Shown here: positions 1 through 64,000 of the stretch, piece after piece
Position numbering within the stretch: position 1 is the first letter of the stretch
Layout of the letters: each line of letters begins with the position of its first letter
Source of the DNA: Thalassorhabdomicrobium marinisediminis
Lineage (GTDB): Bacteria > Pseudomonadota > Alphaproteobacteria > Rhodobacterales > Rhodobacteraceae
Length of the DNA: 64,000 nt
Direction of reading: 5' to 3'
Assembly (NCBI RefSeq): GCF_003072065.1
Contig: NZ_QCYG01000001.1
Coordinates: 62,001-126,000, forward strand
Program-made: the position numbers and the translations under genes
The notes under the pieces: generated by a model
Database searches by the model: none
Seen by the model: only the letters and a program-made list of their open reading frames with translations
What the model was told of the DNA's origin: nothing

Positions 1-1651
1 CTATCTGCCCCTGGGCGGGGCCGGTGAAATTGGCATGAACTGCTATGTCTACGGCTACGGCCCCGCCGAGGATGAGCGTTTGATCGTCGTCGATCTGGGC
101 GTGGCCTTCCCCGACATGGACAGCTCTCCGGGGGTCGATCTGATCTTCGCAGATGTGTCCTGGCTGGAAGCGCGCAAGGACCGGATTGAGGCAATTTTCA
201 TCACCCACGCCCACGAAGACCACGTCGGCGCGGTCGGCCATCTTTATGAGCGTTTGGGCGGCGTGCCGATCTATGCGCGCGCCTTCACCGCCGAGATCGC
301 GCGGCGCAAGATGCAAGAGCACGGCTATTCCGACACAACGGTGAAGACCGTTGGCAAATGGCCCGACACCGTCACCGCCGGGCCGTTCACGGTCGGCTTC
401 GTGCCGGTCAGCCACTCGATCCCCGAAAGCTCGGGGCTGGTGATCGACAGCAAGGGCGGGCGCGTCCTGCACACGGGCGATTTCAAGATCGACGTGAACC
501 CCGGAGTGGGCGAGCCGTTCGACCACGATCTGTGGAGATCGCTGGGCAAGGACGGCGTGACCGCGCTGGTCTGCGACTCGACGAATGTGTTCTCCAAAGC
601 CGAAGGGCGCAGCGAATCCACCGTCGGGCCGGAGATCGAGAAGTTCCTGCAGACCGCAAGCGGCATGGTCGCGGCGACGACCTTCGCGTCGAACATCAGC
701 CGTGTGCGGACCATCGCACAGGCGGCCGAGCGGGCCGGGCGCTCTGTCTGCCTTCTGGGCCGGTCCATGCGCCGCATGGTCGAAGTGGCAACCGAAGTCG
801 GCATTCTGGACGATTTTCCCGGGACGATCTCGCCTGATGACGTGCCCGGGATGCCGCGCGAGAATGTCCTGCTGCTCGTCACCGGCAGTCAGGGCGAACG
901 CCGGGCGGCCTCGGCGCAGCTGGCGAACGGAAAATACATGGGGATCAAGATGAAGGAGGGGGACACCTTCCTGTTCTCGTCAAAAACCATTCCCGGCAAC
1001 GAACGCGGCGTGATCCACATCATGAACCAGTTCAGCGAGCTGGGCGTCGATGTGGTGGACGACTCCGATGGGCTCTATCACGTTTCTGGCCACGCGAATC
1101 GGCCGGACCTTGACGTGATGCGCGACCTTGTGAAGCCGCAGACCCTGATCCCCATGCACGGCGAGCACCGGCACCTGCGCGAGCATGTGAAGATCTCCGA
1201 GGCGGCCGGCGTGCAGGGGGTTCTGGCGGTCAACGGGATGATGATCGACCTGTCCGGCAACCAGCCCACGGTCGCGGAATACATCGAGACCGGGCGCACC
1301 TATCTCGATGGGTCGGTGAAGATCGGCCAGCTCGACGGCATCGTGCGTGACCGGTTGCGCATGGCGCGCAACGGCCATGTGATCGTGACGCTGATCATTG
1401 ATGAAGACGGCGACCCCCTCGGCGATCCATGGTGTGAGCTGATGGGCCTGCCGGAGACCGGACGCAACAATGTGCCGCTGGTCGATGTGCTGGAAGAGGA
1501 TCTGAGCCAGTTCCTCAACCGCGCCAACGACAAGACGATTGCCGACGATAGCAAGCTTGAAAAAGAGCTGCGCACCATCGCGCGCAAGTCGGCACAGGCC
1601 GAGATCGGCAAAAAGCCGGAAGTGACGGTGGTGATTTCCCGTCTGGCCTGA
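1..1651 (+). CDS. rnj: Ribonuclease J (5' end outside window)
   Basis: Metallo-beta-lactamase/beta-CASP nuclease that processes and degrades RNA from 5' ends or internally in the cytoplasm. The reading frame is already open at base 2 (YLPLGGAGEIGMN, the usual RNase J N-terminus), so the true start lies a few codons before the window and the Met codon at 35 is internal. The zinc-binding HAHEDH motif is encoded at 206-223; a later MHGEHRHL stretch fits the beta-CASP histidine region, and a C-terminal RNase J domain follows. About 549 residues are visible, close to full family length. A strong hairpin follows the stop codon, and the next gene is convergent. Identity is firm; only the start is missing. 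Confidence 0.95.
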   Translation, partial: YLPLGGAGEIGMNCYVYGYGPAEDERLIVVDLGVAFPDMDSSPGVDLIFADVSWLEARKDRIEAIFITHAHEDHVGAVGHLYERLGGVPIYARAFTAEIARRKMQEHGYSDTTVKTVGKWPDTVTAGPFTVGFVPVSHSIPESSGLVIDSKGGRVLHTGDFKIDVNPGVGEPFDHDLWRSLGKDGVTALVCDSTNVFSKAEGRSESTVGPEIEKFLQTASGMVAATTFASNISRVRTIAQAAERAGRSVCLLGRSMRRMVEVATEVGILDDFPGTISPDDVPGMPRENVLLLVTGSQGERRAASAQLANGKYMGIKMKEGDTFLFSSKTIPGNERGVIHIMNQFSELGVDVVDDSDGLYHVSGHANRPDLDVMRDLVKPQTLIPMHGEHRHLREHVKISEAAGVQGVLAVNGMMIDLSGNQPTVAEYIETGRTYLDGSVKIGQLDGIVRDRLRMARNGHVIVTLIIDEDGDPLGDPWCELMGLPETGRNNVPLVDVLEEDLSQFLNRANDKTIADDSKLEKELRTIARKSAQAEIGKKPEVTVVISRLA

Positions 1652-1675
1652 CGCGCCAGACAGGACACGCGCAGC

Positions 1676-1705
1676 AAAAAGGGGCCCCGGTTGGGGCCCC
1701 TTTCT
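1676..1705. terminator. Bidirectional Rho-independent terminator
   Basis: A perfect 8-bp stem (GGGGCCCC at 1681-1688 and 1693-1700) with a GGTT loop is flanked by AAAAA on one side and TTTCTT on the other. It can therefore terminate both the RNase J gene and the convergent helicase gene. Confidence 0.85.
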
Positions 1706-1721
1706 TACGTCTTCGCAGGAC

Positions 1722-3275
1722 TTAGCTGCTTTGACGTTCTTCAAAACTTTTCAGAATGAACTCGGGGGCGTGATCCCCCATGCCCACCACCGGAGCCCCG
1801 TGGTCGCCGCCGCGGTCACCGTTGCGGCCACGATTGCGCCCGCCGCGGGATTTCTTCGGCTGGGCCTCTTTCGTGGGCTCTGGCTTGCTTTTGCCTTCGC
1901 TCGGGGTGGCCTCGGCCTTGGACGCGGGGGCCGTGCCGGTGTCCTGCGGGGCGGGGACGTCCTGTGGGTTGGCGGCGTCCTGCGGGGCGGGGGCGTCCTG
2001 CGAGGCGGGGGCGTCCGTGGACGTCGCCGCTTTGCGCCCACGACCGCCGCGCGTGCGGGTGCGCTTGGGCTTGTCCGCGGAGGGTGCATCGGGCGCGTCG
2101 GCTTTGGGGGCCGCGTCCTTTTGCGTGACACCTTTGACGTCAAGCCGGGGGATGGTCATCTCGACCAGTCGCTCGATATCCTCGAAGTTCTTTTCGTCCT
2201 TGGGCGTGCAGATCATGATCGCCGTGCCCGTCTTGCCCGCACGTCCGGTGCGCCCGATCCGGTGGACGTAATCCTCGGCATGGCTGGGCACGTCGTAGTT
2301 GAACACGTGGCTCACGTTGGGAATGTCGAGCCCGCGGGCCGCCACGTCGGAGGCCACCAGAAAGCGCAGGCTGCCGTCGCGGAACTTGTCCAACGTCCGC
2401 ATCCGGTGCGACTGTTCAAGGTCGCCGTGGATCGGCGCGGCGTCGAGCCCGTATTTCTGCATCGATTTGGCCACCGCATCGACGTCGATCTTGCGGTTGC
2501 AGAAGATGATCCCGTTGCGGCAGGCCTCGCCCTCGGCGGCGATCAGGTCGCGCAGCAAGCGGCGTTTCTCGGTCCCCTCTTTCGTGCGGTTCGAAGCGCT
2601 GAACATCACCACGCCCTGCGTGATATTTTCCGACGTCGTCGCCGCGCGGGCGACTTCGATCTTGGCGGGGTTGGACAGGAAGGTGTTGGTGATCCGCTCG
2701 ATCTCGGGCGCCATGGTGGCCGAGAAGAACAACGTCTGACGGGTGAAGGGTGTGAGCCCGAAAATGCGTTCGATGTCGGGAATGAAGCCCATATCGAGCA
2801 TGCGGTCGGCTTCGTCGACGACCATGATCTTGACGTCCGACAGGATCAGCTTGCCGCGTTCGAAATGGTCCAGCAGGCGGCCCGGGGTGGCGATCAGAAC
2901 ATCGACGCCGCGATCGATCAGCGCGTCCTGTTCCTTGAACGACACGCCCCCGATCAACAGCGCTTTGGTCAGCTTGGTGTATTTGGCGTAGGCGTCGAAA
3001 TTCTCGGCCACCTGGGCGGCAAGTTCGCGCGTCGGCGCCAGCACCAGAGAGCGCGGCATCCGCGCCCGGGCGCGCCCGCGTTTGAGCGCGGTGATCATCG
3101 GCAGGGTGAAGCTTGCGGTTTTGCCGGTGCCGGTCTGGGCGATGCCCAGAACGTCCCGCCCTTCAAGAGCGGGGGGAATCGCACCGGCTTGAATCGGGGT
3201 CGGCGTTTCGTAGCCGGTTTCCTCGACGGCCGTGAGGACCTTTTTGTCGAGATTTAAGTCGCTGAATTTGGTCAA
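1722..3275 (-). CDS. DEAD-box ATP-dependent RNA helicase (RhlE-like)
   Basis: ATP-dependent RNA unwinding enzyme, probably for ribosome assembly or mRNA turnover. With the start used here (517 aa) the Q-motif GYETPTPIQ is at 21-29, Walker A AQTGTGKT at 46-53, DEAD at 154-157, SAT at 185-187 and HRIGRTGR at 338-345. From about residue 395 the tail is low-complexity, with repeated PQD units and then basic RGG-like sequence, typical of RNA-binding extensions. I chose a TTG start (LTKFSDLNLD) because it lies just after a good AAGGAAG ribosome site and matches the usual N-terminus of these helicases. The open frame runs further upstream, but that extension looks non-coding. Confidence 0.92.
   Translation of the reverse strand: MTKFSDLNLDKKVLTAVEETGYETPTPIQAGAIPPALEGRDVLGIAQTGTGKTASFTLPMITALKRGRARARMPRSLVLAPTRELAAQVAENFDAYAKYTKLTKALLIGGVSFKEQDALIDRGVDVLIATPGRLLDHFERGKLILSDVKIMVVDEADRMLDMGFIPDIERIFGLTPFTRQTLFFSATMAPEIERITNTFLSNPAKIEVARAATTSENITQGVVMFSASNRTKEGTEKRRLLRDLIAAEGEACRNGIIFCNRKIDVDAVAKSMQKYGLDAAPIHGDLEQSHRMRTLDKFRDGSLRFLVASDVAARGLDIPNVSHVFNYDVPSHAEDYVHRIGRTGRAGKTGTAIMICTPKDEKNFEDIERLVEMTIPRLDVKGVTQKDAAPKADAPDAPSADKPKRTRTRGGRGRKAATSTDAPASQDAPAPQDAANPQDVPAPQDTGTAPASKAEATPSEGKSKPEPTKEAQPKKSRGGRNRGRNGDRGGDHGAPVVGMGDHAPEFILKSFEERQSS
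1941..2012. repeat. In-gene 18-bp tandem repeat (four units)
   Basis: Four consecutive 18-bp units begin at 1941, 1959, 1977 and 1995, each starting GTCCTG on the plus strand. They lie in the helicase tail and encode six-residue units ending in PQD or SQD. The length keeps frame, so copy number could change without breaking the gene. Confidence 0.85.
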
Positions 3276-3498
3276 TTTCTTCCTTTCGCGGGAGAGTAAG
3301 CAGCACTTGGCCGCATCGCTACCGCGGCCCGACAGGCCAGATTGCCCGTCGCAAGGTGGGGTCCAGATACGCCTCGATTGGCCTAAGGTCAAGGAAACAA
3401 AGGGGTTTGCGCAGAGCGGGGCAACGGTGCCCGAGGGGGGCGTCCGGCTACGGGGTGCCGCGGCGTGGATTTGCCCCCTGTCGCGAGGCTGCCGCCGT

Positions 3499-3525
3499 GG
3501 AACGAAGCCGCCCGCTCGCGCGTTT
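3499..3525 (+). promoter_or_regulatory. Candidate ECF-sigma-type promoter of the OsmC gene
   Basis: GGAAC (3499-3503), a 17-nt spacer and CGTTT (3521-3525) fit the common GGAAC/CGTT pattern of ECF sigma-factor promoters, about 30 bp before the OsmC start codon. An alternative reading is a sigma-70 -10 box CATAAT at 3526-3531. This is pattern recognition only. Confidence 0.35.
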
Positions 3526-3555
3526 CATAATCTACCCAATACGGAGGAATTCAAG

Positions 3556-3981
3556 ATGACCAAGAAACACGGTTCCGCGAAATGGCAAGGCGGCCTCAAG
3601 GACGGGACGGGCCATGTCTCGACCGAGTCGGGCGTGCTGGATGACCAGCCCTACGGGTTCAACACCCGGTTCGAGGGCAAGAAAGGCACCAACCCCGAGG
3701 AGCTTGTCGGCGCCGCCCATGCGAGCTGTTTTTCCATGGCGCTCAGCATGATTCTTGAAGATTACGACCTGAAGGCCGACAGCATCGAGACCAAGGCGAC
3801 CGTCACCCTGGAAGAGAAAGACGGCGGCTTCTCGGTGACCGCGTCGCACCTTGAGGTCGAGGCCAGCATAGCAAACGCATCGCAAGAGCAGTTCAACGAG
3901 GCCGCGACCACCGCCAAGGAAAACTGCCCGATCTCAAAGCTTCTGACAGCCGAGATCACGATGGACGCGAAGCTCGTCTAA
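3556..3981 (+). CDS. OsmC family peroxiredoxin-like protein
   Basis: OsmC/Ohr-type thiol-dependent peroxidase that detoxifies organic hydroperoxides. The 141-aa protein has the two conserved cysteines of the family, Cys58 (ASCFSMAL) and Cys124 (NCPISKLL). The start is fixed by a GGAGG ribosome site at 3543-3547. It is a single gene, divergent from the helicase and separated from it by about 280 bp, which holds both promoters and no further gene. A second OsmC domain in this window is fused to a hydrolase at 58582-59790. Whether it is OsmC proper or an OsmC-like paralogue cannot be told from motifs alone. Confidence 0.9.
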   Translation: MTKKHGSAKWQGGLKDGTGHVSTESGVLDDQPYGFNTRFEGKKGTNPEELVGAAHASCFSMALSMILEDYDLKADSIETKATVTLEEKDGGFSVTASHLEVEASIANASQEQFNEAATTAKENCPISKLLTAEITMDAKLV

Positions 3982-3990
3982 GTCGTTTGA

Positions 3991-4032
3991 AAACCCGGAG
4001 CGGCGGGCCTGTTGGGTCCGCCGCCGCGGTTT
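3991..4032. terminator. Large hairpin between convergent genes
   Basis: GCGGCGG (4000-4006) pairs with CCGCCGC (4018-4024), and the outer AAACC and GGTTT bases extend the stem. It lies between two convergent stop codons and probably ends transcription in both directions, although neither side has a long T-run. Confidence 0.5.
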
Positions 4033-4050
4033 CGCAACCCGGGGGGGGCG

Positions 4051-4494
4051 TTAGAGGACGCGGGCACCGGTAAGGATCATAGTCTCCCAGGTTTCGCTGT
4101 CGGTCACCGGCTCCAGCGCGCCGCGCAAGGAAATGCGCGCACCTTCTTCAACCCCGATAAGCGGTTCGGCGAGCGACACACGCAGGTTGGTGCCGTGTTC
4201 CGGAGAGCCGCAGAACGGGCAGAAGCCCATATCCGACACGAGTACGATCTCGGTCAGCCCGGTTTCGTCCCCAAAGAGCGGCACCACAAAGCCGGTGATA
4301 TCAAACTGCGCGATACCGTTTTCCACCGATGCGGGGAAATTCTTGCGAACCTCATAGCTGGTGTCGGTTACGATCTCTTCAATCTCAATGGCCTTGAGCA
4401 GGTCCCAGGGCGCGGGGCTTGCGTCCGCCCAGAGGCTGCCCGCGGTGAGGGCAAGCGGTGTAGAGAGAGCGATGAGAGAGGCGCTGGTTTTCAT
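4051..4494 (-). CDS. Exported protein, DUF3299-like
   Basis: Small exported protein (147 aa) of unknown function. Residues 1-23 form a signal peptide ending LWA before DASPAPW. The core has ITGFVVPLF (66-74) and FCPFCGSPEHG (91-101). This resembles DUF3299 proteins, in which a conserved GFmvPl stretch precedes a Cys-rich loop that could bind metal or form a disulfide. The ATG at 4494 is chosen because it begins the signal peptide and has GGAG upstream; the frame is open further back without coding character. It lies just downstream of and co-directional with prfC (97-bp gap). The family assignment is moderate. Confidence 0.75.
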   Translation of the reverse strand: MKTSASLIALSTPLALTAGSLWADASPAPWDLLKAIEIEEIVTDTSYEVRKNFPASVENGIAQFDITGFVVPLFGDETGLTEIVLVSDMGFCPFCGSPEHGTNLRVSLAEPLIGVEEGARISLRGALEPVTDSETWETMILTGARVL

Positions 4495-4591
4495 GTCGGC
4501 TCCGGTTTTTTCAGGTTTTACTGCACCATAGGTCGCACCCGCTGTATAAGCCAGACTGTCGTGGTCCATCGGCAGGTTGTTGCACAGCGCA

Positions 4592-6202
4592 TCAGCCTGC
4601 CATCATTTCCTTGGTCGCGGTCAATGCGATCTCGGGATAATCGCGGGCCACGCGGTCGATGTCCCATTGCAGACGGGTGAGGTAGACGACGTCGCCGTCG
4701 CTGTCCTCGCCGATGTGCTGCTTGTTGGCCGCGGCGAACTTCTCGACCGCGTCCTTCTCGCCCGAGACCCAGCGGGCCGAGGTGAACTGCGACGGCTCGA
4801 ACCGGACGGGCAGGCCGTATTCAAGCTCGATCCGGCTGGCCAGAACCTCGAACTGCAGCGGCCCCACGACGCCAACGATGAACCCCGATCCGAAGGTGGG
4901 TTTGAACACCTTGGCAGCCCCTTCTTCGGCGAATTGCATCAGGGCTTTTTCCAGATGTTTCGCCTTCATCGGATCGCCCGCGCGGACCCCTTGCAAGAGT
5001 TCCGGCGCGAAGCTGGGGATGCCGCGCACCTGCAACATCTCGCCCTCGGTCAGCGTGTCGCCGATGCGCAATTGCCCGTGGTTCGGGATGCCGATGATAT
5101 CGCCGGCCCAGGCCTCATCGGCGAGCTCGCGGTCCGAGGCGAGGAACAGCACTGGATTGGAGATCGCCATGGGCTTTTTCGTGCGCACATGGGTGAGTTT
5201 CTGCCCGCGCGTAAAATGCCCCGAGGCCATGCGCACAAAGGCCACGCGGTCCCGGTGCTTGGGGTCCATGTTGGCCTGCACCTTGAACACGAAACCGGTG
5301 ACCTTCTTTTCCTCGGGCAGGATCTGGCGCGGCTCGGCGGCCTGCGGCTGGGGTTCGGGCCCGAAGGCACCGATGCCCTCCATCAGTTCGCGCACGCCGA
5401 AGCTGTTGATCGCCGAGCCGAACCAGATGGGCGTCATCGTCCCTTCAAGCACCGCCTTCGGGTCAAGCGGGGGCAACAATTCGCGCGCCATCTCGATCTC
5501 TTCGCGGAACTGCTCAAGCAGGTGCGGCGGCACGTGTTCTTCCCACTGGGGGTCGTCCATGCCGTTGATCTGGATGCTTTCGGCGACGGTGTTCCGGTCG
5601 GCGCGGTCCATCAAGTCAAGCTGGTCGCGCAGGATGTCGTAGCAGCCGATAAAATCGCGCCCGACGCCAATGGGCCAGCTTGCGGGGGTGACGTCGATGG
5701 CAAGGTTCTCCTGAATTTCGTCGATGATCTCGAAGGTGTCGCGGCTTTCGCGGTCCATCTTGTTACAGAACGTCAGGATCGGCAGATCGCGCAGGCGGCA
5801 AACCTCGAAGAGCTTTTGCGTCTGGCTTTCCACCCCCTTGGCCCCGTCGATGACCATCACCGCCGCATCCACCGCCGTCAGCGTGCGGTAGGTGTCTTCG
5901 GAGAAGTCCGAGTGGCCCGGCGTGTCCACCAGATTGAACCGCAGACTGCCCTTCTGGCTGGCGAAATCGAACGACATGGCCGAGGCCGAGACCGAGATGC
6001 CGCGATCCTTTTCCATCTGCATGAAGTCCGAGCGCGTGCGCCGGGCCTCACCCTTGGCACGGACCTGTCCGGCCATCTGGATGGCCCCGCCGAAGAGCAG
6101 GAATTTCTCGGTCAGGGTCGTTTTGCCCGCATCCGGGTGCGAGATGATCGCGAAGGTGCGACGGCGGGCGATTTCAGGCGGGAGGTCGGGGCGATTTGTC
6201 AT
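4592..6202 (-). CDS. prfC: Peptide chain release factor 3
   Basis: Translational GTPase that recycles RF1/RF2 from the ribosome after peptide release. The 536-aa protein has the G1 loop SHPDAGKTT (21-29), the effector region with KDRGISVSASAMSFDF, the G3 motif DTPGHSDFSED, and NKMD as G4, followed by the RF3 C-terminal domain with GPLQFEV. The length is normal. The start at 6202 (MTNRPDLPPEIARR) is the usual N-terminus; a longer frame to 6250 adds 16 unlikely residues. Identity is secure. Confidence 0.96.
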   Translation of the reverse strand: MTNRPDLPPEIARRRTFAIISHPDAGKTTLTEKFLLFGGAIQMAGQVRAKGEARRTRSDFMQMEKDRGISVSASAMSFDFASQKGSLRFNLVDTPGHSDFSEDTYRTLTAVDAAVMVIDGAKGVESQTQKLFEVCRLRDLPILTFCNKMDRESRDTFEIIDEIQENLAIDVTPASWPIGVGRDFIGCYDILRDQLDLMDRADRNTVAESIQINGMDDPQWEEHVPPHLLEQFREEIEMARELLPPLDPKAVLEGTMTPIWFGSAINSFGVRELMEGIGAFGPEPQPQAAEPRQILPEEKKVTGFVFKVQANMDPKHRDRVAFVRMASGHFTRGQKLTHVRTKKPMAISNPVLFLASDRELADEAWAGDIIGIPNHGQLRIGDTLTEGEMLQVRGIPSFAPELLQGVRAGDPMKAKHLEKALMQFAEEGAAKVFKPTFGSGFIVGVVGPLQFEVLASRIELEYGLPVRFEPSQFTSARWVSGEKDAVEKFAAANKQHIGEDSDGDVVYLTRLQWDIDRVARDYPEIALTATKEMMAG

Positions 6203-6250
6203 GTGCGCGCTATAGCGGCGTGCCGGGTGCAGGGCAATGTCGCTTGGCAC

Positions 6251-7276
6251 CTAGCTTGAGGAAGCGTGTTTGAGCAGGGACACGACATCGGGCCGGTTGG
6301 CAAGGCTTTCGGCCACCTCGAAGGCGTGATGGGGCGCGGCGGCATGGTCGCGCAGATCGCCTTGCGTGGCATCGGCGGGCAGCGCGGCGCGGGTGCGCGA
6401 ATCCACCAGCAGCGTCTCGGCGGCGATCCCTTCGGCGTAGATGATCTGGTGATCGTCGAACAACAGCTGGTAATAGTCCACGAAGCCGCCATCGCGCTGA
6501 TAGACCGTGGCGCCGTTGATCAGGTGGCGCACCTTGACCAGCACCTCGGGGCGGCCTGCGCCCAGACGGTCTTCGCGCTGGTAGATGAACAGGCGGTGAT
6601 CGGGGCTGAGTAGCAGATCGCGGGTGTTGAACAGCGCACCTTCGGTGATGACTACGGGGGCGAAATCACCCACCGCGCGCAGCGTCGTCTCTCCGATCCA
6701 GCGGATCGCTTGCGGGCCTGCGTCACGGGTCAGCACCCGGTCGCCGATCTGCAGCTCTTCGATGGGAACCTGTGCGCCGGAAGCCAGCGTGATATGGGTG
6801 CCGCGGGCAAACCGCACGCAGGCCACCTCACCGAACTTGGCGGCGGCGGTGTCCCGGTCCGCGCCCACCAGCTGATAGGCGTCGTCGGGGCTGAGCGCGG
6901 CCAGCGGCATCAGGTAGATCTCCGCCGCCTCCTCACCCTCGACCTCCACAAGGATCAGCGCCTCATAGGTGGTGCCGTCGCGCCCCATCAGGGTGATCGT
7001 GCAGTCCAGAAACAACAGGTTGCCCGGCGTGCCGATCTCGGTGTCATCGGCCACTACGAAGCCCGAGCCGTCGCCCTTTTCATAGGTCAGCGCGCGGCGG
7101 CGGGCCGTCTCGGACAGCTGATAGACGTCGTCGAGCACCAATTCATCCATGAACGACACCGCATCCCCCTCGGCGACCCCGTCGCTGACCACGAAGGCGG
7201 CCGAGGCATAGACGGAGATCGAGGTGCGGGCGACATCGGGCATGGGGCGGGTCTCATTGCGGGCGGGGGTGGTCAT
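6251..7276 (-). CDS. Hint-domain protein without the usual catalytic cysteine
   Basis: 341-aa protein of a type common in Rhodobacterales, probably secreted or cell-surface. The N-terminal 145 residues are an acidic module of unknown fold. From about residue 155 a Hint (hedgehog/intein) domain begins with RFARGTHITLASGAQVPIEE and continues to the conserved SPDHRLF (224-230). In related Hint proteins the first residue is a nucleophilic Cys (CFxxGT); here that position is Arg, with the nearest Cys two residues earlier (Cys153), so self-splicing is doubtful. No signal peptide is evident, so export, if any, would be by a C-terminal signal. Met26 is an alternative start. The gene ends 48 bp before prfC begins. 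Confidence 0.8.
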   Translation of the reverse strand: MTTPARNETRPMPDVARTSISVYASAAFVVSDGVAEGDAVSFMDELVLDDVYQLSETARRRALTYEKGDGSGFVVADDTEIGTPGNLLFLDCTITLMGRDGTTYEALILVEVEGEEAAEIYLMPLAALSPDDAYQLVGADRDTAAAKFGEVACVRFARGTHITLASGAQVPIEELQIGDRVLTRDAGPQAIRWIGETTLRAVGDFAPVVITEGALFNTRDLLLSPDHRLFIYQREDRLGAGRPEVLVKVRHLINGATVYQRDGGFVDYYQLLFDDHQIIYAEGIAAETLLVDSRTRAALPADATQGDLRDHAAAPHHAFEVAESLANRPDVVSLLKHASSS

Positions 7277-7394
7277 TGCTTGGCGTACTATCTTAGGAAT
7301 AGGGCAAAAGGGCGTCACGTCTTGGACTTAGCCATGACGTGTCGCCCATATCGAACCTAGGGGGCTGCGCCCCGAAGTAAAAGGAGATCGGACA

Positions 7395-8174
7395 ATGGAC
7401 ATGGGGATCAAGGGAAAGCGCGCGCTGGTCTGCGCCTCGTCCAAGGGGTTGGGGCGCGGTTGTGCGCAGGCGCTGGCGGCCGAAGGGGTCGATCTGGTGC
7501 TCAACGCGCGCGGGCCCGAGGCGCTTGAGGCCACAGCGCAGGAGATTCGCGACCGCTTCGGCGTAGAGGTCGTCACCGTGGCCGCCGATGTCACCACGCC
7601 CGACGGGCGGTCCAAGCTCATTGAGGCTGCGCGGGGCGTTGACATCCTTGTCACAAACGCCGGTGGCCCGCCGCCGGGAACGTGGACCGATTGGGACCGG
7701 GACGCCCTGATCGACGCGCTGGATGCGAACATGCTGGCGCCCATCGCGCTGATGCAGGCGCTGGTGCCGGGGATGATGGAACGCGGCTGGGGGCGGGTGG
7801 TCAACATCACCTCGGCCTCGGTCAAGGCCCCGATCGCGGCGCTGGGCCTGTCCAACACCGCGCGCACCGGGCTGACCGGTTTCGTCGCCGGTACCGCGCG
7901 GCAGGTGGCCGGATCGGGCGTGACGATCAACAACCTGCTGCCGGGGATCCACGCCACCGATCGCGCGATCTCTCTGGACAAGGGGGTGAGCGACGCCGAG
8001 GGCATTTCCATGGCCGACGCCAAAGCCAAGCGCGAGGCAACGATCCCCGCCGGTCGCTACGGCACGCCCGAGGAATTCGGCGCTGCCTGCGCCTTCCTGT
8101 GCTCGGACAAGGCGGGCTTCATCGTCGGGCAGAACCTGCTGCTCGACGGGGGCGCGATCAACGCCACGTTCTAG
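7395..8174 (+). CDS. SDR family protein, divergent FabG-like (BKR-like)
   Basis: Rossmann-fold short-chain dehydrogenase/reductase homologue, 259 aa. The cofactor loop reads CASSKGLGRG (14-23) instead of TGxxxGxG, followed by NAGG and ITSAS with the catalytic Ser. The YxxxK pair is replaced: the matching position reads LSNTAR, giving Ser for Tyr and Arg for Lys. The C-terminal GQNLLLDGG is canonical. This fits the divergent BKR-like SDR subgroup known to lack catalytic residues, so substrate and even enzymatic activity are uncertain. An AAGGAG ribosome site precedes the ATG. It is divergent from the Hint gene. Confidence 0.88.
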   Translation: MDMGIKGKRALVCASSKGLGRGCAQALAAEGVDLVLNARGPEALEATAQEIRDRFGVEVVTVAADVTTPDGRSKLIEAARGVDILVTNAGGPPPGTWTDWDRDALIDALDANMLAPIALMQALVPGMMERGWGRVVNITSASVKAPIAALGLSNTARTGLTGFVAGTARQVAGSGVTINNLLPGIHATDRAISLDKGVSDAEGISMADAKAKREATIPAGRYGTPEEFGAACAFLCSDKAGFIVGQNLLLDGGAINATF

Positions 8175-8273
8175 GGCGCGGCGGACGGTCGCGCGGGTCT
8201 TGCCCTGCGCGGCCTGCGTTGCTATCTGCCCCAGATACCCGAGCTATTCGGTAAGGATTAAGGCCGCCATCGC

Positions 8274-9350
8274 GTGACAGACACTCCCCGCCTTGAAATC
8301 AGAAACCTCGTGCGCAGCTTTTCCGGCCGGCGTGTGGTCGACGGTGTCTCGCTCACCGTGATGCCGGGGCAGGTGACCTGTCTGCTCGGGCCTTCTGGCT
8401 GCGGCAAATCCACGACGCTGCGGATGATCGCGGGGATCGAGAAACAGGATTCCGGTGAAATCTGGGTGGATGGCCAACTGATCTGCGACGGCACCCATCG
8501 CGTCCCGCCCGAGGGGCGCGGCATCGGGCTGATGTTTCAGGATTTCGCCCTGTTTCCCCATCTGAGCGTTGCGGGCAACGTGGCCTACGGCCTGACGGGC
8601 AGCGCCCGCAAGGCCCGTGCGCGGGTGGAAGAACTTTTGCAGAAGGTGGGCATGTCCGCCCATATCGACGCCTACCCGCATGAGCTGTCGGGCGGTGAGC
8701 AGCAGCGGGTGGCGCTGGCCCGCGCACTGGCCCCACGGCCCCGCATCATGCTGATGGATGAGCCGTTTTCGGGCCTTGATGACCGGTTGCGCGACGATAT
8801 CCGGGACGAGACGCTGGACGTGCTTAAAGCCGAAGGCACCGCCGTTTTGCTGGTCACCCACGAACCCGGTGAGGCAATGCGCATGGCCGACGAGATCGCG
8901 CTCATGCGGGACGGGAAGATCGTCCAGCAGGGCGCCCCCTACAACATCTACAACGCGCCCGTGGACAAGGCCGCAGCGGCTTTCTTCAGCGATATCAACG
9001 TGGTGCCCGCCAAAGTTAAAGGCGCGCTGACCGATACCGCCTTTGGTCAGTTTCTGGTGCCCGGCGTGGCCGACGACACCGAGGTCGATATCGTGATCCG
9101 GCCCCAGCACGTGAAAATCGACTTCGACCGCGCGGGCAAGGGGCCCAACCCGACCGCGCTGGAAGGCACGCCCGCCCGCGGCATCGTCAAACGCGCGCGC
9201 TTCATGGGGCGCGAAAGTCTGGTCGAGTTCACGCTCGACGACGGGACCGAGATGAAGGCCGTGATCGGTTCGGTCTTTCTGCCCAAGCCCGGCACGGTGC
9301 TATGGCTGATGATCCGGCGCGACAAATGTTTCATCTTTCCGCGCGCTTAG
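8274..9350 (+). CDS. ABC transporter ATP-binding protein (FbpC/PotA-like), orphan
   Basis: Cytoplasmic ATPase subunit of an importer resembling ferric-iron or polyamine systems. The 358-aa protein has Walker A GPSGCGKST (39-47), LSGGEQQR, Walker B ILMDEPFSGLD, an H-loop (LLVTHE) and a C-terminal TOBE-type regulatory domain from about 280. The start is GTG at 8274, with TAAGG upstream. No permease or binding-protein gene is adjacent, so its partners must lie elsewhere. Its last 51 bases overlap the 3' end of the convergent YafY-type gene. The substrate cannot be assigned. Confidence 0.92.
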   Translation: MTDTPRLEIRNLVRSFSGRRVVDGVSLTVMPGQVTCLLGPSGCGKSTTLRMIAGIEKQDSGEIWVDGQLICDGTHRVPPEGRGIGLMFQDFALFPHLSVAGNVAYGLTGSARKARARVEELLQKVGMSAHIDAYPHELSGGEQQRVALARALAPRPRIMLMDEPFSGLDDRLRDDIRDETLDVLKAEGTAVLLVTHEPGEAMRMADEIALMRDGKIVQQGAPYNIYNAPVDKAAAAFFSDINVVPAKVKGALTDTAFGQFLVPGVADDTEVDIVIRPQHVKIDFDRAGKGPNPTALEGTPARGIVKRARFMGRESLVEFTLDDGTEMKAVIGSVFLPKPGTVLWLMIRRDKCFIFPRA

Positions 9351-9986
9351 CGCCTGAAAGTCGCGCAGCCGCTTGCCTTCCTCTTCCACGAACAGGCTGG
9401 GCATCACCCGCAGGGTGACGATCTGGTCGATCCTCAGCTCATCAAATTTGCGCGTCGTATCGCACCAGACGATACAGGTCCAAAGCCGCCCCCAATAATC
9501 AAGTTGCAGCGGGCGCACGGTGCGGTCGCGCGGGCCGAGGTTCAGCATGAGTTTCTGCCGCGCGCGGATGGCGTTGCGGATTTTCGGCAGGTGCTGGAAG
9601 CCACGGGCCGCGTCGGCGAAAGGATAGACCGCCAGCGAGGAGGGGGCGTTCACCTCGGGCAGCACGCCATCCAGTTTCCCCGCAAGGCTGGCGGCCGCGG
9701 CGGCAAGGTCGGCGTCCTGCGCCTGTCGCATGGCCGCAAGGCCCACGTGCAGCGCTTCAAGCTCGGCCATCGTGAGGTTGAGCGGGGGCAGGGTGATCGC
9801 GGCGGTGACGCGGTAGCCTGTCCCGCGCTCGCCCTCGATCGGGACGCCGGAAGCGGCCAGCGTTTCCATGTCGCGGTAGATCGTCCGCAAGGAGACCCCC
9901 ATCGCTCGCGCCAGATCGGCGGCGCGGTGCAGGTTCCCGTCGCGCAGGTGGCGAATCAATCGCATCAGACGGTCGGCACGGCGCAT
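9300..9986 (-). CDS. YafY/DeoR-type HTH transcriptional regulator
   Basis: 228-aa regulator. An N-terminal winged HTH ([17 protein letters not shown]...[19 protein letters not shown]) is followed by a WYL-type effector region with [28 protein letters not shown]. Such proteins usually control their own gene or a neighbour. The start is fixed by AAGGGGGA six bases before ATG 9986. The frame continues far upstream, but that part is only antisense to the tat genes. The gene is divergent from tatA, and the spacer holds a four-copy TGTCA repeat array. It ends inside the convergent ABC ATPase gene (51-bp overlap). Confidence 0.9.
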
Positions 9987-10025
9987 GAAATCCCCCTTGG
10001 GTCGGACACGGTTCGACGCATGTTT

Positions 10026-10059
10026 TGTCAGAAACCTGTCAGTTGTCAATTTGCTGTCA
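10026..10059. promoter_or_regulatory. Four-copy TGTCA direct-repeat array (candidate operator)
   Basis: TGTCA occurs at 10026, 10037, 10044 and 10055, that is, TGTCA-N6-TGTCA repeated as a tandem 18-bp unit. It lies 40-73 bp upstream of the YafY-type regulator start and 133-166 bp upstream of tatA, so autoregulation by that WYL-type protein is the simplest reading. Confidence 0.55.
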
Positions 10060-10191
10060 CAAGAAACGGCAAAGCCTTGCAAATCGGGGGGCGGGGCGGT
10101 GTTTTCCCCTTTCAAATGCCCGCCGACAGGCATAGGTCTATGCCCTGCAACACCGATGCGCATGACATGCGCCCCCTCGTGGAGAGAGACA

Positions 10192-10449
10192 ATGCTTAAC
10201 AACATCGGCCTGCCCGGCCTTCTTTTGATCGCAGTCGTCGTGCTGGTCCTGTTCGGCCGCGGCAAGATTTCGTCGCTCATGGGTGAGGTTGGCCGCGGCA
10301 TCACGGCCTTCAAGAAAGGCGTCGACGACGGCAGCAAGGACATTGAGGATTCGCTGTCCGATCCCAAGGACGTGACCCCGCGCGAGCATGAGGACGTCGC
10401 CGCGCGCCCCGTCGATGCGGACGTCGCTGACAAGTCGCGCCACTCCTGA
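10192..10449 (+). CDS. tatA: Twin-arginine translocase subunit TatA
   Basis: Pore-forming component of the Tat pathway, which exports folded proteins carrying SRRxFLK signal peptides. The 85-aa protein has one short N-terminal membrane helix (about 5-20), then FGRGK (21-25), an amphipathic helix and an acidic, disordered tail. GGAGAGA precedes the ATG. It heads the tatA-tatB-tatC-DUF815 operon, 21 bp before tatB. The phenylalanine-glycine hinge and short length separate it from TatB. Confidence 0.95.
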
Positions 10450-10470
10450 TCTGAACGGCGGAGGCCTGCG

Positions 10471-11187
10471 ATGTTTGATCTTGGCTGGACCGAGATGATG
10501 GTGATCGGGATCGTGGCGTTGATCGTCGTGGGCCCGAAAGACCTGCCCGGTCTGTTCCGCTCGGTCGGCCAGTTCGTCGGCAAGGCCAAGGGTATGGCGC
10601 GGGAGTTTTCCAGCGCCATGAACGCCGCCGCGGATGAGGCGGGCGTGAACGAGATCAACAAGACGATCAAGGCCGCCGCCAACCCGCAACAGTTCGGCGC
10701 CGACAAGCTGCACGAGGCGACGAAGTGGGACAGCAATGCCGACAGCGAGACGGACAAGCTGCGCGGGAAGATGACGGACGAGCGCAAGGCCAACGCCAAG
10801 AAAATCAACGACGCCATGGCCCGCGCGGCGGAAGACCGGCTTGAGGCGGAAGAGGATGAGGCCTTCGAGGCGCAGACGTCTGCCGCGCCGGAGGTGAGCG
10901 AACCAGCTGACGCCCCCGCCAAGGCCACCTCGGCCGCGCCCAAGACATCCGCGCCCAAAAAGGCCGCGCCGAAGAAAGTAGCGACTGCGAAGACGCCTGC
11001 GCCGAAGAAATCTGCCGCATCCGCCGCGAAGGCACCTGCGGCGAAAAAGCCCGCAGCGAAAAAGCCAGCCTCGAAAGCCGCAGCGACAGCCAAACCGGCT
11101 TCTGCGAAAGCCAAGCCGAGAGTAAAGCCCAAGCCCGCCGCCAAACCGGCCGCGCCTGCGCCCTCTACCTCCGAGGATGAGTCATGA
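10471..11187 (+). CDS. tatB: Twin-arginine translocase subunit TatB
   Basis: Receptor partner of TatC. Residues 1-20 form the membrane helix [20 protein letters not shown], followed by the TatB hallmark GPKDLP (21-26) and a long amphipathic region. From about residue 125 the tail is a long Ala/Lys/Pro-rich, histone-like stretch, which makes the protein (238 aa) longer than E. coli TatB. GGAGG lies upstream of the ATG. The gene ends in an ATGA overlap with tatC, so translation is coupled. Confidence 0.95.
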
Positions 11188-12164
11188 GCCAGACCGACCG
11201 GCCCGACGACGAGATCGAAGACAGCGCCGCCCCGTTGATCGAACATCTGGCCGAGTTGCGCACGCGGCTGATCCGGTCGGTGCTGGCCTTCATCGTCGGC
11301 ATCGTGCTGGCCTTCACCGTGGCCGAGCCGATCCTGCAGTTCCTTCTCGGCCCGATCGAGGAAACCTTGCGGCAGTTGGGCGATCCGTCGCCCACGATGC
11401 AATACACTTCACCGCAGGAATACCTGTTCACCCTGTTCCGCATCTCGATGGTCTTCGGCTTCGCTCTGGCCTTCCCCGTGATCGGGGTGCAACTGTGGCG
11501 TTTCGTGGCGCCGGGGCTCTACCGTCAGGAAAAGGGCGCGTTTCTGCCGTTCCTCATTGCCTCGCCGGTGATGTTCCTGTTGGGCGCGTCCTTCGCGCAT
11601 TTTGTGGTCACGCCGCTGGCCATGGCCTTCTTTCTGGGCTTCGCGGACGTGCCGTCGCTTATCGCCGACATCATGACCTCTTTCGTGGGCGAGAACGTGC
11701 CCGAAGGGGCCGAGATCGTCGCCGTGACGCCGCCCGTGGTGCAGGACGGTATCCGGATCACCTTCTTCGGCAAGGTCAATGAAAGCCTTGATATTACGTT
11801 GAAATTCATCATGGCCTTCGGGCTGTGTTTCCAGCTTCCGGTGCTCTTGACCCTGATGGGCAAGGCCGGTCTGGTCAGCGCCGATGGCCTGCGCAACGTG
11901 CGCAAATACGCCATCGTCGGCATCCTGCTTCTGGCGGCACTTGTAACCCCGCCAGACGTGATCACCCAAGGCATCCTGTTCGTCGTGGTCTATGGCCTTT
12001 ACGAGGTGTCGATCCAGCTTGTGACCCAGGTCGAACGCCGCCGCGAAGCCAAATTGCGCGCCGAAGGGCTGTGGTTCGAGGATGACGAGGAAGCCGCCGA
12101 GGACTTCGACGACGCTTTTGACGAGGGCTTTTCGGGCGACACGGACGAGGAGGGCAAGCCGTGA
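11184..12164 (+). CDS. tatC: Twin-arginine translocase subunit TatC
   Basis: Polytopic inner-membrane protein that recognises the twin-arginine signal peptide. The 326-aa protein shows [12 protein letters not shown] near the N-terminus, the periplasmic [11 protein letters not shown]-like segment (PQEYLFTLF), about six membrane helices and LPV in the later helices. An acidic tail ([11 protein letters not shown]...) extends the C-terminus. The start overlaps the tatB stop (ATGA) and the stop overlaps the next start (GTGA). Confidence 0.96.
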
Positions 12165-13000
12165 GTGATGACGTCCTGCAGCGGATCGCGGACGCGCTGG
12201 AACGGCTCGCTCCGGCACCGGCCCCCGCGCCCGACTTTTCCGCAGCGGCCTTCGTCTGGCACGCGGACCCGGACCGGCTTGAACCGGTCGAGGCCGTGAA
12301 CCGGGTCGATCTGTCACTGCTGGTGGGCATCAACCGCTCTCGCGATACCCTGCTTGAGAACACCCGTCAGTTCGCCCGTGGATTGCCCGCCAACAACGCC
12401 CTGCTCTGGGGCGCGCGCGGTATGGGAAAATCCAGCCTCGTCAAAGCGATACACGGCGCAGTTCACGCGGATCACCCGGATCTGAAGATCGTCGAAGTCC
12501 AGCGCGAGGATCTGCCGAGCATCGGGCGCTGTCTGGCCTTGCTGCGGGGGCGTCCGGAACGGTTCATCCTGTTCTGCGACGACCTGAGTTTCGGCCATGA
12601 CGACGCCCACTACAAATCGCTGAAAGCGGTGCTGGATGGCGGGATCGAGGGGCGGCCCGAGAATGTCGTGCTTTATGCCACGTCGAACCGGCGGCACCTG
12701 ATGCCCCGCGACATGATCGAGAACGAACGCTCCACCGCGATCACGCCTTCAGAGGCGGTCGAGGAGAAGGTCTCGCTCTCGGATCGGTTCGGCCTGTGGC
12801 TGGGGTTCCATCCCTGCGATCAGGACGAATATCTCGCGATGATCCGCGGCTATTGCGATGCCTACGGTGTGTCCATCGATGACGAGACCCTGCGCGCCGA
12901 AGCTGTCGAATGGCAAGCGACGCGCGGCAGCCGGTCGGGCCGCGTGGCCTGGCAATTCTTCGTCGATCTGGCCGGGCGCAAGGGCGTGCCCCTGCGCTGA
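12161..13000 (+). CDS. DUF815 family ATP-binding protein
   Basis: Predicted cytoplasmic AAA-type ATPase of unknown role, 279 aa. Walker A is GARGMGKSS (84-92), Walker B is FILFCDDLSF (about 135-144), and a sensor-like YATSNRRHLMPRD follows, as in DUF815 proteins. The GTG start overlaps the tatC stop (GTGA), so it is translated with the Tat subunits; whether it helps Tat export or is only co-expressed is unknown. It ends 8 bp before the stop of the convergent nlpD-like gene. Confidence 0.9.
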   Translation: MSDDVLQRIADALERLAPAPAPAPDFSAAAFVWHADPDRLEPVEAVNRVDLSLLVGINRSRDTLLENTRQFARGLPANNALLWGARGMGKSSLVKAIHGAVHADHPDLKIVEVQREDLPSIGRCLALLRGRPERFILFCDDLSFGHDDAHYKSLKAVLDGGIEGRPENVVLYATSNRRHLMPRDMIENERSTAITPSEAVEEKVSLSDRFGLWLGFHPCDQDEYLAMIRGYCDAYGVSIDDETLRAEAVEWQATRGSRSGRVAWQFFVDLAGRKGVPLR

Positions 13001-13008
13001 GCCGCCAA

Positions 13009-14232
13009 TCAGGGCAGGTAATCCGCCGGATCGACGCTTTCCAACCCGTCGCGCACCTCGAAGTGCAGGAAGCTCGGCGAACCGGCCGCGACCGAGGCGA
13101 TGGCCTGCCCCTGTGTCACCGTGTCGTCCTTCGACACGATCAGGTTCTCGACGTTCACGTAAACGGTCAGGATGTTGCCGGTGTGCCGGACGACGACGAT
13201 CTGCGCGCCGTTGGTGTTCTCGGTGATTGCGGCAATGGTGCCGTCCGCCGCTGCCTTTACCGTGGTCCCCGAAGAGACCGAGATGTCGATGCCTTCATTG
13301 CGGCCCGCCTTGTATTCGCGGATGATATCGCCCTGCACGGGATAGATGAACGGGGCGGATGTGGCGGGCGAGGGCGTGGTTGGCTGGCCGATGTCCGGCG
13401 CGGGCGGGGTCTCTTCCGCGCGCTGTTCCGGCGTGTCCGGGGTGACATCGGTGCCGGGCAGGGGGGCCGCGGCGCTTGGCGGTGTGGGCACCGGCGTGCC
13501 CTGACCCGGAGGGGTGACCGCCTGTGGGCGCGCCGGTGGCGTGGCGCCCGCGACCGGGATCATCAGCTGCTGGCCTTCGCGCACGGTCATGTCCGAGCCC
13601 AGCCCGTTCCATTCCGACAGCGCCGAGACCGGCACGTCATAAAGCCGCGCGATTTGGAACGCGGTCTCGCCCCGGGCGACCCGGTGCAGGCCGGGCTCGA
13701 TCCCGGTCTGGGCGGCGGGTGCTGCAGGCGCGGAGGGGGCAGGCGCCGGCGTCACGGTCTGGTTGCCCGCGCGGTCGATGGCGTCCGAGGCCAGGGTCGA
13801 GACATCCACGCGCGGAGGCTGGATCGGGCCGGTGGTCACGGCGCCGGTGGCGGGCGAAGGTTCAGAGACCCGCGCCGGCAGGGCCACAATCTCATCCCGG
13901 CGCAGGGGCACGTCCGCATCGACACCGTTGAACGCGGCCAGCGCGTTGGCATCAAGGTTCAGACGGGTTGCGATCTGGCGCACGGTTTCCCCGCGCCCGG
14001 CGACCACGACCTGATAATTCGGATAGGAGATCACCCCGCGATTGTCGGGCCGGGGCCGGGCGGCGAGGGTTTGCGCCGCTTCCGAGGTGTCGAAGCCGCC
14101 GCCCAGATTGCGCAGGTCCCAATCGAAGTCCTGACTGCGCAAGTTGTGACTGTCGTCACAGGCCGCAAGGGCCAGCGTGGCCACCGAGACCAGCAGGATG
14201 GAACGGGGACGGGTGATGCGCGACAGGCCCAT
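13009..14232 (-). CDS. nlpD: NlpD-like LysM/LytM lipoprotein (degenerate M23 site)
   Basis: Envelope lipoprotein likely to regulate peptidoglycan amidases during division. Residues 1-25 form a lipoprotein signal with lipobox ALAAC and DD after the Cys. Two LysM repeats follow (about 73-115, VVVAGRGETVRQIA, and about 185-228, HRVARGETAFQIA), then Pro/Ala-rich linkers and a C-terminal LytM/M23 domain. The metal-binding residues are lost: HxGxD is NEGID, the YAHL-like site is YVNV, and HLHFE is FLHFE, so it should be non-catalytic, like E. coli NlpD. It is last in surE-pcm-nlpD, the E. coli gene order without rpoS. Confidence 0.88.
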   Translation of the reverse strand: MGLSRITRPRSILLVSVATLALAACDDSHNLRSQDFDWDLRNLGGGFDTSEAAQTLAARPRPDNRGVISYPNYQVVVAGRGETVRQIATRLNLDANALAAFNGVDADVPLRRDEIVALPARVSEPSPATGAVTTGPIQPPRVDVSTLASDAIDRAGNQTVTPAPAPSAPAAPAAQTGIEPGLHRVARGETAFQIARLYDVPVSALSEWNGLGSDMTVREGQQLMIPVAGATPPARPQAVTPPGQGTPVPTPPSAAAPLPGTDVTPDTPEQRAEETPPAPDIGQPTTPSPATSAPFIYPVQGDIIREYKAGRNEGIDISVSSGTTVKAAADGTIAAITENTNGAQIVVVRHTGNILTVYVNVENLIVSKDDTVTQGQAIASVAAGSPSFLHFEVRDGLESVDPADYLP

Positions 14233-14291
14233 GGAATACTCCTCAAACGCGTGGGTCTTTTGCCCAGCTTTCGCGGCTTTATAAACCCGTT

Positions 14292-14954
14292 TCAGTCTTT
14301 TCCCAACCCCTCAAGCAGCGGCACGAAGCGCACGGGGCGGATTTCTTCGTAGTCGAAGCCGGTTTCGTTCCGGGTCACGCGGATCAAAGTTTGCACCGCG
14401 TTCGACTGGCCCACCGGCAAAACCATGATGCCGCCGACCTTCAGTTGCGCCAACAGCGGGCCGGGGGGGTCTTCGGCAGCGGCGGTCACAAGTATGCGGT
14501 CAAAGGGCGCCTGTTCGGGCAGCCCGAATGAGCCGTCGGCGGTGAAGGCCGTCAGGTTGGTGATGTCGAGCGCCTTGAACACCGCTTGTGCCTCGGTCAT
14601 CAGCCGCCGGTGCCGGTCGACTGTATAGACCCGCCGCGCCAGATGGCTCAGGATCACCGCCTGATAGCCCGAGCCCGTCCCCACTTCGAGGACCTTGTCG
14701 CGCGGCTGGATCTGCAGCTCTTGCGTCATCAGGCCCACCACAGAGGGCTGGCTGATGGTCTGGCCGCAGGCGATGGGCAGCGGCATGTCGTCATAGGCGC
14801 GATCGGCGAAATGGCCTTTCACGAACAACGCCCGATCGGTCTTTTCCATCGCGGTGAGCACGCGCCCGTCCGTCACCCCGCGGGAGCGGAGCCCGTAGAG
14901 AAACTGCATCTGCCGTTCGGCGCGGGTCGGGTGGGCTTTGGTCATCATGTTCAT
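14292..14954 (-). CDS. pcm: Protein-L-isoaspartate O-methyltransferase
   Basis: SAM-dependent enzyme that methylates isoaspartyl residues so that damaged proteins can be repaired. The 220-aa protein has the family segments [41 protein letters not shown] (SAM motif I) and [11 protein letters not shown]. The ATG at 14954 overlaps the surE stop (ATGA), supporting this start and coupled translation. The nlpD-like gene follows after 59 bp. Confidence 0.94.
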
Positions 14955-15748
14955 TCGAACCCGCCGGAGAGTTGTTTGTCGAGGTCTTCAAGCATGTCGT
15001 GGGCGGTCAGGTCGGCGCGCATGGGGGTGACCGAGATATAGCCCTCAAGGTTGGCGGTCACATCGGTGCCCGGGCCGGTCTTCTGGTCCTGCCGTCCGCC
15101 GGTGACCCATAAGAAGCGCCGCCCGTTGGGCGAGATCGTGGCCTCCATCCCGAAGTTCGTCTGTTCGCGGAAGCCCTGTGCGGCCACTTTCATGCCCTTC
15201 ACGTCGGCCCCGGGGAGGGGCGGGAAATTGACGTTGTAGAAAATGCGGTAATTGTCGTCGGTCCAGATGCCATGGTTGAGCAAGGCGCGCACGGTCGCGG
15301 CCCCGTGCTGGGCGGCGGCCTCGAACGGGTCGTCGAGCCCGTGGTTGCCCGCGCCGAAGAACTGGCTCAGCGCAATGCCCGGAACGCCCTGGATCGCCGC
15401 CTCGATGATCGCGCCGATGGTGCCGGAATAGAGCGTGTTGTCAGCCGCGTTGTTGCCACGGTTCACGCCTGAGAGGACCAGATCGGGCTTGCGGTCGGTC
15501 ATCACGTCATAAAGCGCGGCCAGCACGCAATCGGCGGGCGAGCCTTCGGCGGCATAGCGGCGCGCGTCCAGCTCGGCGATCATCGTCGGATGGGAATAGC
15601 TGATGCAATGGCCGACGCCCGACTGCTCGAAAGCGGGGGCCACGGTCCAGACCTCCCCCTCGGGGCCGGCCACCTCTTGCGCGATGGCGGCCAAGGTCTC
15701 AAGCCCCGGCGCGTTGATGCCGTCGTCATTGGTGATGAGAATTCGCAT
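14951..15748 (-). CDS. surE: 5'/3'-nucleotidase SurE
   Basis: Metal-dependent survival-protein nucleotidase acting on nucleoside monophosphates, linked to stress survival. The 265-aa protein begins [10 protein letters not shown], whose two Asp residues bind the metal, and has [22 protein letters not shown], a SurE signature. The start at 15748 gives the standard N-terminus; the longer frame is unlikely. First gene of surE-pcm-nlpD. Confidence 0.96.
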
Positions 15749-15871
15749 GAGAAGCCCTGCCTTTTGGGCCTTGTTAGGACAGCGTCCGCGGTCGGGCAAT
15801 CGTCCAGCCCCTTGCGGGATCACAAGTGCTGCCAGCGTTGCATCAATGTCCCGCGCCGCGACGCCCGCTCG

Positions 15872-16510
15872 TTAGGCGAGGATCTGCGGCAGCAGGCGCG
15901 CGGCCTCTTCATGGGGGGCGGTCAGGACCGAGCGATCCTCACCGGGGTAGAAGCGCGCGCGGGTGGCCGTGGGCATGGGCTGCGGCTCGAAAATCTTGAC
16001 CAGCGGTCCGGTCTTGCCGGTCTCGGCTTGCCACGAACGGGCCAGCGCGATCTGCGCGGCCTTGGTGGCCCCGTATGAGGCGAAGAAGGTCTCCCCTCCG
16101 CGTGGATCGTCGAAGAAGACGGCACGCCCCTCGGCCCCCAGCAAGGGCGCCACATAGGAAATCAGCCGCGAGGTGGCCGAGATGTTGATGTCCACGGATT
16201 TGGCGAAATCCTTGGGGTTCACGTGACTTGTCAGCGTGAGCGGCGCGGCGTGAACGGCGGTGTGCAGCCACAGATCCAACCCGCCCCAGCGGTCATGGAT
16301 CGACCGGCAAAGCTGCTGCATCGCCGCATCCACGGTGATGTCCATGGGCGCCAGCGTCGCGTCGCCGCCCGCCGCCTTGATCAGGTCGTCAACCTCTTCA
16401 AGGCCGCCGGTGGTGCGGCCGACCGCGATGACGTGATGAGTGGGGGCCAGAGCCACGGCCAGCGCCGCGCCAAGACCGCGCGAGGCGCCGGTGATGAGTG
16501 CTGTTTTCAT
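15872..16510 (-). CDS. SDR family oxidoreductase
   Basis: NAD(P)-dependent short-chain dehydrogenase/reductase, 212 aa, substrate unknown. TGASRGLG (7-14) is the cofactor loop; catalytic YGATK is present, so unlike the SDR at 7395-8174 this one looks active, although the usual NxGG and Ser regions are altered (LHTAVHAAP and FFDDPRGG). It is short for the family. It lies alone upstream of surE on the same strand (123-bp gap). Confidence 0.85.
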   Translation of the reverse strand: MKTALITGASRGLGAALAVALAPTHHVIAVGRTTGGLEEVDDLIKAAGGDATLAPMDITVDAAMQQLCRSIHDRWGGLDLWLHTAVHAAPLTLTSHVNPKDFAKSVDINISATSRLISYVAPLLGAEGRAVFFDDPRGGETFFASYGATKAAQIALARSWQAETGKTGPLVKIFEPQPMPTATRARFYPGEDRSVLTAPHEEAARLLPQILA

Positions 16511-16552
16511 GGCCCCTGATTAGGCGCGCTTGCGGCAAATGGCAATGTCGGT

Positions 16553-16801
16553 TCAGCCGATCACCAGACGGTGAATCGTCGCGCCCTCCATGACCATGGC
16601 CCAGCCTTCGCCGGCCTCGGTCAGGGTCAGCCCGTCGTTGGGTTCGCCTTCGACAAGGGCTACGATGTCACCGCCACGATTGCGCATCAGGATCCGGTCC
16701 GCATCTCCGCCTTTGAAGATGCCGATCAGGGACATGGGGCGCAGGGGCGCCTGATAGGTCTGTGTCGCCGCTTGCGCGGTCGTCGGGTTCGTCGCTGACA
16801 T
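16553..16801 (-). CDS. Small protein of unknown function (PilP/GspC-like fold possible)
   Basis: 82-aa protein without a signal peptide. The segment MSLIGIFKGGDADRILMRNRGGDIVALVEG followed by LTEAGEGWAMV resembles the small beta domain of PilP/GspC pilus and secretion proteins (IGI, then a repeated residue-G-Gd pattern). No pilus genes are nearby, so a pilus role is not implied. It lies 42 bp upstream of the SDR gene on the same strand and may share its transcript. Confidence 0.65.
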   Translation of the reverse strand: MSATNPTTAQAATQTYQAPLRPMSLIGIFKGGDADRILMRNRGGDIVALVEGEPNDGLTLTEAGEGWAMVMEGATIHRLVIG

Positions 16802-16848
16802 ATCCTGCCTTTCGGTTAGAGACAGGCATGTGTCATGCGAAACCGGTT

Positions 16849-16877
16849 AAAAAAAGGGTAATGCTGCGGCGCAGCAT
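16849..16877 (-). terminator. Probable terminator of purF
   Basis: On the minus strand ATGCTGC-GCC-GCAGCAT (16861-16877) is followed, after five bases, by a run of seven T (16849-16855). It lies 31 bp past the purF stop. The offset T-run makes it weaker than a textbook terminator. Confidence 0.5.
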
Positions 16878-16907
16878 CAGATCAGCCAAAACGTGCCGAT
16901 TTTGGGG

Positions 16908-18389
16908 TCACTCGGCGGCAGGTTTCATCTCAAAACCGCGGTCCATCATATCGGCGGGCTTGATCGGATACTCGCCGCTGAAACAGGCGTCGCAGTATTG
17001 CGGGGCCTTCGGGTTGCGGCCCTGCGCCTCACCCACGGCGCGGTAGAGCCCGTCGAGCGAGATGAACTTGAGGCTGTCGATCCCCAGATGGTCGCGCATC
17101 TCGTCCTCGGACATGGTGGCGGCCAGAAGTTTTTCCCGCTGGGGCGTGTCCACCCCGTAGAAACAGGGCCAGGCGGTGGGCGGGCTGGCGATGCGGAAAT
17201 GCACCTCGGCCGCGCCGGCCTCCAGCACCATGTCCTTGATCTTGCGGCTGGTGGTGCCGCGCACCACGCTGTCATCGACCAGAATGATCCGCTTTCCCTT
17301 CACCAACGCGCGGTTGACGTTGAGCTTGAGGCGCACGCCCATGTTGCGGATGCTTTCCGTCGGTTCGATGAAGGTGCGGCCCATGTATTGATTGCGGATG
17401 ATGCCCATGGCGTAGGGAATGCCGCTTTGCAGCGAATAGCCGATGGCCGCCGGGGTTCCGCTGTCTGGGACCGGGCAGACGAGGTCCGCCTCAACCGGGG
17501 ATTCCTTGGCCAGCTCACGGCCGATGTTCTCGCGCGTTTCATAAACGCTGCGCCCGCCCAGAATGCTGTCGGGACGGCTGAAATAGACGTGCTCGAAGAT
17601 GCAGAAACGGGGGCTCGCGCGGCGGAAAGGGAAATGGCTTTGCACGCCGTCTGCGTTGATCACCACCATCTCGCCCGGCTCGATCTCGCGGATGAAGGTG
17701 GCGTTAATGATGTCCAGCGCGCAGGTCTCGGAGGCGAGGACCCAACCGTCGCCCAGCTTGCCCAGCACCAGTGGACGCACGCCCAGCGGGTCGCGGCAGC
17801 CCATGAGCTTGGTGCGGGTCATGGCAACCACCGAGAAGGCCCCTTCGACCTTGCGCAGCGCCTCTTCCATGCGGTCGGGGATCGATTGCCCCATGGAACG
17901 CGCCATCAGATGGATGATGCACTCACTGTCCGAAGAGCTTTGAAAGATCGACCCGCGCCCCACCAGTTCGCGGCGCAAGGCCACCGCGTTGGTGATGTTG
18001 CCATTGTGGGCAATCGCGGCCCCGCCCATGGAAAACTCGCCAAAGAAGGGCTGCACGTCGCGAATCTGCGTGGCCCCCTTTGAGCCGGAGGTGGAGTAGC
18101 GCACGTGCCCGATGCCGATGGGACCGGGCAGGGTGGCCATGGTCTCGGCGTCTGTGAAATTGTCGCGGACATAGCCGAAGCGGCGGGCCGAGCTGAAGCC
18201 CTGACCGAAGTCGTGGGTGACGATGCCGCCCGCTTCCTGCCCGCGGTGTTGCAGGGCGTGCAGCCCGAGGGCGACGATCGAGGCCGCGTTGTCGACGCCG
18301 ACGACGCCGAACACGCCGCATTCCTCTTTCAGCTTGTCGTCGTCGAACGGGTGGGCAGGGGGCATGAGGGGGGTGCGCTGCTGGGACAT
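16908..18389 (-). CDS. purF: Amidophosphoribosyltransferase
   Basis: First committed enzyme of purine synthesis: PRPP plus glutamine gives phosphoribosylamine. The 493-aa protein has an N-terminal Ntn glutaminase domain whose nucleophile is Cys24 in EECGVFGV, exposed by removal of a short propeptide, with HALQHRGQEAGGI following. The C-terminal domain has the PRPP loop IILVDDSVVRGTTS. Met9 is an alternative start. cvpA lies immediately upstream, as in many proteobacteria. Confidence 0.96.
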   Translation of the reverse strand: MSQQRTPLMPPAHPFDDDKLKEECGVFGVVGVDNAASIVALGLHALQHRGQEAGGIVTHDFGQGFSSARRFGYVRDNFTDAETMATLPGPIGIGHVRYSTSGSKGATQIRDVQPFFGEFSMGGAAIAHNGNITNAVALRRELVGRGSIFQSSSDSECIIHLMARSMGQSIPDRMEEALRKVEGAFSVVAMTRTKLMGCRDPLGVRPLVLGKLGDGWVLASETCALDIINATFIREIEPGEMVVINADGVQSHFPFRRASPRFCIFEHVYFSRPDSILGGRSVYETRENIGRELAKESPVEADLVCPVPDSGTPAAIGYSLQSGIPYAMGIIRNQYMGRTFIEPTESIRNMGVRLKLNVNRALVKGKRIILVDDSVVRGTTSRKIKDMVLEAGAAEVHFRIASPPTAWPCFYGVDTPQREKLLAATMSEDEMRDHLGIDSLKFISLDGLYRAVGEAQGRNPKAPQYCDACFSGEYPIKPADMMDRGFEMKPAAE

Positions 18390-18515
18390 GCGGCTGGCTC
18401 CGAATCCGGGGGTCCTGTTGCGCAGGGTGTAGCCGCTGCCGGGGGCCGTGTCACCATGGTTCCTGCGCCATGACCCGCAGGGGCCCCGGCGCAGGTCAAT
18501 CGTGGCACATGCAGG

Positions 18516-19109
18516 TTACTGGTTGGCGGGAACCTCGGGCTCGACCGTGTCCGCAGGGGCGCTGCATTCACCGACAAGCTGTTCATATTGCGTGGTAATC
18601 CAGCCCAAAGCGGCTTCTGGATCACGCTCTTCAATTGAGCCGATCATGTTCGAAAAGACAGCGATCGAGCGCGAATTTTCAACCATTTCAACGTCTTGAG
18701 ACTCAAGCACCGTCTGATAGACGAAGAAGGCCACGGCCACCAGCAGGATGCCGCGCAGGGCGCCGAACAAAAAGCCCATGCCCTGATCAAGGCCGCCCAG
18801 AGCCGAGCGCTGGATCAGCGAGGAGAACAGCGGCGTGAAGATCGACACGATCACCAGCACGATGGCAAAAACCGCAGCAAAAGCGGCGATCACGCTCAAC
18901 TCGCAACTGTCGCCGATGAAATCACCCACCACGGGGATCTGCTTGACCAGCGGTCGCACCTGATCGGCGAAGATAAAGGCCATGATCGTCGCGACGACCC
19001 AGCCCGCGATGGCCAAAGCCTCGCGCACGAAACCGCGGCTGTAGGCCAGCAACGCCGACAAAACGATGACAAGCGCAACGATGCCGTCGATAAGGGTGAA
19101 TTCAGCCAT
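18516..19109 (-). CDS. cvpA: CvpA family membrane protein
   Basis: Inner-membrane protein of the colicin V production family, 197 aa. Four membrane helices lie in the first 160 residues, including the conserved IDGIVALVIVLSALLAYSRGFVREAL (R-G-F between helices 1 and 2) and a GxxxG-type LDQGMGFLFGALRG. Its biochemical role is unclear; in E. coli it is needed for colicin V export and envelope-stress tolerance. It precedes purF by 126 bp and follows radA on the same strand. Confidence 0.93.
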   Translation of the reverse strand: MAEFTLIDGIVALVIVLSALLAYSRGFVREALAIAGWVVATIMAFIFADQVRPLVKQIPVVGDFIGDSCELSVIAAFAAVFAIVLVIVSIFTPLFSSLIQRSALGGLDQGMGFLFGALRGILLVAVAFFVYQTVLESQDVEMVENSRSIAVFSNMIGSIEERDPEAALGWITTQYEQLVGECSAPADTVEPEVPANQ

Positions 19110-19126
19110 GTCTGCCTCGCTAGGGG

Positions 19127-20494
19127 TCAGCGTGCCCCGAAGATCTGTTCTATGAAGGCGTGCAGGTCCTGCATTTCACGCAGAGCCACACCCGCATCCC
19201 CGCCACGTTTCGCCCGCACCGGAGTAATGGCCGAGGTAAAACCAAGTTTTGACGCTTCTTTCAACCGATTTTCGGTTTGCGGGGCCGGACGCAGGGCACC
19301 GGACAGGCTGATTTCGCCGAAAACGACGCTCTCTTTGGGGAGGGCCGCATCCTCACGGGCGGAAACCAGCGCAGCGGCCACGGCCAGATCGGCGGCCGGT
19401 TCGGTCACCCGCAGGCCGCCCGCGACGTTGAGATAGACGTCCAGCCCCGTGAACGGCACGCCGGCGCGGGATTCGAGCACGGCGAGAATCATCGCCAACC
19501 GCGAGCCGTCCCAGCCCACGACCGTGCGGCGCGGCTGCGAATGGGGCGAGGGCGCGACAAGGGCCTGAAACTCGCACAGCATGGGGCGCGACCCTTCGAT
19601 CCCGGCAAAGACCACCGAGCCGGGGGCCGGGTTGCCCCGCTCCGACAGAAACAGCGCTGAGGGGTTGCGAACCTCGGCCAGCCCCTTGCCGGTCATCTCG
19701 AAGACGCCGATCTCGTCCGCGGGGCCGAAACGGTTCTTGACCGCGCGCAGGATGCGGAACTGGTGGCCGCGCTCACCTTCGAAATACAGCACCGTGTCGA
19801 CCATGTGTTCGACCACGCGCGGCCCGGCGATCGCGCCTTCCTTGGTGACATGGCCGACCATCACGACGGCTATGCCGTTGGATTTGGCGAAGGTCGTCAG
19901 CTCATGGGCGGCGGAGCGGACCTGCGACACCGAGCCGGGCGCCGCTTCCACCGTGTCGAGCCACATGGTCTGGATCGAATCGATGATCACGAAATCGGGC
20001 TTCTCCGCCTCAAGCGTGGTAAGGATATCGCGCAGGTTCGTCTCAGAGGCGAGCTTGACGGGACTTTCCGTGAGCCCCAGCCGCCGCGCGCGCATCTGCA
20101 CCTGAGAGGCCGATTCTTCGCCGGAGATATAAAGCACCTTCAACCCGTTGCGGGCAAACCGTGCAGCGGCCTGCAACAGCAGCGTCGATTTGCCGATGCC
20201 CGGATCGCCGCCCACCAGCAGCGCCGAGGCCTTGACCAGCCCGCCGCCCAGCGTGCGGTCCAACTCGCCCACGCCCGACAGGGTGCGCGGCGGCTCTTTC
20301 TCCTCTGTGGCGAGGTCCGTCAGCGCGATGTGCTTGCCCCGACCGCCACCCATGGCCTTTTTGGACTTCGGCCCCGACGACAGCGGCTTGACCTCTTCGA
20401 TGGTGTTCCACGCGCCGCAGCCGTCGCAGCGGCCGGACCATTTCGACGTCGCCGCGTTGCAGGCGGTGCAGGTGAAGGAAAGATCTTTTGCCAT
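19127..20494 (-). CDS. radA: DNA repair protein RadA
   Basis: RecA-like ATPase that promotes branch migration in recombinational repair. The 455-aa protein has a zinc finger (Cys9, Cys12, Cys23, Cys26), Walker A GDPGIGKST, the RadA-specific KNRFG motif and a C-terminal Lon-like domain. ATG 20494 gives MAKDLSFTC; a GTG two codons earlier is the alternative. It ends 17 bp before cvpA begins, suggesting a radA-cvpA-purF transcript. Confidence 0.96.
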   Translation of the reverse strand: MAKDLSFTCTACNAATSKWSGRCDGCGAWNTIEEVKPLSSGPKSKKAMGGGRGKHIALTDLATEEKEPPRTLSGVGELDRTLGGGLVKASALLVGGDPGIGKSTLLLQAAARFARNGLKVLYISGEESASQVQMRARRLGLTESPVKLASETNLRDILTTLEAEKPDFVIIDSIQTMWLDTVEAAPGSVSQVRSAAHELTTFAKSNGIAVVMVGHVTKEGAIAGPRVVEHMVDTVLYFEGERGHQFRILRAVKNRFGPADEIGVFEMTGKGLAEVRNPSALFLSERGNPAPGSVVFAGIEGSRPMLCEFQALVAPSPHSQPRRTVVGWDGSRLAMILAVLESRAGVPFTGLDVYLNVAGGLRVTEPAADLAVAAALVSAREDAALPKESVVFGEISLSGALRPAPQTENRLKEASKLGFTSAITPVRAKRGGDAGVALREMQDLHAFIEQIFGAR

Positions 20495-20534
20495 GTTCAC
20501 GTTTTAGTCCATCTGCGCCCGCGCGCAAGGGCCT

Positions 20535-21473
20535 TCACCGGTTGGCCAGCGTCCGAATCCGGTCCAGCACGGTCGGAGAGGTCAGCGCCGCGAGATGCGG
20601 GTTCAGCGCGTCGGTCTGGTCGGTGAGGTCGAGGACGTCAAAGCCCAACGCCTGATAATCCTGCGGATCGTCCGTCATGCCCACCCGCTCATCGGCCCGC
20701 GCGAAAAGCGCCGAGATCTGCAGCGCGGGATCGGCGCGGTTGATGATCAGCAGCGCGTTGTCGGGCAGGGGGCCCAGATCGCGCACCTGCGACGCAAAGA
20801 CCGCGGGCGAGATGTCCGGATGCATCAGCACCAGCCCGTCCAGCCGCGGAGAGCGGCCCTGCATCCGCAGGCGGGTCAGCGCTTCCATCGTCAGAAGGCA
20901 GCCCAGCGAATGGGCAATGATCACGACCTCGCCGCTCCAGATTTGCGGCAGGAGTTCCAGAAAGTCCTCAAGGGCGGGGCGGGCCTGCAACGCGCTGTCG
21001 CGGTCATAAAGGTAGCCGCCCGGCGTCTCGGCCGAGGGCCAGACATAACTCACTTGCGGGCCGCGCAGGCCAGCGTCATAGGCGAATTGGGCCTGTCGAT
21101 GGATGGCCTCGGCCGGGGTGTTGTTGAAGCCGTGAACGTAAAGCACCAGCGGATCGCTGCCCGGGGGCCCGAGCGCGTCGCGCAGGGCCGCGCGGCTGCC
21201 GATGCCCTGTTGGTCCAACAGGGTGAAGGCCTGCGGCCCGGAAACGGGAATGTCCCCCGGCGCGCGGTCAAGGCTCACCCCGATGGTGAGCTTGGCAAAC
21301 CGCAGTTGCGTGTCCCGCTCCGTGGTGTTCAGCGTGGGCCGGTTGCTCACGGCGAGGATCGGCACCGGCGCCACATCCGCGCCCGGCACCGGTTGCAGGA
21401 ACTGCCCCCGAGGTCCGCAAGCGGTCAGCGCGGCCGCACTGGATGAACAGAGAAACGTGCGTCGGCTGAGCAT
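20535..21473 (-). CDS. Alpha/beta hydrolase, Tat-exported lipoprotein (DUF900-like)
   Basis: 312-aa predicted serine hydrolase. The N-terminus MLSRRTFLCSSSAAALTAC combines a twin-arginine signal (SRRTFL) with a lipobox cleaved before Cys19. The fold is that of DUF900 hydrolases: LVLYVHGFNNT (oxyanion region), then VVIIAHSLGC with the nucleophile Ser, and a late His near LNPHLAAL. It is anchored to the periplasmic side of a membrane; the substrate is unknown. ATG 21473 starts the signal directly; a TTG two codons upstream is less likely. It lies 40 bp upstream of radA. Confidence 0.85.
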   Translation of the reverse strand: MLSRRTFLCSSSAAALTACGPRGQFLQPVPGADVAPVPILAVSNRPTLNTTERDTQLRFAKLTIGVSLDRAPGDIPVSGPQAFTLLDQQGIGSRAALRDALGPPGSDPLVLYVHGFNNTPAEAIHRQAQFAYDAGLRGPQVSYVWPSAETPGGYLYDRDSALQARPALEDFLELLPQIWSGEVVIIAHSLGCLLTMEALTRLRMQGRSPRLDGLVLMHPDISPAVFASQVRDLGPLPDNALLIINRADPALQISALFARADERVGMTDDPQDYQALGFDVLDLTDQTDALNPHLAALTSPTVLDRIRTLANR

Positions 21474-21520
21474 GGGCAAAATCCTGTGTCGTGAGCGCTG
21501 TCAGTAGCCATAAAATACCT

Positions 21521-21547
21521 GTGGCCCGCAATAGGGTTGCGGGCCAC
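21521..21547. terminator. Perfect 11-bp hairpin downstream of the coiled-coil gene
   Basis: GTGGCCCGCAA (21521-21531) and TTGCGGGCCAC (21537-21547) form a perfect stem with a TAGGG loop. With the hairpin at 21572-21598 it separates two minus-strand genes and probably ends the upstream one. There is no clean T-run. Confidence 0.45.
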
Positions 21548-21571
21548 GCGGCGGTTTTGTGAAGGGGGTGA

Positions 21572-21598
21572 CCCTGTCCGGCATGGGGCCGGACAGGG
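21572..21598. terminator. Second perfect 11-bp hairpin
   Basis: CCCTGTCCGGC (21572-21582) and GCCGGACAGGG (21588-21598) pair perfectly around a five-base loop, 60 bp past the stop of the gene at 21658-22416. It has the same arm and loop sizes as its neighbour but a different sequence. Confidence 0.45.
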
Positions 21599-21657
21599 CG
21601 TTTGGGGGGCGCGGCGCTCCGACGGCTTGGGGCCAGCGGATCAGTGGCGCGGGGCTG

Positions 21658-22416
21658 TCACTCCGCGGCAGGCTTCTGCGGCAGCTTGACGATCTCCGCG
21701 CTTTCCTTGCCAAGGGTGTAGCCCAAGGCCGGCAGCGTGGATTCAAGCGCTTCTTCCAGCTGGCTGAGCTGCGAGGCGACGACGCTTTCCTCAAGCTCCA
21801 CCTGTTGCGACCATTTGCGGATATCGCGCAGGGCGTGGTGGGCTTCGACGATCAGGTCCTGCTGGCGCTCGGCTTCTTCCTGACGCTGCTTGAGGAAGGT
21901 CTTGGCGCGCGCCACCTTTTCGTCGCTGTAGACATCGGCCAGCTCACGGGCCTGCTGGGACATTTGCGCAGCCAGCTCAAGCACGGCGGGCTCAAGGCTA
22001 TCAAGCTGCGGGTGATCGCGCAGATAGGCCAGACGTTCGCGCACGGCGTCGAATTCGCTGCTCAGGGTGAAGACACCGGCACGGTCGGCGGTGTGACACA
22101 TGTGATAGGCGCGGGCGACATCATTCATGCTGACGGTAAAGTCACGGTGCGAGCGTTCCAGCGCCATGACGCGACCGACGCTGGGCATGAACAGAAACAG
22201 CGAGGCCAGAATCACAGTCAGGCCGATCTGCGTGATCATTCCCGCTTCGGGAAAGGTCAGATCGCCAAAGGTCGCGGTGAAGGTCAGCCACGGAATGACG
22301 CCAAAGGCCGAGGCCAGCGTCAGCGCGACCGCGCCAAGGGCGATCAGGCCCATGAGAAACACAGAAATCAGGTGCAAGGTGCGATGGGCCTGAACCACCA
22401 GAGATTTAGAAGACAT
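21658..22416 (-). CDS. Two-helix membrane protein with coiled coil
   Basis: 252-aa protein with two membrane helices (about 14-38 and 58-80) and a long helical, probably coiled-coil C-terminal half rich in Glu, Gln and Arg (from about 110). Homologues in Rhodobacterales are often labelled DNA repair protein, but nothing in the sequence supports that: no ATPase, nuclease or DNA-binding motif is visible. It is best treated as a membrane protein of unknown function. A promoter-like site lies 44-71 bp upstream of the start. Confidence 0.8.
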   Translation of the reverse strand: MSSKSLVVQAHRTLHLISVFLMGLIALGAVALTLASAFGVIPWLTFTATFGDLTFPEAGMITQIGLTVILASLFLFMPSVGRVMALERSHRDFTVSMNDVARAYHMCHTADRAGVFTLSSEFDAVRERLAYLRDHPQLDSLEPAVLELAAQMSQQARELADVYSDEKVARAKTFLKQRQEEAERQQDLIVEAHHALRDIRKWSQQVELEESVVASQLSQLEEALESTLPALGYTLGKESAEIVKLPQKPAAE

Positions 22417-22724
22417 GAGGAACCCCCCTCGGTTGCAATGTCCTTCTGGAACGCATCAAAGCATAAGCGGGTTCCTGCCTGTTCCAAAGTAATTGGGCGG
22501 ATTCGGTTGCACGGTCTGGAAAATCATTAAGAAATTCCCGATGCCGAAATATTGCGTGCCGAAGATGTGATCCGCGCGGGGCCGGTTTTCGCAGGTTCGT
22601 CGGGAAATTAACGCAAGATTTGGGCGGGAATTTCTGTGCAAGCGGCAGGCATGGACAGGATTGGCCGATCTGGTGTCAAGCGCACCCATCACGCCAAAAT
22701 CGCGAATCAACGGGCGGTGCGGCC
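22417..22724. other. 308-bp intergenic region without a gene
   Basis: Separates the mlaF stop from the start of the coiled-coil membrane protein gene. It is more AT-rich than its flanks and holds the promoter candidate at 22460-22487. No RNA gene, repeat or convincing small reading frame is seen. Confidence 0.7.
22460..22487 (-). promoter_or_regulatory. Candidate sigma-70 promoter of the coiled-coil membrane gene
   Basis: On the minus strand TTGGAA, a 16-bp spacer and TATGCT lie 44-71 bp upstream of the ATG at 22416. Confidence 0.4.
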
Positions 22725-23471
22725 CTAGCGGACGGCCTTGATCGGCCCGTCAGCCCGTCCGTGGATGAACTGTTCCACGTAAGGATCGCCCGAGGCATCC
22801 AGATCGGCCACCGGACCGGTCCAGCGGATCTTGCCCCCGTGCAGCATCGCCACGCGGTCGGCGATGGCGCGGGCCGAGGTCATGTCGTGGGTGATGGTGA
22901 TCGCCGTGGCCCCCATCTCTGACACGATCTCGCGGATCAGGTCATTGATGACGCCCGCCATGATCGGATCAAGGCCGGTGGTCGGCTCGTCGAAGAAAAT
23001 AATTTCGGGCTCGGCGGCGATGGCCCGGGCCAACCCCACCCGCTTTTGCATCCCGCCCGAAAGCTCCGCCGGCAAGCGGTCCGCCACATCGGGCCCAAGA
23101 CCCACGCGGCGCAGCTTCTCGATCGCGATGGCGCGGGCCTCGTCCCGGGGGCGGCGCAGTGCGCCGCGCAGCAGGCGGAAGGCCACGTTCTGCCACACGG
23201 GCAGGCTGTCAAACAGCGCAGCCCCCTGAAACAGCATCCCGAAGCGGGCGAGAAACGCGTCGCGGTCGCCCTGATCCACGGGCCGCCCGTCCACGGTGAT
23301 CGTGCCGCGCTCGGGTGTGACCAAGCCCAGCACGGATTTGATCAACACCGATTTCCCCGTGCCGCTGCCGCCGATCACCACCATGCTTTCATCGCGCGGC
23401 ACATGCAGATCGACGCCCCGCAGCACGGCGTTCTCGCCAAAGGATTTATGAACGTCGGTCAGGCGGATCAT
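22725..23471 (-). CDS. mlaF: Phospholipid transport ABC ATPase (MlaF-like)
   Basis: ATPase of the MCE/Mla system, which moves phospholipids between inner and outer membranes. The 248-aa protein has GGSGTGKS (34-41), LSGGMQKR as signature and IIFFDEPTTGLDP as Walker B. Its ATG overlaps the mlaE stop (ATGA), giving a coupled alr-mlaE-mlaF transcript. No MlaD (MCE) or MlaC gene follows, so the substrate-binding parts must be encoded elsewhere. A related toluene-tolerance Ttg2A name is equally applicable. Confidence 0.92.
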   Translation of the reverse strand: MIRLTDVHKSFGENAVLRGVDLHVPRDESMVVIGGSGTGKSVLIKSVLGLVTPERGTITVDGRPVDQGDRDAFLARFGMLFQGAALFDSLPVWQNVAFRLLRGALRRPRDEARAIAIEKLRRVGLGPDVADRLPAELSGGMQKRVGLARAIAAEPEIIFFDEPTTGLDPIMAGVINDLIREIVSEMGATAITITHDMTSARAIADRVAMLHGGKIRWTGPVADLDASGDPYVEQFIHGRADGPIKAVR

Positions 23472-24247
23472 GCGGAAAAGAAAGCCTCGGTCAGGATGAA
23501 GTTCGCAGCAAGGATCAGCACCGCCGCCGCCACCACCGACGACTTGGTCGCGCGGCCCACGCCCATGGCGCCCCGGTTCGAGTGCATGCCGTAGTAACAG
23601 CCCATCAAAGCCGCGATGAAGCCGAAGGCCGCGCCTTTCACAAGGCTCGAGACGATGTCGAGCGGTTCAAGGAAGTCGGCGGTGTTGCGGATATAGGCGG
23701 CGGCGTTGAAGCCCAGCCGTTCGGTGCCCACCAGATAGCCGCCAAAGATGCCGATCACATCGCCCACGCCCACCAGCAGCGGCATCACCAGCGTCGCCGC
23801 CAGCACGCGGGGCAGGGTGAGGTATTTCATCGGATGGGTGGAGAGCGTGACCAGCGCGTCGATTTGTTCGGTCACCTTCATGGTGGCGATCTCGGCGGCG
23901 ATGGAGGAGGTCACGCGCGCCGCGATCATCAGCCCCACCAGCACCGGTCCCAGTTCGCGCACCATGCCGATGGCCACGATCTGCGGCACCACCGCCTCGG
24001 CCGAGAAACGCGCGCCCCCGGCGTAGATCTGCAAGGCCAGCGCGCCGCCGGTGAACAGCGCGGTCAAGCCCACGACGGGCAAGGAAAAATAGCCGATCTG
24101 CACCAGTGCCAGCGCGAATTCGCGCCCGTAGAAGGGGGGCCGCAGCAGATGGCTGAGGGTTTGTCCGGTGAACAGCGTCAGACGCCCCAAAGCGGCCAGC
24201 AGCGCCAGCACCGCACCGCCAACCGAGGCCAGCGCCGCGCCGATCAC
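23468..24247 (-). CDS. mlaE: MlaE family ABC permease
   Basis: Inner-membrane permease of the MCE/Mla phospholipid transporter, 259 aa, with about five to six helices. Family segments are [34 protein letters not shown] and GFNAAAYI. I start it at GTG 24247, which overlaps the alr stop (GTGA); the frame stays open far upstream only as a shadow of alr. It ends in an ATGA overlap with mlaF. Confidence 0.92.
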
Positions 24248-25281
24248 CCGCCCGAATACCGGCGTGCGTAGCGCGGCCCGAGCGAGGTGAGGATTTCGTA
24301 GCCGATGGTGCCCGCCTGATCGGCGAGCGCGTCCACGGTCTGGTCGGCGCCCAGCACCGACAGCGATCCGGGCAGGTCCGGCAGGTCCGTCACATCCGCC
24401 GTGATCAGGTCCATCGAGACGCGCCCCACAAGCGGCACCGGCTGGCCCGCGTGCCACAGGGTTGCGCGGTCCGACAACACCCGCTGCAACCCGTCCGCAT
24501 AGCCCGCCGCAACCGTGGCAATCTTGCTGGGCCGCTGTGCTGTCCAGACGTTGCCGTAGCCCACGGTTTCCCCTTCGGCCACGTCGCGGATCTGCACCAC
24601 CGGCAGGTCGAGGTGCGCGACGGGCCGGGCATCGGCAAAGGGCATGCCGCCATAAAGCCCCACGCCGGGGCGGGTGAGGTCGAAATGATACTCCGGCCCC
24701 AGAAGAATGCCCCCCGTCGCCGCGAGCGAGCGGGGCACGGAAATGCCGTCGGTCATCAGGTGGAACTGCTCGAGCTGTTGGCGGTTCATCGGATGGTCCG
24801 GCGCATCGGCGCAGGCCAGATGGCTTATGACAAGGCGGCAGTTCTGCGACAGGGCGATTTCCGCCACGCTGGCCCATTCGTCGATCTCGAGCCCCAGCCG
24901 GTTCATCCCGGTGTCGAGCTGGATGCCGAAGGGGTGTTCGGGCAGGGCTTCCAGATGGCGGGTGAGCTGGCCGATGGTGTTGCACATCGGGGTCAGCATC
25001 ATGTCGCCGATCATGTCGGTGTCGCCGCGCATATGCCCCGAGAACACGCAGATTTCCACGTTCGGCCCCAAGGCCTGCCGCAGCTCGGCGCCTTCTTCCG
25101 CCACGGCGACGAAAAAGCGCCGCACCCCGGCGCGGGCCAGCGCGCGGCCGACCTTGGCGGCACCGAGCCCGTAGCCGTCGGCCTTGACCACGGCGCAGGT
25201 TTCCCCTTGGGTCATGGCATCAAGTGCGCGCCAATTGCTGACGAGCGCGTCCAAATCTACTGAAAGCAAGCCTGTACTCAT
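24244..25281 (-). CDS. alr: Alanine racemase
   Basis: PLP enzyme interconverting L- and D-alanine for peptidoglycan. The 345-aa protein has the PLP lysine at Lys33 in [13 protein letters not shown] and the catalytic-tyrosine region [11 protein letters not shown], plus VGRVSMD. ATG 25281 gives the normal N-terminus. It heads alr-mlaE-mlaF, with a GTGA overlap into mlaE. A dispersed repeat lies just upstream. Confidence 0.95.
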
Positions 25282-25322
25282 GTGCGCTACATGCCAGCCC
25301 CGGCGCGTGGCCGCAAGGTTCG

Positions 25323-25360
25323 GCGCCTCCGGCGGGGATATTTGAAGAAGCAAAGATGAG
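25323..25360. repeat. Dispersed intergenic repeat, copy 1
   Basis: A 38-bp element that begins GCGCCTCCGGCGGGGATATT and ends AGCAAAGATGAG, almost identical to the one at 58544-58580. It lies downstream of dnaB. The GC-rich front can form a short hairpin (CGCC/GGCG). Confidence 0.85.
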
Positions 25361-25388
25361 GGGGCGGCGCGCAGGCCCGCAGCCCGCC

Positions 25389-26876
25389 TCAGAACTCCTG
25401 CTCGCTGCCTTGCTGCCACGGTTTGACGAGGTTGCCGAAGCGGGTGAATTCGGGCGTGAAGGACAGCTCGACGGTGCCGATGGGGCCGTGACGCTGCTTG
25501 CCGATGATCACCTCGGCCTTGCCGAACAGGCTCGACATCTTCTCTTGCCAGGCGGCCATGGCTTCCAGGTTGCTGTCATCGGGTTTTTCCCGCTCGGTGT
25601 AGTATTCGCCACGATAGACAAACATGACCACGTCGGCGTCCTGCTCGATCGAGCCAGATTCGCGCAGATCGCTGAGCTGCGGACGCTTATCCTCGCGGCT
25701 TTCCACCTGACGGGACAGCTGGGACAGGGCGATCACGGGGATGTTGAGTTCCTTGGCGATGGCCTTGAGGCCCATGGAAATCTCGCCGATTTCCTGCACC
25801 CGGTTGTCGCTGGTGCCGCGCACAAGCTGCAGGTAGTCCACGATCAGCAGGTCCAGCCCGTGGGTCCGCTTGAGGCGGCGGGCGCGGGCGGCCAGCTGGC
25901 TGATCGGGATCGCGGCGGTGTCGTCGATGAACAGCGGGCAAGCCTCAAGCTGTTTGGCGGCGTCGACGAAGCGGCGGAATTCGCTTTCGGTCATGTCGCC
26001 CTGACGGATCTTGTGGCTGGAAATTTCCGACGCCTCGGCGAGAATCCGGCCTGCAAGCTGTTCGGCCGACATCTCGAGCGAGAAAAAGCCCACCACGCCG
26101 CCGTCCACCGCGCCCTCGGACCCGTCTGTCAGCTTGCCCTTTTTATAGGCCTTGGCCACGTTGTAGGCGATGTTGGTCGCCAGCGAGGTTTTGCCCATCG
26201 ACGGGCGGCCGGCGAGGATCAGAAGGTCGGATTTGTGCAGCCCGCCCAGCTTGGCGTCGAGGTCCACAAGGTCGGTCGCCACGCCCGCCAGCCCGCCGTC
26301 GCGCTGATAGGCGGAGTTCGCCACGTTGACCGCTTCGGTCACCGCCTTGAGGAAGGACTGGAAGCCGCCTTCGGAGGTACCCTGTTCGGCGAGCTTGTAG
26401 AGCGCCTGTTCGGCTTCCACGATCTGTTCGCGCGGCTCGCTTGCCACGTCGACCTTTTTCGCCTTGGCGGCAATGTCATGGCCCACGGTGATCAGCTCGC
26501 GCCGCACCGAGAGGTCGTAGATCATCTGTGCGTAATCCCGCGCGGCAAAGGCCGAGATCGCAGCCCCCGCCAAGCGCGCCAGATAGGCCGGCCCGCCGAG
26601 TTCTTTCAGCCCTTCGTCATCCTCGAGAAACGACTTGAGCGTCACCGGAGAGGCCAGATTGTTGTTGGCAATCCGCGCGGCGGCGGTCTCGAAGATGCGC
26701 GCATGGACCGGGTCGTAGAAATGTTCGGGCCCCACGATTGAGGCCACGCGGTCGAAAATGTCGTTGTTGGTCAGAATCGCGCCAAGAAGCTGCTGCTCGG
26801 CCTCGATCGAATGCGGCACCGAGTCGACGTTCGCCTCGGAGGTGCCAGCTGCGTTGAAAGTCGTGACTTCGTTCAT
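25389..26876 (-). CDS. dnaB: Replicative DNA helicase DnaB
   Basis: Hexameric helicase that unwinds the replication fork. The 495-aa protein has the N-terminal domain ([13 protein letters not shown]), Walker [21 protein letters not shown], and the late [10 protein letters not shown] and [15 protein letters not shown] typical of DnaB. ATG 26876 is chosen by the normal N-terminus (MNEVTT...[10 protein letters not shown]) with GGGA upstream. A good promoter lies 49-77 bp upstream. Confidence 0.96.
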
Positions 26877-26924
26877 CCCACTGTCCCTGATTGTCGCCGA
26901 TTGTGCGTGTCCCACCACGGGGAT

Positions 26925-26953
26925 GTCATACAAATTCGCGGGCGCCCAAGCAA
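26925..26953 (-). promoter_or_regulatory. dnaB: Candidate sigma-70 promoter of dnaB
   Basis: On the minus strand TTGCTT, a 17-bp spacer and TATGAC precede dnaB by about 50 bp. Slightly upstream (26966-26974) is CTATCCACA, one mismatch from a DnaA box. Confidence 0.4.
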
Positions 26954-27073
26954 ATTGTATAAAGCTGTGGATAGGCGTTGCGCGTCATTCTGCCACAAAA
27001 TCGGCAGGGCGCATAGCCTGCACCCCACCAGATGTTGTGAACCCGGCGGGGCGGTCTGTTGTGTGACGTCAGG

Positions 27074-27751
27074 TCAGCCCGCGTGGGCCTCGGACCAGCC
27101 GGCGGGGTCGCGCAGATAGGCCTCAACCTCGGTGAGGGTGGCGCTGTCGAAGGCCTCTGACGCCTTGGCTTCGGCCAGCACGTCCCACCAGGTGCACAGG
27201 TGCACCAGCTGCACGCCGTGATCGGCGAGGCTTTGCTCGACCCCTTCGAAAATCCCGTAGAAGAAGATCACGGCAGTGGCGTTGCAGGTTGCGCCGGTCT
27301 CGCGGATTGCGTCCACGAAGGAGAGTTTCGAGCCGCCGTCGGTGGTCAGGTCCTCGACCAGCAGCACGCGCTGGCCCTCGGTCATCACGCCTTCGATCCG
27401 CGCGTTGCGGCCGTAGCCCTTGGGCTTCTTGCGCACATAGCTCATCGGTAGGGCCAGACGTTCCGCCATCAGCGCGCCGAAGGGAATGCCTGCGGTTTCG
27501 CCCCCGGCGACATTGTCGAACGCCTCAAACCCGACTTCGCGCATGGTGGTGACGGCCAGAAAATCCATCAAGGTTGCGCGGATTCGCGGGAAAGAGATCA
27601 GCTTGCGGCAGTCCACATAGGTGGGCGCCTTCTTGCCGCTGGCGTGGGTGAAGGGCTCGGTCGCGTTAAAATCGATCGCGCCGATCTCGATCAGCATCCG
27701 CGCGGTCAGCCGGGCGATTTCCGCCTTGTCCGGGAAAGAAGTGGGGATCAT
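27074..27751 (-). CDS. pyrE: Orotate phosphoribosyltransferase
   Basis: Converts orotate and PRPP to OMP in pyrimidine synthesis. The 225-aa protein has [11 protein letters not shown] and the PRPP loop [14 protein letters not shown], plus [10 protein letters not shown]. It follows pyrC by 45 bp on the same strand, forming a pyrC-pyrE unit. Confidence 0.95.
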
Positions 27752-27796
27752 CAGGGTCTTCCTTTGGTCATCGTGGCAGAACGGCCGAGCGGGGGG

Positions 27797-28846
27797 CTAC
27801 TCCACCCGCCAGTGCAGCGGGAAGCCCGGATCGAAGACGGTCACCGGCCCTTCGGCCGTGTCGATGCGGGCGGGGTAGGTGACGGGTTCGCCCTTCACCA
27901 GCGTGATCGTCTCTTCGTTGGGCTCCAGCCCGTAGTAGCGCGCCCCCGCGAGCGAGGTGAAGTTCTCAAGCTGGTGCATGGCCCCGGCGGCGTCGAACAC
28001 CTCGGCCAGGCAGGACATGGTGTTGATCGCGGTGAAACAGCCCGCGCAGCCACAGGGCAGCAGCTTGTTGGCATCCGTGTGGGGGGCGGAATCGGTGCCC
28101 AGAAAGAACCGCTTGTCGCCGGAAATCGCTGCGGCGACGAGGGCGATGCGATGCTTTTCGCGCTTGGCCACGGGCAGGCAGTAGTAATGCGGCTTGATGC
28201 CGCCCGACAGGATGTGGTTGCGGTTGATGATCAGGTGGTGCGTGGTGATCGTCGCGGCGAGATTGGCGCGGCTGTCGCGCACGTAGTCCACCGCGTTCTC
28301 GGTGGTCACATGCTCCATGACGATCCTGAGGTCCGGCGTCTTTTTGCGGATCGGCTTGAGCACGCGGTCGATGAAGACGGCTTCCCGGTCGAAGATGTCC
28401 ACCGAAGGATCGGTCACTTCGCCGTGTACGCAAAGCGGCAGGCCGATTTCGGCCATCCGCTCGAGCACCGGGCGCACCTTGTCGAAATCCTTCACCCCCG
28501 AGGCGGAATTGGTCGTCGCCCCCGCCGGATAAAGTTTCACCGCCGTGATGATGCCATCGGCATAGGCGCGGGCCAGATCCTCGGGGTCCGTGTCTTCGGT
28601 AAGATAGCACGTCATCAGCGGACGAAAGCCGGAGCCTTCGGGCACATGGGCCATGATCCGGTCGCGGTAAGCGGCCGCCTGCGCGCCGGTGACGACCGGG
28701 GGCACAAGGTTGGGCATGACGATGGCGCGGCCGAACCGGGTGGCGGTTTCGGGCGTGACGGCGGCCATCATGTCACCGTCTCGCAGGTGCAGATGCCAGT
28801 CGTCGGGGCGGCGGATGGTGATGCGGTCGGGGCTCTCTTTGGGCAT
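27797..28846 (-). CDS. pyrC: Dihydroorotase
   Basis: Zinc amidohydrolase forming dihydroorotate, the step before orotate production. The 349-aa class II-type protein has the metal site HLHLRDGD ([11 protein letters not shown] near the N-terminus), a metal-bridging Lys in [10 protein letters not shown], and [13 protein letters not shown] 28846 is used; a GTG three codons upstream is possible. Paired with pyrE. Confidence 0.95.
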
Positions 28847-28987
28847 GGCCGCCACTTACACCGGGATTTTGCCGCTGACCAGAGAAATTGAGACCCAGGG
28901 GGGCGGGCCGTGGGGGGGCGATGGCCCTTGCCCCGCGTGCGGTGGTGCGCGAAAACCGCCGCATTGAGTTTGGAGCAAGGCAGGACG

Positions 28988-29269
28988 ATGTTCGGATTTC
29001 TTATCGCTGTGATTGCGGGCGCCGCGACGCCGAAGCTGGAAACACCGCTGGCCCGCCCGCTTGCACGCGCACTGCGCGAACATATCCCCGTCGCGGCAGA
29101 AGAGGTGCGGGTGCTGGCGTTCATGATCGCGTTGGTCTGCGCCGCGGTGCTGTGCGCCCTGTTCGACACGGGCACGCCGCTCGGCCTCGCCGTGGGGGGC
29201 GCGCTGGGCTATTTCGGGCAACGGCTGTGGCGGGTGATCGCGCGTGAGGTTGAGCGCCGCAAAAGCTAG
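28988..29269 (+). CDS. Small membrane protein of unknown function
   Basis: 93-aa protein with a hydrophobic N-terminus, a strong central helix (about 45-62, FMIALVCAAVLCALF) and a further GLAVGGALGYFG segment before a basic tail. The ATG at 28988 follows GGACG. Its last four bases overlap the end of the convergent gene. No family is recognised. Confidence 0.7.
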   Translation: MFGFLIAVIAGAATPKLETPLARPLARALREHIPVAAEEVRVLAFMIALVCAAVLCALFDTGTPLGLAVGGALGYFGQRLWRVIAREVERRKS

Positions 29270-30204
29270 ATCTTGACGCCCGCGCCCTCAAGCTCATTCA
29301 GCTTGCGCGCGAAAAGCGGGCGGTTGCCCTTGGCGCTGATCTGCCGGCAGAAGCGCGCGAACATGCGGTCGTGATCGTCGGTCAACTCGAGCCGGTGCAG
29401 CAACGTGCGCAGATAGGGCAGGTGGGTCCGCCGCGCGCGCCAGAGGGTGGCGAAGCTCAGCGTGGTCAACGCGCCGCTCATGGCTTGTTCGATCAGGTCT
29501 GGCAGCACGTCCATGACAACCAAGGCGCGTGGCGCATTCGGGCCAAGGTAGGGGGTTGTGAAATGCTTCGTATTGTCACCATGGAACAACGAGGCGTGCA
29601 TCGCATCCTCGATGATGGACGGGTCGTAGATCAGCAAGACCTGCGACGCGGTCTCAACCATCATGGGGGCAAAGCCGAACCGGCTGGTGAACTCAAGCCG
29701 GCGGGCCTGTGGAAAACGCCGGTCCCAGCCCGCGCGGCGGGTGTCGAGCGTGGCCTGTGGCTGGATCAGCAGCACGCGCGCCTCGGGGGCGGCGACGGAA
29801 TAGGCGGCCGCCGCATAGCCCGCAGCCCCCGCGCCGAAGAACAGCACTTGATCGAAGTCGTCGAAAAAGCCGTCGTCGATCAGCCGGTCGAAATAGCCGA
29901 ACAGGGCCGGAGCGCGGAACCAGTCGACATTGGCATCGGACAAAAGCGTGAGGCTCGACCAGCCGTGACTTTGCACAAAGGACCAGCCCAGCGGCGCCTT
30001 GTCATCGTTCGCCCTGCGAACCCGGGCCACGCTTTCAAAAGTCACCAAGAGTGTGCGACCGGCGTCGATGAACAGGGAGGTGTGCCCTGAGCCGATCCGC
30101 TCGGCCGAGCCGAACTCTTCCGCGATCTCCTCGGCCCGCGCACGCCATGCGTTGCGGTTCAGCCCATCCAGATCGTAGTGGAATGCCGACGACAGATCTT
30201 TCAT
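29266..30204 (-). CDS. Conserved protein, hydrolase-like (often called PAPS reductase)
   Basis: 312-aa cytoplasmic protein. The central FFGAGAAGYAAAAYSVAAPEARVLLIQP looks like the nucleophile-elbow and Rossmann-like part of an alpha/beta fold. Rhodobacterales homologues are sometimes labelled phosphoadenosine phosphosulfate reductase, but the ECGLH-type cysteine motif of that enzyme is absent, so I do not follow that name. The only gene nearby on this strand is the acyl-CoA dehydrogenase 21 bp upstream, which may share its transcript. Confidence 0.7.
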   Translation of the reverse strand: MKDLSSAFHYDLDGLNRNAWRARAEEIAEEFGSAERIGSGHTSLFIDAGRTLLVTFESVARVRRANDDKAPLGWSFVQSHGWSSLTLLSDANVDWFRAPALFGYFDRLIDDGFFDDFDQVLFFGAGAAGYAAAAYSVAAPEARVLLIQPQATLDTRRAGWDRRFPQARRLEFTSRFGFAPMMVETASQVLLIYDPSIIEDAMHASLFHGDNTKHFTTPYLGPNAPRALVVMDVLPDLIEQAMSGALTTLSFATLWRARRTHLPYLRTLLHRLELTDDHDRMFARFCRQISAKGNRPLFARKLNELEGAGVKI

Positions 30205-30225
30205 CCAAGCCTCACCGCTGGTCCA

Positions 30226-31458
30226 TCAGAAGAACGCCTGAAGGCCGGTCTGCGCGCGCCCAAGGATGAGCGCGTGCACGTCGTGGGTGCCTTCGTAGGT
30301 GTTCACGGTTTCAAGGTTGACCATGTGCCGCATGACCTGGAACTCCTCGGAGATGCCGTTGCCGCCGTGCATGTCGCGGGCCGCGCGGGCGATGTCGAGC
30401 GCCTTGCCGCAGTTGTTGCGCTTGATCAGAGAAATCATCTCGGGCGCGGCGGTGCCCGCTTCCATGCAGCGCCCCACCTGCAGCGCGGCCTGCAGGCCCA
30501 GCGAAATCTCGGTCTGCATGTCAGCCAGCTTTTTCTGGAACAGCTGCGTCTGCGCCAGTGGTTTGTTGAACTGCTTGCGGTCCAGCCCGTATTGCCGTGC
30601 GGCGTGCCAACAGGCTTCGGCCGCCCCCATCACGCCCCATGCGATGCCATAGCGCGCGCGGTTGAGGCAGCCGAACGGCCCCTTGAGACCCTGCACACCG
30701 GGCAGCAGCGCGTCTTCGCCGACCTCGACGCCGTCCATCACGATCTCACCGGTGATGCTGGCGCGCAGCGACAGTTTGCCGCCGATCTTCGGCGCGGACA
30801 GGCCCGTCATGCCCTTTTCCAGAACGAAGCCGCGAATTTTACCCTCATGGGCGTCGGATTTCGCCCAGACCACGAAAACATCGGCAATCGGCGCGTTCGA
30901 GATCCACATCTTCGAGCCGCTGATCTTGTAGCCCGTGGCGGTCTTCTCGGCCCGCGTTTTCATGCCCGCCGGGTCCGAGCCCGCGTCCGGTTCGGTCAGC
31001 CCGAAACAGCCGATCAATTCGCCCGAGGACAGGCCGGGGAGGTATTTTTGCTTCTGTTCGTCAGAGCCGTAGGCGTGGATCGGATACATCACCAGACTGC
31101 TTTGCACCGACATCATCGAGCGATAGCCGCTGTCCACGCGCTCGATCTCGCGCGCGACAAGGCCGTAGGTCACATAGCCCGCGCCCAGACCGCCGTATTC
31201 CTCAGGGATGGTCAGGCCCAGAAGCCCGGCCTCGCCCATCTCGCGGAAGATTTCGGGGTCGGTCACCTCATCGCGGTAAGCCTCTTGCACGCGGGGCTGC
31301 AGCTTGTCCTGGGCGAAGGCGTGGGCCGCATCGCGCAGCATCCGCTCATCCTCGCTCAGCTGGCTTTCAAGGCGCAGGGCGTCGGCCCAGTCAAACGCTG
31401 CAAGATCCGGCCCGAAACCGGATGACTTCCCGGCCTTGATTGGCGACGACTCATTCAT
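30226..31458 (-). CDS. gcdH: Acyl-CoA dehydrogenase (glutaryl-CoA dehydrogenase type)
   Basis: FAD enzyme of lysine/tryptophan degradation that converts glutaryl-CoA to crotonyl-CoA. The 410-aa protein has [13 protein letters not shown], the [19 protein letters not shown] helix typical of GcdH, and [22 protein letters not shown] with the catalytic Glu. A GGAGG site precedes ATG 31458. The assignment to glutaryl-CoA rather than another acyl-CoA rests on family resemblance. Confidence 0.92.
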
Positions 31459-31675
31459 GGTAACCTCCACATTCCTTGGGCACACCCTAGCCTCTGCCGC
31501 GCGCGGTCACAATGGAGGGACCGGCGCAAAGACACTGAAACCCGGATCACGAAACAATGCCCCGGCGGCAGGGCAGTCTGTCGCGGCGCAGCGCGCAGGC
31601 TCTTTCTGGCCGGTCACTGGCAAAGGGCGGCCGCAGCGCCTAGGTATCAGGGGTTGTTTTCAGGAAAGTTCCCCC

Positions 31676-33493
31676 ATGCGCCGCCTGCCCAAGACCGATG
31701 CCAACCTCAACAACGAAAAGATTCAGGGCTGGCGCGTTGTCAAACGGGTGGTGCCCTATCTTTGGCCCGACAGACCCGCGTGGGTGCGATACCGCGTGGT
31801 CGCCGCGTTGACGGTGCTGGTGCTGGCCAAGCTGATCGCCGTGGGCACGCCGGTGCTTTACAAGGGCGCGGTGGATGCGCTGGCGGGTGAGGGGTCGGCC
31901 ACGATGCTCGCTGTGGGGGCTATCGGGCTGACCGTGGCCTATGGCGCGGCGCGGTTGTTGAACGTGGGCTTTCAGCAGTTGCGTGACGTGATCTTCGCAC
32001 GGGTCGGGCAGCGCGCGCTGCGGGCGCTGGCGCTGGAAACCTTCACCCATATCCACCGCCTGTCCCTGCGCTACCACATCACCCGCAAGACCGGCGGGCT
32101 CAGCCGGATCATCGAGCGCGGGGTCAAAGGGGTCGAGTTCCTGCTGCGGTTCTTGCTGTTTTCCATCGGGCCGCTGGTGCTTGAGCTCTTGATGATCTCG
32201 GTCGTGCTCTTCTTCCTGTTCGACGTCTGGTATCTGGCCGTCGTGGTGGCAACCATCGCGCTGTATATCTGGTTCACCTTCGCGGTGACCGAGTGGCGGG
32301 TGAAAATCCGCAAGCAGATGAACGATCAGGACACCGACGCGAACCAGAAGGCCATCGACAGCCTGCTCAATTTCGAGACGGTGAAATATTTCGGCGCCGC
32401 CGGCCGCGAGGCTGCGCGCTACGACGCGGCCATGGCGGGGTATGAGACGGCGGCGCTCAAGACCTCCTACTCGCTGGGCTTTCTGAATTTTGGTCAGTCG
32501 CTGCTGATCACCGGCGGTCTGGTCACCGTCATGGTAATGGCGGCGATGGGGGTGCAGGACGGCACGCTCACCGTGGGGGATTTCGTCATGGTCAACGCCT
32601 ACATGATCCAGATTACCATGCCGCTCAACTTTCTTGGCACGGTCTATCGCGAAATCCGGCAGGCACTGGTCGACATGGGCGAGATGTTCGATTTGTTAGA
32701 GCAACCGGCCGAAGTGCAGGACAAACCGGGCGCGGATGTTCTGAAAGTGCAAGGCGGGTTTGTCGAATTCGACGAAGTTTCCTTCGGCTATGACGCCGCG
32801 CGCCCGATCCTCAAAGGGGTCGATCTGGCGGTACCGGCGGGGCAGACGGTGGCGATTGTCGGCTCGTCCGGGTCCGGCAAATCGACCATCGGACGGCTGT
32901 TGTTCCGCTTCTATGACGTGAACGGCGGGGCGATCCGCATCGACGGACAGGACGTGCGCGACGTCACACAGGATTCGCTGCATGCCAACATCGGCGTCGT
33001 GCCGCAGGACACCGTGCTGTTCAACGACACCATTCGCTACAACATCGCCTATGGCCGTGACGGAGCGGGTTTCGACGAGATCGTCGCCGCCGCCCGCGCC
33101 GCAAAAATCCACGACTTCATCGAAAGCCTGCCCGACGGCTACGAGACGACCGTGGGCGAGCGGGGCCTGAAGCTGTCGGGCGGCGAGAAACAGCGCGTGG
33201 GCATCGCGCGCACCTTGCTCAAGAACCCGCCGATCCTGATTCTGGACGAAGCGACGAGCGCCCTCGACACCGAGACCGAGCAGGAGATCCAGACCGAGCT
33301 CAAGGCCATGGGGCAGGGGCGCACGGTGATCACCATTGCCCACCGGCTCAGCACCATCGCCGACGCCGACCGCATCGTGGTGCTGGAAAACGGACGGATT
33401 GTCGAGGAAGGCACGCATGAGGCGCTGCTGGCCGCGCAGGGCCGCTATGCCCAGCTCTGGAACCGCCAGCAGCAGGAAGAAGAGGCCGCGTGA
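31676..33493 (+). CDS. ABC exporter, Atm1/HMT1 (heavy-metal/Fe-S) type
   Basis: Homodimeric inner-membrane exporter with fused domains, 605 aa. The transmembrane half spans about 30-330 with six helices and the Atm1 feature YFGAAGREAARYD; the nucleotide-binding half has GSSGSGKST, LSGGEKQR and DEATSALDTETE. Relatives export glutathione-linked sulfur or metal species. It starts at ATG 31676 after CAGGAAAG. It overlaps the next gene by GTGA and is divergent from gcdH. Confidence 0.92.
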   Translation: MRRLPKTDANLNNEKIQGWRVVKRVVPYLWPDRPAWVRYRVVAALTVLVLAKLIAVGTPVLYKGAVDALAGEGSATMLAVGAIGLTVAYGAARLLNVGFQQLRDVIFARVGQRALRALALETFTHIHRLSLRYHITRKTGGLSRIIERGVKGVEFLLRFLLFSIGPLVLELLMISVVLFFLFDVWYLAVVVATIALYIWFTFAVTEWRVKIRKQMNDQDTDANQKAIDSLLNFETVKYFGAAGREAARYDAAMAGYETAALKTSYSLGFLNFGQSLLITGGLVTVMVMAAMGVQDGTLTVGDFVMVNAYMIQITMPLNFLGTVYREIRQALVDMGEMFDLLEQPAEVQDKPGADVLKVQGGFVEFDEVSFGYDAARPILKGVDLAVPAGQTVAIVGSSGSGKSTIGRLLFRFYDVNGGAIRIDGQDVRDVTQDSLHANIGVVPQDTVLFNDTIRYNIAYGRDGAGFDEIVAAARAAKIHDFIESLPDGYETTVGERGLKLSGGEKQRVGIARTLLKNPPILILDEATSALDTETEQEIQTELKAMGQGRTVITIAHRLSTIADADRIVVLENGRIVEEGTHEALLAAQGRYAQLWNRQQQEEEAA

Positions 33494-33831
33494 GCGCGAC
33501 CCGCTACCCCGAAACCCCCGACGGGCGCTATTTCGTGGCCAAGGGGCGGCTTTGGCGCAAAAGTGATCCGGCGCTGGACGAAGGCGCGCGGCAAGCGGCG
33601 GTGAACGATCTGATGGCCGCCCGCCGCGCCGTGCGCGATGCAAGGACCGAAGCCGAGACCCGCGCCGCCCGCGCCCGCGTCGATGCCGCCAAGGTCGCTT
33701 TGGGCGAACGGGGGCCGGTCTGGTGGATCGATGGCACCCCCGATGAGGGGCGCAACCACCCCAAGAACACCCGCTACGCCGATTGGTGGGCCGCCCTGCC
33801 TGCGGCCGAGCGGCAGCGGGGGCTGAACTGA
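33490..33831 (+). CDS. Conserved 113-aa protein of unknown function
   Basis: A widespread small protein family. The sequence begins with TPDGRYFVAKGRLWRKSDPAL, has a charged helical middle (ARRAVRDARTEAETRAARARVDAAKVALGERG) and ends GPVWWIDGTPDEGRNHPKNTRYADWW. No catalytic motif is obvious. The GTG start overlaps the exporter stop, so it is translated with the exporter and may modulate it, but no function is known. Confidence 0.8.
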   Translation: MSATRYPETPDGRYFVAKGRLWRKSDPALDEGARQAAVNDLMAARRAVRDARTEAETRAARARVDAAKVALGERGPVWWIDGTPDEGRNHPKNTRYADWWAALPAAERQRGLN

Positions 33832-33948
33832 TCCCGCCGCCCGACAGGCCCTCATTACGGCACGGCCTGTGCCTGCGCCCCGCGCGCAGCCCTTGTCCCT
33901 GCCACGGGCTTGAGGGTAAGAGGGGGCCTGAAACGACATGAGGCCCCA

Positions 33949-34641
33949 ATGAGCAATTCAGAATCCTTCATCGACGAGGTCAGCGAAGAGGTCCGCAAGG
34001 ATCAATTGTTCGGCTATATGCGTAAATATGGCTGGATCGCTGTGGTTCTGGTGCTTCTGGTGGTCGGCGGCACGGCGCTGACCGAATACCGCAAGGCGCA
34101 GGCCGAGAGCGCCGCCCGCGCCGCCGGTGACGAAATCCTTGCCGCGCTCGAGATCGATGACGATGTCGCCCGCGCCGAGGCGCTGCAGGCGATCGACGCC
34201 GAAGGCGGCGCAGGCGCGATCACACGGCTTCTCGCGGCTTCGGACCTTGTGGAAACCGAAGCAACAGCGGCGGCTGTCGAGGCGCTGGAAGCCGTGGCGA
34301 TGGACGAGGCCGCGCCCGAGATCTACCGCGAGCTGGCCGCGCTGAAGGCGGCGATGGTGGCCGACGACGCAACCTCCATCGATGAGCGTCGCGCCATGCT
34401 GGCCGGGTTGGCCACGCCGGGGTCCACCTTCCGCTTGATCGCGCAGGAACAGCTTGCCTTGCTCAACGTCGAAGCCGGTGACACAGAAGCCGCAATCGAC
34501 CAGTTTGTGGCCATTTCGCAGGATGCCGAAGCCACGCGGGGCTTGCGTGACCGGGCTTTCAGTATGATTGTGGCGCTGGGCGGTGACATTGACGCTTTGG
34601 TCAGCAATACTGGCCAGACGCCGACCGAGGTTGAGCAATAA
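33949..34641 (+). CDS. YfgM-like membrane-anchored TPR protein
   Basis: 230-aa protein with one N-terminal membrane helix (about 26-45, YGWIAVVLVLLVVGGTAL) and an acidic, helical periplasmic domain of TPR type. YfgM in E. coli is an ancillary Sec-translocon/periplasmic chaperone factor. The order yfgM, bamB, der is conserved between E. coli and this window, which supports the call despite low sequence similarity. Confidence 0.85.
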   Translation: MSNSESFIDEVSEEVRKDQLFGYMRKYGWIAVVLVLLVVGGTALTEYRKAQAESAARAAGDEILAALEIDDDVARAEALQAIDAEGGAGAITRLLAASDLVETEATAAAVEALEAVAMDEAAPEIYRELAALKAAMVADDATSIDERRAMLAGLATPGSTFRLIAQEQLALLNVEAGDTEAAIDQFVAISQDAEATRGLRDRAFSMIVALGGDIDALVSNTGQTPTEVEQ

Positions 34642-34675
34642 CTCCGCAACAACCCGTCAAGGGGAGGGGACGAAC

Positions 34676-36010
34676 GTGACAGGCAACAAGAATTTCAAGC
34701 GCTCGCACGGGGTGTTCCGCGCTGCAGGTGCGCTGACGGCTTTGGCCCTGATCGCGGCCTGTGCCGAGAAAGACATCATCCTTCCGGGTGAGCGGGTTGG
34801 CCTGCGGGGCGGTGCGCCCGACACGGTGGCCGTCAATCAGGTGCGGCCGATCGCCCTGGCCCCGGCGCAGGTCAACGCGGAATGGTCCCACCGCAACGGC
34901 GGACCTGCGCACAAGATCACCCATCCGGCGCTGGACGCCGCACTCAGCCCGCTGTTCGCCGCCAACATCGGTCAGGGCGACACCCGCCGGTTGCGGATCA
35001 CTGCCGATCCGGTCGTCTCGGGCGGGCGCATCTTCACGCTCGATGCCGAAAGCCAAGTCGTGGCCACCGCGGCGAACGGGGAAACCCTCTGGTCGCGCAG
35101 CCTGATCCCGCCGCTCGACAACCGTCGCGACGCCTCGGGCGGTGGCGTGGCCGTGGCCGGGTCGGTCGTGGTCGTCACCACCGGGTTTGGCGAGGCTGTG
35201 GCGCTCGACGCCGCATCGGGCGGGGAAATCTGGCGGCAGGACCTTGACGCGCCGGGCACCTCCGCGCCAACGATCCGGGGCGATCTGGCCTATGTGGTGG
35301 CCCGCGACGGCCGCGCCTGGGCGATTGAAATGGGCTCGGGGCGCGTGCGCTGGACCCTGCCAAGCGCCCAGCCCGAGGCGAATTTTTCTGGCGGGGCAGG
35401 CGCAGCCGTGACCGGCGAATATGCTATTTTCCCATTCCCCACCGGCGAAGTGATCGCGGCCTTCCCCGAAGGCGGCTTGCGGCGCTGGTCGACGGTGGTG
35501 ACCGGCCAACGCCCCGGCGCCGCGGCTTCGAACATCTCGGACATTGCCGGTGATCCGGTGATTGACGGCGACCGCGTTTATGTGGGCAATATCTCCGGGC
35601 GCGTCGTCGCCCTGCAGATCGCCAATGGCGAGCGTATCTGGACCGCCACCGAAGGCGCGGTCGGGCCGGTCTGGCCGGCGGGCGACTCGGTCTTCATGGT
35701 CAATGACCTTGGTGAGCTGTTGCGTCTGGATGCCGCCAACGGCACCCCCGTCTGGCGCATCCCGCTGCCCAAGTTCGAAGAAAGCAACCCGCGCCGCCAG
35801 AAAACGCGCATCGCCCACTACGGGCCGGTGCTGGCCGGTGGGCGGCTTGTCGTCGCCTCGTCTGACGGGATCATCCGGCAATTTGACCCGGCCTCGGGCG
35901 CGCTGCTTGGCACGGCGGAACTCCCCGGCGGGGCTGCGTCCAACCCGGTGGTCGCCAACGGCACGCTCTATGTTGTGACCAAGCGGGGGCAATTGCTCGC
36001 TTTCCGTTAG
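34676..36010 (+). CDS. bamB: Outer-membrane assembly factor BamB
   Basis: Lipoprotein of the BAM complex, an eight-bladed PQQ-like beta-propeller. The 444-aa protein has a lipobox LIAAC in a signal peptide, then repeated propeller strands (for example AVALDAASGGEIW, RVVALQIANGERIWTA, LLRLDAANGTPVWR). The GTG start at 34676 is preceded by a strong GGGGAGGGG site. It lies between yfgM and der. Confidence 0.92.
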   Translation: MTGNKNFKRSHGVFRAAGALTALALIAACAEKDIILPGERVGLRGGAPDTVAVNQVRPIALAPAQVNAEWSHRNGGPAHKITHPALDAALSPLFAANIGQGDTRRLRITADPVVSGGRIFTLDAESQVVATAANGETLWSRSLIPPLDNRRDASGGGVAVAGSVVVVTTGFGEAVALDAASGGEIWRQDLDAPGTSAPTIRGDLAYVVARDGRAWAIEMGSGRVRWTLPSAQPEANFSGGAGAAVTGEYAIFPFPTGEVIAAFPEGGLRRWSTVVTGQRPGAAASNISDIAGDPVIDGDRVYVGNISGRVVALQIANGERIWTATEGAVGPVWPAGDSVFMVNDLGELLRLDAANGTPVWRIPLPKFEESNPRRQKTRIAHYGPVLAGGRLVVASSDGIIRQFDPASGALLGTAELPGGAASNPVVANGTLYVVTKRGQLLAFR

Positions 36011-36057
36011 GGACAAAAGGGTGTAGGGGCGGTCTCTTGATCTTATAGGTTCGTATC

Positions 36058-37515
36058 ATGTCCTTCACACTCGCCATCGTGGGCCGCCCGAACGTGGGCA
36101 AATCCACCCTTTTCAACCGCCTTGTGGGCAAGAAGCTGGCGCTGGTCGACGACCAGCCCGGCGTCACGCGCGACCTGCGCGAAGGGCCCGCGCGTCTGGG
36201 CGATCTGCGCTTCACCGTGATCGACACCGCCGGTCTGGAAGAGGCGACCGACCAGTCGCTGCAGGGCCGCATGCGCCGCCTGACCGAACGCGCCGTGGAA
36301 ATGGCCGATATCTGCCTGTTCATGTATGACGCGCGCACGGGCATCACCTCAACGGATGAGATGTTCGCCGACATCCTGCGCAAGAAAAACGCCAACGTGA
36401 TCCTTGCGGCCAACAAGGCCGAGGGCAAGGCCGCCGATGCCGGCGTGATCGAAGGCTTCGCGCTGGGGTTGGGGGAGCCGGTCCGCCTGTCTGCGGAACA
36501 TGGCGAAGGGCTGGCGGACCTCTATGACGTGCTCATGCCGCTGTCGGATGCCTTCGAGGAGCGAGCCGCACAGGACGCGCCTGAGACGGACGTGGACGTG
36601 GACGAGGCGGACGAAGATGCGCCGCGCGTGCCCACCAAGGCCAAGCCGCTGCAGATCGCCGTCGTCGGCCGCCCGAACGCGGGCAAATCCACGCTGATCA
36701 ACAAGATCATCGGCGAAGAACGTCTGCTGACCGGCCCCGAGGCGGGCATCACCCGCGACGCGATTTCGGTGCAGACCGAATGGGGCGACACGCCGGTGCG
36801 GATCTTTGACACCGCCGGCATGCGCAAACGCGCCAAGGTGCAGGAAAAGCTGGAAAAACTGTCGGTCTCGGACGGGCTGCGCGCGGTGAAATTCGCCGAA
36901 GTCGTGGTCGTTTTGCTCGACGTGGAAATCCCCTTTGAACAGCAGGACCTGCGGATTGCCGATCTGGCCGAACGCGAAGGCCGCGCTGTGGTTCTGGCGG
37001 TCAACAAATGGGACGTGGAAGGCGAGAAGCAGGCCAAGCTGAAAGAGCTGAAAGAGCAGTTCACGCGGCTTTTGCCCCAGCTCAAGGGCGCGCCGCTTAT
37101 CACCGTGTCCGCCAAGACGGGCCGGGGGCTGGATCGCCTGCAAGAGGCGATCCTGAAAGCCCATGAGGTCTGGAACCGCCGCGTGACCACCGCGCAGCTC
37201 AACCGCTGGCTTATGGGCATGACCGAGGCGCACCCGCCCCCCGCGCCGGGCGGCCGCCGCATCAAGATGCGCTACATGACGCAGGTAAAGACCCGCCCGC
37301 CGGGGTTTGTCGTGATGTGTTCGCATCCGGACATGCTGCCGGCGAGTTATTCGCGGTATCTGGTCAACGGGCTGCGGCTGGACTTCGACATGCCGGGCAC
37401 GCCGATCCGGCTGCATTTCCGTTCGCAAGCGGACAAGAACCCCTACAAGAACAAGACCAAATCAACGCCCTCGCGTTTGCGCAAACATCTGGGCAAGGGG
37501 CGGGCGGACGAATAA
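36058..37515 (+). CDS. der: Ribosome-associated GTPase Der (EngA)
   Basis: Double-GTPase needed for 50S subunit assembly, 485 aa. The first G domain has GRPNVGKST and the second GRPNAGKST, each with a DTAG G3 motif, then a KH-like C-terminal domain. An acidic linker ([12 protein letters not shown]) joins the domains. Last gene of yfgM-bamB-der. Confidence 0.96.
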
Positions 37516-37520
37516 TCCGC

Positions 37521-38222
37521 TCAGCGGCGCTGGTCCAAGACCTGCTTTGCGACCAGCGCACCCACCAGCACGATCCCTGCCACGCAGAGCGCGGTGATCC
37601 CGTTGACCCCGTTGGTCACGATAATAGCGATCAGCGCCCAGATGATCGTCAGCCCGTAGCCCGGGGCTTGCGGCACATGCCATTGCACGGCCAGTGCCAC
37701 CACCAGCGTCAGCACGATCCCCGCATAGGCCCAGCCCGTGGCGTCGAACAGCAGCCCGTAGCCCGCCGCGGTGCTGCCCAACGACACGAAGGACGCCGCC
37801 GTAAGCCAGCCTGCATAGACTGACACCGGCGCGCGGGTGAGCCATCCGTCATAGTCGGGCGCACGCAGCAGGGCAACGATGGCGGGGGCGAGCATGAAGA
37901 AGATCAGCACGCTGGCCGCGATAGCGGACTGGTTCGCGACCCAGAGCCACGGTGTCCCCAAAGCCAGCGAGACGATCAGCGGCGCGCGCATGACGTCCCA
38001 ACCGGCATCGAACCGGCGGCTCCAGATGCCGAACAACGCCGAGACCAGAAGCCAGGCGTAGATGAGCCCCCAGATGCCAAAGGCGTATCCGGCGGGCTGG
38101 ATCGGCGGATCGATCTGCGGAATCGGCAGTTGATCCGCCTCGAACCCGCTGAACGGATTGGAAAAATACGGCGACACCACGAAGGTGACCGTGAACAGCA
38201 GGGTCAGAATGGCGCGTGTCAT
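37521..38222 (-). CDS. TspO/MBR-like tryptophan-rich membrane protein
   Basis: 233-aa protein with about six to seven helices. The segment YAFGIWGLIYAWLL and later APVSVYAGWLTAASFV and WHVPQAPGYGLTIIWALIAI resemble the TspO/MBR family, but more distantly than true TspO. Substrate unknown; porphyrin-related functions are known for TspO. It is convergent with der. Confidence 0.8.
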   Translation of the reverse strand: MTRAILTLLFTVTFVVSPYFSNPFSGFEADQLPIPQIDPPIQPAGYAFGIWGLIYAWLLVSALFGIWSRRFDAGWDVMRAPLIVSLALGTPWLWVANQSAIAASVLIFFMLAPAIVALLRAPDYDGWLTRAPVSVYAGWLTAASFVSLGSTAAGYGLLFDATGWAYAGIVLTLVVALAVQWHVPQAPGYGLTIIWALIAIIVTNGVNGITALCVAGIVLVGALVAKQVLDQRR

Positions 38223-38339
38223 GACAGGAAAGCTAGGACGCTCTTGTCAAAGGCAAGTCCGGCGGGGCGGAAAAAGCTGACTTGACTTGCCACGGGACGC
38301 CGCCCCACCCTTGGGCCAAGCTGGCGGGGGGGCAAACCC

Positions 38340-39584
38340 ATGAAACGGATCGCCATTTTCATCGACGGCACATGGAACCGGCCGGATGCAGAGCATCCCA
38401 CCAACGTCGTGCGCCTTGCCCGCTGCGTGCGGCACCGCAACGACGGCGACATGCCGCAGGTCGTGCTGTATTCACCCGGCGTGGGGGCAGGGCGCGGCAA
38501 CACCCGCGCCTCGCGCGCGCTGGACCGGTTTCTGGGCGGCGCCCTTGGCTGGGGGCTGACGGACATCATTGAAGATGTCTATCGCCAGCTTGTCTTTATT
38601 TACGAGCCGGGCGATGAGCTGATGGTCTTCGGCTTTTCGCGCGGGGCCTTCGCCGCGCGGTCGCTGGTGGGGCTGATCCGCTCCAGCGGCATTCCCGCCC
38701 GCGACAAGCTGGCCGAGATCCCCGCCGCCATGGCGCGCTACCGCAGCCGCGCGCCGGACACGCACCCCGACCACCCCGACACGCTGGCCTTTCGCGCAAG
38801 CTTCGCACCGCGCGTCATCCTCAACGACACGGAACAGCGCTGGCGCGAAAAGCAGGGGCTTGAGACGGGCGGCACCGTGCGTCTGTCCATCGCCTATCTT
38901 GGCGTCTGGGACACGGTCAGCGCCCTTGGCCTGCCTGCGTTCCTGCCCTTTGCCGCACGGTTTAACGCGCAATACCGGTTCCACGACGCGAAACTCTCCA
39001 GCATCGTGCGCGCCGCCCGCCATGCCATCGCATTGGACGAGCGCCGCCGCCTGTTTCCCAGCCACCCGTGGGACAACATGCCGGTGCTGAACGCCCGGCA
39101 TGACAGCAACCTGATCCCGAGCCATATGCAACAGTGGTTTCCCGGCAATCACGGGTCGGTGGGCGGTGGGGGCTCGCGCGTGGGGTTGAGTTCGATCGCG
39201 CTCAATTGGATCGCGCTGGGGGCGGCCCGCGCCGGGCTGGCGCTGGACTGGTCCGAGGTGGACCGCGTCGCGCCGCGGTTCGACGTGACCGGCATGCTAG
39301 AGAACAATTTCGGGCCGGTTGGCCTCTCGGGGGCGGTGCTGAACGCCTTCACGGCGGATCGGGAGGGGCCGGCAGGATTGGACGAAGTGTCAATGGCGGC
39401 CATTGACCGCTGTCACCTGCGCCCGGACTACGCCCGCACTCCAAGCCTGCGCCATGTCTATCACGGGCTGCGCCGCATCGACGACGCGCGTCGCGCAACG
39501 ATCCGCAAGGCGCGCAAATGGGCAGACGGGGGCTATACCCATCTGCCCGGCCAGATCATGCGCCCGCGTGGCTGGCGCGACTAG
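38340..39584 (+). CDS. DUF2235 domain hydrolase
   Basis: 414-aa predicted alpha/beta hydrolase of the DUF2235 family, related to Tle1-type phospholipase effectors. The N-terminal [13 protein letters not shown] and [14 protein letters not shown] (nucleophile Ser100) are the family marks. There is no signal peptide and no type VI secretion gene nearby, so a cytoplasmic or secreted role cannot be settled. Its last four bases overlap the convergent serS stop. Confidence 0.85.
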
Positions 39585-40870
39585 GCCAGCGTGCCGTCCG
39601 CCGTGATCATCGTGCGCCCGCCCATGTAGGCCTGCAACGCCGCCGGAATCTTCACCGATCCGTCGTCCTGCTGGCCGTTCTCCAGCACCGCGATCAGGCA
39701 GCGCCCGACCGCAAGCCCCGAGCCGTTGAGCGTGTGGACAAACTGCGGCTTGCCCCCCTCGGCAGGCTTGAAGCGCGCGTTCATGCGGCGGGCCTGAAAA
39801 TCGCCGGTGGTCGAGACCGAACTGATCTCGCGGTAGGCCTTCTGGCCGGGTAGCCAGGCTTCGATGTCATAGGTGCGGCGCGCGCCGAAGCCCATGTCGC
39901 CGGTGCAAAGCACGACGGTTCTGTAAGGGATTTCAAGACGTTCGAGGATGTCTTCCGCGCAGCGCAACATGCGCTTCTGTTCGGCGTCGCTCTCGTCGGG
40001 GTGGGTGACGCTGACCATCTCGACCTTTTCGAACTGGTGCTGACGCAACATGCCCGAGGTGTCACGCCCCGCGCTGCCCGCTTCCGAGCGGAAGCACAGC
40101 GAATGGGCAGTGTAGCGGCGCGGCAGATAGTCTTCGTCGATGACGTGACCGGCGGCGATATAGGTCAGCGGCACTTCTGACGTGGGGATCAGCCACATGC
40201 CTTCTTCGGTGCGATAGCTGTCGTCGCCGAACTTGGGCAGCTTGTCCGTGCCATACATCGCCTCATCGCGCACCAGCACGGGTGGGTTCACTTCGGTCAG
40301 ACCGTTTTCCAAGGTGTGAATGTCCAGCATGAACTGCGCCAAAGCGCGGTGCAGGCGCGCCACGGGGCCGGACATGAGCACGAAGCGGCTGCCCGACATC
40401 TTGGCTGCGGTCTCGAAGTCCATGGCATCCTTTACCGCTGGGATTTCAAAGTGTTCCACGGCGAAGTTCATCTCGCGCGGGGTGCCCCAGCGGTTGATCT
40501 CGACGTTGTCATCTTCATCATCGCCGTCGGGCACGTCGTCGGCGGGCAGGTTGGGAATTTCCGCAAGCCGCGCGGTCAGGGCCGCGTCTTCGGCCTTGGC
40601 TTCCTCGTTGAGGCGGGCGATCTCGGCCTTCTTCTCGGCCACCAGCTTGCGCAGGCGCTCGAACTCGTCCTCATCGCCGCGCCCCTTGGCAGCGCCCACT
40701 TCCTTGGCCGCCTTGTTGGCTTCGGCCTGCGCGCTTTCTGCCGCCTGGATCTTGGCGCGCCGCGCCTCATCCATCGCCAGAAGCTCGGCGGACACCGGCG
40801 CATCCCCACGACGAGACAGGGCCGCGTCGAAGCGGTCGGGGTTCTCTCGGATGGCGCGAATGTCGTGCAT
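39581..40870 (-). CDS. serS: Seryl-tRNA synthetase
   Basis: Class II synthetase charging tRNA-Ser. The 429-aa protein has the N-terminal coiled-coil arm (about 30-105), class II motif 2 ([28 protein letters not shown]), and motif 3 with [12 protein letters not shown] 40870 gives [14 protein letters not shown], the standard start. Confidence 0.97.
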
Positions 40871-41127
40871 GGGTCTGGTCCTTTGATGCGTTGATTTCGC
40901 CCCATATGGCGCAAAAGCGGGCCTATGGGAATAGGAGGGTTCAGGCCCGGGGGCCACGCGCGGCCAAGGGCGGTGCCTACGACGGGGAAATCGGCGGATT
41001 GATCCGCAAGGGCTGGTAACGGGTCCAAATCGGGCCTACATGCGATTGCGAATCCCGCCCTCCGACCGTAGGGTGCGCCAAAATTGCGAAGCCCCGGCTT
41101 TGCCAGAACACCAAGGACCCGCCCACG

Positions 41128-41412
41128 ATGGAAGCATTCGGCCAGTTTATCCCGCTGATCCTGATTTTCGCGATCATGTATTTCCTGTTGATCCGCCCGC
41201 AGCAGCAAAAGCTCAAGCAGCATCAGGCCATGGTTGAGGCATTGCGCCGAGGCGATCAGGTCGTCACCCAGGGCGGCGTGATCGGCAAGGTGGTCAAGGT
41301 CAAGGACGACGGTGAGGTTGAGGTCGAGATTGCCAAGGACGTGAAGGTGCGCATCGTGCGTTCGACCATCGCGCAGGTCCTCAGCAAGACCGAACCTGCG
41401 AACGACGCGTGA
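41128..41412 (+). CDS. yajC: Preprotein translocase subunit YajC
   Basis: Small single-helix inner-membrane partner of SecDF, 94 aa. The helix is about residues 7-23 (FIPLILIFAIMYFLLIRPQQQ), followed by the conserved LRRGDQVVTQGGVIGKV. It lies 144 bp upstream of secDF with a terminator-like hairpin between. Confidence 0.95.
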   Translation: MEAFGQFIPLILIFAIMYFLLIRPQQQKLKQHQAMVEALRRGDQVVTQGGVIGKVVKVKDDGEVEVEIAKDVKVRIVRSTIAQVLSKTEPANDA

Positions 41413-41464
41413 CGTCGCGGGCTGTCCGGCCCGCTGCGGCCTGACAACAAAGTGCGACGGTGGG

Positions 41465-41486
41465 AAGGGGGCAGCGGCCCCCTTTT
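41465..41486 (+). terminator. Terminator or attenuator between yajC and secDF
   Basis: AAGGGGGC and GCCCCCTT form an 8-bp stem around AGCG, followed by TT. Its place between two functionally linked genes suggests partial termination. Confidence 0.55.
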
Positions 41487-41556
41487 GCCGTCTATGAGAT
41501 GAAAAGATGACGCGGCCCGCCCCGGCGCGCCGATCCGACAAAAGACAGGACGTTCG

Positions 41557-44220
41557 ATGCTGAAGATTGACCTTTGGAAACGTTTGGCGATTTGGCTTGT
41601 GGTCCTCGCCGGGATCCTTTTTGCCATTCCCAACGGGTTTTATGGCACGGTTGAGCGGTCGAACGACGCCGAGGCGCTGATCGCCCAGAACCTGACCGCC
41701 GCCGAGCTTGAGGCCCGCGGGTTGACCCGCGACGGCTTGCAGGCTGATGCCGCCGCATGGCCGTCGTTCCTGCCGGACAATCTGGTGAACCTTGGCCTTG
41801 ATTTGCGCGGCGGGGCGCAGCTTCTGGCCGAAGTGCAAGTCGACGAGGTTTACGAGACGCGGATGCGCGCCATGTGGCCCGAGGTGCGCGACGTGCTCGC
41901 CGCCGAGCGCGACGTGGTCGGCTTCGTCACCGATGTGAGCGACACCGAGGGCGAGTTGCGGGTGCGCATCTCCGAGCCTGCGGGCATGTCCCGCGCGCTG
42001 GAACTGGCGCGTGGTCTCGCGCAGCCCATCGTCAGCGTCACCACCGTGGGGCAGAACGATATTGAGGTGCAGGCGGTCTCGGACACCGATCTTGTCATTC
42101 GCCTGACCGAGGCCGAAAAGCTTGCCACCGACGACCGCACCGTGCGGCAGGCGCTTGAGATCGTCCGTAGCCGCATTGACGAAACCGGCACGCGCGAGCC
42201 GTCGATCCAGCGTCAGGGCGCGGACCGGATCCTCATTCAGGTGCCCGGCGTGGGCTCCGCGCAAGAGGTCAAGGACATCATCGGCACCACCGCGCAGTTG
42301 GGCTTCCATCCGGTTGTCGGCACGACCGGCAATCCCGACGAACGTCCCGGACCGGGCAACATGGTGATCCCCTCGCTGGATCAGCCGGGCCTCTATTACG
42401 TGGTTGAGCGGTCGCCGGTCGTCACCGGTGAGGCGCTGGTGGACAGCCAGCCGACCTTCGATCAGAACAACCGCCCCGCCGTGACCTTCCGGTTCAACGC
42501 CTCGGGCGCGCGCAAGTTCGGCGACTACACTGCCGAGAACATCGGCTCTCCTTTCGCCATCGTGCTCGACGACGAGGTGGTGAGCGCGCCAACGATCCAG
42601 TCGCACATTCCCGGTGGCTCGGGCATCATCACCGGGCAATTCACCGTGCAGGAATCCACGCAACTGGCGGTGCTGCTGCGGGCCGGTGCCCTGCCGGCCG
42701 AGTTGAACTTCCTTCAGGAGCAGACCATCGGCCCCGATCTGGGGCAGGACAGCATCAACGCCGGGGCCATCGCCTGTGTCGTGGCCTTCGTGCTGGTGCT
42801 GATTTACATGGTGCTGAGCTACGGGCTGTTCGGGGTCTTCGCCAACGTGGCGTTGCTGGTCAACGTCGCGCTGATCTTCGCGCTGCTGTCGCTGATCGGC
42901 GGCACCCTGACCTTGCCGGGCATCGCCGGGATCGTCCTGACCATCGGCATGGCGGTGGACGCCAACGTGCTGGTGTTCGAGCGCATCCGCGAGGAAAGCA
43001 AGACCGCCAAAGGCCCCGCCCGCGCCATCGAGCTGGGCTATGAAAAGGCGCTGTCGGCGATCATCGACGCCAATATCACCACCTTCATCACCGCCGTAAT
43101 CCTGTTCGCCCTTGGCGCAGGCCCGGTGCGCGGCTTCGCCATCACGCTCGGCCTTGGCATCGTGACCTCGGTCTTCACGGCGATCTTCCTGACCCGCCTG
43201 TTGGTGGTCATCTGGTTCGAGCGCAAACGCCCGCGCGCGCTGTTCACGGGCCGTTATCTGAAGCTGGTCAAGTCCGACACGGCCTTCGACTTCTTCAAAC
43301 GCGCCAAACTGTGGCTGGGCGCCTCGGCGGTGCTTGTGGTCGTGGCGATCGGGTCCTTCGCGATGCAGGGGCTGAACTACGGCATCGACTTCCAGGGCGG
43401 CACCACGCTGCGGACCCAAAGCACGCAGAGCATCGACATCGCGGACTATCGCGCGGCGCTCACGCCTTTGGATCTGGGCGAAGTGGCGATCACCGAAGTC
43501 TTCGACCCCACCTTCGGGCCCGATGAAAACGTGGCCACGGTGGCGTTGCAGGCGCAGGACGGGGAAGAGGCTGTCACCAACGAGACCATTCAGGCCGTGC
43601 AGGACGCACTGCGCACCGTTGACCCCGAGATGACCTTCCCGGCGGTGGAATCCGTCGGCCCCACGGTCTCGGGTGAGCTGATCCAGGCGGCGGTGATCGC
43701 CGTCGTCCTCGCCATCGGGGCGGTGCTGATCTACATCTGGCTGCGCTTTGAATGGCAATTCGCCCTGGGCGCCGTGGCCGCGCTGGTGCATGACGTCTTC
43801 CTGACCATCGGCATCTTCTCGGAGTTGCAGATCCGCTTCGATCTGGCGATCATCGCGGCGCTTCTGACCATCGTGGGCTACTCGCTCAACGATACGGTGG
43901 TGGTCTTTGACCGCGTGCGCGAGAACCTGCGCAAGTACAAGGCGAAGTCCCTTAAAGAGGTGCTGAACCTGTCGATCAACGAAACCCTCAGCCGGACGTT
44001 CATGACCTCGTTCACCACCCTGCTGGCGCTGGTCGCGCTTTACGCTCTGGGCGGCGACGTGATCCGGGGCTTCGTCTTCGCGATGATCTGGGGCGTGGTC
44101 GTCGGGACCTATTCGTCAATCTTCGTAGCCTCGACCACCTTGCTGGTGCTCGGCGTGAAGCGCGACTGGTCGAAAGAGGCCAAGAAAGTTGGCGGGCAAT
44201 TCGCCGACATCGACGCCTGA
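41557..44220 (+). CDS. secDF: Fused protein translocase subunits SecD-SecF
   Basis: RND-type membrane protein that uses the proton-motive force to pull secreted proteins out of the Sec channel. The 887-aa protein holds both halves: SecD (1 to about 555) with LGLDLRGGAQLL, a large periplasmic domain and GMAVDANVLVFERIREE, and SecF (about 575-887) with NYGIDFQGGTTLR and GYSLNDTVVVFDRVREN. In many proteobacteria these are separate genes; here one reading frame covers both. Confidence 0.96.
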   Translation: MLKIDLWKRLAIWLVVLAGILFAIPNGFYGTVERSNDAEALIAQNLTAAELEARGLTRDGLQADAAAWPSFLPDNLVNLGLDLRGGAQLLAEVQVDEVYETRMRAMWPEVRDVLAAERDVVGFVTDVSDTEGELRVRISEPAGMSRALELARGLAQPIVSVTTVGQNDIEVQAVSDTDLVIRLTEAEKLATDDRTVRQALEIVRSRIDETGTREPSIQRQGADRILIQVPGVGSAQEVKDIIGTTAQLGFHPVVGTTGNPDERPGPGNMVIPSLDQPGLYYVVERSPVVTGEALVDSQPTFDQNNRPAVTFRFNASGARKFGDYTAENIGSPFAIVLDDEVVSAPTIQSHIPGGSGIITGQFTVQESTQLAVLLRAGALPAELNFLQEQTIGPDLGQDSINAGAIACVVAFVLVLIYMVLSYGLFGVFANVALLVNVALIFALLSLIGGTLTLPGIAGIVLTIGMAVDANVLVFERIREESKTAKGPARAIELGYEKALSAIIDANITTFITAVILFALGAGPVRGFAITLGLGIVTSVFTAIFLTRLLVVIWFERKRPRALFTGRYLKLVKSDTAFDFFKRAKLWLGASAVLVVVAIGSFAMQGLNYGIDFQGGTTLRTQSTQSIDIADYRAALTPLDLGEVAITEVFDPTFGPDENVATVALQAQDGEEAVTNETIQAVQDALRTVDPEMTFPAVESVGPTVSGELIQAAVIAVVLAIGAVLIYIWLRFEWQFALGAVAALVHDVFLTIGIFSELQIRFDLAIIAALLTIVGYSLNDTVVVFDRVRENLRKYKAKSLKEVLNLSINETLSRTFMTSFTTLLALVALYALGGDVIRGFVFAMIWGVVVGTYSSIFVASTTLLVLGVKRDWSKEAKKVGGQFADIDA

Positions 44221-44231
44221 AGGGGGACAGG

Positions 44232-44585
44232 ATGCGTTTGAACGAGATCGTCTATACCGATGCGAAACCCGTGGACGGCTACGGGCCGGGGTTCTTTCGC
44301 ATCGGAGGTGAGGTCTATGAAGGCGCGCTTGTCATCCTGCCAGGCGGCATCGCCCCCTGGGGCGGGTTTGACGACGCCAAGACGCTGACCGATGCCGTGG
44401 CCGACGTGGATGTGATCTTTGTCGGCACCGGGGCCGAGATGGACTACCTGCCCGCGGATTTGCGGCACACGCTTGAAGAGGCGGGCATCGGGGTTGAGGT
44501 CATGGCCTCACCCACCGCTTGCCGCACTTACAACGTCCTGCTGAGCGAAGGGCGCCGGGTCGGTCTGGCGCTCTTGCCGGTCTAG
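44232..44585 (+). CDS. Mth938-like domain protein
   Basis: 117-aa protein of the Mth938/DUF498 family (NDUFAF3-like), whose mitochondrial relatives help complex I assembly. The features are GYGPGFFRIGGEVYEGALVILPGG, FVGTGAEM and VEVMASPTACRTYNVLLSEGR. It lies 11 bp after secDF and is probably in its operon. Confidence 0.88.
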   Translation: MRLNEIVYTDAKPVDGYGPGFFRIGGEVYEGALVILPGGIAPWGGFDDAKTLTDAVADVDVIFVGTGAEMDYLPADLRHTLEEAGIGVEVMASPTACRTYNVLLSEGRRVGLALLPV

Positions 44586-44603
44586 GGCGGGGCGGGCGCT
44601 CCG

Positions 44604-45221
44604 GTGGGGTTGATCGTATCAGATGTGACCGTGGCACGCAGCGGGGCGCCGCTGCTCGCGGGGCTGTCCTTCACCGTGGCCGAGGGCACCGCACTGGTGC
44701 TGCGCGGGCCCAACGGCATCGGCAAGACAACCCTGTTGCGCACGCTTGCGGGCCTGCAGCCCCCCGTCGCGGGCACCGTGACCTTTCCCGACGACAGCGC
44801 CGCCTATGCCAGCCACGCGGACGGCATCAAGGCGCAGCTGACCGTGGTGGAAAACCTGCGGTTCTGGGCTGAGGTTCACGGCAGCACCGTGCCCGACACG
44901 GTCTATCAGGCCTTCGAACTGACCGACCTGAAGGACCGGCTGGCCGGCACCCTGTCCGCCGGGCAGAAACGCCGCCTCGGGCTGGCCCGTCTGGGCGTCA
45001 TCGGGCGCAAAGTGTTGTTTCTGGACGAACCCACGGTGAGCCTTGATGCCTTCTCGGTCAAAGGCTTTGCCCGCTGGCTGCGCGAGGAGCATCTGGCGCG
45101 CGGCGGGCTGGCGGTGATCGCCACCCATATCGATCTGGGGCTTGAGGCCCCCGAGCTTGAGCTGTCGCCGTTCCGCGCCGCCCCCGACGCCGCCGGTGGC
45201 TCGGACGAGGCCTTCTTGTGA
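44604..45221 (+). CDS. ccmA: Heme exporter ATP-binding protein CcmA
   Basis: ATPase of the CcmABCD complex that delivers heme for cytochrome c maturation. The 205-aa protein has GPNGIGKTT, LSAGQKRRLGLARL and KVLFLDEPTVSLD. The start is GTG 44604; TTG 44610 is possible. It begins the ccmABCDG group. Confidence 0.94.
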   Translation: MGLIVSDVTVARSGAPLLAGLSFTVAEGTALVLRGPNGIGKTTLLRTLAGLQPPVAGTVTFPDDSAAYASHADGIKAQLTVVENLRFWAEVHGSTVPDTVYQAFELTDLKDRLAGTLSAGQKRRLGLARLGVIGRKVLFLDEPTVSLDAFSVKGFARWLREEHLARGGLAVIATHIDLGLEAPELELSPFRAAPDAAGGSDEAFL

Positions 45222-45231
45222 GGCGGCTGCC

Positions 45232-45888
45232 ATGATCGCCCTGCTAAAACGCGACCTTGCCCTTGCGGTGCGGGCCGGGGGCGGCTTCGGCCTTGGGCTT
45301 GCGTTTTTCCTGATCGTCGTGGTGCTGGTCCCCTTCGGCGTGGGCCCCGAAGCGGCGGTGCTGTCGCGGATCGCGCCCGGCATCCTTTGGGTCGCGGCCC
45401 TGCTTGCGGCACTTCTGTCGCTCGACCGGATCTTTGCGCTGGATTTCGAGGACGGCTCGCTTCCCTTGCTGGCCACCTCGCCCCTGCCGCTGGAAGGCGT
45501 GGCGCTGATCAAGGGCGCGGCGCATTGGATCACCACGGGCCTGCCGCTGACGTTGGCCGCGCCTGCGCTTGGCTTTCTGCTCAACATGGCGCCCGGCGCC
45601 TACCTCTGGCTGCTTTTGTCGCTGGCCCTTGGCACGCCCGCCTTGTCAATGATCGGAACCTTCGGCGCGGCCCTGACCGTGGGCCTGCGCCGGGGCGGGT
45701 TGCTCATGTCCCTGCTGGTGCTGCCGCTCTACGTCCCGACGCTTATTTTCGGGGCCGAAGCGGTGCAGCGCGGCGCGGCCGGACTGCCCGCCACAACGCC
45801 ACTTTTGATGGTGGCGGGGATCACCTTGGGTTGCTATGCGCTGCTGCCCTTTGCCGCAGCCGCCGCCCTGCGGGTCAATCTGAGGTGA
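45232..45888 (+). CDS. ccmB: Heme exporter permease CcmB
   Basis: Membrane partner of CcmA, 218 aa, about six helices. The family signature FEDGSLPLLATSPLPLEGVALIKGAAHWI is clear, with GLPLTLAAP after it. Ten bases follow ccmA. Confidence 0.94.
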   Translation: MIALLKRDLALAVRAGGGFGLGLAFFLIVVVLVPFGVGPEAAVLSRIAPGILWVAALLAALLSLDRIFALDFEDGSLPLLATSPLPLEGVALIKGAAHWITTGLPLTLAAPALGFLLNMAPGAYLWLLLSLALGTPALSMIGTFGAALTVGLRRGGLLMSLLVLPLYVPTLIFGAEAVQRGAAGLPATTPLLMVAGITLGCYALLPFAAAAALRVNLR

Positions 45889-45929
45889 GCCACCTTGCCG
45901 CCCGGATTTTGGAAGGATAGCTAGGACAA

Positions 45930-46658
45930 ATGTCGATTTGGGAATACGCCAATCCGAAGAAATTCATCGCCACCTCGACCCCGCTGGTGCCGTGGGTGAT
46001 GGGCCTTGCCGTGGCCGGGTTGGTCGTCGGGCTGGTCTGGGGCTTTTTCTTCACGCCTGACGACTACCGCCAAGGCTCAACCGTCAAGATCATCTATCTG
46101 CATGTGCCCGCCGCGCTCATGGCGATCAACGCATGGTTCATGATGCTCGTCGCCTCGCTGATCTGGCTCGTCCGCCGCCATCATGTCAGCGCCTTGGCCG
46201 CCCGCGCCGCCGCCCCCATCGGGGTGGTGATGACGCTCATCGCGCTGCTGACCGGCGCGATCTGGGGGCAGCCCATGTGGGGCACATGGTGGGCTTGGGA
46301 TCCGCGCCTGACCTCGTTTTTGATCCTGTTTCTGTTCTATCTGGGCTATATCGCCCTGTGGGAAGCCATTGACGACCCCGACACCGCCGCCGACCTGACC
46401 AGTGTGCTCTGCATCGTGGGGTCGGTCTTTGCCGTGCTGTCACGCTATGCGGTGCGGTTCTGGAATCAGGGCCTGCATCAGGGGACCAGCGTGCCCGTCG
46501 CCACCGGAGGGCGCACCGTGGACGATGTGTTCTTCGTGCCGCTGGTGATCTGCATGGTCGCTTTCGGCCTTTTGTTCGTGGGGCTTGTGCTGATCCGCAC
46601 GACAACCGAAATCCGCGCCCGCCGGATGCGCGCGCTTGAGGCAAGGATGCGCAGATGA
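45930..46658 (+). CDS. ccmC: Heme transporter CcmC
   Basis: Six-helix protein that loads heme on CcmE. The 242-aa protein has the tryptophan-rich WGTWWAWDPRLTSFLILF motif that holds heme in the periplasmic loop and the flanking histidines in LHVPAAL and LHQGTS. It ends in an ATGA overlap with ccmD. Confidence 0.95.
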   Translation: MSIWEYANPKKFIATSTPLVPWVMGLAVAGLVVGLVWGFFFTPDDYRQGSTVKIIYLHVPAALMAINAWFMMLVASLIWLVRRHHVSALAARAAAPIGVVMTLIALLTGAIWGQPMWGTWWAWDPRLTSFLILFLFYLGYIALWEAIDDPDTAADLTSVLCIVGSVFAVLSRYAVRFWNQGLHQGTSVPVATGGRTVDDVFFVPLVICMVAFGLLFVGLVLIRTTTEIRARRMRALEARMRR

Positions 46659-46813
46659 TGCCCGAACTCGGAGACTACGCCGCCGAGGTGCTCTCGGCCT
46701 ATGCTGCTTCGCTGTTGCTGCTGGTGGCCCTTGTGGGCCTGTCCCTGCGGCGGTCGCGCAAGGTGCGCGCACAGTTGGACGCGGTGGAAGCCCGCCGGAA
46801 GGACGCGCCATGA
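46655..46813 (+). CDS. ccmD: Heme exporter protein CcmD
   Basis: 52-aa single-helix protein that holds CcmE with CcmABC. It reads MMPELGDYAAEVLSAYAASL, then a hydrophobic helix LLLVALVGLSL and a basic tail with RRSRKVRAQLDAVEARR, the standard CcmD layout. The start overlaps the ccmC stop (ATGA) and the stop overlaps ccmG. Confidence 0.9.
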   Translation: MMPELGDYAAEVLSAYAASLLLLVALVGLSLRRSRKVRAQLDAVEARRKDAP

Positions 46814-47343
46814 AGTGGCTGTTGATGATCCCCGTGATCCTCTTCGCGGGCCTCGCCGGGCTTTTCGCGGCGGGGATGTTTCTGGGGCAGGGGGATGAGC
46901 TTCCCTCGGCCCTGATCGGCGCGCCCGCGCCCGAGACACAAGTGGACCCCATCGACGGCCTGCGCCCGCTGACCGACGACATGCTGCGCGATGGCGAAGT
47001 GAAGATCGTCAACTTTTGGGCCAGCTGGTGCGCGCCTTGCCGGGTGGAACATCCCAACCTGACCGCGCTGGCCGAGGAGGGGGTGCCGGTCTACGGCGTC
47101 AATTACAAGGATCTGGACGCCAACGCGCGGGCCTTTCTGGACGATCTGGGCGATCCCTATCGCGCTGTCGGTGCCGACCCGCGCGGGCTTCAGGCCATCG
47201 ACTGGGGCGTCTATGGCGTGCCCGAAACCTTTCTTCTGGACGGCGACGGCACGATCCTGCTCCGCATGGCCGCCCCTGTGACACAACGTGAATTGGCGAA
47301 CCGTCTGCGCCCCGCGCTGGACGCTGCATTGGAGGCAAAATGA
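46810..47343 (+). CDS. ccmG: Thiol-disulfide interchange protein CcmG (DsbE)
   Basis: Membrane-anchored periplasmic thioredoxin that keeps apocytochrome c reduced. The 177-aa protein has an N-terminal helix (3-25), FWASWCAPCRVEHP with the active-site WCAPC, and GVYGVPETFLLDGDG with the cis-Pro. ATGA overlaps at both ends (ccmD and manB). ccmE, ccmF and ccmH are not in the window. Confidence 0.95.
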   Translation: MKWLLMIPVILFAGLAGLFAAGMFLGQGDELPSALIGAPAPETQVDPIDGLRPLTDDMLRDGEVKIVNFWASWCAPCRVEHPNLTALAEEGVPVYGVNYKDLDANARAFLDDLGDPYRAVGADPRGLQAIDWGVYGVPETFLLDGDGTILLRMAAPVTQRELANRLRPALDAALEAK

Positions 47344-48695
47344 CCCTGACCTGTTTCAAAAGCTACGACGTGCGCGGCAAACTCGGCGAGGAGTTGACCG
47401 AGAGGATCTGCGAAGCCATCGGCCGCGCCTTTGCCCGCGTGATGGGGCCCGAAACCGTGGTCACCGGTCGCGACATCCGTGACAGCAGCGCCGCCCTGCA
47501 AGAGGCCCTGCACCGCGGTCTGGTGGCCGAGGGCGTCACCGTCTACGACATCGGTCTTTGCGGCACGGAAGAGGTTTATTTCGCCACCGACCATTATGGC
47601 GCGGGTGGCGGGTTGATGGTCACCGCGTCGCACAATCCCATCGATTACAACGGCATCAAGCTGGTGCGCGAAGGCGCGCGGCCGATCTCCTCCGACACCG
47701 GGCTGGGTGACATTCAGGCCATGGTCGAGGCCGGTGACTTCGGCGAGGCCCCCGGCGGCGGCCGGGTTGAGGTGCGCGATCCCCGGCCGGCCTATGTCGA
47801 CCACTTGCGCGGTTTCGTTCCGCCCGAAGGGTTGCGCCCGCTCAAGATCGTGGTCAACGCGGGCAATGGCGCGGCGGGCCCGACCTTCGACGCGCTGGCG
47901 GAGAAGCTCGACGCGCCCTGGACCTTCACCCGCGTCCACCATGCGCCAGACGGAAGCTTCCCCAACGGCATCCCGAACCCGCTTCTGCCCGAAAACCGCA
48001 GCGCCACGGCGCAGGCGGTGGTCGAGGCGGGCGCCGATCTTGGCGTGGCTTGGGACGGCGATTTCGACCGCTGTTTCTTCTTTGACGAAACCGGCGCTTT
48101 CCTTGACGGAGAATATGTCGTGGCCCTGCTGGGCTCGGCCTTCTGCCGGAAAGAAGAGGGCGCGAAGATCGTCCATGATCCGCGCGTGATCTGGTCAACT
48201 CTGGCGACGGTCGAAGGCGCGGGCGGCACTGCAATCGCGTCGCGCGTGGGGCACAGCCACATCAAGAAAATCATGCGCGACCACGACGCGGCCTATGGCG
48301 GAGAGATGTCGGCGCACCATTATTTCCGCGATTTCATGTATTGCGACAGCGGCATGATCCCGTGGCTTCTGGTTGCCGAACTCGTGTCCCGCTCCGACCG
48401 GAGCCTGAGCGAGATGGTGGCCCGGATGCGGCAGGACTACCCCTCATCCGGCGAGATCAATTTCCGCGTCAGCGACAAAGCGGCCGCCATCGCCGCCTTT
48501 GAGGACGCCTATCTCGACCAGGCCCAAGCGGTGGACCGCCTTGACGGAGTCTCGCTCGACATGGGCGACTGGCGGGTGAACGTGCGCCAGTCGAACACGG
48601 AACCGGTGCTGCGGCTCAACGTCGAAGCGCGGGGCGACCGGGCGCTGCTGGACGAGAAAGTCTCCGAAATCTCGGCCCTTCTGTCGCAACACTGA
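47340..48695 (+). CDS. manB: Phosphomannomutase/phosphoglucomutase
   Basis: Alpha-D-phosphohexomutase making mannose-1-P or glucose-1-P for surface sugars. The 451-aa protein has the phosphoserine loop TASHNP (Ser97), the metal loop DGDFDR and the sugar loop GEMSAHHYF, plus RQSNTEPVLRL. The start overlaps ccmG (ATGA), an unusual coupling of a sugar enzyme to cytochrome maturation. Confidence 0.94.
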   Translation: MTLTCFKSYDVRGKLGEELTERICEAIGRAFARVMGPETVVTGRDIRDSSAALQEALHRGLVAEGVTVYDIGLCGTEEVYFATDHYGAGGGLMVTASHNPIDYNGIKLVREGARPISSDTGLGDIQAMVEAGDFGEAPGGGRVEVRDPRPAYVDHLRGFVPPEGLRPLKIVVNAGNGAAGPTFDALAEKLDAPWTFTRVHHAPDGSFPNGIPNPLLPENRSATAQAVVEAGADLGVAWDGDFDRCFFFDETGAFLDGEYVVALLGSAFCRKEEGAKIVHDPRVIWSTLATVEGAGGTAIASRVGHSHIKKIMRDHDAAYGGEMSAHHYFRDFMYCDSGMIPWLLVAELVSRSDRSLSEMVARMRQDYPSSGEINFRVSDKAAAIAAFEDAYLDQAQAVDRLDGVSLDMGDWRVNVRQSNTEPVLRLNVEARGDRALLDEKVSEISALLSQH

Positions 48696-48750
48696 CCTCC
48701 CGGGCCGCGCCCCGCCGCGGCTCCCACTTCCCTCCATCAAACGCCCAAAT

Positions 48751-48773
48751 CCCGACGCGCCCTCCGCGTCGGG
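48751..48773. terminator. Hairpin between manB and acnA
   Basis: CCCGACGCG and CGCGTCGGG pair perfectly around CCCTC, 56 bp past the manB stop. It may end manB transcription; no T-run follows. Confidence 0.45.
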
Positions 48774-48840
48774 CGGCCCGTGGCTGCGCGCCACGCCCCC
48801 CGCTTCTCTGGTTCCCAAATACCTAAATCCCAAACTCCAA

Positions 48841-48875
48841 AAGAAAACCGCGCGGCCCATGGGACCGCGCGGTTT
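48841..48875 (-). terminator. Rho-independent terminator of acnA
   Basis: An 11-bp stem (48845-48855 with 48865-48875, AAACCGCGCGG) is followed on the minus strand by TTTTCTTTT. It begins 29 bp past the acnA stop. Confidence 0.85.
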
Positions 48876-48903
48876 CAACCACTTATCGCGTTCACCTGAC
48901 CGA

Positions 48904-51678
<2,775 letters not shown>

Positions 51679-51719
51679 GACGGTCTCTCCTGCTGCTGCA
51701 TGGGACGTGATTCTGTCGC

Positions 51720-51748
51720 GGTATACTATTGCACACAATTCCTGCCAA
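51720..51748 (-). promoter_or_regulatory. acnA: Candidate sigma-70 promoter of acnA
   Basis: On the minus strand TTGGCA, a 17-bp spacer and TATACC give a good sigma-70 match with a leader of about 35 nt to the start codon. Confidence 0.55.
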
Positions 51749-51944
51749 GGGGCCGATGCGCTGTATTTGAGGTGTTTTCACACGGACCCCCGTAAGGCGG
51801 GCAGACAGCGACCGGGCAAGGGCGGGCAAGGGCCGCGATGCGGTCCCGCGGCCACAGAAGGTGAATGTAACAGGCCCCTCGCAAACGGTTGATTGGCACG
51901 CACCGGCGCCCTGCGATAGGCACGGTGCAACCACAGGATATCTT

Positions 51945-52637
51945 ATGCGCCAGTTTCTTGCCAGTCTCCTTACCCTAGCGGCCTTCGCGACCCCGGTTGT
52001 GGCCGAGGGGCCCGTGGTGGTTGAGCTTTATACCTCGCAAGGCTGTTCAAGCTGCCCGCCCGCGGACGAGATGTTGCTTGAGCTGGCCGACCGGCCCGAC
52101 GTTCTGGCCCTGGCGCTGCACGTGGATTACTGGGATTACATCGGCTGGGCCGACGCCTTTGCCGATCCGGCGTTCACCCGACGGCAGCAGGCCTATGCCA
52201 AGGTTGCGGGCAGCCGGTCGATCTATACCCCGCAGATGGTGATCGGCGGGCAGGATCACGTGATCGGCAGCAAGCCGATGGATGTGATGGAACTGATTGA
52301 GGCACATCGCGACAGCAAGACCGAGGTGCAGATCGCCTTGCACCGCGACGAGGGCGGGCTGGTGATCACCGGCGCCGCCGCCGCGCCCTTCGACGCAAGC
52401 GCAATCGTGCAGGTGGTGCGGTTCGTGCCGCAACGGACGGTGGATATCCAGCATGGCGAGAACGCGGGAAAATCCATCGTTTATGCCAACATCGTCACCG
52501 AATGGCGCCGCGTTGGTCATTGGAGCGGCGCGCGCGACCTGCACTTGACGGTGCCCGGTCCGGACGAGGGCCCCGTCGCGGTGATCGTGCAAGAGCGGGG
52601 GCCCGGAGCGGTGCTTGCGGCGGCGCGTCTGCCCTAG
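51945..52637 (+). CDS. Secreted DUF1223 thioredoxin-like protein
   Basis: 230-aa exported protein with signal peptide MRQFLASLLTLAAFATPVVA cut before EGPVV. The ELYTSQGCSSCPPAD stretch (Cys34, Cys37) is the DUF1223 hallmark and suggests a thiol/disulfide or metal site; HVDYWDYIGW and YTPQMVIGG follow. Function unproven. It is divergent from acnA over a 266-bp spacer. Confidence 0.88.
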   Translation: MRQFLASLLTLAAFATPVVAEGPVVVELYTSQGCSSCPPADEMLLELADRPDVLALALHVDYWDYIGWADAFADPAFTRRQQAYAKVAGSRSIYTPQMVIGGQDHVIGSKPMDVMELIEAHRDSKTEVQIALHRDEGGLVITGAAAAPFDASAIVQVVRFVPQRTVDIQHGENAGKSIVYANIVTEWRRVGHWSGARDLHLTVPGPDEGPVAVIVQERGPGAVLAAARLP

Positions 52638-52639
52638 GG

Positions 52640-53680
52640 TCAGGCGGCTTCGTCTTCCTCGACGATCAGGGTGATCGTGCCCGCATCGACGGCAGCGCGG
52701 ATCGCGCTGACCACGGCGGTCTGGGCCGCCTCTGCTTCGGACTGCTTGATCGTACCGACTTCGCCCATCTCCTCACGCAGGTTGTCAGCCATCCGGGTGG
52801 ACATGTTGTCGAGCAGGTGATCGGCGGCCGCAGCCAGCGGCCCGTCCGTGCCCGCCGCCGCGCCAAGCGCACGCACCAGATCGGCCTGATCGATGTCGCG
52901 CAGGATCTTGGGCACGTCCAGCGCCGCCAGCCGCGCGGGAATGTCGGCGAAGGTGAAGATCGCCTTGCGCACCCCCTCACCAAAGCTGCGATCCTCGGCC
53001 ATGAGTCCTTCAAGCACCTGATCCCTGGTCGAAGCCGGGCTGGAGTTGAGGATCGCCCCGATGCGGCTTTCGGCGGTCTCGGCAAAGGCGGGCAGGGCCG
53101 CGCCGCAGTATTGCTGCGCCAGACCGGTGCCGATCCGGGCGATGGCATCGGCGCGGATGGTGGTCGTGCGCGACATGGCATAGGCGATGCGGCGCGCGAC
53201 CTCACCGGGGACAAGGCCAAGCAATTCCGCCGCCTTCGCCGTGGGCAGTTTGGACAGCAGGATCGCCGCAACCTCGGGGCTTTCGCCTTCGGTGATCGGG
53301 ATCATCTCTTCGGCGGAAAGGTCCATCACGATGGCCCAGGGGTCGCGCCCCGAGGTGCCGGCCGCTTCTTCGCGCAGCCGCGCCACGGTGCTGGACGAGA
53401 TGCGCCCGTCGAGCGATTTCAGCGCCGCCTCGACGCTGCCCGGCGCGGTGAGGGCGACGTCAGCCAGTTCGGTGGCAAATTCGCGGGCCACGCTGTGCAG
53501 CGTTTCGCGGTCGATCAGGTTGAGCGCGCCCAGCTCCCGCGTGAGGCGCGCCTGCGCCGCTTCGGGCAGGTCGCTCAGCGGCAGGTCCCCGCCATCGCGC
53601 AGCAGCAGTTGCACCACCATCGCGGCCTTGCGCGAACGCGAGAGGGAAGAACGGGGGGCGGTTGTGGGAAGTCCGGTCAC
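52640..53680 (-). CDS. fliG: Flagellar motor switch protein FliG
   Basis: Cytoplasmic rotor protein that meets the stator and sets torque and switching. The 346-aa protein has the FliG N, middle and C domains: SRSRKAAMVVQLLL, SPEVAAILLSKLP (middle, EHPQ-like region weak), and the C-terminal VPKILRDIDQADLVRAL followed by NMSTRMADNLREEM. A GTG start is used. No other flagellar gene is in the window. It converges with the DUF1223 gene, 2 bp apart. Confidence 0.9.
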   Translation of the reverse strand: MTGLPTTAPRSSLSRSRKAAMVVQLLLRDGGDLPLSDLPEAAQARLTRELGALNLIDRETLHSVAREFATELADVALTAPGSVEAALKSLDGRISSSTVARLREEAAGTSGRDPWAIVMDLSAEEMIPITEGESPEVAAILLSKLPTAKAAELLGLVPGEVARRIAYAMSRTTTIRADAIARIGTGLAQQYCGAALPAFAETAESRIGAILNSSPASTRDQVLEGLMAEDRSFGEGVRKAIFTFADIPARLAALDVPKILRDIDQADLVRALGAAAGTDGPLAAAADHLLDNMSTRMADNLREEMGEVGTIKQSEAEAAQTAVVSAIRAAVDAGTITLIVEEDEAA

Positions 53681-53849
53681 GGGCGGCGATCCTTGGAATC
53701 TGGTCGCCCCCGTTTAACCGCAGCTTGGTGAAAGCAGTCTTAACGGGCGCCGCCCGAATCGCGCCACGGTGATAAAGCTGCGGTCGCGCAGCGCCCAATA
53801 ACGGGCAAGCGGCGCGGGTATGCACCTTTAGGTTGTATCTTAGGGGGAC

Positions 53850-54335
53850 TTATTGGTGCGTCATTTTGACCGAGAGGTCATGCAGACGCGCGCGCAGATC
53901 GTCGCTCATCCCGGTTTTTGACGCGGTCAGGTCGTGCAGATGTTTGACGCAGCGGCTCAGTTCCTCGATTTCCTCATCGGTGAATTCGCGGTCATTGCGC
54001 GCGAAGCCCGCGACGCTGCGGCTGCCATCGGTTTCGGTTGAAATGGCCACGCCGAAGCCCATCTCATGCTCTTGTGATTGGGCAAAAATATCGTGGTCGT
54101 CTAAATGTTTAAGGGAAGACCAACGCTTCGAGCCAGTTTCGCTGAGGCCCCAGCGCACGATGGGGTCAACCATGACGTAACCTTTTTCGGAGTAGGTGTC
54201 GGTCCAGGCTTTCGGATAGGTCTGGAACAGAAAATCAGGAGAGGTGAGGCGGATGTGGAACGCAATGGCGAAGCCCGAGGGCGACATTGCCTCCATTGTT
54301 TCCAAATGGGATTTAATCTTCGAGAGCTCAGGCAT
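53850..54335 (-). CDS. LuxR-like autoinducer-binding protein lacking the DNA-binding domain
   Basis: 161-aa protein made only of a LuxR-type autoinducer-binding domain. The pocket residues of the family are all present: Trp44, Tyr48, Asp57-Pro58, Trp72 and a Gly near 93-95. It ends at LHDLSVKMTHQ with no GerE-type helix-turn-helix, and the frame downstream holds none, so this is a whole gene rather than a visible break. It is divergent from the full-length LuxR gene, with a shared 144-bp promoter region. It could bind AHL without acting on DNA, as an antagonist, heterodimer partner or sink. Role inferred. Confidence 0.85.
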   Translation of the reverse strand: MPELSKIKSHLETMEAMSPSGFAIAFHIRLTSPDFLFQTYPKAWTDTYSEKGYVMVDPIVRWGLSETGSKRWSSLKHLDDHDIFAQSQEHEMGFGVAISTETDGSRSVAGFARNDREFTDEEIEELSRCVKHLHDLTASKTGMSDDLRARLHDLSVKMTHQ

Positions 54336-54360
54336 TGGTATTGGTCCACTCGCTTTGCAG

Positions 54361-54390
54361 TTGCCAGACTGCGCCAGGTCGCAGTATGCT
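54361..54390 (+). promoter_or_regulatory. Candidate luxR promoter
   Basis: TTGCCA (54361-54366), an 18-bp spacer and TATGCT (54385-54390). The 18-bp dyad lies inside the spacer, so a bound regulator would cover the promoter. Confidence 0.45.
54368..54385. promoter_or_regulatory. Lux/tra-box-like 18-bp dyad
   Basis: ACTGCG-CCAGGT-CGCAGT is a perfect 6-bp inverted repeat with a 6-bp centre, the size of known LuxR/TraR boxes. It sits between the two divergent LuxR-type genes, so LuxR could act on both. Binding is inferred. Confidence 0.5.
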
Positions 54391-54479
54391 ATATGCTTTA
54401 GTCGGTCGCCGGATGGAAGGTGTTCTTGTTCCCAAATAACAGCGACACCTACTTTGATCGACCGACGGGGTGCCCCGCG

Positions 54480-55088
54480 GTGAGAGAGCTTGTTTCTACA
54501 GACGATGTCGCAGAGCTGGCGACGAAAGGGTATTACCTTGCCTTGCGCGTCGGTTTCGCCTTTCCCCTGGAAGAGGTGAACGAACTGCCCCCAGCTTGGG
54601 TCGAGCACTACACCACGCACCGGTTCATGCTGCATGATCCTGTGATCCGCTGGAATTACGCCAATATCGGTGCCATCCGCTGGAGCGAGATCACGTTGGA
54701 CGACCCTATGCGCGTGCTTGATCAGGCGCAGACCTTCGGGCTGCGCTATGGGGCGGCGGTCGCCTGTTTTGACGGGGACCGCGGCGGCCAGCGGTCCTTC
54801 GGCCATTTTGCCCGGGCCGACCGGGAATTCGAGCAGGACGAGATCGACGCGCTGTACCGGTATGTGGAAAAGCTGCACCGCGCGAAAGCACCTCCGACGA
54901 ATTTGACAGCGGCGGAGCTTGAAGCCCTGAAAATGGTCATGGACGGGCTGCGGCTGAAACAGATCGCCCATGCGCTTGGCGTGACCGAGGGGGCCGTGAA
55001 GCAGCGTCTGAAGAACGCCAAGACAAAGCTCAACGCGCAAACCTCCGCGCAGGCGGCGGCCATGGTCAAAGAATTTAACCTGATTTGA
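54480..55088 (+). CDS. luxR: LuxR family quorum-sensing regulator
   Basis: AHL-responsive transcription factor. In the 202-aa form the ligand pocket has Trp40, Tyr44, Asp53-Pro54, Trp68 and Gly91; the GerE-type HTH covers about 142-202 (LTAAELEALKMVMDG, IAHALGVTEGAVKQRLKNAK). I place the start at GTG 54480 so its N-terminus lines up with the paired HTH-less protein; GTG 54420 with GGATGGAAG just upstream would add 20 residues and also fits the promoter. It lies 148 bp upstream of luxI. Confidence 0.9.
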   Translation: MRELVSTDDVAELATKGYYLALRVGFAFPLEEVNELPPAWVEHYTTHRFMLHDPVIRWNYANIGAIRWSEITLDDPMRVLDQAQTFGLRYGAAVACFDGDRGGQRSFGHFARADREFEQDEIDALYRYVEKLHRAKAPPTNLTAAELEALKMVMDGLRLKQIAHALGVTEGAVKQRLKNAKTKLNAQTSAQAAAMVKEFNLI

Positions 55089-55090
55089 TA

Positions 55091-55146
55091 GCGGCAAAAC
55101 CTTAACAAATCGTTAAGAAATCCCGGGGGAGGGACCTCTTTGCCGC
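55091..55146 (+). repeat. Nested inverted repeats between luxR and luxI
   Basis: GCGGCAAA (55091-55098) and TTTGCCGC (55139-55146) are perfect 8-bp arms; inside lies CTTAAC-AAATC-GTTAAG (55101-55117). In RNA this would fold as a multi-hairpin element just after the luxR stop, perhaps terminating or controlling luxI. Confidence 0.6.
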
Positions 55147-55236
55147 CTAGGGGGGAATTAAGGGCCTTTCAATTATTCATGGTTAACAATTAATTTCACC
55201 CGTCCCTAAATGAACTCGCCTAATAGGAGAGTTCAA

Positions 55237-55860
55237 ATGAAAACCATCACTTTCGACTTGTCGAATGCCCACCAGCACGGCGCTGCTTTCTTTGACTACC
55301 TCGCCCTGCGCAAACACTTCTTTGTCGATACGCTCAACTGGCAAATCCCCCACAATGCCGAGGTCGAGATGGATCAATACGACAACCCCATGGCGCGCTA
55401 CGCGCTGGTTCTGGATGACGGGGGCCGCGTGTTGGCCGGGGCGCGGGCGATGTCCACGGCGGCGCAGTGGGGCGATCATACCTACATGCTCAAGGATGCG
55501 ATGACCGGCAAGCTGTCGAGCATCCCCGGCGATCTGATCCCCGATCTGATCGAGAGTCCGGAGGTCTGGGAATGCACGCGGCTGGTGATCTCGCCCGAGG
55601 TCAAATCCATGCGAATGCGCACCCGGTGTCTTGACAGCATCGTCGAGGGGCTGATCGGAATGGCCCGTGACGAAGGGGCGAACACGTTGATTTCCCTGTC
55701 GAACCTGTGGCTGCTGCGGGCGCTCAAACGGTTGGGCTATGGCGCGGAACTGCTGGGCGCACCCTATCGCAACGATGAGGATGGCCACAAATACGCGGTC
55801 ATGGCGATTGCTGCGCGACACAAGGTGACGACGGCCCGCGAGGGGCAGGCCGCCGCGTAA
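55237..55860 (+). CDS. luxI: Acyl-homoserine-lactone synthase (LuxI family)
   Basis: Makes an N-acyl-homoserine lactone from SAM and an acyl carrier. The 207-aa protein has the invariant LuxI residues: Arg25, Phe29, Trp35, Asp46, Asp49, Arg70, Glu112 and Arg115 (WECTRLVISPE). ATAGGAGA precedes the ATG. It follows luxR and is convergent with purB. Acyl chain length cannot be read from sequence. Confidence 0.93.
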   Translation: MKTITFDLSNAHQHGAAFFDYLALRKHFFVDTLNWQIPHNAEVEMDQYDNPMARYALVLDDGGRVLAGARAMSTAAQWGDHTYMLKDAMTGKLSSIPGDLIPDLIESPEVWECTRLVISPEVKSMRMRTRCLDSIVEGLIGMARDEGANTLISLSNLWLLRALKRLGYGAELLGAPYRNDEDGHKYAVMAIAARHKVTTAREGQAAA

Positions 55861-55895
55861 GCGCCGCCCGACCCGAAGGCCGGGCAGGGGCCGGA

Positions 55896-57206
55896 TCAAT
55901 CCGCCGCGCCGAACACGCGGGCGAAGATCGTGTCCACGTGTTTGGTGTGGTAGCCGAGGTCGAACTTCTCGCGGATGGCATCTTCGCCCAGGGCGGCGAC
56001 TACTTCCGCGTCGTTCAGCAGCTCTTGCTGGAAATCCGTGCGCTCTTCCCAGACCTTCAGGGCGTTGCGCTGCACCATGGCATAGGCATCCTCGCGGCTG
56101 ACGCCGGCTTGGGTGAGCGCCAGAAGCACCCGCTGGGACATGACCAGCCCGGGGAACTTGTTCATGTTGTCGAGCATATTGTCGGGGAAAATCAGCATCT
56201 TGTCGATCACCCCGGTGAGCCGGTTCAAGGCGAAATCCAGCGTCACGGTCGCATCGGGCCCGATGCCGCGCTCCACCGAGGAATGCGAGATGTCGCGCTC
56301 ATGCCAGAGTGTGACATTCTCCATCGCCGGAATCACCGTCATGCGCACCAGCCGTGCCAGCCCGGTGAGGTTTTCGGTCAGCACGGGGTTTTTCTTGTGC
56401 GGCATCGCGCTTGAACCCTTCTGGCCCATGGAGAAGAACTCCGCCCCCTCAAGCACTTCGGTGCGCTGCATGTGGCGCACTTCCGTGGCGATGTTCTCGA
56501 TGGACGACGCGATGACGCCCAGGGTGGCGAAGAACATCGCGTGCCGGTCGCGGGGGATCACCTGCGTGCTGATCGGCTCGGGGCGCAGACCGAGTTTTTC
56601 GCAGACGTGTTCCTCGACCCGCGGGTCGATGTTGGCGAAGGTGCCCACGGCGCCGGAAATCGCCCCCGTCGAGACCTCGTCCCGGGCCTGTTTCATCCGC
56701 GCAAGGTTGCGGTCCATCTCGGCATAGAACCGCGCGAAAGTCAGGCCCATGGTCGTGGGTTCGGCGTGGATTCCGTGGCTGCGGCCCACGCGCACGGTCA
56801 TCTTGTGCTCCATCGCCCGTTTCTTCAGCGCCGCCAGCAGGGCTTCGAGATCCGCGATGAGGATATCGGCCGCGCGCACCAGTTGCACGTTCAGGCAGGT
56901 GTCGAGCACATCCGAAGATGTCATGCCCTGATGCACAAAACGCGCTTCATCCGCGCCGACGTGTTCGGCCAGATGGGTCAGGAAAGCGATTACGTCGTGC
57001 TTGGTGACGGCCTCGATCTCGTCGATGCGGGCGACGTCGAACTCCACATCCTTGGCCGTCCAGACCGCTTCGGCATTCTCGCGCGGGATCACGCCAAGGT
57101 CGGCCATGGCGTCGCAGGCGTGGGCCTCGATCTCGTACCAGATGCGGAATTTCGTGGCGGGCTCCCAGATCTGGGTCATTTCGGGGCGGGCATAACGGGG
57201 GATCAT
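55896..57206 (-). CDS. purB: Adenylosuccinate lyase
   Basis: Cleaves SAICAR and adenylosuccinate in purine synthesis. The 436-aa protein has the superfamily signature GSSAMPHKKNP, TSSDVLDTCLN and VGRSHGIHAEPTT. ATG 57206 (MIPRYARPEM) is the usual start; a TTG two codons upstream is less likely. Convergent with luxI over 35 bp. Confidence 0.96.
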   Translation of the reverse strand: MIPRYARPEMTQIWEPATKFRIWYEIEAHACDAMADLGVIPRENAEAVWTAKDVEFDVARIDEIEAVTKHDVIAFLTHLAEHVGADEARFVHQGMTSSDVLDTCLNVQLVRAADILIADLEALLAALKKRAMEHKMTVRVGRSHGIHAEPTTMGLTFARFYAEMDRNLARMKQARDEVSTGAISGAVGTFANIDPRVEEHVCEKLGLRPEPISTQVIPRDRHAMFFATLGVIASSIENIATEVRHMQRTEVLEGAEFFSMGQKGSSAMPHKKNPVLTENLTGLARLVRMTVIPAMENVTLWHERDISHSSVERGIGPDATVTLDFALNRLTGVIDKMLIFPDNMLDNMNKFPGLVMSQRVLLALTQAGVSREDAYAMVQRNALKVWEERTDFQQELLNDAEVVAALGEDAIREKFDLGYHTKHVDTIFARVFGAAD

Positions 57207-57335
57207 GGGCAACGGGCCTTTACGTGAGGTTCAAAAGCAGATGCCCGCGTCATAAGCTGCGCGCAGGTCGGTCACAAGAGAGAGGGCAGGCCGCAAGGGG
57301 CGGTTTTGCCGCCGGACGGGCGGAACGGGGGTCGC

Positions 57336-57755
57336 GTGACACGAACATTGGCAGATTTCATCGGGCGCTACGCGGTCGCGCGCGAGATCGAGGATCACCT
57401 CACCGGCGGGCGCACGCGCTTCACAGGCGTGGCCGAAATTGTGGCGCAGAACGCAGGCGCGCACTACCGCGAGAGGGGGCGTCTGACCCTGCCCACGGGG
57501 CAAGAGGTGATGGCCGAGCGGCGCTATCTGTGGCGGCCGGAGGAGGAGGCGATTGCGGTGGATTTCGCGGATGGCGCGCCGTTTCACCGGTTCGATCCTT
57601 CCCTCGGGGGGGCCGCAAGCGCGCATCTGTGCGGCGCGGACGTGTATCGCGGCGGCTATGACTTCACCGGCTGGCCCGAATGGTCCCTGCTGTGGGAGGT
57701 GTCCGGCCCGCGCAAAAGCTACCGGTCGCGCACCGTCTTCCGACCCGATCCATAG
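57336..57755 (+). CDS. DUF6314 family protein
   Basis: 139-aa protein common in Rhodobacterales, function unknown. Features: LADFIGRYAVAREIEDHLTGGRTRFTGVAEI, then RYLWRPEEEAIAVDFADG and GADVYRGGYDFTGWPEWSLLWEVSGPRKSYRS. The fold may be a lipocalin-like beta barrel. GTG 57336 is the start. Confidence 0.8.
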   Translation: MTRTLADFIGRYAVAREIEDHLTGGRTRFTGVAEIVAQNAGAHYRERGRLTLPTGQEVMAERRYLWRPEEEAIAVDFADGAPFHRFDPSLGGAASAHLCGADVYRGGYDFTGWPEWSLLWEVSGPRKSYRSRTVFRPDP

Positions 57756-57840
57756 GCGGCCCGCCACGGCTTCGCACTTGCAGAAAGCCCGGTGCTGGGG
57801 CATCACTTGGGCAATGACATGCAACAAAGGAGCCTGACAG

Positions 57841-58437
57841 ATGGCGACAACGATGAACAAACCGGCGCTGGCGGAGATTTTCGGGCCCACCGAAGGCTCG
57901 GCCTTGCGGATCAAACAGGCCGCGCTGGTGGCATTGGGCATCGCGGCGCTGGCGCTTTGCGCAAAGGTGCAGTTCTTCCTGCCGGGCAATCCGGTTCCGG
58001 TGACGTTGACGACCTTCGGCGTGCTGACGATCGGCGCGGCCTATGGCGCGCGTCTGGGTCTGGTGACGGTTCTGGGCTATCTGGCGCTGGGCGCCATGGG
58101 GGCGAGCGTTTTTGCCGGCGAAGAAGCTGGCCTGACCTACTTCATGGGTGGCACCGGCGGCTACCTGCTGGGCTATGCGCTGGCGGCGGCCGCCCTGGGC
58201 CATGCGGCGCGGATCGGCTGGGACCGCAACGTGGCGCTGATGGCGCTGGCGATGCTGATCGGCAACGCGCTGATCTACGTGCCCGGCCTTTTGTGGCTGA
58301 ACGGTTTCGCCGAAAGCTGGTCGCAGACGCTGGCATGGGGCCTGACGCCGTTCCTCGTCGGGGACGCGCTCAAGCTGGCGCTGGCGGCACTGATCCTGCC
58401 CATGGTGTGGAAGCTGGTAGGCAAGGCCCGCGGCTGA
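57841..58437 (+). CDS. bioY: Biotin transporter BioY
   Basis: Six-helix S-component of the biotin ECF transporter, able to take up biotin alone in some alphaproteobacteria. The 198-aa protein has the VPVTLTTFGVLTIGAAYG region, GAMGASVF and GGTGGYLLGY of BioY. AAAGGAG precedes the ATG. No bioM or bioN gene is nearby. A strong terminator follows. Confidence 0.93.
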   Translation: MATTMNKPALAEIFGPTEGSALRIKQAALVALGIAALALCAKVQFFLPGNPVPVTLTTFGVLTIGAAYGARLGLVTVLGYLALGAMGASVFAGEEAGLTYFMGGTGGYLLGYALAAAALGHAARIGWDRNVALMALAMLIGNALIYVPGLLWLNGFAESWSQTLAWGLTPFLVGDALKLALAALILPMVWKLVGKARG

Positions 58438-58458
58438 CCGCGGCAGCAGACCGAATTG

Positions 58459-58491
58459 AAAGGCGCGGGGCGAGGGCTCCGCGCCTTTTTT
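58459..58491 (+). terminator. Rho-independent terminator of bioY
   Basis: AAAGGCGCGG (58459-58468) and CCGCGCCTTT (58479-58488) form the stem, followed by T to 58491 (TTTTTT). It begins 21 bp past the bioY stop. Confidence 0.9.
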
Positions 58492-58543
58492 GTTGCTTGG
58501 GTGTCGGGGATGGGGCCGCGGGCGGGATCGCGTGCTTAGACCT

Positions 58544-58580
58544 GCGCCTCCGGCGGGGATATTTGACAAGCAAAGATGGG
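58544..58580. repeat. Dispersed intergenic repeat, copy 2
   Basis: A 37-bp element nearly the same as 25323-25360: identical through GCGCCTCCGGCGGGGATATT, then TGACAAGCAAAGATG against TGAAGAAGCAAAGATG. It lies between the convergent bioY and hydrolase-OsmC genes. Confidence 0.85.
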
Positions 58581-58581
58581 G

Positions 58582-59790
58582 TCAGGCGAGCTTTGTTTCG
58601 ATGTGGCTGGTGCGCTCTAAGGTCTGGTGCACAGGGCAGCGGTCGGCAATCTCGCGCAGGCGCTGGCGTTGAGCGTCGTCAAGCGCGCCCTCAAGGTGGA
58701 TGGTGCGTTTGAAGCTGTCGATCTTCGCCTCGGTCTTGCTGCTTGCGTCCTGTCCGTGGACCTTGTCATGCACCACGTCGACGCTGACATGGGTGAGCGG
58801 CCAGCCCTTGCGGCGGGCATACATGCGGATCGTCATGGAGGTGCAGGCCCCCAGACCCGCCGAGAGCAAGCCGTAAGGCGTAAGCCCCTGATTGGTGCCG
58901 CCATAGGCTTCGGGTTCGTCCGCAAGAATGTGGTGCGGGCCGGACTGGACGTCCTGCAAGAAACCGTCGGGGTCGGATTCAGACACCCGCAGCACCCCTT
59001 CCGGCGCGCCCACGGGCGGTGCGGGGCGGTGCAGGGCGATATATTTCCCGGCCCATGCGGCGATCACGGCGGCGGCGTATTCGGCATCGTCTGCCGCGGT
59101 CAGCAGGTGGTCGGCATCGTCGAGGGTCACGAAACTCTTGGGGTGTTTCGCAGCCAGAAAAATCTGCGAGGCATTGTCGATAGAGACCGAGGCATCGCCC
59201 GGCGCGTGCAGCACCAGAAGCGCGGCCCCGAGGTCGCGGATCGCGGGGGCAAGCTCACCCTGCGCGATGTCGTCCAGAAAGGCCTTCGAGATGCGGAACG
59301 GCCGCCCCCCGAGCGAGACTTCGGCCACGCCTTCGCGCAGGATGTCCGGCAGGCTGTCGTCGAACTGCGTGGTGACATGGGCCGGATCGAAGGGGGCGGC
59401 GATGGTAACGACGCCTTTGATCCCGCTCAAGTCAGGAGCAGCCTTGAGCACGGCCGCGCCGCCCAGCGAATGGCCGATCAGCAGCGCGGGCGCCATGTCG
59501 CGCGCGGCCAATGCCGCGCAGGCGGCTTTCAGGTCGGCGACGTTGGTGGTGAAGGTCGTGTTCTCGAATTCCCCCGCCGAATGGCCCAGCCCGGTGAAGT
59601 CGAACCGCAGCACAGCGATGCCCAAAGCGGCCAGACGCGCGGCGATGCGGCGGGCGGCGGCGATGTCCTTGGAGCAGGTGAAACAATGGGCGAAAAGTGC
59701 CGTCGCCAAATGCGGTCCGTCGGGGCGGTCAAGGCGGGCGTCAAGGTCTTGGCCATCGTGACCGGGGAAGGTAAAGCGTTCGGTGGGCAT
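58582..59790 (-). CDS. Alpha/beta hydrolase - OsmC fusion protein
   Basis: Bifunctional 402-aa protein. Residues 1 to about 250 are an alpha/beta hydrolase with [13 protein letters not shown] (nucleophile Ser) and DHLLTAADD near the catalytic His; about 265-402 are an OsmC-type domain with [21 protein letters not shown] and RCPVHQTL, the two peroxidatic/resolving cysteines. Such fusions are known and are thought to act on lipid or organic hydroperoxides; the hydrolase substrate is unknown. Confidence 0.93.
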
Positions 59791-59888
59791 GCGACTTCCT
59801 TGCTGTTTTGTCCAAGGTGGACGCCGGGGTCATGGGCTGCAAGGCATGTTGCAAGGATGTGACGGAAGCGTCACGGGAAGGTGAGACG

Positions 59889-60760
59889 ATGGGGTATTGG
59901 ATCGGGCGCGGGTTTGTCGTCGCCGCGGCGGTGGTTCTTGCGGCGTCCTTCGCGGGGGACCTGCATCCCTTGGCGACAGTCTGGCGGTGTTCCGGCCAGT
60001 GGTGCTGACCGGCGCCGCGCTGGTGGCGCTGGCGGTCTGGCGCTGGACCGGGGCGCGGCTTCTGGCTGTTGCAGTGGTGGTGGTGGCGCTGTGGCACGGG
60101 GCGGGGATCCTGCGCACCGGCCCGCTGCCCGAGGGGCCAGCCGATCTGGTGCTGTATCAAAAGAACATGCTGTATCGCCCTGCGGACCGCGGCCCCCTGG
60201 CCGAGGATATCCGCGCAACGGGCGCCGATCTGGTGACCCTGCAAGAGGTGAGCCCCGCCAACCGCCCCATGCTCGACGCCTTGCGCGACACGTTTCCCCA
60301 TCAGCTGCTGTGCGGCGAGAGCGAAGTGGGCGGCGTCGTCATCCTGTCGCGCACACCGCTGGCTGATGAGCGCTGTTCCGAACGGTTCGGCGTGGCGCGG
60401 GCGGTAACCCGGATCGACGGCCAGCCGCTGCAGGTGATCGCCCTGCATCTGCCCTGGCCCTGGCCGATGGCGCAACAGGAGCTTGCGCAAGAATATGTGG
60501 CTGACATGGCGCCCTTGCCGGACGGGCCGACCGTGGTGGGGGGCGATTTCAACATGGTCGCCTCGGGGCGCAGTCTGGCGTGGGTCGAAGCGGCGACGGG
60601 CACGACGCGGGTCGGGCCGCTGGTGCGCACCTTCAGCCTGAAGGGCTATCCGCTGGGAATCGACCATATTCTGGCCACCGGGGGGACGGCGCGGCTGTCG
60701 GTGCGGCCAAAACTGGGGTCCGATCACTACGGTCTGGCGGCGGAAATCCGGTTTCCTTGA
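59889..60760 (+). CDS. Endonuclease/exonuclease/phosphatase family protein, frameshifted N-terminus
   Basis: EEP-superfamily phosphodiesterase with membrane-anchoring N-terminus. The catalytic part is intact: LVLYQKNMLYR, LQEVSPAN (metal Glu), VVGGDFNM and LGSDHYGL. The natural start is ATG 59889 after GGAAGG, reading MGYWIGRGFVVAAAVVLAAS..., but that frame stops at 60008. Near 59972 the expected HPLGDSLAVFR needs GGG where GG is present, so a one-base loss splits it. A shorter product from GTG 59987 or 60002 remains possible. Pseudogene, sequencing error or shorter gene. Confidence 0.75.
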
Positions 60761-60778
60761 GGCGTTTGGGCGTACGCG

Positions 60779-61072
60779 TCACGCCAGCATCACAACAAGC
60801 GCACCCAGCAGCCCCGCGCAGACGGCTTTGCGCCAGGTCGCGGCCAGCACCCAGCGCAGCGGGTCGAGTGCAATGTCGCCCAGGCTGCGCACGCTGTCCG
60901 CACCGGGAAACGGCTGGGCCTTCGGCGCCTCGCGCGATTGCCAGGCGGCCGGCATCGATGACGCGCCGGACGCCACGGCCGATGCGGGCCGGTCGCCCAT
61001 CCGGTGGGCGCCGAAGCTGAAGGTATGGGACATGCGCGACGGATCGGGCGCGGGTTTGTTGTGCTGGGTCAT
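60779..61072 (-). CDS. Small C-tail membrane protein, unknown
   Basis: 97-aa protein with a flexible Ala/Ser/Pro-rich N-terminus and a single hydrophobic segment at the very end (AVCAGLLGALVVMLA). AAGGA lies eight bases before the ATG, which argues for a real gene. No family recognised. Confidence 0.6.
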   Translation of the reverse strand: MTQHNKPAPDPSRMSHTFSFGAHRMGDRPASAVASGASSMPAAWQSREAPKAQPFPGADSVRSLGDIALDPLRWVLAATWRKAVCAGLLGALVVMLA

Positions 61073-61180
61073 GGGGCGATCCTTGCCCCGATTGGCGTCA
61101 AAGTTAGGTTAACAGCGCGAAAAATTTGTGCCGTATTCATGGCAGGAATGGGACGTGTTCCGCCCGGTGGGGGGCATAGA

Positions 61181-61205
61181 AAAGGGCGCCACGGGGGCGC
61201 CCTTT
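61181..61205 (-). terminator. Terminator of glnA
   Basis: AAAGGGCGCC and GGCGCCCTTT form a perfect 10-bp stem around a 5-base loop, and TTTTCTATG follows on the minus strand, 20 bp past the glnA stop. Confidence 0.85.
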
Positions 61206-61224
61206 GGTGGTGGTCTGATATGCG

Positions 61225-62631
61225 TTAGCAGCTGTAATACAGTTTGAACTCAACGGGATGGGGCGTGTGCTCGTATTCGTAGACCTCTTCCCACTTCAGA
61301 TCGATGTAGCCCTGCAACTGCTCTTTGGTGAAAACGTCGCCTTGCAGCAGGAAGTCCATGTCCGCCTCAAGCGCTTCCAAAGCCTCCCGCAGGGAGCCGC
61401 AGACCGTCGGGATGTCGGCCAGTTCTTCCGGCGGCAGGTCGTAGAGGTCCTTGTCCGAAGCCGGGCCCGGATCGATCTTGTTCTTGATCCCGTCAAGTCC
61501 GGCCATGAGCAGGGCGGCAAAGCACAGATAGGGGTTCGCCGTGGGATCGGGAAAACGTGCCTCTACCCGCTTTGCCTTGGGGCTTTCGGTCCATGGAATG
61601 CGCACGCAGCCCGAGCGGTTGGATGCGGAATAGGCCCGCAGCACCGGCGCCTCGAACCCCGGGATCAGCCGCTTGTAGCTGTTGGTCGAGGGGTTGGTGA
61701 TCGCGTTGAGCGCCTTGGCATGCTTGAGGACGCCGCCGATGAAATAGAGCGCTTCCTGGCTCAGATCGGCATATTTGTCGCCTGCGAACAACGGCTTGCC
61801 GTCCTTCCAGATCGACATGTTCACGTGCATGCCCGAGCCGTTGTCGCCAGCGATGGGCTTGGGCATGAAGGTTGCCGACTTGCCATAGGCCTGTGCGACA
61901 TTGTGCACGATGTATTTGAACTTCTGCTGCTCGTCGGCCTGTTTGGTCAGCGTGCCGAAGATCAGCCCCAGCTCGTGCTGGCAGGACGCAACCTCATGGT
62001 GGTGCTTGTCGACCTTCATGCCCAACCGCTTCATGGTTGAGAGCATTTCCGAGCGGATGTCTTGAGCATCGTCGATGGGGTTCACGGGGAAATAGCCGCC
62101 CTTGACGCCGGGGCGGTGGCCGGTGTTGCCCATCTCGTATTCGGTGTCGGTGTTCCAGCTCGCATCGATGGCGTCGACCTCATAGGCGACCTTGTTGATG
62201 CCGACCTTGTAGCGCACATCGTCGAACAGGAAGAACTCGGCCTCGGGCCCCCAGTAGGAGACATCGCCGATTCCGGTCGAAATCAGATAGGCCTCGGCGC
62301 GTTCGGCGGTGCCGCGGGGGTCGCGGTCATAGCTCTCGCCCGTGTCCGGCTCGACGACCGAGCAATGGATGCACAGGGTTTTTTCCGCATAGAACGGATC
62401 GACATAGGCGCTCGACGCGTCGGGCATCAGCTTCATGTCGGAATCGTTGATCGCCTTCCAACCGGCGATGGAGGAGCCGTCGAACATGAAGCCCTCTTCG
62501 AGGAAATCCTCATCCACTTCGTCGCTCACCAATGTCACGTGCTGCAACTTGCCGCGCGGATCGGTGAACCGGATATCGACGAATTCGATACCCTCGTCCT
62601 TGATCATTTTGACGATGTCTTTGTTTTCCAT
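61225..62631 (-). CDS. glnA: Glutamine synthetase type I
   Basis: Makes glutamine from glutamate, ammonia and ATP; the main ammonia-assimilating enzyme. The 468-aa protein has [29 protein letters not shown], the flexible loop and NRSGCVRIP, and ends [16 protein letters not shown] carries the adenylylation tyrosine, so it should be regulated by GlnE. It follows glnB by 36 bp and is transcribed with it. Confidence 0.97.
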
Positions 62632-62667
62632 GTCAGGTGTCTTTCTGTGTGGGGAAATGGGGGGCGG

Positions 62668-63171
<504 letters not shown>

Positions 63172-63235
63172 TTAGCCGATGGTTGAAATGCAGCCGGGCG
63201 GCGATACCATTTTGCCAGCACGGGAAAGGGGCACC

Positions 63236-64000
63236 ATGGGCCAGACGATCAAGACGCTAGACCGCGACGACATCCTTACAGCAGGCCTCGGCAAGCATTC
63301 GGGGCATAAATACGACTACGGGCATGCGCTGGTCCTGTCGGGCGGCGCCGGGCGCAGCGGCGCGGCGCGGTTGGCGGCGCGCGCGGCGCTGCGGGTCGGG
63401 GCCGGGGCGGTGACCCTTGGCGTGCCGCCCAGTGCCCAGCTTGAGGTGGCGATGCAGGTCACGGCGGTCATGCTGCAACGGGTGGCCGACGCTGCGGCGC
63501 TTGCGGATGTGCTGCGTGACGACCGGCTTAATGCGCTTTGTCTTGGTCCGGGCTTCGGCCTGTCCGACCGGGAAGAGGCTTTGGTCGAGACGGCGCTGGC
63601 CTCGGGTCGGGCCTGCGTGCTCGACGCGGATGCGCTTACGTTGCTGGCCCGCTCGGACGCGCTCTTCGACAGGTTACACGAGGCATGTGTGCTCACCCCC
63701 CATGGCGGCGAGTTCGCGCGGCTGTTCCCGGATCTGGCGCAAGCGCTAGACCGCGGCACCTGCGACAAACCCGATGCGACCCGCGCCGCTGCAAAGCGGG
63801 CCGGCTGCACGGTTTTGCTCAAAGGTCCGCAGACCGTGATTGCCGACGCTGCGGGGGCCTGCGCGATCAATGACAGCACCGGCGCGCGGGCGACGCCGTG
63901 GCTCGCCACCGCAGGGGCAGGGGATGTCCTTTCGGGGGTGATCACGGGGTTGCTGGCACGGGGGCAACCGCCCTTTGACGCTGCCGGGCTGGGCGCATGG
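63236..64000 (+). CDS. nnrD: ADP-dependent NAD(P)HX dehydratase (3' end outside window)
   Basis: Repairs hydrated NADH/NADPH. The open 255-codon frame runs off the window. It holds the ribokinase-like YjeF_C domain: HKYDYGHALVLSGGAGRSGAARLAARAALRVGAG, LGPGFG, VLDADALTLL, TPHGGEFARLF and GAGDVLSGVITG (catalytic Asp). GGAAAGGGG precedes ATG 63236. No epimerase (YjeF_N) domain is encoded upstream, so this is the separate dehydratase rather than the usual two-domain fusion. Divergent from glnB. Confidence 0.9.
   Translation, partial: MGQTIKTLDRDDILTAGLGKHSGHKYDYGHALVLSGGAGRSGAARLAARAALRVGAGAVTLGVPPSAQLEVAMQVTAVMLQRVADAAALADVLRDDRLNALCLGPGFGLSDREEALVETALASGRACVLDADALTLLARSDALFDRLHEACVLTPHGGEFARLFPDLAQALDRGTCDKPDATRAAAKRAGCTVLLKGPQTVIADAAGACAINDSTGARATPWLATAGAGDVLSGVITGLLARGQPPFDAAGLGAW

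Follow-up and report, generated by a model that had tools for sequence, protein, structure and literature searches.

A widespread HTH-less LuxR-type receptor of Rhodobacteraceae as a probable signal-dependent antagonist of its CerM-type neighbor

We analyzed a 64,000-nucleotide stretch of Thalassorhabdomicrobium marinisediminis DNA (the window) and found a three-gene quorum-sensing module in which N, a LuxR-type receptor without an HTH, probably serves as an AHL-dependent antagonist, or off-switch, of M, the full-length LuxR-type regulator encoded divergently from it, with an AHL synthase gene, luxI, downstream of M (Table 1). This assignment of function is made by analogy with the closest precedent, CerN/CerM of Cereibacter sphaeroides (PMC11655674), a kind of system known since 2024; the window locus is real and conserved and, as judged from sequence, very probably functional. 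New in this analysis are the breadth of the module, the presence of its own luxI, the status of the W57F substitution in CerM as an exception, an element in the luxI leader, and a CtrA-type box between M and luxI.

The first-pass annotation, made from the letters of the DNA alone, had described a 161-residue protein that keeps the LuxR ligand pocket but has no DNA-binding domain, next to a divergent full-length LuxR with luxI downstream. Family searches bore this out. Autoind_bind was the sole Pfam family reported on N (E 6.2e-15, 55.4 bits, residues 35–129), with no HTH family, while M carried both Autoind_bind and GerE, and LuxI carried Autoind_synth. The start sites were corrected. GTG 54480 (202 residues) is probably the start of M, rather than the mechanical ORF start GTG 54420 (222 residues), because many homologues are about 202 residues long and the resulting 144-bp N–M gap lies within the range seen in relatives. 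For luxI, ATG 55237 (207 residues) is probably the true start in preference to 55210 (216 residues), since a Shine-Dalgarno sequence precedes it.

Table 1. Features of the N–M–luxI locus (positions in the window)
Feature	Position	Strand	Basis
N, HTH-less LuxR-type receptor, 161 aa, assigned as CerN orthologue	53850–54335	−	ORF, Pfam, pocket, tree, fold model
Conserved element acTCgCttT.aGGTTGC, N–M gap, near N start	54348–54364	+	Motif search over 64 gaps
Possible M promoter, TTGCCA-N18-TATGCT	54361–54390	+	Read by eye
M, full-length LuxR-type regulator, assigned as CerM orthologue	54480–55088	+	Autoind_bind and GerE (Pfam), tree
CtrA-type box TTAA-N7-TTAA between M and luxI	55102–55116	+	Only such site in 64 kb
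Possible luxI promoter, TTAACA-N17-CTAAAT	55183–55211	+	Read by eye
Inverted repeat, 3′ arm containing luxI Shine-Dalgarno	55211–55235	+	Fold, pairing over 49 loci
luxI, AHL synthase	55237–55860	+	Pfam Autoind_synth, 52.5 bits

The locus is flanked by a FliG-type gene (52640–53680, minus strand) and, on the other side, by an ORF (55896–57212, minus strand) that is presumably purB. Of 65 loci compared, 25 have a FliG-like gene behind N; of the 30 with enough flank, 11 have purB behind luxI. The FliG-type gene is the only FliG_C match in the host genome, in which a family search gave no match for FliF, FlhA or flagellin. The genome contains five Autoind_bind matches and two LuxI proteins. Its second receptor/luxI pair, at C32 (L005), includes a full-length receptor that groups with GtaR-type receptors in the tree; the ORFs preceding it resemble, as we take it, rpoA and rplQ, presumably the surroundings in which gtaR and luxR1 lie.

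In the window, N has all six pocket residues (W44, Y48, D57, P58, W72 and G95, the last given by the annotation as Gly without a number). Across 68 N proteins, that of the window included, W44, Y48, D57 and P58 were invariant, and W72 and G95 were present in 67 and 64, respectively. In 66 M proteins, a count that excludes the cut-off M of L034, the Tyr, Asp, Pro and Gly were found throughout, W57 in 65 and W85 in 61. Identity between N and M of the same locus had a median of 34% (24–45%; 66 loci) and was 29–30% in the window. An AlphaFold2 model of N, built from six input rows (five N proteins and one GtaR-type stretch), had a mean pLDDT of 78.0, with values below 50 at residues 24–32, and placed a helix at residues 145–159 beyond the domain. 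Among the 50 Foldseek matches listed for this model, the top ones were LuxR-type receptors (TM 0.46–0.66 over the query), and the nine PDB matches obtained by sequence were RhlR, QscR and CviR. A C-terminal tail, L..S[VI]..TH, was common but not general among the 68 N proteins (Ser in 49, Thr in 46, His in 39); we assigned no functional role to it.

Candidates for N were chosen by eye from searches with P0001 and with a profile of 23 HTH-less sequences, and ORFs were classed with models built in this analysis. Of 295 genomes of the family, 150 had a match to P0001, and these matches include full-length receptors. The listing for the profile covers 308 of 394 genomes of the family (E <= 0.001) and likewise has full-length receptors further down. 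At least 68 distinct N proteins were present in at least 67 of the 394 genomes; these 67 represent 66 genera, two genomes sharing the window's genus. M adjoined N in 67 of the 68 loci, divergently in 64 and on one strand in three; at L089, M was not found in the 8.45 kb examined. luxI came after M in 58 of the 67 loci, in three of which (L086, L095 and L099) a CerR-type luxR lay between them. This arrangement is far from chance. The annotation's view of a complete, stand-alone HTH-less gene tied to its own circuit is supported by the relatives, and its proposal to look for such divergent pairs in related genomes led to 64 divergent pairs within one family. A wide spread in the class can be set aside: in a class-wide draw, 2 of 385 genomes matched at E <= 1e-20, a cut-off that leaves weaker matches outside the listing, namely the window's own genome and another member of its family. 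What had been described in one species, a signal-dependent antagonist encoded next to the regulator on which it acts, would extend to no fewer than 66 genera of a single family, in most cases with an AHL synthase gene alongside.

Some loci depart from this plan. One genome (G006) carries two N genes (L016 and L090), each with its own M, the second pair without luxI in reach. N and M lie on one strand in three related loci (L034, L069 and L072), and a 323-kb plasmid of Qingshengfaniella alkalisoli has a match at the L034 N coordinates.

A tree of the receptor domain was built from 148 rows (68 N, 64 M and 16 others, of which the tree identifies three as M). M and the GtaR-type receptors formed a clade (SH-aLRT 94), so that M is closer to the receptors of the GtaR/GtaI and LuxR1/LuxI1 systems than to the CerR type. 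The GtaR/GtaI type is itself present in the host genome as the C32 pair, and N was found beside none of eight GtaR–LuxI loci with flanks of about 1.5 kb. In the free tree, the N rows stood in no resolved order beside the M/GtaR clade and four CerR-type rows, and N was not shown as one clade; constraining all N rows to a single clade gave a likelihood 63 units above that of the unconstrained search (p-AU 0.939), a fit by which one N clade is not rejected. Because the label N means the lack of an HTH match, the test lies in the position of full-length proteins, and none stood among the N rows of the 148-row tree. The annotation had named full-length versions in relatives as the sign of a recent truncation; such an event is ruled out by this result, and N is, on the evidence of the tree, an old lineage with one old origin. 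N and M distances were correlated (r 0.638, 66 loci; a value reached by none of 999 permutations), with a partial correlation given LuxI of 0.548 (54 loci), in which the contribution of shared genome ancestry is only partly removed. The fastest-evolving of the three proteins is N, with a mean pairwise difference over 54 loci of 0.593, against 0.475 for M and 0.431 for LuxI.

In those sections of the 2024 report that concern the pair, CerN is a LuxR homologue without an HTH, its gene lying together with that of CerM upstream of cerR, and the evidence consists of mutants, pull-down and gel shifts (PMC11655674). CerM binds DNA without AHL, which TraR needs, at TNT(N5)AAGACA(N2)T, and represses ctrA indirectly. 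CerM was pulled down by CerN only with AHL; CerN plus AHL weakened CerM–DNA binding and relieved a CerM-repressed reporter, and AHL alone already weakened CerM binding in gel shifts (PMC11655674). CerM protein was notably lower in a cerN mutant, the defect of which was gone once cerM was removed. The substitution W57F was suggested to make CerM a poor AHL binder, the signal source is CerI, the output runs through flagella, and the gene-order comparison with three species described there gives synteny for gtaR only (PMC11655674). No mention of CerN was found in a 2026 review on the protein partners of LuxR, and a literature survey by titles and the starts of abstracts returned, for CerN-like genes, nothing beyond this report, its correction and the Dinoroseobacter shibae papers.

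We used L086 as a Cereibacter-type stand-in for C. sphaeroides WS8N. In this locus N is divergent from M, which is followed by a CerR-type luxR and then luxI, and the Pfam scores (N, 65.7; M, 46.4 and 40.5; CerR-type, 128.9 and 61.8; luxI, 282.8) nearly equal those of the published CerN (66.1), CerM (47.5 and 42.9), CerR (128.1 and 63.4) and CerI (281.5) (PMC11655674). L086 agrees with the published genes not only in order and scores but also in W57F, its M being the sole one of 66 with Phe at this position. L086 N fell inside the N group of the tree, and L086 M inside the M group. A scan with L086 N gave six loci: Cereibacter johrii (99%), Luteovulum azotoformans (82%) and Rhodobacteraceae bacterium HTCC2150 (51%), all three with the order N-M-R-I; two Thioclava loci (49–50%; L106 and L107), with N and M but no luxI in reach; and a Dinoroseobacter MAG (43%), where the match is a full-length GtaR-type receptor. 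The divergent N–M layout is common to the window, L103 and L104.

Two named Cereibacter-type genomes with the same divergent pair, and the position of such proteins inside the N and M groups, identify the window pair by homology as CerN/CerM orthologues with their own luxI. The systems share an HTH-less receptor with an intact pocket beside a CerM-type LuxR, and N–M identity in the window (29–30%) is near the published 31% for CerN and CerM (PMC11655674). They differ in that the window luxI, of another type than CerI, comes directly after M with no cerR between, and in that the flagellar families FliF, FlhA and flagellin were not found in the window's genome. They also differ at the CerM W57 position, where CerM has Phe and the window M keeps Trp (W60). 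With Trp in 65 of 66 M proteins, Phe appears to be a species trait that does not define the CerM type. The W57F explanation offered for CerM consequently does not generalize, which makes the division of a single signal between N and M a testable question.

Other HTH-less receptors are more distant. The annotation's comparison with TrlR of Agrobacterium holds insofar as TrlR is an HTH-less LuxR-type protein acting on a full-length receptor, but the closest precedent is CerN. TrlR shares 88% identity with TraR, of which it is a truncated copy (PMC11655674; PMC13043044), whereas the window N belongs to an old lineage and is only 29–30% identical to M, an identity that rules out a TrlR-type origin. 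LuxB of D. shibae resembles N in having an autoinducer-binding domain without an HTH and a gene upstream of a luxI (PMC4046655). The protein that we took as LuxB, a 308-residue HTH-less autoinducer-binding protein on D. shibae plasmid NC_009958.1 (L116:42-968(-)), aligned weakly with N, over 66 positions at 26 bits. This match rules LuxB out of the N group and suggests that HTH-less receptors probably have more than one origin.

On the Cereibacter model, M would hold its DNA sites, at putative target genes, as long as AHL is scarce. AHL from LuxI, the presumed signal source, would then accumulate and load N, and AHL-loaded N would pair with M through the ligand-binding domains, so that M would come off the DNA. 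The model has limits in that the Cereibacter signal comes from CerI, another LuxI type than the window luxI, and in that CerM binding was weakened by AHL even without CerN (PMC11655674). Since the window M keeps Trp, it may sense AHL itself, with a division of labor different from that in Cereibacter; and M may also be stabilized by N, given that CerM was notably reduced without CerN (PMC11655674). Judging by gene content, the published flagellar output cannot apply to the window's host, as its genome gave no match to the FliF, FlhA or flagellin families.

The annotation had suggested an antagonist, an AHL sink or a heterodimer partner, and the pattern in relatives argues by analogy for the first and last of these. 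N might do more than remove M from DNA, acting as a co-regulator whose complex with M works at other sites or which stabilizes M. The lower CerM level in the cerN mutant (PMC11655674) and the divergence of N and M in step are consistent with such a role, but we consider it unlikely, because the disappearance of the cerN defect without cerM and the relief of CerM by CerN plus AHL in the reporter amount to antagonism (PMC11655674). N as a sink, buffering AHL with no contact with M, would account for the invariant W, Y, D and P and for the missing DNA-binding domain; a sink needs neither the pairing with M (67 of 68) nor co-divergence, and the orthologue CerN pulls down CerM (PMC11655674), which leaves this role little probability. 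Least credible is the view of N as what is left of a tandem luxR, decaying or without function: the faster evolution of N would fit decay, but the pocket is invariant in 67 genomes, the frames are open throughout, and N has one old origin.

AHL-dependent antagonism of M by N remains our preferred reading, and it can be extended, tentatively, to an older and more elaborate circuit. N, M and luxI would be a module of three genes with a long history, its two receptors opposed in effect and both responding to a single signal dedicated to them; a hairpin hiding the luxI ribosome-binding site would gate synthesis of that signal post-transcriptionally, and CtrA would feed back on luxI. The Cereibacter form would be derived, having lost its own synthase and taking its signal from CerI. 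We regard this scheme as a whole as possible rather than probable.

The luxI leader of the window folded into a putative hairpin at −12 kcal/mol (z −6.0), and five further leaders, picked for good stems, gave z −3.5 to −6.4. Of 58 leaders taken, 9 without a clear Shine-Dalgarno were excluded, and 49 were anchored on the Shine-Dalgarno alone. At least 7 of the 11 positions pair in 29 of the 49, and in 0 of 8 GtaI-type leaders (best, 6). Stem pairing covered 60.5% of cells, versus 35–43% when slid and 56.8% in shuffles (none of 500 reached the observed value). The number of cells with a change on each side (47 vs 31.4 expected by shuffles; 1 of 500 as high) and the covariation score (0.180 vs 0.136; 1 of 500) exceeded the shuffles, whereas pairs with two-sided change (8 vs 6.9; 117 of 500) and pair types (27 vs 24.6; 87 of 500) were not unusual; all such counts over the 49 leaders are inflated by related sequences. 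The repeat is possibly an RNA switch, with which the G-U pairs and paired changes fit, a DNA operator, with which the fixed 5-nt spacer fits, or both. Rfam gave no match in 53700–56000 up to E 1, and among titles and abstract starts we found no related literature on a luxI Shine-Dalgarno hairpin or its translation.

The sequence GTTAACA, in the region of the possible luxI promoter, occurred in 16 of 53 M–luxI gaps, versus 0.5 expected by shuffling. TTAA-N7-TTAA, which we take to be the CtrA consensus, occurred once in the window (0.02 expected) and in 8 of 58 M–luxI gaps, the window included (0.27 expected); the perfect box is absent from this gap in most relatives. It occurred in 1 of 64 N–M gaps (0.15 expected) and was therefore rejected as a general feature there. 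CtrA sites were reported before luxR2 of D. shibae (PMC4046655). The element acTCgCttT.aGGTTGC was considered as an operator of M and set aside, having, by eye, no convincing match to the published CerM and GtaR sites. It was nevertheless present in about 60% of the 64 N–M gaps, with a log-likelihood ratio of 271.9 versus 52–60 in four shuffled sets, and may be a binding site, part of a promoter or the N leader.
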